DNA of 64,000 bases from Thamnaconus septentrionalis (taxonomy: Eukaryota; Chordata; Actinopteri; Tetraodontiformes; Monacanthidae), in assembly GCA_009823395.1 (NCBI GenBank), contig CM020503.1:7893001-7957000 (forward strand), in the 5' to 3' direction. Made by a program: the position numbers and the translations under genes. This document shows, piece by piece, positions 1-64,000 of this stretch (positions within the stretch are counted from its first letter, which is position 1; the number at the start of each line of letters is the position of its first letter). The notes under the pieces were generated by a model that worked only from the letters and a program-made list of their open reading frames with translations, was not told the DNA's origin and searched no databases.

Positions 1-278
1 GCCATCAATATCATTTGAATACAGAGCATCAGGTCAAGGTTACTTGTTAACCACTTTCTGTGCCATGGCCTGATAATCAATATGCAAAACCTCTGTGAAG
101 AATGTTAAGAGTGTTCTCAGTGTTGCATTATTTAGAATGAAAGACAGATGAAACTGGGTGAATGATGATGGACCATTAAATGGAGCTACTACCCGAGGCC
201 ATTTTTCTGTGGCTTCTTAATTATTGCTTGGGAAGATAATTACTAATTGATATATTTTGGATTTCTTCTGACCCTCAG

Positions 279-2624
279 GTGCGACTCCAGGCAGCTTAAA
301 GAGGATTTGAAGACTTTTTATTTCTCGCCGCCGGCATGGCTGCGAACATGATGGCCTGTCCCAACATCTGGCCCGGGGAGGAGCAGCCGTCGCTGCTGGA
401 CCAGGAAGCATCTCTCTCTCTGTCCAACCAGGCGGCCGACTCTGAGCCGTGCCTCCCCGTCAGGGCCGAGCAGCCGGCCCACGGCAGCAGCCCGGCCGAG
501 TCCAGGCCTCCGCGCAGCAAATCCAAAGGCGAGCTGGTGATCGTCATCAACGAGAGGCTGAAAAACGGTGAGTGTGACCGCCGCGCTGCCGTGACCATTC
601 CAGCGAAGCAGCCATCGCAGCTGCTGAATCAGCTCAGCTCAGCCGCCCTCCGTCCGTTTTGTCCTTCACGCGTCAGGTAACGGGATCCACTCCGCAGCGG
701 GCGACGGCTCCTCGCCGGTCATCTCCTCCCCCCCCAGGAGGCAGCACTCCATCTCCTACCCGCACCACGGCAAGACCAGGAAGGGCAGCAGGGCCAGCTC
801 CATTGGCTACACCGCCTTCTCGCCGCGGCCGTCGCTCTCGCGCCACTCCAGCATCGCCACCAACCCCCCGCTGGACCGCACCAAAGTCAAGGACTACCTC
901 CTCCTGTCAGTGCTGGCCTGCTTCTGCCCCGTCTGGCCCATAAACATCGTGGGATTCGTCTACTCCATCATGGTAAGACCCAGGAGGGGGAACCCACAAC
1001 CCGGCTTTAGCCTAGTGTTGTGAGCGTAAGGCAGCTCTGACGTGGCGGTTTTGGTTCTTTGCCTCCTAGTCCAAGAACAGCCTGGAGCAGGGCAACCTGG
1101 ACGGCGCCGTGCGTCTGGGTCGCGTGGCCAAGATGCTGTCCGTGGTGTCGCTGGTCGGGGGGACGGTCATCATCATCGCCTGCATTGTCAACCTGGCCAG
1201 TGAGTCTCCCCCTAATTTTGACCTTTGAACCGTTGTCCTTGTACCCCCAAAACACCCCCCCACTGTTGTTTTTTTGGGGCTATTTTATTTTCAGTTTTAT
1301 ATATGCAATGTATACAAACCAGTCAATATACCAACAGTATACAGGCAAAAAACTACCAGAGAAGGAACCTTGCCACCCAAAGAACAAAAAAACTTTCTTA
1401 ATTACTTGATTATAAGAGATTTGCCAATATGGTCTCATTATGGCTGCTAAATTTTCAGAAAGGATTTTCTGAGACAATATGTTATTTTTTCCCCAGGGGG
1501 ATGCAACTATTCATTTCAATAGACCACCTGTCAATAAGAAGAGGGAAATCAAATTTCCAGATACTGCAATGCACTTCTTCACTTGCCCCACATCAAGCAA
1601 CTTCCTTGAATTTGAGTTGTGCGTTGTTTAGCTAGCCGCAAACACGTATCAAATTCTCCAGAAGACACAATTACACTGCAACTTTAACTTCAGTGATCTT
1701 GGTTACAGTGGTGCTGATGTCATGCCCGAGAGGCTTCACTTTAGTACAGTGCAAAAGGAACCAACTTCAGTGTCACATATCTGTTGTTGTTTCTGACTTT
1801 GCCACATGAGAATATTTAGCTCTGTTAGCACAATCTGCATCTCGCTGATGGCGCTACGCTGCGGCTAACTCCCGTCGCACGCACGTGTCTTTGCGCGTTG
1901 CAGCACTTTAGGAGCCTGCGTCGACGTTCCACTGCGCTCAGAACATATTAGTTCCAATTGTGCCGGTCACATTTGCATTTTCTGACATGTGATTCCATGT
2001 GCACGGCCGGCCTCCGGCTGCAGCCGACTGCGTGACTCAGTTCAGCGTGGGTCCGTCTGCACAGCGACGCGTGTCATCCGCTCTCTGCGCAGAATGTGAA
2101 GTCTTGTTCTGTCCTTGATTTGTCTGTATGCATATCAATATATAGATTTCCATAATGCATGATGATGTGTCAGACCTGCCCACTGGACTTTTCAACATGC
2201 ATTTATTATATTTAACTGAATGAATTCTGGTAAAATATCAGATGGTCATAAGGTGTAATATGAAGGGACTCGTTGGGTTTTTTTGTCTTTCTGTCGATAG
2301 AATTCACTAACAGCATGAAGGCTCAGGCAGTTTCTCTCTTTTGGAAATTGCGTGTTCCTCATCTGCCCCAGGGTTCTGAATGCAAACAGTCGCAGCCTGT
2401 TGGTTCTCATCAGGCTGAGAGACGCCTCAATCAGCCTAATTACTCCGGCAGCCATCGCTCACGCAAGCCAAGTTTCAGGGCTCTGGGACGTCGTAACTTC
2501 TGCTCTCCTCATTATATAAGTGTCCTCTGTGGTCTGCGGCGAGCTTGATACGCCCACACTGAGTCACAGCTCCCTCCTCTAATTTGCTTCCTTTTCCTTT
2601 TTTTCAGTCAACGTGAAAACCTGA
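279..2624 (+). CDS. prrt2: PRRT2-like proline-rich transmembrane protein (CD225/dispanin family), 4 coding exons
   Basis: Coding exons are 336-567, 677-972, 1070-1199 and 2608-2624 (TGA 2622-2624). All introns are GT-AG, phases close, and the product is 224 residues. A splice acceptor at 277-278 means 279-335 is 5' UTR and an upstream non-coding exon lies outside the window. Residues 1-148 are Ser/Pro/basic-rich and probably cytosolic. The first hydrophobic segment is about 151-175 and carries the family signature [14 protein letters not shown] loop with [18 protein letters not shown] follows, then the second segment at about 199-219 and a short tail. In mammals PRRT2 is a presynaptic protein that binds SNAREs and AMPA-receptor components and tunes transmitter release. 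The two-segment C-terminus matches PRRT2 ([24 protein letters not shown] in human is closest in memory) better than TMEM233, TRARG1 or PRRT1. The N-terminus is much shorter than in the human protein (340 aa). The convergent doc2a neighbour supports the assignment. Confidence 0.88.
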
Positions 2625-4402
2625 TACCGGACACGGCAACTGACCGCCTGGCCCGCACCTGCACCGCCGTCTTTACTGCCTAGTCATTAACCTGGATGTC
2701 CGAAACAAAACACGCACCCGACATACAGTGCTTACTTCGATTTCTTGCGATCTCTATCAATCCCCTCGGCCAATGGGAGGAAATGACATATGCAAATGCT
2801 GCCAATGGGGAGTCAAAGAGGGTGGGATGGGTGGGGTGGGTGGGGGATGGTTCTGTCTGTGACTGTAGGACACGGAGAGCTCCTTTGTATTCTGGGTATT
2901 GTGCGCATCAGCGACGGCTCCTCAAAGACTCATCATCAGCCGCAGCAGCGAACTGAACTCAGGCCAAGTGGGGAAAAAACAAAGAAAAAACCCCCAGAGG
3001 AACCACATGAGCTGGGTTACAGGACCACCTCCTCAGCATCAGCAACACACCTGCCAAACAAACAAACAAACAAACAAATTCTGCCCCTCCCCTTCCCTTC
3101 TTCGCACCACGGACAGACCTCACTTTGCCGTTTTTGTTTTTATTTACTTTTCTTTGAGTGGGAAGAAGCGGCAGCCAAGAAGTGGAGAAGGATGAGCGCC
3201 GCGCCGCTCTGCGCGGCTCTGCGCGACTCTCGCCTCGTGTCTTGAGACGGAGCACGCGGATGAAGAGGAGGCTCGGAGGGATTATGGGAAGGCAAAGTCA
3301 TCACCGCAAGAGAATTTCAATGTGCCAACAAACAGAACAATCTAATCACTGGATGGGGTTTGTGGAGCGGAAACGTTTTTACTGCTTAACTTCTGCTTCA
3401 CCTCCACTCAACGCCACTGTGAGCCGGGTGGTGGGGGAGGGGTGGATGGGTGGATAGATGGACGGACGGACAGACAGACCTTCCACCAACACCCCCCCCA
3501 CCCCCACCCCCTTTTCTGTAGCAAGACACTCGGCCGTCATTTTACAGCGTAGCTAACTGTGTCGTCTACAGCCTTTTGATAACGTTTGTAAGACATATTT
3601 TTCGAAGCTGCAAAACCTTTCTTGTCGTCGTCGTGGACAGCTGGTGGTGGAATTTGTGTACATATGGGCAACACTGTTTGTTTAGCAAATGGAAATGGCT
3701 TGTGATTGCAGTCAAAAGCCTCCCACAGCCTGCATCCACAGGCAGCTTGTCGAGTCTGAAGTTATTATTTTGTCCTTCGCTGCTGAGAAGCTGTCTTTCA
3801 GTGCCGAGTCGATGAAACTGGATTCGGGCATCTTTGAATTTATTGGTTTACTTAGATATAGGACTCGTTTAAAAAAATATGTATCATTATACTTATTATG
3901 ATTATTAGCTCACTTGTGTATCCTTGACTAACCTAATATTTATCTACCTGTGATTCTCACTGTGATCTGAAAAAAAAAAAAATCAACAACTTTGGTATCA
4001 CTGGAGAAACTCTCCTGATTTACTATATTCTGGATTTTTTTTTAAAAAAAAAACAATTGTGCACAGAGCCAATGCTGTTTGGCGTCACATGCTCACCGTT
4101 TGTTAGTGATATGTAGTAAGTTGCAATTATGAGTTGCAATCATGATTTGATGTATTCTGCCAATACTAATCTCAATATTATAATATTATTCTCTAGCTGA
4201 TGAGTTAGCGTAGTTTGAACCTGCAGTAGGCTGGAAGCCGTGGGGGAGCGTCCGTCGGGCTTCTCCAACTTCTTTGTGGTTACTGGCATGATGTCCTTTA
4301 TTTTGTTTTTTTTATAAAATCAATGTCAGTGACAGAAGTTGGCATTTGCAAAGATGGGCTGGCACTTTGAATATTGTACGTCTGCAGCACATTCCTAATA
4401 AA
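2625..4402 (+). other. prrt2: 3' UTR of prrt2-like gene, ending at AATAAA
   Basis: The last coding exon runs past the stop at 2624 without an obvious donor. A canonical AATAAA hexamer sits at 4397-4402, about 28 bases before a (GT)n tract. The 1.8-kb interval has no convincing coding exon and contains several T/A-rich runs, as expected for a long neuronal 3' UTR. The extent is inferred from the hexamer only. Confidence 0.6.
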
Positions 4403-4428
4403 GACACAATGCATGCAAAACACTGCTG

Positions 4429-4430
<2 letters not shown>

Positions 4431-4460
<30 letters not shown>
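4431..4460. repeat. (GT)15 microsatellite
   Basis: Perfect GT dinucleotide run just downstream of the prrt2 polyadenylation hexamer. Confidence 0.95.
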
Positions 4461-4463
<3 letters not shown>

Positions 4464-7027
4464 GGGGGGCCACGTTCAGAGATTAAGAAGCAGAAGAAGA
4501 GCAGAATCGTGAGTCAGGGACGGAGAAAAGGAAAAGCAGAGTGAAGCATCCTCGCCGCTGTCCACGCTGTGATTGTTGGTGAGCTGCAGGGATTTAAAGC
4601 GTGTGCTGTTGTCAAGCAGCCGAGCTGAGTGGGCAGAGCAAAGTGCCACTGGGAGAAACCTGGAGACATAAATACACCGATCAGGAGGCTGTGACGAGAG
4701 AGTTTTAATTCCCCGGGGATTTTGAACTACTCTAAAAGCTATTGCTTATACATGGGCTGTCTATTTTTCTTCTTTTTAAACGATGGGAGGTTAAAAAAAA
4801 AAAAAGGCTTTGATCTTTGCATGAAAACTGAAATTATTTAAATTTACATACATGTAAGATGTCTTACAACTCAGTAGAGCAAGTGCAAACTGGAGGAAGT
4901 TAAGTTATGCTTGTGCGCGTGAATAAGTGATATCAACATTACAGCAGTTCTGAGCAAAATGAACTGCGATTCTGAGGTCATGAAGTGATGAAACATTACT
5001 AACATTCTATCTTTAAGCACAGCTCCCAACACAGTGGTTATTAAATTATATTTTGGTAACGCTGGTGAAAACATAGGTTGGCTAACAAAATCAGACACCA
5101 AGAGCCTCAGAGTTCAGGATGCAGTTGAAGTCGTTTAATTCAGGAGAATGTGTGGCTGACATGAGTTCATTTTTTTCTTCTAGAAAAAAGTAAACACAAA
5201 TATATGACTGAACTCAACAAATTCAATTCTAGACAATATAAATATCACAAATTAAATGAACCAGAATGCCACAGCATCAACTTAAACAAATATGTGAAGC
5301 AAGAACTCGCAAAGAACACAGTGCCAAACAACGACGCTGGTTTGGTGGACGGCCGCAGGTGCAGTGAGAGGAAGACACACCTGCAGCCACTCACATTTAT
5401 GCCTTCTAGAAGGAGGGATCCACCTCTTCCTCCTCCTCTTCCTTTGACTCTTCACTCCAGTGGCAGTGTCATGAAAATGCAGCAACAACCTTCAATATAA
5501 GAAAAAATGAACATGAGTACGTCAGCCTTTGAGTGCAACCTGTTTGGAGGTGGTACATTCCCAGTGCTGAGAGTGAAACAAAAGCAGCTGAAGTTGCAGA
5601 CATGACGAGAAGCTCTCAACGTCTGACAACAGCAAATTTACCCGTCAGAGCAACGTTAACATTCTGACAGCAAAAGGCATTTTCTCTTTCCCTGCACTCA
5701 GCTAATTTTCACCGCTGAGTATAAAATGGATGGTGGCTCGGACGTCGGGGGAGGGGGGGGGGGGGTGTGTGGTTGGATCAGCATGTGAGACAGGGTCACA
5801 TCCAGATGCAGTAAGTGGGTCAGGGATTATCCAGCCGGGTCACATAAACACTGAGGCTGTGAGTCAACTTGGCAGCGTTCGGATGCATCATGATCACCCT
5901 GTCGGCCCGCATCCCCGCCTGTGGCATTAACGAGCCGCACCGACCTGTGGCCACGCTGCTCGCTGGCTGCCTCGGAAAAAAACTCAGAGAAAAAAACCCC
6001 ACAGACAATGATTTGGAGCATTGCCTTGACTAAAAATATCTGTGTGGGCAGATCATTAAAATTTCCTTGACGTTTATAAGTTTTAAAAAACAAGACGAAA
6101 GCCTCAAATGATATGAAGGTTACAGTTTAGTTAAAGTAGCCCAGCAGTAATTTTCTTCAAGGGAACAGTGGGAGCCAACATCGTGTTGGTGAGCTGTTTG
6201 TTTTCCCTGTAAAGTGAAGGAAGGCAGAAGAATATGATGATGTCTGTGTTACCAGGGCTCCATGCATCCAGGGACTGACTCACTGCACATAGAAAGACAG
6301 ATGTGTTTAGGTGGGATTGCTTGTGTGGACGTAGTTCCAGTGATGAGGGAAGAGGCAGCTACAGCAGGATGGCAGATCCAAACAGCTCCCAACAACAAAG
6401 TCTTGAAGGTAGAGATGTTTTTTTAGTGTTTCATTTCTTCTGATTCTTTTAAAGTATAGATTTTTTTCCTTTTTAGACAAAATCATATTAGGAGCATTAG
6501 GATGATGAAAAAACAAAACAAAACTATTGCTACAAACCTCTTCATTTTGAACAACATCAGCAGAACCTGAAACCATGAGGACAAATAGTGCTGGTGACTT
6601 TATATCACTAATGGCACCACCAAGGCCTTCACACTCAGGCCACGCCTCCTCCTTCATTTTTATATATATGCCTTATATTTCAGTTGCTATGTTGTGTTTT
6701 TCCTGACATATTCAGGTGTGCTGTGTGTTGTATCTTAATATGTCAGTTGTCTGGAAGCACAATTCAATGGAAGTGTGGCTGCAGTGACTAATTTTCCACG
6801 GAAGGCCGTACATCTCGGTCAAAGCATTGATTAATTATTCAGCTCCATCATTTGTGTTCATGCATCAGTCTACAGGTGTCCTCTCAACCTTCTTGTCAAC
6901 TGGGTTGGTTTCTAAGTAAGCCCTCTCACAGGCAGTATGCTCAACACATAGATACTAAGAAACAGTTAATGTTGGTTTTTAAAAACCATATTAATGGACT
7001 TCTGAGAACTCTTGAGGCAGGATTTCT
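4461..7027. other. Intergenic, no gene recognised
   Basis: Between the prrt2 3' end and the tandem duplication I found no exon with acceptable splice sites and family similarity. A poly-G/T run (about 5749-5769) could form a G-quadruplex. The short open frames here have no recognisable content. Confidence 0.6.
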
Positions 7028-9701
7028 TCTTACTGCAAAATAGGTTCACGTGAAAACAAGAAATAGATACGACACAATTGTTCTCCTAAAACAATAATAC
7101 GTCAAAGTAATGAAACATGCCTTGGGTCTCTTGAGTCCCTCAAACAGGTGCTGTGTATAAGAAAGCAACAGCTCTCTGTCTTTTCAGGGAAAAGCCAATT
7201 GTTTCCTTTTGATTAATTGTCTGTTAAAGTTCCCGCTGACGGGCGTGTGGAGAAAATAACACGTTCAATATCTGTAATTCATGCAAATCTACTCATAAAT
7301 CTTTCCAGCCATGTTATGATTGAGTGTGATTGAATAGCTTTATAATATCTGCATGAGCCTTAATTAAAATATGACGTGAGCTTCAGGCTCATATTAACCC
7401 ATTATTCTTGCACAGCTTGCTCAACTCTTCATCACCATCTTGGCCACAGGTGGCAGTGTTGCTCACAGTTGACTCATTGGCACAGATTCGATTTGCGGCC
7501 TTTAAACTCCCCAACTGTCACAGATCCTGGTTTTACTGCACTTGAGAAACACAAATACTGTGATGTTTGAATTAATCTTTTCTTTCATCGACTCTGTTGG
7601 CGTTGCAACTTTTGCACCAGAGGATTCAGTAAAGATGACTGAAAATGAAGAGACGCATTTGTGGATGTGCAATAAAAAACAAAAACAATTTCAGCACTTG
7701 GTGCAGACAGCCAGATGGTGTGTGTCTCCAATCCAATCCAATATTGTGTGTCTGGTGTCTCTCAGTATCTTCATCACCATCCATTAGCCCGTGTGTGTGC
7801 GTGTGTCTGTCTGTCTGTCTGTGTGTGTGTGTGTGTGTGTGTCTGCACTGGTGCTGGCACCTGTCCCTGCCGAGAGGATCCAGCTCCAGTTTGAATAAAT
7901 GTTTGTGCTTTCACAGAAATGTGCAGGGCTTAAACCACTGGATTTGAGAATAATCCTCCCTCAGCAAACATGACTGGCCAGATCCCCCGCCTTTCAATCT
8001 GGGTTATTAGAGGCATTCTGCATCACCAGAAAGTGTGTTTTTCTTCCATAATGTGTGCTTTGTGGAATTTGATTTACATATAATTATATATTTCCTGTTA
8101 AACCCCCTCCTTCATTTAGATATTACTTAAGCCTCTTATCATTTGGATTTGATTAAACTTCACCGCTGAGTGCATCTCTGCGCATGATTCAGAGTGCAGT
8201 TCGACTATTACACTTTTTAATAATCAAGCTTTCGCCCTTGAATCAATCTTTCTCAGAACTGGTCTTTACATATATCAGATGTCTCACATTGGCATTTCAT
8301 TTACACCTATTAAAACCAACATTCACTCTTTCAGGATCTCTGCGTAAGTTTTCTGCAGGGCATGATTACCGTTGTATTTTACACACTGAATGCTTTTGTC
8401 ACATGTGCATCATTAGGTTTTACATCGTTTGCCTGCTCTGTTGTATGAATTCATCCTGGGTCAAAACTAGCAAACGTGCACATGTTGTAAATATTGTTGT
8501 GTGTACGTTACACATGCCATTCACAAGCTAATTAGATGTGATCCAAGGCCAAGTTGAACTTATTTGGGCTCAACGCTATGCAAACAATAGTCTGATGGGA
8601 ACTGTGTTTGTAAGATGCATGTCATGGACGATGACACCAGCCAGACTTAACTTTGCTGACAGTTGATTTGACTGAATTAATGAATTAAATGGCCATTAAT
8701 CATTCCAGCGAGGGTCAACTCAAACGTTGCAGGTCACAACACTCTAACAATCACTGATTTGGTTGTGACTGGAAGTCTTCAGCGCCTTGTTCATGTCTCC
8801 AGTTCTTGAGCATTTTCCCCAAGTGACTGGATTCATGTTTTTCTGAATTTTGGTGATAAAACATTTTATTCAAACAAATGTCACCACAAATGCTATTATA
8901 TCTGATGCTATTGTGCCTCAGAAAAAGCCTGGAGGCACAAAAGCTCCTTCAGCGGAGATTATAGCTATGAAGATAAATTGTGCTGATACATCTGGAAGCT
9001 GTTCTGCCAGTTTCAGTTTGGTGCTGAGTAAAATGTTTTATATTTGCTGTTTTTTCCCCTGACAGATGTTGCCTGCGACAGATCACTGGTGTCAGAGTTG
9101 AGTCTGACGTTAATGACTCAGACACTGCCAACCCCACACTGTGACGCTCTGTGTCCCATCTGCGATCTGGGTCACAGAGCTTCGTTGTGTTTATCAGAAT
9201 CACCCTGATGTCCCGAAGGCCGATGCTGCAACCTCTGACCTCAATGTAAAACGAGAACAAGCAAAAGGCTCAATAAAGTGTGGATTCAATCGATCGATTT
9301 CATTGGTCATAGCAATCTGAAAAAGTCATAATCCAAAATCACAGGCCATGGCTTAGAAAATAGTAGAATATAGACAAAAATGCTGTTATCTAAATGTTTT
9401 TTGTTTAAAATCATTGGGTTTGAATTAAATTTAAAGTTTAAAATTAGTTGCTGATAAACTTCTCAATTGTTTTGCATTGGCTTGCCTATGCTTTTGTTAT
9501 TTTTAAACTAAAATGGAAATGCGAAAAGATTGACGACATACATCAATTAGAATTAAAATCGGAACATTGAGTATTCAATACAGATCAAAATGATGCCCAT
9601 TATTAGAGCGCGCGGGACGATGGTAAGTGTCACAAGGTAAGTCTTGACACCTGAGACACCTGCTGGATCACTGTGCCACACGCCAGTCAGAAAAGAGGCT
9701 G
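7028..9701. repeat. Tandem duplication, copy 1 (2674 bp)
   Basis: Starts at TCTTACTGCAAAATAGG and ends at CAGAAAAGAGGCTG. The whole block recurs head-to-tail at 9702-12381 with only scattered substitutions, small indels and a different GT/TCTG tract length. It holds no recognisable gene: the reading frames present in both copies are not protein-like and simply reflect the duplication. Copies may be a true local duplication or an unmerged pair of alleles in the assembly. Confidence 0.95.
7791..7842. repeat. GT/TCTG compound microsatellite inside copy 1
   Basis: GT run interrupted by CTGT repeats. The equivalent tract in copy 2 (10463-10521) is longer. Confidence 0.9.
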
Positions 9702-12381
9702 TCTTACTGCAAAATAGGTTCACGTGAAAACAAGAAATAGATCTGACACAATTGTTCTCCTAAAACAATAATACGTCAAAGTAATGAAACATGCCTTGGG
9801 TCTCTTGAGTCCCTCAAACAGGTGCTGTGTATAAGAAAGCAACAGCTCTCTGTCTTTTCAGGGAAAAGCCAATTGTTTCCTTTTGATTAATTGTCTGTTA
9901 AAGTTCCCGCTGACGGGCGTGTGGAGAAAATAACACGTTCAATATCTGTAATTAATGCAAATCTACTCATAAATCTTTCCAGCCATGTTATGATTGAGTG
10001 TGATTGAATAGCTTTATAATATCTGCATGAGCCTTAATTAAAATATGACGTGAGCTTCAGGCTCATATTAACCCATTATTCTTGCACAGCTTGCTCAACT
10101 CTTCATCACCATCTTGGCCACAGGTGGCAGTGTTGCTCTGATTGACTCATTGGCACAGATTCGATTTCTTGACCTTTAAACTCCCCAACTGTCACAGATC
10201 CTGGTTTTACTGCACTTGAGAAACACAAATACTGTGATGTTTGAATTAATCTTTTCTTTCATCGACTCTGTTGGCGTTGCAACTTTTGCACCAGAGGATT
10301 CAGTAAAGATGACTGAAAATGAAGAGACGCATTTGTGGATGTGCAATAAAAACAAAAACAATTTCAGCACTTGGTGCAGACAGCCAGATGGTGTGTGTCT
10401 CAATCAATCCAATATTGTGTGTCTGGTGTCTCTCAGTATCTTCATCACCATCCATTAGCCCCGTGTGTGTGCGTGTGTCTGTCTGTCTGTCTGTCTGTGT
10501 GTGTGTGTGTGTGTGTGTGTCTGCACTGGTGCTGGCACCTGTCCCTACCGAGAGGATCCAGCTCCAGTTTGAATAAATGTTTGTGCTTTCACAGAAATGT
10601 GCAGGGCTTAAACCACTGGATTTGAGAATAATCCTCCCTCAGCAAACATGACTGGCCAGATCCCCCGCCTTTCAATCTGGGTTATTAGAGGCATTCTGCA
10701 TCACCAGAAAGTGTGTTTTCTTCCATAATGTGTGCTTTGTGGAATTTGATTTACATATAATTATATATTTCCTGTTAAACCCCCTCCTTCATTTAGATAT
10801 TACTTAAGCCTCTTATCATTTGGATTTGATTAAACTTCACCGCTGAGTGCATCTCTGCGCATGATTCAAGTGCAGTTCGACTATTACACTTTTTAATAAT
10901 CAAGCTTTAGCCCTTGAATCAATCTTTCTCAGAACTGGTCTTTACATATATCAGATGTCTCACATTGGCATTTCATTTACACCTATTAAAACCAACATTC
11001 ACTCTTTCAGGATCTCTCGTAAGTTTTCTGCAGGGCATGATTACCGTTGTATTTTACACACTGAATGCTTTTGTCACATGTGCATCATTAGGTTTTACGT
11101 TGTTTGCCTGCTCTGTTGTATGAATTCATCCTGGGTCAAAACTAGCAAACGTGCACATGTTGTAAATATTGTTGTGTGTACGTTACACATGCCATTCACA
11201 AGCTAATTAGATGTGATCCAAGGCCAAGTTGAACTTATTTGGGCTCAACGCTATGCAAACAATAGTCTGATGGGAACTGTGTTTGTAAGATGCATGTCAT
11301 GGACGATGACACCAGCCAGACGCAACTTTGCTGACAGTTGATTTGACTGAATTAATGAATTAAATGGCCATTAATCATTCCAGCGAGGGTCAACTCAAAC
11401 GTTGCAGGTCACAACACTCTAACAATCACTGATTTGGTTGTGACTGGAAGTCTTCAGCGCCTTGTTCATGTCTCCAGTTCTTGAGCATTTTCCCCAAGTG
11501 ACTGGATTCATGTTTTTCTGAATTTTGGTGATAAAACATTTTATTCAAACAAATGTCACCACAAATGCTATTATATCTGATGCTATTGTGCCTCAGAAAA
11601 AGCCTGGAGGGCACAAAAGCTCCTTCAGCGGAGATTATAGCTATGAAGATAAATTGTGCTGATACATCTGGAAGCTGTTCTGCCAGTTTCAGTTTGGTGC
11701 TGAGTAAAATGTTTTATATTTGCTGTTTTTTCCCCTGACAGATGTTGCCTGCGACAGATCACTGGTGTCAGAGTTGAGTCTGACGTTAATGACTCAGACA
11801 CTGCCAACCCCACACTGTGACGCTCTGTTTCCCATCTGCGATCTGGGTCACAGAGCTTCGTTGTGTTTATCAGAATCACCCTGATGTCCCGAAGGCCGAT
11901 GCTGCAACCTCTGACCTCAATGTAAAACGAGAACAAGCAAAAGGCTCAATAAAGTGTGGATTCAATCGATCGATTTCATTGGTCATAGCAATCTGAAAAA
12001 GTCATAATCCAAAATCACAGGCCATGGCTTAGAAAATAGTAGAATATAGACAAAAATGCTGTTATCTAAATGTTTTTTGTTTAAAATCATTGGGTTTGAA
12101 TTAAATTTAAAGTTTAAAATTAGTTGCTGATAAACTTCTCAATTGTTTTGCATTGGCTTGCCTATGCTTTTGTTATTTTTTAAACTTTAAAATGGAAATG
12201 CGAAAAGATTGACGACATACATCAATTAGAATTAAAAATCGGAACATTGAGTATTCAATACAGATCAAAATGATGCCCATTATTAGAGCGCGCGGGACGA
12301 TGGTAAGTGTCACAAGGTAAGTCTTGACACCTGAGACACCTGCTGGATCACTGTGCCACACGCCAGTCAGAAAAGAGGCTG
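9702..12381. repeat. Tandem duplication, copy 2 (2680 bp)
   Basis: Near-identical to 7028-9701. The offset is 2674 bases at the left junction and the two copies abut with no spacer. Differences include ATACGACAC versus ATCTGACAC near the left end, ATTCATGC versus ATTAATGC, a changed block near 10136-10180, and microsatellite length. Right of 12381 the sequence becomes unique. Confidence 0.95.
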
Positions 12382-13030
12382 CAGTTGCACATCCTGGGGG
12401 CTAGGTGGCAGCATTGGCTTTATTGGCTCGCCACTGAGCCGCCCGTAAAGATTCGAGACTCGAAGAGAACGAGACCGCTTCGGAACGACTGGGAGGAACA
12501 CGGTCAATTAACTTAAGTGTTTTATGGAAAATAAAATAAAATAATAATTATCATAAAAAAACCCAACCATGCGCAATTTAAGTTCCAAAACATCCAACAT
12601 CCAAAGCAAGTACAATATTTATATCCACATATAAACACCAGTGGTATTTTCAGCATGCCTCGAGCAGACTGAGCAAAGACAGAACAAGTAAAGAGAAACC
12701 CTGCAGCTTGGTTAATGCTGTGCAGAATCATCAGACAACACTGTGCTCTATACATCATTCATATTTGTCATTTTAGATAATCAGCAAAGGTTAATATCGT
12801 CCCTCAACTCCTCTCCTGTGACGGAATATTGGGGTCCTCAGTTCGTCACCTGTCACACTGGTGGCGATGCATTAATCAACCGTGAAGAACATAAACGAAA
12901 CCGTCGTCTTTGGAGAAAAAAAAAAGAAAGAAGAAGCAACAACAACATCCGAACATTCAAATAATGATTCAAACACCTCAGGTCACGCACATGAGGACCC
13001 CCCCTCAGCAACACCACATTTGACTTTATT
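12382..13030. other. Intergenic, no gene recognised
   Basis: Unique AT-rich sequence between the duplication and a small inverted-repeat element. It may include the distal 3' UTR of doc2a, but no clear polyadenylation signal was fixed. Confidence 0.5.
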
Positions 13031-13369
13031 GGGATAGTTCACCCAAAACTGACATTTCCCACATTTGCTACTCGTACCTGATGCTGCTGGAGGCTCGAGA
13101 GGCATTTTCTATTCCACATCAGTGTTCTTGCACTGCAGGGAGGCAAAGACTTATACCTAATGGAAGCTTTTCCTGACCAGGAACAAGTTCACCTGTTGCT
13201 GAAACTGCTTTTAAAGTTGGTCGTGAATACTTTTTTGGCTGAAAAATGGTGTCAAGCTTGTCATCTTGAGACAAACAGGGACAGACAGGGACATTTTTGT
13301 ATATTTTTGTTAAAATTTTTGAAATGTCAATTTGCGAGGGAAAATATCAATTTTGAGTGAACTAAACCC
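13031..13369. mobile_element. Short inverted-repeat DNA transposon (MITE)
   Basis: The left end GGGATAGTTCACCCAAAACT and the reverse complement of the right end, GGGTTTAGTTCACTCAAAAT, match over about 20 bases as imperfect terminal inverted repeats. The GATAGTTCACCCAAAA end is a familiar interspersed repeat terminus in fish genomes. At about 339 bp, it has no transposase frame and is non-autonomous. No clean target duplication was seen. It lies in the probable 3' flank of doc2a. Confidence 0.65.
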
Positions 13370-14189
13370 CTTTTCACTTGACCCCAGCAACAGCAAACAT
13401 GCAAGACACTGACACAAACCATCAACCTGGAAGAACCAATTGTGTCCTGTGGGCGTGCTGTCTGCAACGATGTCCAGCACGGACGCAACATCCTTCAAGA
13501 CGACTTCAAGGTGTTTGGAAGCATTAGTCAAACCGTTATTGCAGGAGGAGAGGGCTGCGTGCGCTTCAGGGACAGATGGGAAAGTTTGTTTCCTCCCCAA
13601 CGTCAGCAGTTAATGAAAAGCAACTGGTCGGGGCACCAGGAGAAAGTCAATCTGACAAGAGCGGCCGAAAGCAGAATAATTCAACATTCCTTCTCATTAT
13701 TTTTCTTTAGCACGATTTCAGACACCCCCCCCCCACACACACACACACACCCATTGACTGAGACCTGACCAGTTTGAAACAGCGCGGGCAAGCGTTTTGA
13801 TTGGCGTTAAATCCACAAAAGCAGCGCGGATCCCCATGAATATGATTATGGAAAATTCTCTCACTGTCATCTTTGTGCCAGGGGCCTGATTTGCATCACG
13901 CCTACTTAAATCCAAGATTAGATTATTGATCTCCGTGCGTGACCCCCCCCCCCCCCCCTTCCCCGCCTCCCTCACCCAATCGCCACGTCTGCTTTGAATA
14001 TGTAGCTGTGAATTACGCTCTCATTCATTGACACACAGTAGAGATGGACGTGAGTCCTTCACAGTCATGCAGGAAGTCCTCAAGCGCATGCCACGGTCAA
14101 CGTCTGTTACACCCCACCCCCACCCCCACTCCCACCCTCCCCGAGCCCGGGTCGCTCCGTCCAGGGTCCGCACGGGGACCACCGTCCAT

Positions 14190-36079
<21,890 letters not shown>

Positions 36080-36528
36080 TCATCGTTCCTATGCAAATTC
36101 AGAATACAAGTACACAGAACTCTGGGTCGAGTTCCAGCCCTAGCAGCAACAATGCGTTGTCAGGGCACGAAGTCTGACTGCTGTTTTTTCCCCTGACCCA
36201 TTCTTTATGCATAGAAAAAGAACCAGCTCTTCATGCAGCAGGAAACAGGTCCTTATTTGGCAGCAGGATCCTCTCTCATCCTGGTACAGTGGCTCACCTC
36301 GGGTCACTGTTTTACAAGGGGTTGGTTCCTGTGTCTTCTCTTAGGTATCACATTACGCTGCACAGAGTTTACATAGCATCTTATGCATACATTGGCCATT
36401 TTATGCATTGATCAACTGTCTGGTTTAAACCTTAAATATCAATGATTATGCACAAGCATCTAGATTAAACATAATTACCTTCACAAGGTTAAAGTTAAAA
36501 AGAGGAGGTTGTATTTTTTCCCTTCATT

Positions 36529-36600
36529 TCGAGAACAAAGTCGAAATTTCGTGAGTAAAGTTGAAATTTCGAGAAGTGAAAAAGCACGAAATGTCGAGAT
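36529..36600. repeat. AAAGTCGAAATTTCG-type short tandem repeat
   Basis: Repeated TTTCGAGAACAAAGTCGAAA-like units, a frequently seen fish simple repeat, here degraded. Confidence 0.6.
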
Positions 36601-36739
36601 CAAAGCGGAGATTAAAGTGGGATGGATGAGAGTTGAAGGTTCAGTGTTAAGGTCCCACTAATGAATTCAGTCCTCGGTATTTATTCCATCCTCTGAGGCA
36701 GTGCTGGGGAACATCGAACATTGCAAGTCCAAGCCTTAA

Positions 36740-36790
36740 TTCTGAGTGCCAAGCAGGGAGGCAGTGTGTCCCATTTCAATAGTCTCTTTT
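36740..36790 (-). mobile_element. Fragment of a tRNA-derived SINE
   Basis: GAGTGCCAAGCAGGGAGGCA followed by CCCATTT and AGTCT corresponds to the GCGTGCCAAGCAGAGAGGGA segment of the SINE at 49680-49938. Only about 50 bases are preserved. Confidence 0.5.
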
Positions 36791-37034
36791 TTGGGGGGCT
36801 TTATTCATAAGCACCTACTCGTCTCTCGGTGGTTTTCATGCTTTTCCATTAGGTGGTGCTACCTGGCACCAGGTACTATTTTAGTAGCTATTCGAGCTTT
36901 CAAGCGAGCCGAGTTAAGCCAAAAACGTCACCTCAACAGAGTTCAGGCCACTGATTGGATGACACAGGATAGTTCAAGAGAATGGCTCCTTCACAAAATG
37001 ATACCTACCATTTAAAAAGGGCGGACAGAACCAG

Positions 37035-37250
37035 AGTCAAAATCAACTTTAGTGGCCAAGATTGTACGTACATACAAGAGACTCCTGTGTGTTTTTTGGC
37101 CTCTGTGTAGATGAGTATCCAAAATAAATAAAACAATAAAAAATACAAAGAATAAGGAATCCACAAAGAACCGAATAAAGTGATAAACCAGAAGTGCAGG
37201 TAGGGGATGATGCGTGTGTTTGTGTCATCAGTGCACCGAGGCAAGACATG
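37035..37250. mobile_element. Degraded retroposon end (AATCAACTTTAGTGGCCAAG type)
   Basis: The AAAATCAACTTTAGTGGCCA segment followed by ACATACAAGAGACTCC resembles the fish LINE terminus usually read as AGAATCAGCTTTATTGGCCA with ACACAAGGAATTTG. No coding remnant. Confidence 0.5.
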
Positions 37251-40200
37251 AGGCTGTCCAGAGATCACGTTGCTTGTGCTGTCTGGATGGAGTCGGTGAG
37301 CTGCGAGTCAGGCTGCTGGACTTAATCCACCTGAGTCTCACTGAGAAGCAGCGTCAGTGGACACAATCCCACTTCACACAAATGCCAAGAAGAAACTGTA
37401 ATGGAAACGTGGGTTTAGCTTCTTCCTGCTTCACAGCCGAGGAGGAGCACAAATCGCTTTTCTACTTCGCACATCCAACAAACTCAAGTCTATCTGGGAG
37501 AATAAAGGATAATGGCCAATAATGGTCTCGGCAGAATCCAGATCATCTGCAATGAAATTGCACAGCGTGTGTGCTGGCGGTGGGGCGCGCGCGTGTTATC
37601 TAAAGTACTTAACAATCCTCCGCTGACAGACGGGCAATTAAAGGCATGAAGTCTTCACAGCACTGGAGCGCTCTTCAGACCTCACTCGGATGGAGACAAG
37701 AGCCCTCGCGATTACATAAAAGTTGCGCTCGCGGGGAGTGGAATTGACCGGCAGGCTGATGCGTCTGCTCTCTCTGCCCAAAAATAAAACCAGAGGGGGC
37801 TGGATCACAAAATATCTCGCGGCTTTTGTTTTCTGAAGATGGCAGCGGGCCTCTGAGGGGGCGTTCCATCCTCAAAGCCCCCCTCCCTCCCTCGCTACCC
37901 CCCCCACCCCACCCCCACTCCCTCTGCTGTAACAATCGATTCCAAACTGTGAAGTGAATGTTTGCACAGAGAGCGCTGACGCTTTGGCTCGCGCCGTCTG
38001 CACGTCGGGAACATGTGTGAAGTCTTAGCAAATTAAACACAGAGACTCGGGAAGCCAGCGTGGAATTAAATCGAGCGTCTGACTGGATGCGCCAGATGAA
38101 TCCCAAGTGGCTGCAAAAAAAATGAAATAAAAAACAATCACAAAGTATGGACTTTAAATCCTTCCCGGGCTTTAGAGGACGGATGATCTGAGCCGTGCGA
38201 GTCGATGTATCCACTGATTAAGTTTGGAGTTTGCGAGTTTACAAAGCCAGCAGTTGTCACACAGACCAACAAAGTTGAATCTAATCGAATCTAATCAAAG
38301 TTTCTGAGCCTGACAAGAAACAGTCCCTGTTTTTTAAACACACTCAGTTGGAGGGGGAGGACTCGCAGGTCTTTCTGTCAGAAGCTCTGTGTTGTTACTT
38401 AAAAAGGGGGATTGATGCATCACGTCCCCTCCAGGCAGTCGGCTGATTTATGTAGCGCCTCCTCCTCCTCTTTCTTTAGTCAGGCACTTGTCGTTTTTAG
38501 TCTCAGTTAGTTTAGAATTGAAGAGCCATAAACACTCAACCCAATAACTCAGTGGAAAAACAAAACAGGGTGCAGGAGAAACAGGAGAACGGCATGCTGA
38601 AGCTTAAAAATGGGGCCTTTCTGGAAGGAAACATCAGCGTCGCCATCGTTCACGTCCGCTTCTGCAATTTTTAGCCTCAAAAGAAAATTGCATTCTTCTT
38701 CAACGTGAACGTCCTCCACCCTCGTCATGAGCGAAGGCCTCCCTTCACCTGGCCCTCGCCTCTGGAGACCAGCCACAACAGTAATTATTGGGGGGGCAGA
38801 ATTATGCCAACTGATCTATTTCAAAGCCTGCAGCCAACCAGGATGGGAAGTCAATACGACCAATGAGGGCCCGACTCTGAAATGATTGCCGCTGACCTTC
38901 AGCAGAATTGCAGGCGGCGAGGGTCATTTGTCATGTTTGGTCCGGCGTCTCAGCTGGAGACGGGCCGCCGCTCGTCCAGTGCTGGCTTGGCCGCAGATCA
39001 GAGGAAGCTTGCAAGTGGCGAAGAGGAGGAGGAGAAGGAGGAGGAGGAGAAGGAGGAATGGAGGAGTGCGTCGGCGTCCCCGCCAGCAGACACGACTGCG
39101 ACAGATGGAAAATATCGACGGCTCGACCCATAAAAAACCTGTCTGATTTTTGCGGCCGCCGGGGAGCAGCAGCGGCCTGGCGAGCTGGTGAGCGACCTCC
39201 CGAGCTGAGCTCCCTCACCGCTCAATTAGAACGCACGGTGGTGACCTGGTTTCCCTCACCAGACGGATGAGTGCGGACAAGGCAGCAAAGTCTCGGCCGC
39301 AGCAAAAAACTTGCGACTCGAGATGAGCGACTTGACTGCCTTCGTGCGCGTGTGTGCGATTGCGAGCTTGGGAGGTTCCTTGGATCTGTTGAGCGCCGCC
39401 GCTACAACAATTAAAAAGAAATAAAGGTAAATGGATTGGGAGACATGGAGGCGGAGGAGGAGAAAGAAGAGAGGAGGAGGAGGAGGAAACAAGTTAATGG
39501 GACTTCCTGCGACGGTAGCAATAATGATTCCGACGGATTAGACGATCAATTAGGTCAAAGGAGAAGGAAATAAATAAGTCATGAAGGGAGGAAGGAAACG
39601 TGATCCCCCGCACGCACACACACAAACACACACCAGCATCACTGCCGACCATATAGGCACATTTCATCTGATCATCACTTCACCCCTCTCTGCAGGCACG
39701 CACACACACATAAACACACACACACACACGCACGCACACGCACGCCGCGGTGCAGCTGATGCTGGCTGGCGAGCAAAGTGTCTGTTGATATGATGTGCGC
39801 GGTCAGTCGCCTCCCAGTGCTGCCAGATGCGGCTGTGAGACGTAGCAGCACCATCGCCAGGGGGCGCCATCACCGGCGGCACCGGCAGCAGCAGCAGCAG
39901 CGGCTGAGGGCTCTGGTGGTGGCTCCGGTGGCTCGTGGCTCGCAGAGGGATCGTGATTGATCGCCCTCGCGCTGCCAGCTGGAATCTCTCTCATCTTCTC
40001 TTCTCATCATCATCTCATCACAACAACACGAGCGCCGCCGCGCATCCAAATCAGCGACCCCTCTGCACGCAACCTAGCTGGATTTAAAAAAAATAAAAAA
40101 TAAAAAAAATAAAAAAATCTTTGATGTTGGTTGGTTGGTTTGTTTGTTTGTTTGATTGATTGTTTTAACCCCCGTCGGCCCCCTAATTGTTTACGTGAAC

Positions 40201-40896
40201 CGCGAGGACAGCGGGGAAACTCGCCACGTGACCACGGCGGCGGCGCCCCCCACCCCCCAACACTTCTTGCCCGCAGCGGCCCCGCGGGCTGAGCCTTTAT
40301 GCAGCCACACGCGGCACATTCCAGTCCATTTTATGCACATGCATTTGCGAGGTGGAGGTGGTGCTCGCGGTGCTGGTGTTGAGCGTGCTAGTGGCAGTCA
40401 GGAACATCTTCCCACCCCTCCTCCCTTCCCGCTTCAGCTCCTTCACTTTAAATTAGAGTCACATCACAGTATGGATGCCCCCCCCCACACACACACACAC
40501 CTCCCCCTCCCTTACCTGACCATTCCATCCTCCACCTCAATAATCCACCTGCTCTCCTTTTTCTCCTCGTCCTTATCTAGCAGTCAGTCCCCGCCGACAC
40601 ACAAGGGTATCTCCGTCCCCATCACCCGGCATATCCCCCTCCTCTCCTCTTCCTCCTCTTTCTCTTCTTCTCTTGTGTCCTACATACAATGTGGCCCCGC
40701 GGCGAGCTCCGATCACCTTTAAATAACAAGCTGCGGGCTGACAGGCGAGGGTTGCAGTATACAGTGCCGCTCACTGTAGCCGCTCATTACAGCCTGACTG
40801 ACTGACTGAGTGAGTGACAGAGCATCACTTACAGCCGGAGCGCGCTTGTCAATTAGAGCCAAGTTATTTTCAGCCGGTGAGGGACGAGTAAACTAC

Positions 40897-40899
<3 letters not shown>

Positions 40900-40984
<85 letters not shown>
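40900..40984. repeat. (GT)n microsatellite, about 84 bases
   Basis: Perfect GT run upstream of doc2a coding sequence. Confidence 0.95.
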
Positions 40985-40988
<4 letters not shown>

Positions 40989-41433
40989 TGGAGGACCAGG
41001 TTAAGGAGACACCAAATCCGACACATGTTGCATCAAGTGCCACCAAAGCGAGCCGGAGTGCGGAATGAATCAGTGCGGACGGCTCCGTCTGTCAGTCAGC
41101 GTTAGTTTGGATTTCCACGGAGGAGGCATAAACACGTGCACATGCAAGACGGGGAAGAGCGGAAGTGTATAAGAAACATAAAGAGGCGATCCAGTGAGGA
41201 AGAGGCAGAGGAGATCGCTCTCAAAAAGCAGAGGAATAAATTTAAAAAAAAAAAGAAGAAATAAATAAATAAATGAATAAATAAAAGGCGTAACACACAC
41301 ATAGTTAAAGACAAATATAAATGTGAGGCGGAGAAACTGAGATTTTTTTTTTTGTTTTAACTTGTCTGCGTTTGGAGTGAAAGGTTACACAAGAATAAAA
41401 AATAAAGAATGAAATAAGTGAATGTTGACTTAC

Positions 41434-41530
41434 CTCAGTGATAGCGCAAGTGTAAAACTCCTCATAAAAAGAGAGGGGATTCCAGCACGGAGAGGAGAGG
41501 GAGACTAACGAACAGGTGGCTGGGAACCGA
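41434..41530 (-). other. doc2a: Candidate 5' non-coding exon of doc2a
   Basis: On the minus strand the sequence CTATCACTGAG is followed by GTAAGT at 41433-41428, a near-consensus splice donor. A non-coding exon is required by the acceptor at 35916. The 5' boundary is not visible: upstream lies a (CT)n run on this strand. This is inference from one splice site only. Confidence 0.35.
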
Positions 41531-41536
41531 AACAAG

Positions 41537-41735
<199 letters not shown>

Positions 41736-43493
41736 ACAAAGAGAGGAGAGGAGAGGGGAGGAGAGGAGAGGGTGAGACAGTGTGGTGGGATCTTGACATA
41801 TCATTAAAGATTAAATGCACAGGGATAGTTGAAGAAAAGATGTGACGAGCAAAGAGAAGAGAAACTGAGAGGAGTCCGGGGAGGAAGACGAGGATGAGAG
41901 AGGGACGCGAAAGGCAACCCAGGGAGGGCAGAGTTATCGCTTGACATTCTGTTGTGCATGTGACTGTTGCATGCACTGTCTCGCTGCACCTCCTTCCCTC
42001 TGTGCCGCTGTACACACACTAACGCACGCGCACGCACTCACTTGGGCTTGTTGTCACATCGCATCGAATTGATCTCATTCTGTCAATTAACCTCGGAGGA
42101 CGCGGCCGGTGCAATTCTGTATCTCAATTCCGCCCGTCGCCCCGTTTTACTTCATGAGCGGCAAAAAAAAAAAACAACAAAGTTCCGCACAGGGTTTGCA
42201 CATATTTTAACTCGTCGGAAAATGAAGAAAGAATTCCGGAAAACTCCACTGAACATGTGCCTGCGTTTGTGAAACGTGAGAGAGGCTAATTGGTCTGTTA
42301 AAGTGAAATTAAATTAATCAAGCTACAAGCACTGCAGGGGCTCGAGAGAGTTTGTCTTTTCATTACCGCAAGACACTCGTGTAGAGAAGAAAAAACAAAA
42401 CAATAGAAAACATGAAATATTTTGCTCTTTCTTTCAACTTCAGCCACTGAGACGTGTGGGAGGAAGAGTTCTTTTCAAGGCCTCGTGGTTACATCCAATT
42501 CTCACATCTTTATTGTTCCCTCCCAGACCGTCCAAAAGAAATTATAGCGCTTCACGGAAGAGAATATTTAACCCTCTGTTTTCAGCTTCCATACAAACTA
42601 CTGGATTGCCTACTTTGTTGGACCTTCCACACATTTGGAAGGGGAGAACAACATGGAGGAGCCCTAAGTAGGTGGAGCCGACACCAGGCTGGGGGCGTGG
42701 TCAATGGCCTGGGAGGGGTGTCAATGAGGTCGTGGTGCCCTAGCAGGCCAACTGTTTCTAATGTGACTCAATGTTGTTTGTGGAAGCATCAACGCTGACG
42801 TTCTTCCCCTCAGGGACACCAACTCCATACGCCAAACAATGCAAACCCAGTGTCTGAGGTTATTCCTCAGGTATCTCATACATATTTTTGCAGCCTTCCC
42901 TACCATGTGTGTGCCCGACCCAGTCGTGTCCCGGCAGGGGGACAGACAGACGAGCTGAAGGTTGTTTTCCTTTCAAAAAGCCGAGACACGTGGCACGTAA
43001 TTAAAAGCCGCACATCCTTCTGAACACGATTCCATTCCAACGCAGTGCGTATAAAAATCTTCCCTTCTCTCTCTGTCTCTCAGGCGCAGGCAGTCTCTTT
43101 GCTCTCACTTCCTCTATGTAATTAAGCCAATGGCTCTTGAGTCGCTGACAGACAAGGGGAAACATGCTATTTCCCTCCACCATACAGCCTGTATTGAAGG
43201 GGCCAAATTGGTGTTCTCGCAGCATCTCCGTCTCTTTATTACATCTCTTTCTTGGATTTTTTCGCTATTCCCCCCCCACCACCTTTCGTTGTCAGGTCTA
43301 CGCTCTGTCGGTTAGAGAAGGTGGGGGTGCTGGAAGGTTTCTCACACGGCAGACTGTAGAATAGAATTTGTATTCAGAAAAAATCCTAAGTACGTCTTTT
43401 CTCGGCTGCATTCTTTCTGTTTCTCCTCTCTCTCTCATGTCATGGCCCCTCTCCAGCTCCTTGTTCACACCACCACTGGGCTCTTTTAACATA

Positions 43494-43499
<6 letters not shown>

Positions 43500-43587
<88 letters not shown>
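43500..43587. repeat. (CA)n microsatellite
   Basis: Perfect CA run of about 88 bases. Confidence 0.95.
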
Positions 43588-43589
<2 letters not shown>

Positions 43590-43719
43590 ATGTATGTTCC
43601 GTCCCATTAAATTGATGCCATGGCACAGACATGCATGAATGGATTAACACAGCAACATCACCACAGGCCTCCGGAGAAGAAGACGGCTCCCACTCCTCCA
43701 TGCAGCAACGCACTTCATG

Positions 43720-43720
<1 letters not shown>

Positions 43721-43791
<71 letters not shown>
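43721..43791. repeat. (CA)n microsatellite
   Basis: Perfect CA run of about 70 bases, only 133 bases from the previous one. Confidence 0.95.
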
Positions 43792-43793
<2 letters not shown>

Positions 43794-44110
43794 TGCAGTC
43801 TAGAAGTGCCACTCCAGCAACTTCAATCCCTTGTTTTACCTTCTCTGCCTCCCCTTCCCCACCTCTCTCCCCCCCGCCTCGCTCGTCATATCTCGACACT
43901 CGCCCGTTATGAGAAGTGAAAAACCTCCTCATTACGGATGCATAGTCTTTACGTGCGCTCTCCACACCAATTATGTCAGTGGCGGCTGCTGGTGCTCCAG
44001 TGAAAGCAGCTGACCACAACAGTGTCCACAAGAGCTCTGACAAGAGCAAATGTCGCCGGCGCACAAATCGGCCCTGGTTACAAATGCGTGCGCACGTGAC
44101 AAGCGCTGAC

Positions 44111-44142
<32 letters not shown>

Positions 44143-45865
44143 TCCCTACAACTTACCTAACCTGATGATTTATGCAACACGTGTTAATATATTTTTTCTG
44201 ATGGAATTTAGGTGTTATGAAATCTGTTTTTACTCATATGGCTCCATTGACTGATACATTTTGATGTATAAATATTTCGGTCATAAAGACAAAGAAGAAA
44301 CAAAGAAAGGCTGCTTGTGATGTACAATTTGCTATACCAATGTTTTCTCTATTCTCTCAGAGCAGCGTTTAGCTATTGAAGTGTTTTATAGGAAAACCAC
44401 AGTGACTAGGCTGACTTCTAGATATAAGCAGGATTGTTTCATATAATTAAAACAAACTGTGCAGCTTAAGTCCATGATCTGAAATAAGGGGTCCTTGTTG
44501 ACTGTATATAAAGATGGACAGAGCTGCTAAAAGACTAAAATGACTGATGTACGTAAATACGGAAACAAACCTTAAATTAATGCCTTAACAAAGTGATTCA
44601 AATTTTTTTATTGGGCTAAATCGCTGGTAAAAGAAAAACGTGGGTCAAAATGTCCATGTCTTCAGATTTGGTCTAGTTTCAACTAAAGATGGCCATAAAG
44701 TTGGGTGGTTGGCAGTTTAGCAGCCAAACGTAAGTTGGCAATGTACTGTTGGTGTTTAGGCACATGATGCATTCACGCTCCAATCACTGCCCACCTCCAG
44801 AACCACCCACACATCCAAATACAGAATCATGCAGTTTCAAAACAAACAGAAACTCAAGATGGCGCTGACAGCGAAACCAATCACTGAGCTGTCAATGTCT
44901 GTCGACTGGATATTTAACATGTAAACCACCAGTGAAAATACACAAATTCACATTGTGGGAACAAAAAAAAGAAGATTCTGAACGAAAGCACAGCTGGAGT
45001 TCCAGAATCCTGCCGCCCACATGTTCAGTGCAATAGGCAAGTCACTTTTCTATCGTCCGACCCAACCTAAATAATTGAGTTTTCCCCCACAGAGGAGAGT
45101 GTTAATGAACATTATCATTACACTGCGCCATTTTCTGAAATGTCTCTGGGCAGCCCTCTTGCTGTTGTGGAGAAGCTTTGCAGAGAAGCTGCTGCTCTTT
45201 CCTGAACTCTGCATTCCCAACCAAGTCCACAAATGTGGTTTAACTAATAAATGTAAACTGCAGAGGAAAATGTTTTTTTTATCTGCTGTAAAAAAAATGC
45301 TGTAAAATATTTGGAGATAGGTACTCTGATGAGAAACTAATGCCCAACATGAGCGAGTGCGGTACAGTGACTGCTGTCCACTGAACTGGAGCTGGTCACA
45401 GCACGCTGCTTCTCCAGCAGAATCACATATTGAGTTCTGCGACCTCGACGAATGACTCACAGGCCGATAAATATGACAGAAAGAAACAGCAGATAGCATG
45501 GCTTTATAGGGGAAAAAAGAAGAAGGAAGACAGAGAGAACAAACACAGACATTGTGGAGCTGAGGGGATGGACAGCAGAAGGCATAAAAACAACACAGCA
45601 TAAGACGGTGGAGGACGCGGCGAGGAGGAACAGGGAACATATAGATATAGAGACCATGGACCGCCGGGTGGTAGTTATTCACACTGAGCCTGTATGTGCT
45701 CAGAGATCCGCTAAGTCTTGTGAAGGAGCTTGTTTACGGTGCAAGCAGAAGTCTCATTTTGAGCAAACATTTAAGGGAAATGTGTTATCACCTGAAATGA
45801 TCAAGTCAATATTTATTAATAAAAAAGTGGGATGAACGGATGAAAACTGCCTGTGAATCTGCAGA

Positions 45866-46340
45866 CAGGGGCGGAACTACGTGGTGCTCAGTGGTGGCTG
45901 TGTGATTAGTTGACAAAACAGCAATTGTTTTTACCCAGTTTTTTTCTCATGTATTTCTGACGTGATTAGTTGCCTGAATTTTGTTCTTGGTGGAAACACT
46001 AATCCTAACCGTAACAACCCAACCCTAGCCCTACTCAAAGAAGAAATTTAATGTAACTCTCAACCTAACCGTAGGGCAGTAGGAACAAGCTGAAATGTTT
46101 GGTTTGTAATTAGTATTCAACATTTGTGACGATTGCTGATCTATAATTCATAGGATTGGTTGCAGGCTGACTGTGGTGGGGTCACACTGAAAACACTTAA
46201 TAATAAATACAAACACCTGCAGTAATGATTAGGAATGACAGTCATGGAGACATTTTGGGCGTCTACTTGTTGCCGCCCCTGTGCGAGTCATCGTGTCACC
46301 CTGTGGCCACCCCAAGGAAACATTTCTGGCTCCGCCACCG
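45866..46340. mobile_element. Non-autonomous hAT-type transposon, 475 bp, 8-bp target duplication
   Basis: Exact TCTGCAGA duplications flank it at 45858-45865 and 46341-46348. Left end CAGGGGCGGAAC and complemented right end CGGTGGCGGAGC form an imperfect terminal inverted repeat like other fish hAT elements. The interior is non-coding. Confidence 0.8.
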
Positions 46341-46764
46341 TCTGCAGACGAGAGAGCGTCCGTGACAGATGGCATCAGGACGAGAGCAAAGTCTGAACTC
46401 TGCTAGAGAAGCAGGAGGAGGAGAGACGGTGGTGGAGGGTGAGCAGGCAGACAGACAGACAGACAGACAGACACCGTTGACTGGGCCGCCGTGGGAGCTG
46501 TTCAGCGCGCGGCCTTGGCTGTCACACTGCGATGCTGCAGCTGGAACAGTCAGCGAGGTCACGCAGGCAAACGGGTTTGCACGAGTGCACGGTGGCCGAC
46601 GGTGGCGTGTGCAACAGAGAGTGTCTGTCTGTCTGTCTGTCTGCCTGTCTGGCAGCCCAGGAAGCCCCGTGGCCTCGCGTCCACATCACATCCACACCAC
46701 GGGCACGGCTGCCTGCGTGTCAGTGTTCTCGCGTTTGCCCGCGACACACACGCGGGGTGGTGGG

Positions 46765-46768
<4 letters not shown>

Positions 46769-46811
<43 letters not shown>
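46769..46811. repeat. (GT)n microsatellite
   Basis: Perfect GT run. GACA/CTGT tetranucleotide repeats occur nearby at about 46450-46475 and 46621-46645. Confidence 0.95.
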
Positions 46812-46812
<1 letters not shown>

Positions 46813-46902
46813 TGCGGAGTGGGGGAGTGGGAACAGAGGCGCCAGCCAAGCCGATGCATTGGCTCAGTCTTGACCTTGCAGAGGGAGCTGCTGCTGATTT
46901 TC

Positions 46903-46990
46903 TGATTCAGAATCAGAATCAGAAATCTTTATTATACAAGAATAACAAACTTGTGGACAATCCCATTCAGTGTCAAAAGACGGTAATGCA
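46903..46990. mobile_element. Retroposon terminus, (TCAGAA)n plus TCTTTATT
   Basis: TCAGAATCAGAATCAGAAAT followed by CTTTATTATACAAG matches the widespread fish LINE terminus in which TCAGAA repeats precede TACTTTATTGATCCC. On the minus strand this would be a 3' tail. Only the end is preserved. Confidence 0.5.
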
Positions 46991-47259
46991 AAAACAAACA
47001 AACTGAGATTTTAATAAAATGAATGACTTAAAAAATTATTAATATATGTGTATAAAACCAAACAACAACAACAATTTAGCAGCAATGTTTATGTGTATTT
47101 ACTGTGTGTATTGCAAGGTTGAAAATTTAAGAAACATTTATTTCACAGATTAAATTTAGGAATTTATGTTTTTTGTCATGAAATGTTTGACATTACAGAG
47201 AGTACAAGGGATAGAAACAGAAGCCACAGGTAGCTGCCAGGGAGAAGGTGTATTGTTGT

Positions 47260-47260
<1 letters not shown>

Positions 47261-47314
<54 letters not shown>

Positions 47315-47336
47315 GTCTGTCTGTCTGTCTGTCTGT
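47261..47336. repeat. (CTAT)n(CTGT)n microsatellite
   Basis: About thirteen CTAT units followed by six CTGT units, the familiar GATA/GACA compound repeat. Confidence 0.95.
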
Positions 47337-47339
47337 TTT

Positions 47340-49335
47340 TTAAAACAACATTTCTTTGCCGTCCGCAATACAAAAATGATATTTCTCCCCAGCAGTTTTG
47401 CGCTTCACGCTCCAGAGCCACAAATGGATCACATTATAAATGGAAAGGTCAGAAAATTATTATGACTATTTGGAGAGTAAATGTCACACCTACTGCTTTC
47501 CTCTCTGATAAAACACACACACACACAAAAAAAACCAAAAAAAAAAAAAAACAGACACAAAAGAACCTTTTTTCCTCGCCACCCATTGTCGTTGGTAGAA
47601 GATAATGCGCCCTCTGCTGCGGCCGGCCGTGGAAGTGAATATGTTGCAGAAAACACACCGACTCTGGTGGCCTTTCAGCGGCTGTGACCTGTAGAGCGGC
47701 TTCTCTTTGTTTCAAAAGTTCCCCCTCACAAATCAACAGTGGTGCACCTTCCCGTGTGGGCTGTCAAGACCTTTATTTGGCTTTGGTAAAATCTACTGGA
47801 GCTTTTGTGGGAACAGGCGTCTGGCTTCGATGGCCAAGGTTGCCAGGTTTAGCCGCTATTATCACACATCCAAATGACCTGGATTCAGTTCAGCAAAGAA
47901 AGCTCGGCAAGAAGAGCCGGACACTGCTCCTCATTAGCAGTCTGGGAATGTTTTTTGACCGAAACATTCCAGAGCAGCTTGTGAAACATAAGACTGGATT
48001 TTTCTCCCCCAACTGCACTGATGTGCACACAGGCACATAGGTTTTCAAAGATTTTACACAGATGTTATTAATAAAAATAAATTAAAATACTTTTTCAATC
48101 ATTACCCTTTACCCAAACTGGCTTCTCAAGTTTATACTTCCAATTTATATCTGAGATTACAAAGCAATCTTCTTAACTGTGTCTCATGAATTTTTTTTTA
48201 AGCCTGTTGTCATAAAAAAAAAAAAAACACTCTGGAAGATTTCAGCAGATGCCGTTTGAAGATCTATGAATGTGATTAACTTCATTTGGAAATTAGACAC
48301 TTGCTGATTTAAAACGTTGGCAGACACACAGTCGCTGTGCGCAGCTTTAATGAGCATCAACAATTTGCCTTTTGACATTTGCCTGCAATCAGCTGCCTCC
48401 TGGCACAACGGTGCTGGAAAATTAAAAAAAAGAGAGAGAGAGAGAGAAACAGAGAGAGAGGGAGAGAAGCAAAACAGGGTGCGTGGGAAGTAGGGGGAAG
48501 TGGAAGAAGGGCCGACATGGAGGGAACGTGAAGAGAAAGATGGGCTGTCTGATAAACACCTCTGAGACGCTGTTATCGGCAACGTTTCGGCCGACTCAAA
48601 TCATTCCTGCACAATCTCCAGAATAAAAATGGGATGTGTGAATAAGAGAGGCCGGTCAGCTAATCAAATTGTGGGGAAAATGCATCGGCGAGGCGACTGA
48701 AGTCATTCCGCCTCTGTTGAGATATTGATTTTACATATCAGGGGCACCTCCTTCACTCTCAGCCTGCTTTTGAAAATCCTCTGAGGCATGTGGAGAAAAA
48801 AAGAAATGCATATATAGTAAATATCAGAGAACTGTTCCTATGCTAAGGAGGGACAAGTCTTTTCTTACACTGTGAGGAACTTGACTTCAAGGAGACACTG
48901 ACGGATCATTTCACACTGAAAGAATAACCAGCATCCTTGAAATCTACACTTCATCCAGATGTGTGTGCTCCCCTCCAGCTATAGGATGTTAAAGCCACAT
49001 GATGCACTCCTGCGCTACTTGTACACTAAAATGATATTTTAGAATTCATTTTTTTCAATAATCAACTTGCAACATGGTCATTGGCTTTCCTTCTGCTGGC
49101 ACAGTTAGCCTGGCTGGCCTGTGACACAACGTTGGTCGCCTGCATTAGAACATACCAGGCATCACTGACTCCAGGTACACAGTGTCAAATGCCAGGGTGC
49201 CATTAAATGCCTTGTCCAAACACTCTGAAGTCTCAAGTGTGTGGGGTCAGTGACATCATTACACAACTTCCAATCAAGTCAGAGCCGCCGCAGCTTTCCA
49301 GAGGGAAGATGTTGTGCAAACATCAGCAATCATTC
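47340..49335. other. Intergenic, no gene recognised
   Basis: AT-rich sequence with poly-A runs (47526-47550) and a GA-rich patch (48430-48465). No exon is supportable. Confidence 0.6.
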
Positions 49336-50056
49336 ATCCGTTAATTTTCTGTTAAGGCACTACATTCCTCCACACAGGCTTGCTGAGGCTGCGGGAGCCA
49401 ATCGCGGCTGTCCCTTGGGCGGAGGCAGCACTCTGGACAAGTTGCCAGTTTAACACAGGGCCACATAGAAAGACACACAACCACACACTCACACCTACAG
49501 TTCATTTAGAGTTCCCAATTCCACTTAGGTTCATGTTTTTGTACTGTGGGGTACAGGGTTGTTTCTAGGCATACACGACTATGTGGCGTCCCCCTGGTGG
49601 AGGCACCCTAATAAAACAAATTTTTAAATTTTCTTATATATGTCTTTTTATGTCTGTTTAATATTGCAGGGGGCAGTATGTTAAAAAGATAAAGACCCAG
49701 TTATTGTCACAAAAGATGCAAAATTTGTCCTCCACGCTTGACGCATCATCACCTGAGGGAGCGGTGGGCAGCAGTGGTGTCATTGGGTGATCTAACCCCC
49801 CAATTCCAACCACTGCGTGCCAAGCAGAGAGGGAATGGGTACCATTTTTACAGTCTTTGGTATGACCCGGCTGGGGTTCAAACCCACAACCTACCAGTCT
49901 CAGGGTGGACACTCTACCACTAGACCACTGAGCTGGCAGGGGAACCTGGAGAGAACCCCCACAGACACAGGGAGAGACACAGAGAAACATGTTGCATTCA
50001 CACAGAAAGGCCTGGGAATCGTACCCGCAACCTTCACAGTGCTGACCACCGCAGCA
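49336..50056 (-). mobile_element. Degraded tRNA-headed SINE of the A/B family, interrupted by other insertions
   Basis: 49370-49555 aligns with the tail half of SINE copy A (CTGGACAAGTTGCCAGTTTA, GGGCCACATAGAAAGACA). The head half resumes at about 49939-50056 (ACCTGGAGAGAACCCCCACA, CACAGAAAGGCCTGGG). The middle is filled by unrelated elements at about 49556-49938. Confidence 0.65.
49680..49938 (-). mobile_element. Second tRNA-derived SINE family, nested in the older SINE
   Basis: Read on the minus strand: CAGTGGTCTAGTGGTAGAG (A-box-like), GGTTTGAACCCC (B-box-like), a body with GCCAAGCAGAG in complement, and TTTTGTGACAATAA near the 3' end. It sits inside the SINE at 49336-50056 and so is younger. 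The adjoining 49556-49680 piece starts CAGGGTTGTTTCTAGGC, like a hAT terminus. Confidence 0.65.
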
Positions 50057-51385
50057 CTGTGTTGATTGAATCAGCAACCAGATGCTGCATATCTACACAC
50101 CACGCAGCTTTGACAGGGCTTATGCATCCCCCCTCACACAGGATTTCAACCACATGCTGTTTCTCCCTCTCAGGACGCTGTTCTGGCGACGATGCTCCAC
50201 CTTTGTTTTTCCGCCAAAGTCGTGTTCGGTCTCAAGAGGCTCGTTGAGCTCATGTGACTGTGAAATTGCCACTGTGGAATCGTTTCTGGGAACAGCAGGG
50301 CTGCGATTTCCTCTTCTGGGTGAATCATACAACCGGTGAACCCAGAGGATCATACTGTCAAAAAACTATTCAATTTGTGCTAAAAAAAAAAAAAAAACTT
50401 CAAGATCATCTTGTAAGCAGCCAATTAAATCAGTCTAGTTGATGGGTGATAATAAAGGCAGGCAAATTTAACAAGTCAAATACATCAACGTAATTATCCT
50501 GACTTTGCAGGTCTGAAGTCATGGAATGTCCAAAAAACACAAGCAAATTGGATTTGTTCTGACGACAAATGAGCCCAGACTATTTCCTGGAACATTACCT
50601 TCCAGAGTGACCTTTTATCAACCCTGCAGTGTTTTTACAGCGAAGCTCACAGGACAAATCTCTGAGCCTGAGTGACATAAAAACAGCTGCGCTATGACAA
50701 ATATTTGAGTCAGACCGACAAAGCCGCGTGTTCTGAAGACGGATTGTTTGCAAAGGAGGATGTACAGGAAGGTTTAGGGACAGTTCGACAAACAAGCCGC
50801 CTGATAGCTAAGCTTCGCACCAAGTTTCCCTCATTGCTTGGCGCCTTTATGGCTCAACCATCACTGCACACCTCGACTAAATAGGTTATCAGCTCCAAAG
50901 CGGAATATCAGAAGGCAGAATATCTCTTAACTTTAATCTTCGTCTATCGTTTTTGCTTATCACTCCAATAAGCGCAGTCATTAGGGCTCCAGCAAACCCC
51001 TGCGACCCTGAGCGCAGGACAAAACGAGTATAGAAAATGAATGAGTGAAAGTCCAGGCGTGCTTTAACTGCCGTGCCTGCTATGCTACACTTTCTCCTTC
51101 AGTCCTGAAAAAGCTGCTGGGATGAAACCACATAATGGCAAAAGAAAAAAACATATATATATGTACATCGATCATTTTTCGATTGCAAGAGACATCTGCT
51201 TTGCATTAAATGTCACACAGCTAATGGACTGTGAAATCAACCTGGAATCCCAGCGATAAACAAAGATTTATGTGGCCTGCATACCTGCCACTCCTTTACA
51301 CTGTAACCACAGCTCTGAGGACATATTTACAGTATATTGTCTGGAAGCCGGAGGGACACCGACAGCACACACTAATTTCCTGTGG

Positions 51386-51426
<41 letters not shown>

Positions 51427-54066
51427 TCCATGTGTATACCGACAGCCCCACGCACAGCCTTAAATCTCCAGTTGTAATCCGCCAGCCAGTTGCTAGGCAA
51501 CACTGAAACTTGTAATAGCGCCCAAAGATCGTGGCTCTCAGAGCGCGGGGAGGGGCTGAGGGGAGGTGACGGGTGAGGAGGTTGCAAGGGGGGGGACTGA
51601 GGAGAAGCCCCTGGGGGCTGTTGCTGTTGCTTGTGGTTGTGCAGCAGCGGCTGGATGACTTTTGCTCCACATGTTCTCTGACGGAGACTCAGTGTTTTGC
51701 GTCACTTTTTCAGAAGCGGACTACGATGATCAACAGGGCCAGGCAAGGTCAATAATTCTTTTCTTGTATGGATTATAAAGCAATGTGAAACCAGAGGACA
51801 CTGTAGTCACACCAAAGATAACGTCAACATATAAAAGGTTTAAACAAGACAGTGTCAGCTGTAAAGAAAAAAGCTCTACTATCATTGAAACTTTTTTTTA
51901 CTCTTTTACAAATAAAAACACTATATACAAGTTAGCAATGAAAAGATTACTGACAGAGACCTGATTTGGTTTCTCACTTTGTTTCCTTTTTATTATTATT
52001 CGAAGCTACCAGCTGTTTGTTGGCTTCAACCTGCATTTTCCTTCATAGCTGTGAATCATGGGACAGCAATTTACATTTGTGTGAGATGAATTCATTCAAG
52101 TACTGAAGTTGTTAATTTTCAAAACAACATTATGCAACTTCCTGGTTACTTTTAAAAGCATGCTTCAGAGCATCAGAGCTGCTGAGCTGTTCAGTTACTG
52201 TTCAAATTCATTGGCCAATTATTTTCCTCGTCTTCTGGTCGATAATGATTTGCATTTCATCTTTTAAATGAAAAACAAGATAAACGCCCCACGCGAGATC
52301 TTCTGTTCTTTTCCTTGATTAATGGATAATATGTTGAATGAATCACTAGTTGATTGTGATTGTTAATAGAAAAAATAAGATGGAAATATATGTATCTATA
52401 AAAATACATAAATGAGCGAAAGAAACATTGAACAATGATCAAATTAGCACACGCAAAAAAAAAACTTCATCTTTAAACTTCTCTAGAAAATGATGTGACA
52501 AGACTATCAATTAAAAGTCCGCAGTCAAAAACAAAAGGAGAGACCTATGGAAGACTAAAAGAACCTTTTATGTAACAGGAAGAAAAAAATAATAATTGCA
52601 AAGCCCGATACATTTACATTCAGCCGGAGCTGCAGTGACAGCCGTCATCCCATCCTGCATCCTCCTTCTGCACAACCTATGAGCACATTTTGCAGGCTTC
52701 ATCAGGCTTACTGGACGCTGCAGTAGCTCTCCGAGCGGAACTAAGCAAAGCGCCTCGGATGTACGAGTGGCGCTCAAGCGTGCCAAAAGGGGGCAATTTA
52801 GAAAACATGATGAACACACGAGGAGGAACATCTTGGGCAACTGTTGGCGCATGAGGGTCGTCTTGACTGCTGATTGGTTTAGCTGCGGCGTAATGGGCTG
52901 CTTTGTTAATACAGTGTCCTCAGAAGACTCCAGAGGGAACTATTTGCATTCATTATTAAAACAGCTATTTAGGATAATGGGCTTTAGTCCAGATGCAAGC
53001 ATACAATGTGACCGTTGGTTATAGTTTTTTTTTTTTTTTTTGCACAAACTGCAGCAAGAAGCGACCCATAGAATTAAGTCTGGACTAAAGCTTGATGTTG
53101 TCTTTTTTTAATCATTGGCTAGTTTTCCCACTAGCTCCTCCCTTTTTTCCTTCCTGGTTGAGCTGTCCCGCCGTCAGTGCCAGGTCTGTTTTTTTTTTTT
53201 TACATAAACCATGTTGCACACAGAAAATGCGTTGATTGGAACTACAAAAGGACAACGAACAAGAAGAAGAAACCTGTTGCACCACCTGGTTACGGTGGCC
53301 ACGGTTCCCTGCACTGGAGTCCATCAGTGCAGCATCAGCTTCAGTCTGCCGTCTTAACACGGACAACTATAAAATATGAAGGTTGGTCAAACGCTGCAGC
53401 CGTTTAAATGCCGAGTGCTTTATGTGTGTTCAAGTTCGATGCACATGACGACGGCACAGGGATACTACGGTAGACAGACATGGTGGCTTCCACGCTTCAT
53501 TTACTCAGGAACTTATGTTCTTATGTTCAGAAAGCCTATTCAGCCACTCTTTGTGTGTGTGTAGAGGATCTCCAGAGGATCACAACCTGTATAGCTCAGG
53601 CTGCCTCAGATTTTGGAGGGAATAAATACTTTCTGCCTCCTCCTTGACTTCCCCCGTTTCAGCTGTGGGACACGGGTAAAAAGATAAAAGCACAATTCTG
53701 ATCCACCCTGAACCTTTTTTTATTCCTCCCTACTTTTACCTCTAGAGTGAAAACGCCCAATGGCTTCTTGGGTCAGAGAGAGGGAGGAGGATAACTGCAT
53801 TTTCTTTTCTCTGCTTACATCCACGGTCACATTTTCACTGCCCGCTCTTTCTGCATGTGTTTTTCCTTTCTTCCGGTGTGTGATTCAGTGATCGTTGCAA
53901 TAAGCGGCCACAGCTTGTCTCATGAAAGGCTTCAGGCAAGTTATCCACTGACGAACACGAGTGATAAGAAACACAGAGACGCCCGAGTCAGTCGACTCGC
54001 TTCTCTTGAGTCAGCTCAACCTTTCACCAGACCACCAGTGTGCTGAGAGACACTCAGGAAGAACGG
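50057..54066. other. Intergenic, no gene recognised
   Basis: Contains a SINE-tail remnant at about 50985-51048 (CCTGCGACCCTGAGCG, ATAGAAAATGAATGAGTG), a (CA)n run at 51391-51424, and a 13-base inverted repeat at 52981-52993/53079-53091. No supported exon. Confidence 0.55.
51391..51424. repeat. (CA)n microsatellite
   Basis: Perfect CA run. Confidence 0.95.
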
Positions 54067-54545
54067 CTTCCCCACTGTGGAAGTCAACAGTCCTGGACAA
54101 AATTGGCACAAACCCCCAGGATCCAATATGGCAGCCCATTATTTTCAATGGAGTTGCTCACTCAGCGTCTACGCCCAAAAAGTTTTTGGCTTCCAGGTTG
54201 CTTCCGCATAATGCGGCCAATAGAGCATGCGCAGTAGTAGCACTTCCCATTATGCCTCTGTAACTCAAGTGCTGCATCAGGACCCATCAGCCAATCAGAA
54301 TGAGCCGAGACACAGCACATAGGACGACATGACGTCACACTGGGAATAAATTGGGGATTTTCTGGCCTCAGGTCAGAGCCATGCCATTAGCCATTTCTTT
54401 TTGTATTGCGGTCTATGGGAAAAATACTTAATGGGCCGCATGGGTTTTTCCCGCAGTACCTCGAGTGGCCACTGAGGAATGAAACTCACCATACCCCATA
54501 TTGGCAGTCGAGTATCCAGTTCTAATAATACATCCATGGGTTGAC
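54067..54545 (-). repeat. Interspersed repeat, copy 2 (unnamed family)
   Basis: Complement contains TATTAGAACTGGATACTCGA, CAGTGGCCACTCGAGGTACT, TCATTCTGATTGGCTGATGG and GTTACAGAGGCATAATGGGA in the same order as 20500-20850. It is longer than copy 1. Divergence is moderate, so it is an older dispersed repeat. Confidence 0.75.
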
Positions 54546-55141
54546 ATCCCACCAAGGATAGCCAAGATGGAAATACAGTAACAATGAAATAAAAATAAAC
54601 ACAACAATCCCTCTAATGAGCGGAGAACTAATCCTTGTTGAGCTGATTAAGAATCCATGGTGGGAAAAAAGATTATTGACTGCTTCTTTTTTTGGGCGGG
54701 CGGGGAGGGGTTAACTTCCTTCTCGCTCGATAAAAATCAGCTTAGACAATTTGCCGTTGTTTAAAAACACTTTGTCTCTCTAACGTCTCATGGACCAAGA
54801 TTGTATGAAGCTGCAAAGTGATATTCATCTTATCTAATGCCATGCAGGTGGGGGAAAAGTGTTGCTTTTGTCAAAACTGGATCTATTTCTTTTAGTTCCG
54901 TGTGTTGTGTGAAGACGATCAATACGGCTTTTTGGAACCTAGCTGAAGAGAGATTCAATAACTAGCGGCAGCCTGCTGTGTGTCCTCGTCAAAGCCTGCT
55001 TTTCTCTCTTTTGTCCAAATGTCAAAAAACCAACATCTTTAACACATAAAACTTCAACTTTCACAAAATGAATTCTCCATCTGATGTCACCTGGCATCAG
55101 CAGTGAGCAGGCAACGCCACAGACTTTAAAAGCCTGTGCAC

Positions 55142-56313
55142 TAGGGATGCAACAATATTCAGTAACTTACCGAACAGTTTGGTACGCCAACAAGTTTGGT
55201 ATGTTTCAGCCGGGAGCTTGGCATTGGTCCGACCTCCCATTAGTCTGACAAATTGCCCATTGGTCCAACCTCTCCTAACCCTAATCGTAACCCTAACCCT
55301 AACCCTAATGGGAGGTCGGACCAATGGGCAATTTGTTGGACTGATGGGAGGTCGGACTAACGGGCAATTCCCATTTCGGCCAGTCACAAAACTTCATCAA
55401 AACTTGGCACAGCCATGATGTTGTGCAAGTGGATCCACTCAGGAGAAAAGACTAGTGGCGCGCAGCTTTTTGACAACCTGGGGGTCCCGCAGTTATCAAT
55501 AATTTGACTGGTTCCAGCAGCCCCCAAGAACCACATTATCACAACCTGCCTCAGCCCGCAACCCGCTGTCATTAAATGAACCAATATGTCTTTGAACGTG
55601 GCTTTTTTACTCCATCACCGAGGTGGTTGTAAACAGCCTTCATTGGCTGATGTCACTTACAAATGCCAAGTGCATGAAACAACAATGAACAGAATACTTT
55701 AATGTAATGCATTTACCACAGTAACCCTAGCATTCTCTTTGGGCAAACCAAGTAGAATATAGCAGCCTAAGATAATAACTATAGTCCAACCATTGTCCTG
55801 AACTCACTAATCTTTCTCCTCCCTGCAGAATGGCAAGTGCCGTTGTTATTACGACGGCACTTGCCAATCTGTTGTGATTGTTTGCGTCAGAGCGCATGCA
55901 GTTTATGTAACATATGCATTTACCTAACGTATCAACATTAGATTGCTTAGCCCATTTTCTAATATTAACGAGTTTAATAATATATCCATTTAAACTGATT
56001 TATTTTCAATCTGTTCAAAATACATTTCACCATTTGAAAAAAAAAAATCCCATTATACATTTGACCCACTCAAGCCCAATACAATGAAAACGTCTGGATT
56101 TGGCTGTGAGTGGGTTAAAAATGTAGTTTATTTTTATTGAATAGTCATAATTTTTAAATAAAGTTTGTGGTTTGATTGTATCTGTGCTTTAAATTATTTT
56201 TACAGTACAGTATGATATTGCCTTTGCCACTCAGAATACTTTTATTTGAATTAAACCGTGCCCAAAAACCGTGATGCATATCGAACTGTGGGAACTGTAC
56301 GGTTGCATCCCTA
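55142..56313. mobile_element. Non-autonomous hAT-type transposon, 1172 bp, with telomere-like core
   Basis: Perfect 12-base terminal inverted repeats TAGGGATGCAAC (55142-55153) and GTTGCATCCCTA (56302-56313). Exact 8-bp target duplications CTGTGCAC lie at 55134-55141 and 56314-56321. TIR and duplication length are typical of hAT. No transposase frame is present. The interior holds a palindrome around (CCCTAA)n at about 55221-55372 and a 13-base-arm hairpin at 55831-55866. Confidence 0.88.
55272..55308. repeat. Interstitial telomere-like (CCCTAA)n
   Basis: Five to six CTAACC/TAACCC units with one CTAATCG variant, located inside the hAT-type element rather than at a chromosome end. Confidence 0.9.
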
Positions 56314-56321
56314 CTGTGCAC

Positions 56322-57020
56322 ACGGTAAAAGCACGCCCCCCTGTGGAGAGAGGATTCATGAGCCAACCAGGGGCACTTCAAGAATCTAAAACCAATTTAG
56401 ATTTAGAATATAAGCTTGAGTGATGGCTCTCTTGACTTTTCCACACCCACCAGACATCAGACTGGACCACTGTGCTCGGTGAGCCCAGTTGTTGTCCTGC
56501 ACTGCATGAGGGTTACAGCCAAGAGTTTGTGCAATAGCTGCTTTGATATTTACTTCAGCAATTTGGTGCATTTGTGCATTTTCAACTTTAACTGTGGAGA
56601 AGTTGCTTCTTTCGTGCTATTTGGTAACAGATGTATATACACTTCAGTCATTAATCAATGGTGGGTGCCTTCTTTGCTTGAATACATTCTGTTTTCTAAA
56701 GTTTTTTTTCTTTCTTGCATGTGTATGGGGCAATGCTCTTTAGAAGCAACTTCATCATAATGTGAAAGAGGAAGAATAAAGTGAAGAAAGAAATGATTCC
56801 GTAACACCCAACGGTATGAATGCACTTATATATGCAAAGTGGGCGCATGGATCACCTTGCAAGCAGATGGAGTGCCGCTTGAAAAGCTCCAATTTGAATC
56901 TCCTCAAAGGAGAAAGAAGTGTGAGCTATGGGCGAGGTTGATGCGCTCAATTATAAATCGGAAATCGTGTTTTCCAAGTTTATGGCTGACTGAGTCACTG
57001 GAAATACCTCTGAAATAAGT

Positions 57021-57064
<44 letters not shown>

Positions 57065-57217
57065 AGGGGACTAGAAAACCAGGGTACTATGCAGCTAGAA
57101 CAGTTGTTTCTCAACATTGCATAAAAGTCATTCATTACACTGTTTATTACAAACCTTGTCTTATTATGAGTCATGGAAAAGTCATTCTATTGTGGCTACT
57201 ACCAGAACATGTTATAA
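56322..57217. other. Intergenic, no gene recognised
   Basis: Contains a (CA)n run at 57027-57060. Otherwise nothing recognised. Confidence 0.55.
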
Positions 57218-57225
57218 TAATAATG

Positions 57226-57271
<46 letters not shown>

Positions 57272-57490
57272 ATTTTATTTGGCATCGCCTTTCACAGCAC
57301 TCAAGGACACTTTACAGAAGAATAAAAACATAAAAAATAAATAAAAACAACGGACAATTAAAAGAGAACAATAAAATCACAGGGAGTACACAGATTTAAA
57401 CAGATGAGTTTTGAGTCTGGATTTGAACTGGGGTAGAGATATTACGGATGTCTGGTGGGAGAGAGTTCCAGAGTTGGGGAGCAGTGCGGC
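57218..57490 (-). mobile_element. Interspersed fish repeat with (AAT)n tract
   Basis: (AAT)n at 57218-57270 is followed by TTTTATTTGGCATCGCCTTT, CACTCAAGGACACTTTACA, CAGATGAGTTTTGAGTCTGG and GAGAGAGTTCCAGAGTTGGG, all segments of a very common teleost interspersed repeat. If retroposed, the (ATT)n on the minus strand would be its tail. Class is not certain. Confidence 0.6.
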
Positions 57491-57950
57491 TGAAAGCTCA
57501 TGATTTGTCCACTCGATGCTGTGGCTTTTGTTTTTAGAGCCACATTGCCATGGTCGCTTTCCCAGATAGACATGTGCATTAATTCCAAGAGATTTGGTAA
57601 ACACTTGGCTTATTGGCTTAGCGAACATTCTGATACATGTGAATGGAGAAAGATCAACAAATGTTGAGATGATCTGCCAGACGAATAGTTCTAAAAAGTT
57701 GCTAGTACACTTTAAAAAAGAAGTACACTGACCCACAAAAACTGCGTCTAATGTGACTTTAAAATGTAAAATTTTGCATTTTTTTTTTCAAAATTCAGAA
57801 TTCAGAACAGAATTAAATCATGATAAAAAGTAAGGTTTACCTTAGGGTGCTGGGATTTCTTTTGGAATATAGCTCTTGCTGGAACACATTGTCTGAGCGG
57901 TCTTCACTCTTCCTTAGCCAGCTAATGAGCAAATCATGCACTAAATGTTG

Positions 57951-59256
57951 TCAGTCCTCTTCAGTTTGATCTTTCTGGTCCTTCTGGCTGATTCCTTCAG
58001 ATTGCTCTTCAAAAACCACATCACAGTCGCTGTCGTCACAACAGGGTCCGAAACGCTCATCGGTTTCCTCGTGCTGACTGTACTCCTCCCTCCTCCACGA
58101 CGGACCAGGCATGGCCTCCTCTTCAGAGTCGTAGGATGTGGTGGCTGCCTGCTCACTAGGACCCACATCCGACTTGCGTACAATTTTCAAAGGTGGTCCA
58201 TGCATAGGGTCTTCTTCCGAGTCCTCATCTCTTCTCGTGTTCCTTCTGCGTTTTCTTGATGGACCAGGTTGAGGGTCTTCTTCCGAATCCCAAGCGGCAC
58301 CCACGTGATTGTCTGGACTTCTCTCAAGATTCCTTGGTACTTCCCGTGAGGATACAGGCTGGGGGTCATCGTCAGAATTCTCATCACTGGCATCTGCGTG
58401 TTCCACTCTTTTGAGTTTTGAGCTCTCACCTGTATATTCTTGGTCAGAGTCAGGCAAGTCAATGCCCGAGTCAGTCGACTCATCGTATGAAACCAACCTT
58501 ATTACGTCATCCTCACTGGAGCTACTTGTTGAACTTGATGTTACAGACGGAAAGGAAGAGTTGGCGTCTTCATCCTCTATATCGCGATGGCCTTCCAAGT
58601 CAACTCCAGGATTGGCAGCGCCGTCGTCACTGTCAGATTCCTCAGTTGCATTGTTGCCGTCGCGGTTGGCAACATTCCCCTGGTTTTCATTGATGTTGAG
58701 GTTTTCCACCTCCACAGCCATATCCATCCCCACCGCATCATCATGCTCAAAGAGAAACTCCAGCCAGATGCGTAGTGTACCCATGACTTCCTCGTCTCCC
58801 ACCCATTCGCCTCTTGGAAACAGTCGTATCAGAACTGCAACAACAGTGCAGAGATTTCATTTCACTCACTGCTAATGGGTACTCATGATGGTATAACTCT
58901 TGTGAAGACTGTAGTGTGCCAGATAGCATACGCCTGTACTAAATATGAGTGCGAGTTTGCAAAGTGCGACTACCATGAAGTATGCCAAAATGCAGTGAAA
59001 TTACTTGTATGTTAGCTACTCTACAAACTAACGTTAGGAGTGGCTAGTTTACAACAGAACCATATTTTGGTCGGGCAGTAACATCGTGGTGCATATTTGG
59101 TCTGTGAAAAACCGTCAGCTTTAGTTTTATTTGCCACATTCACGTTTTGCCCGAATAAAAAGTGGTAGTACACAAAGCAGAAGTTAGAACTACATGTAAT
59201 TAAAGGCAATACTTACAACTTCTACCATTGTGCCCTCCATCTCCCATATTGTCCAT
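57951..59256 (-). CDS. Acidic Ser/Asp/Glu-rich nuclear-type protein with PGPS repeats, paralog A (unknown function)
   Basis: Two coding exons: 59217-59256 (ATG 59254-59256, MDNMGDGGHNGRS) and 57951-58834, GT-AG, phase 1, 307 residues. An acceptor at 59277-59278 implies the first coding exon begins at 59276 and a 5' non-coding exon exists upstream. After a short hydrophobic/aromatic N-terminal block (LIRLFPRGEW, LRIWLEFLFEHDD) the chain is strongly acidic. It has four modules of the form DSEEDPxPGPS near residues 166, 196, 218 and 249. RKRRR at 207-211 looks like a nuclear localisation signal, and many S-D/E-D/E sites suit casein kinase 2. I do not recognise the family. Exon layout and both N-terminal blocks match paralog B at 60588-61498. 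Confidence 0.7.
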
Positions 59257-59378
59257 CGCAGGTAAATATTTTCTTTCTGACAAAAAAAAAGTGTTTTAAT
59301 GGGGCTATGATTTTAGATGAATGAACACCGACACACCTAATGAGGTAAAACATATGAAATTGGCTACATTTTCAAAGT

Positions 59379-59606
59379 TTAAGGCAGAAAAGAAGGATGT
59401 GGTGCGCATACCGTACTCTCCAGAAATTTTGCTAAATCAGTCAGTCTCTCTAGCACACTGGCTCCTGGAAGTTTCTCTGGTCCAAGCGAAACATCAGGGA
59501 CACACAATGTTTCAAGCCTCGACTCAACGTCGTCTTCTTCCTCTTCGTCTCCTCCTTCGTCTTCCTTTGTGAGGTCTAAGGGCAGCTGGCATCCATCGCA
59601 ACGCAT
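59379..59606 (-). CDS. Candidate acidic exon/ORF upstream of paralog A
   Basis: The frame begins MRCDGCQLPLDLTKEDEGGD, passes a run of Asp/Glu and ends LERLTDLAKFLEST at a possible donor ACG|GTATGC near 59412. Composition resembles the neighbouring acidic genes and its strand is the same. Spliced to 59217-59276 it would read through in a frame different from the MDNMGDGG frame and stop at the next exon. It is therefore either a 5' leader with an upstream ORF, an alternative product, or a fragment of a third paralog. Weak support. Confidence 0.35.
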   Translation of the reverse strand: MRCDGCQLPLDLTKEDEGGDEEEEDDVESRLETLCVPDVSLGPEKLPGASVLERLTDLAKFLESTVCAPHPSFLP

Positions 59607-60401
59607 TTCTGCCGCCTCACTTTTGATTCTTCATGAGTGTCCGTCTGTTCCTGGAGGCGCTGCACTTCCAGGCCGAAGCATGGAGCTACAGAGCAAATCC
59701 CTGGTCTAGCGCCCTGTGCCAAAAAGAAGTTCATCTCTTTAAACTTGCCTTTTCTTTTATCTCTGGCCGTGCTTTGATCTTCCCATCATTCGAGCGGCCT
59801 TTCGATCGAAACAGCCCAAACATAAATAAACCACAAAACAAACTGTTGTACGGAATGAAAAGCTGAGATTGTCACGTTGCGTGTGTTACGAAAGTGCATG
59901 TTGTTTGATGTTCTAGCTCACAGAAAAACCATGACAAATTAAATGTAAAAATCTGCAATTATTTTTCTGTTTGTGATATTAGAATACATACTTGTGTTGT
60001 TTTTTAAATTTATTGAAAGTTGTTTTGCATCTTCCGTTGCTAAATAAATAAAAGTGAATGGTCAACACCTATTTAGTTTAATTACTGGCTGCATTCTGTT
60101 TGGGTGTTCTTTTCAACCTTCGTTACTACTTCTTTGTTACCACCCTTGTAAAAACTAAAACTAGTTCCTCTGTCTTAAAACCAGAACTTCACCCTAGGTG
60201 ATTATTTTTTTGTCCAGAAAAAAGAAAAACATTCTTACAAAGAAAACAATTAAAAAATAAGTACCTGGCCACAATGGAGAGTGCAACACGTTAGGCAAAC
60301 GAGGCCCAGAGCTCCAAAGATGAACAATTTTGATAGTCTGCAGCGATTAAAATACAAACCTCACAGGACATCTGCACTGTTTTTGGTGTAGTGTTATTGA
60401 T

Positions 60402-60407
60402 TTTATT
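60402..60407 (-). terminator. Polyadenylation signal of paralog B
   Basis: AATAAA on the minus strand, about 180 bases after the TAG stop at 60588. Confidence 0.6.
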
Positions 60408-60587
60408 CTAAAGAAAAAATACAATTTGAACAATGGGATATATTAGATTAGATCTTTTTGCAAATAAGCAGCCCTTTTAATGCAACTATCAAGAGTGGTC
60501 CACAACATTCATTGTCTTTACCACTGAAGAGTTGAGCTGGGTGCTCCTGCTACTTGTTTTTTCTCAACCTCCTCGCCAGAACCTCGG

Positions 60588-61498
60588 CTATTTTCCGCTC
60601 CTGTCACTTTCCGCCCGGTCCCTTCTCCGTTTCCTCGACGGACCAGGCAGAGGCTCATCTCCAGAATCATTAGAATCCTCGGAACAGTCGCTTGGACATT
60701 CCAGTGATTCTTCTTCCTCTGCGTTTCTAGTCCTCTTCCAAGGCAAACTGGACTGACATTCCTCTTCAGAATCCTCCGTACTTGTGCTCTGGTATGAAAT
60801 CGAACTTTGCTCACCCCTTGGTGTCCACTTTGAGGATGGTCCAGGCAAGGGGTCGTCGTCATCCGACTCCTTGGCACTGGAGCTTACAGTGTTCCCGCTG
60901 TCACTTTCAAAATCCCAGGGCTCTTCCAAGGAATGCCTTTCTTCAGCCTCCTCACTCGACTTTTGTCTCAGCTGCGCAGTCGAGGGATTGTCATCCGGGT
61001 TGACATCTTCCTGCTCACCTGCCACACCAACCTCACCGGTGGCATCAGCGGCGGCAGCATCAGCGGCAGAATTGGCGGCATCTGCAGCGTTGTCGTTACT
61101 GTCCTCAATGACAATAATTTCAGGGCTGTCAATGCTGAGGACGAAGCTGCTGCTGTTTTCATTAGCTTCATTGTTCTCCTGGTTCTCCTCGCCGTCTGTG
61201 ATTGCGGGAATGTCGGGGTGTTCCAGTATAAAAACTATGTCCCACCTGCCTACTTCATCATTGCTCAGGAGTTCCAGCAAGGCATGGATGAGCAGGAGAC
61301 GTTCATCCGGCGGCCATTCACTGATGGGAAACAGACGCAGCCTGACTTCTATGTCTGTAGGAACCCGTCAAAGACATATTTTAAAGGGATTAAAGTCAAA
61401 AGCAGCAAACTTGTCTAATTCTTTGACCAAAGGTGTGTTTAACGAGCAAAACACTTACAATTTCTACCGTTGTGCTGTCCATCTCCTCTGCTGTTCAT
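60588..61498 (-). CDS. Acidic Ser/Asp/Glu-rich nuclear-type protein with PGPS repeats, paralog B (unknown function)
   Basis: Two coding exons: 61459-61498 (MNSRGDGQHNGRN) and 60588-61354 (TAG stop), GT-AG, phase 1, 268 residues. The first exon is exactly the same length (40 coding bases) and phase as in paralog A. The N-terminal block reads VRLRLFPISEWPPDERLLLI followed by HALLELL, a probable small helical domain. An Ala-rich and acidic middle follows, with EIIVIED at residues 92-98 resembling a SUMO-interacting motif. Three acidic PGPS-type modules close the chain (DDDDPLPGPSSKW; a degenerate one; GDEPLPGPSRKRRRD), with RKRRR at 254-258. No enzyme motif is visible. Family not recognised. Confidence 0.72.
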
Positions 61499-62740
61499 TG
61501 TGACGTTTGAGTGACAAGGGTTTTTATAGTTTTAATTCAAAACCGGGTTTAGATGCAGGTAATTTTTGCTGATTGGCCTATTAACGATGTTACAGGTTTG
61601 CCTTGAGTCCATGGAGCGAAGCAGTGAAACCTCTGCTACAAGGAGGTGGAACGACTGCTGGCACCTGCCATGTTGCAACACAGCCATGGTCGGATTTACT
61701 CCTTCTGTCTGTGTTACGCAACATCAGGTCGGCGCAAGCGGTAACGAGGGAGAGCCGCTATTCCATCACAGTATCTCAGGTAGGATCAGCACAGGCACGT
61801 CACCGCAGAGCAGGTGTTCTTCACACTGTTTGATCACCTAAGCATTTAATACATGTTCAACGTTACTGGCACTGTGGTTTCTTTTTGCACTGATCTGCTT
61901 TGATCTAACGTGACTGCTGACGTCACATCCTTTGATCCGCATTGTCCTTTGTTCTTATCCTGTCGTCAGATATGATTTGGGGCTAGGGGAAAATAACTGG
62001 TGGATGTCTAGCACTTTATGCATAAACAAGAATGACTGGGGAGAGAGGAGGAAGAGGGAGACGAACAGGAAGGAGGGGGAAAAGACCAAAATTGGTCTCT
62101 GCCCTATGTGGGCTTGTGCCTGAACTAGTACAGAACTACTTTTCTGAGCAACTTCACACCATCAATGTATTCAGGATTCCTCAAGGCCTTTAATGAAGTC
62201 AACTTTTTTTTGTCAATTATTTCTTGACTGTAAATGTACGCAGAGCCAACAACATGACTAATGTGTCATAAAACCAACGTAATATAAAAGGGCTGGTGTG
62301 GGCTCACGAGTCGTTATATACAGAATCTTCGGTGTATGATTTCCCTCACAGTTGTTCGTCTCGATTTCACTGCACTTTTCTCGTGCGTGCTTCTCAAGTC
62401 AAGACCTCCAGCTTGTATTTTTAACTTCGTCGTGTTCAGTCCTCCAGTGGGGGGCGTCTAAATGTGGGTTCGCCTGCCTCCCAGTTGCACGTCTTACGCA
62501 CGCGGCCTCGAGATAGTCAAAGAAAATAAGAGAGGGAAAAATAGTGCGATTACTTAACTGAACGCCGACTAGTGCGACGTCAAAACGGGACCTGTGACCT
62601 CTGGCTGAGCTAAATCAGGCAGCAGCAGCCCCCAAACCCGCTGACCACCACGGCTGCAGCTACTTAGCACCGGAGCACCGACTTCGACTGCAGCGTGAAG
62701 CCGCCTGGAGACGCCTGGCTTTGGGACACGACGGGTCGCG
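61499..62740. other. Intergenic; probable promoter region of adprh-like gene at right
   Basis: Divergent spacing between paralog B (minus) and the adprh-like gene (plus). A TATAAAAG sequence occurs at 62284-62291, about 450 bases before the adprh ATG. The last 200 bases are GC-rich. No exon was recognised otherwise. Confidence 0.45.
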
Positions 62741-64000
62741 ATGGAGCGGTGAGGCTGCGACCGCTTGGCGGAGGGATTTTTAGGTTAGCGGCGGCTGCTG
62801 CGGCAGTAGCAAGTGCAGCTGTTGCAGCCGAGAAGCCTGTGACATGTTTGGCTGATGCGTGTGTAAAATGATCACTGCATGTGGACAATACATCAAAATA
62901 GTAATCATTTCTAGGACGAACCATAGAGCATTTTCCCTTCCGCGTCTTAATCAAACTACACATGCCAGATATACCCACTATGGGAGGTTTTAAGGGATAA
63001 AATAAGAATGTGACAGGTTTGAAATATACTACTACTCATAATAACAATAATGGTAGTAAAACTAATAATGTAGAAAACAGCTGTATTTGCCAAATTCTTC
63101 AGAGAAAAATGAAACAAACTGACACAATTCCTATTAAGACAGTCAGCTGCTGAATGTAGCCATTTAATACTTTTATTTGTGGGTTAATGACTCCGCTAAT
63201 GTGAAGGGAGCAGTAATCCAAATGTTCATGTTGCAGTAAAACGGCCACAGTGGAGAAATACAAGGCAGCCATGCTGCTGAGCGGCACTGGCGATGCCCTG
63301 GGATACAGGAACCAGCTGTGGGAGTACAATGAGTCCGGGCCCGCCATCCATCAGGTTGGTCCCACTAAACAAGCATGCTTCTGTGTGCAGAGATAACGGT
63401 TGCATCATTTAGCCCTATGATAAAGGGGGGAAGAAAAAAAAACCCTTATCTTTGTATTTCTTCACAGGAGCTCAAAGAGCTGGGTGGCCTGCAGAACATC
63501 AAGGCGGAGCTCCCTGATTGGCCGGTGAGCGATGACACAGTTCTGCATCTGGCGACGGCTGAGGGGCTGGCCACCGGTGAGCGCCAGCGCCACCTCCACG
63601 CCACACATGCACTCGCTCGGCCTCCGTGACTCTGGCCTCGGGTGGATTTTGCTCGTTTAATTTTCAAACGGAATTGATTGGATCGATCTGATTGCAGGCT
63701 TGGCGCTAACAAGGTCTCATCAGGATATGCGCGCCGCAAAAGGCTAACCCAGATTTATAGTCTGGCCCTGATTTGCTGCACTATTATGTCTCGGCGCAAG
63801 TGCTTGGAAAACGGCAGAAGCTCCACTTGACCTTTGCTGTGATAAGGCCAAGCCAGCCTTGCAAACAGATGTGTTAGATTTTTCAGAAACATCACAGTCA
63901 GCCATGTGTGTGGTGTGAATAGATTGTCGTCCCCCTTGCAGGAAAGACGGGGGAGGAGCTCCTGCACGAGGTGGCTGCTCGATATGTGGAGGGAATGAAA
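62741..64000 (+). CDS. adprh: ADP-ribosylarginine hydrolase (ARH1-like), first four exons, truncated by window
   Basis: Exons 62741-62748 (ATG GAG CG), 63237-63354, 63468-63576 and 63942-64000+; GT-AG with closing phases. The 98 visible residues include EKYKAAMLLSGTGDALGYRN, then ELGGL, PVSDDTVLHLATAEGLATG and a Val/Glu-rich helix. ARH1 removes ADP-ribose from arginine in the cytosol, using Mg2+ held by acidic residues. D64-D65-T66 is the conserved DDT metal motif. Its presence favours catalytic ARH1 over the inactive-type ADPRHL1, which has DNT there. Relative to human the N-terminus is about seven residues longer. The tiny first exon is inferred from phase fit and a donor (CG|GTGAGG). The C-terminal three quarters lie outside the window. 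Confidence 0.9.

Follow-up and report, generated by a model that had tools for sequence, protein, structure and literature searches.

Substrates of beta-TrCP such as IkappaB, beta-catenin, and Cdc25A carry DSG phosphodegrons, usually of the form DSGxxS, and PxDL(S/T) is a CtBP-binding site in some viral and cellular regulators, e.g., those of the adenovirus E1A-like kind. Motifs resembling both of these, as well as the SUMO-interacting motif, are found at a locus with two genes, here named A and B, within a window of 64,000 nucleotides of Thamnaconus septentrionalis (contig CM020503.1, positions 7,893,001 to 7,957,000). Compared with the beta-TrCP substrates, the likeness is one of motif only: gene A has DSGIDxP(D/E)(S/C) inside an acidic stretch in 18 of 18 aligned rows (the window's own row being counted in this and all other row counts), but its spacing is longer than that of DSGxxS, and B has only a DSGNTVSSS-type stretch. 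B is likewise similar by motif only to proteins with SUMO-interacting motifs, having EIIVIED, with acidic residues after it, both in its own sequence and in most of its relatives; the pattern, loosely defined, is matched by 14 of the 18 B rows, whereas it is absent in four (P0029, P0030, P0031, and P0034) and degenerate in a fifth (P0033). A stretch upstream of gene A, here called A0, resembles the E1A-like regulators in being short and acidic and in carrying a PxDL(S/T) motif (PLDLT). In contrast to these regulators, no relative of A or B was confirmed in viral_contigs and none was found in Pfam, and A0 is at most a candidate for translation together with A.

As whole genes, A and B can be compared with the lineage-specific (orphan and conserved teleost-specific) genes of a zebrafish catalogue, which are described as shorter, with fewer exons, and mostly derived from gene duplication (PMC3599513). 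They are alike in having few exons and no known domain and in forming a duplicate pair, and differ in that the pair predates the divergence of the rows sampled here and has blocks that hardly change. No family search places this gene pair, yet its relatives show that it has been kept.

Gene structure and genomic context

The two genes are adjacent on the minus strand within 57951-61498, as the original prediction had stated, and each consists of two coding exons separated by one GT-AG intron, at a matching position and in phase 1 in both. Gene A (59256-57951, 307 aa) comprises the coding part of exon A1 (59217..59256, 13 codons plus one base, phase 1, donor GTAAGT), an intron of 382 bases (58835..59216), and exon A2 (57951..58834), which encodes the N-terminal block, DSGIDxP, VEHADASDENSD, and GPSRKRRR before the stop and for which 17 homologs with block-wise conservation were obtained. 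Gene B (61498-60588, 268 aa) has a first exon of the same layout (61459..61498, 13 codons plus one base, phase 1, donor GTAAGT), an intron of only 104 bases (61355..61458), and a second exon (60588..61354) encoding the N-terminal block, EIIVIED, WDFES, two PGPS sites, and RKRRR before the stop, also with 17 homologs. The claim of a shared 40-base first exon holds insofar as the two are related, with 31 of 40 bases identical, but they are not the same sequence: among their 13 codons, seven are identical, one carries a silent change, and five a residue change. The frames of 294 and 255 codons reported earlier correspond to the exon-2 codon counts of A and B with the stop included, and from stop to stop the frames measure 301 (A) and 259 (B) codons.

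For gene B, consensus matches to expression signals were found on both sides, with TATAAA on the minus strand 30 bases upstream of the start codon (61523..61528), ATTAAA at 60481, 107 bases past the stop, and AATAAA 181 bases past it (60402..60407, minus strand). For gene A, the sole TATA-like site found was a weak GATAAAA upstream of A0 (59755..59761, minus strand; consensus match only), and the sole poly(A)-type signal within the 750 bases searched was 672 bases off. An Rfam search over 56000-64000 returned no matches. B has to its right, in head-to-head orientation, a plus-strand gene of the ADP-ribosylglycohydrolase type (PF03747, E 2.4e-10, with the first two residues of the query guessed). 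The left neighbors in the window are a CD225 gene spanning 628-1020 (PF04505, E 2.7e-10) and a minus-strand exon (35-36 kb) that we judge DOC2-like from its sequence, its Pfam match being at chance level only.

A0, a conserved open stretch on the minus strand (59417..59606, MRCDGCQLPLDLTKED..., MRCDGCQLPLDLTKEDEGG...), carries the PLDLT motif and may be a 5' exon that contains a short upstream ORF. Six homologs were found for it (E 2.3e-34 to 2.2e-10), and in the own genome it has one strong place plus three weak acidic matches (E 0.34 to 2.07). Since A0 can be joined in frame to A1 by way of a GT donor (59416) and the CAG acceptor that precedes 59276, giving a frame of 377 residues, gene A could be a 377-aa protein with A0 as its first exon and B a shortened copy of it, and one A0 homolog (P0038) does stay open past the junction, as the own sequence does. 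However, three of the six homologs (P0039-P0041) have a predicted protein whose last residues are VLERQ, and two others (P0042 and P0043) one of 39 residues, in either case ending short of the proposed junction (these ends being taken as stops), and B has its TATA site directly before its matching ATG exon. As the end of the A0 frame varies among relatives, conservation of the fusion is doubtful, and we consider the fusion quite unlikely. We rather take A0 for a 5' exon that holds a short upstream ORF, or else for a small gene of its own.

Coding potential and homologs

When the 3.7-kb region was dinucleotide-shuffled 300 times, the longest frame never reached at least 301 codons and the second-longest never at least 255, which speaks against A and B being functionless open frames in acidic low-complexity DNA. 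The longest frame among these shuffles was 268 codons, so that the length of the B frame alone is occasionally reachable by chance, and such an origin would also be compatible with the antisense frames of 188 and 248 codons in the region and with GC contents that differ only moderately by codon position (0.61/0.42/0.49 in A and 0.58/0.46/0.54 in B). Against this stand 34 homologous frames of 170-406 residues, with 53-99% identity and near-invariant blocks, and we regard the probability of functionless frames as next to negligible. A and B are thus almost certainly real protein-coding genes, as had been argued from the sequence.

The homologs were retrieved from a database of 5.8 billion proteins at E <= 1. 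The spliced A protein gave 17 of them from 3,181 candidates (E 1e-164 to 1.9e-72) and the B protein 17 from 1,796 candidates (E 1.7e-144 to 1.4e-55), and the original prediction's proviso that a lack of homologs would count against the genes therefore does not apply. Up to E = 1, none weaker than 1.9e-72 (A) or 1.4e-55 (B) was listed by this word-based search, which misses distant relatives, and the pair may be restricted to, or recognizable only in, one clade. All A and B homologs come from one source, and none has a protein name.

Most A homologs (15 of 17) start within exon 2, at MGDEE, and those reaching beyond exon 2 run into the intron (P0006 and P0008 for A; P0018, P0021, P0022, P0023, P0030, and P0031 for B). 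As these eight read into the intron, they represent genomic or unspliced sequences, and the spliced N-terminus was seen in none of the 34. P0006 and P0008 read through the 3' end of the gene A intron, as NLSTVVAV and NLCTVVAV, respectively, before LIRLFPRGEW, and the B homologs show T-D, A-D, or A-G before IEVRLRLFP at the junction. Judged from these protein letters, the junction text would fit a conserved CAG acceptor, and the start of P0030 (MVEIVS) would fit the end of B exon 1 with its GTAAGT donor in another frame.

Paralogy, copy number, and age of the pair

A and B are a tandem paralogous pair, with significant similarity and matching exon structure. The alignment of the first 62 residues of A with the first 63 of B has a score of 91, while the shuffled controls have a mean of 23.2 (SD 4.5, maximum 48) and none of 2,000 reaches this value; the N-terminal blocks are thus related, and the common intron phase is confirmed as well. 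The comparison of the A and B profiles (probability 98, E 2e-13) points the same way, with a score that leans partly on the composition of the tails.

The tree of 36 rows (18 A and 18 B, midpoint-rooted for drawing only) separates the A and B rows into two clades with support of 100/100, and the two are therefore kept as separate ortholog groups. The branch between them measures 1.27 changes per column on one side and 1.13 on the other, each clade is made up of one near, one middle, and one distant group, and the order within each is only partly resolved, with 10 of the 33 inner branches open. Some A and B homologs have longest contigs of equal size (4973 for P0001/P0020, 8099 for P0008/P0022, and 7275 for P0011/P0032), and the same is seen between A0 homologs and those of A or B (2547 for P0041/P0003, 2733 for P0042/P0021, and 7275 for P0043). 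A and B thus apparently occur together in three other assemblies, equal size not being proof, which suggests that they still lie side by side in related species.

The own genome (474,147,460 bases in 132 contigs) was searched with 1,550 bases of A DNA, with the A exon-2 protein, and with the first 90 residues of the latter, and each query matched its own place only. Even at E <= 10, B was absent from the matches of the A query, so that a copy diverged as far as B would escape this search; within this limit, one copy of A was detected in the 474-Mb genome. The lineage-specific expansion that had been proposed is thus not borne out, as a single A copy was detected and the split between A and B predates the sampled rows. 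The pair is old and stable, with strong but patchy conservation, and is not a recent expansion.

Search for a family and possible foreign origin

The original prediction could not place the genes in any family, and neither could the searches made here. Pfam returned no family for A exon 2, B exon 2, the A0+A protein, or the piece from A0 to the N-terminus; NCBIfam gave only DpdJ for B, at E 1.6 and with a cut-off far above it; and no matches were found in PHROGs, searched only with N-terminal pieces (55 and 63 aa), or among PDB sequences, searched with the N-terminal 63 aa of B and the A1 profile. An alignment of 28 of the 36 rows (A3, from which P0033 and the A homologs P0002, P0007, P0009, P0011, P0012, P0015, and P0016 were left out) was used for row-wise Pfam searches, for the scan of viral contigs with A and B combined, and for the structural model of B. 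The best strays in Pfam over these 28 rows were Bclt (one member, E 0.0068) and SOBP (two members, E 0.15), both taken as chance. In viral_contigs, none of 8 pattern matches for A exon 2 and none of 55 for the A+B alignment were confirmed, and no viral relative that would mark A or B as a viral or endogenized viral protein was found in these scans. Peptide strings from the genes had no mention in the literature searched, a result that does not extend to database annotation.

A domesticated host gene pair of transposon or viral origin would account for some of these features, as acidic stretches with PGPS and basic clusters occur in some transposase N-termini and viral regulators, the PLDLT of A0 resembles the site by which some viral and cellular regulators bind CtBP, and an open stretch 3' of A (57377-57787, in Pfam only YfkD at E 0.037, under the cut-off) may be the end of a retroelement. 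We nevertheless regard this origin as improbable, since in the own genome the A DNA and the protein of A exon 2 each match at a single place, an intron sits at the matching position in both genes, no convincing transposase or viral family appeared in Pfam or, for the N-terminal pieces, in PHROGs, and the viral_contigs matches went unconfirmed. Derivation from a known transposon-encoded protein, named in the original prediction as a possible refutation, is unsupported on the same grounds, i.e., a single detected copy of A, no transposase in Pfam, and no viral-contig relative. The possibility that A is a transposon copy was also considered and is thought unlikely, with A in one genomic place only.

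Predicted structure of the N-terminal block

Both AlphaFold2 models are of low confidence, with a mean pLDDT of 48.7 for B and 47.7 for A. In the B model, a strand (2-7), a helix (15-30), and a second strand (38-43) are predicted for the N-terminal block (pLDDT 54-71), and the SIM-like stretch is modeled as strands 69-73 and 76-82 with pLDDT under 50. The A model shows a single helix (13-29) and no strand, and thus does not confirm the strand-helix-strand of B. The structure prediction that had been suggested as a check therefore yields this arrangement for B, at low confidence, but only one helix for A, and the N-terminal block of B is perhaps, at most, a small beta-alpha-beta unit. Foldseek listed 113 matches of the B model in the PDB at E <= 10 and none at E <= 0.001.

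Nothing in the anatomy of A and B is without parallel. The N-terminal block, with GDGxHNGR, RLFPxxEW, a helix of the GTLRIWLEFL or LLLIHALLELL type, and then VEVENLNI or FILEHPDI, could represent a new domain. A new domain of ~55 residues, found in this clade only and heading a pair of acidic nuclear regulators, with an additional A0 micropeptide bearing the CtBP-type PLDLT produced from the A locus, is a bolder proposal that we consider unlikely. If the block is a new domain, it offers a way into the origin of clade-specific nuclear regulators; if not, A and B would be one more orphan pair.

Proposed function and conserved motifs

We consider the chances about evenly balanced that A and B are an old tandem pair of clade-restricted, acidic, disordered nuclear adaptor proteins with a motif-based mechanism; their expression, nuclear location, partners, and turnover are what we infer from the protein sequences. 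Under this model, a small conserved N-terminal block would be followed by an acidic, intrinsically disordered tail in both proteins, the RKRRR cluster would mediate nuclear entry, and the block, perhaps beta-alpha-beta, would serve in partner binding or dimerization. The tail of A would present the beta-TrCP-phosphodegron-like DSGIDxPD and an invariant VEHADASDENSD-type block, and that of B would present WDFES and the hydrophobic-acidic EIIVIED, resembling a SUMO-interacting motif, and these motifs might draw in chromatin or transcription factors and control the turnover of the proteins. The specific readings of the motifs (DSG degron-like, WDFES, and SUMO-interaction-like) are tentative and, individually, doubtful. 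A nuclear location, on the other hand, is probable, and a role as nuclear regulators is plausible given how acidic the proteins are and that the basic RKRRR is conserved. Acidic proteins that are secreted or cytoplasmic, e.g., of a matrix or storage type, would share such a composition, as mineral-binding proteins are also typically high in D/E/S, but no hydrophobic signal-like N-terminus is visible by eye in A or B and the basic RKRR(R/K)-type cluster is present in all 18 A rows and, if loosely defined, in 17 of the 18 B rows; a non-nuclear identity of this kind is improbable.

In composition, A has 27% D+E and a net charge of -54, and B 24% and -42. Short motifs arise by chance in acidic proteins. 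The repeated DSEEDPxPGPS-RKRRR module described earlier is present as regards its PGPS sites but is looser than stated, with two strict PGPS sites per protein and RKRRR following just one of them in each.

Conservation is patchy in both proteins and concentrated in blocks, and the near-invariant ones are direct targets for mutation tests. In A, residues 11-50 of exon 2 are 94-98% majority-identical over 18 rows, followed by KRVEHADASD (96%), DSGIDLPDSD and ENSDDDPQPV (92% each), and the PGPS-RKRRR part (88 and 83%), with the remaining blocks and much of the tail at 60-75%. The top blocks of B are DPLPGPSSKW and GPSRKRRRDR (93% each) and SNDSGDEPLP (91%), next to DFESDSGNTV (87%) and an N-terminal block at 80-87% over fewer rows. 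As motifs, DSGIDxPx, VEHxDASDENSD, GPSRKRR(R/K), and MAVEVENLNI each occur in all 18 A rows, WDFES-type sequences and SDxDxPxPGPS in all 18 B rows, and PGPSxKxRR in 17 of the 18 B rows.

Open frames and neighbors of the tandem genes

The open stretch A0 (59606-59417, minus strand), upstream of gene A, is conserved and contains a PLDLT motif; its predicted end varies between relatives in the homolog comparison. Directly 3' of the same gene, the minus strand carries an open stretch of 136 codons (57377-57787), for which the sole Pfam match was YfkD (E = 0.037, under the cut-off of that model); its end is reminiscent of the C-terminus of a LINE protein from fish. Long antisense open frames on the plus strand run across gene A (188 codons, 58309-58875) and gene B (248 codons, 60757-61503).

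Farther away, a CD225-domain gene was identified by domain search (628-1020, plus strand). The exon at 35363-36079 (minus strand) we take to be a DOC2-like first coding exon, and another, beyond the window (L002, 7.6-8.3 kb, minus strand), is presumably ataxin-2-like; this set partly resembles human 16p11.2.
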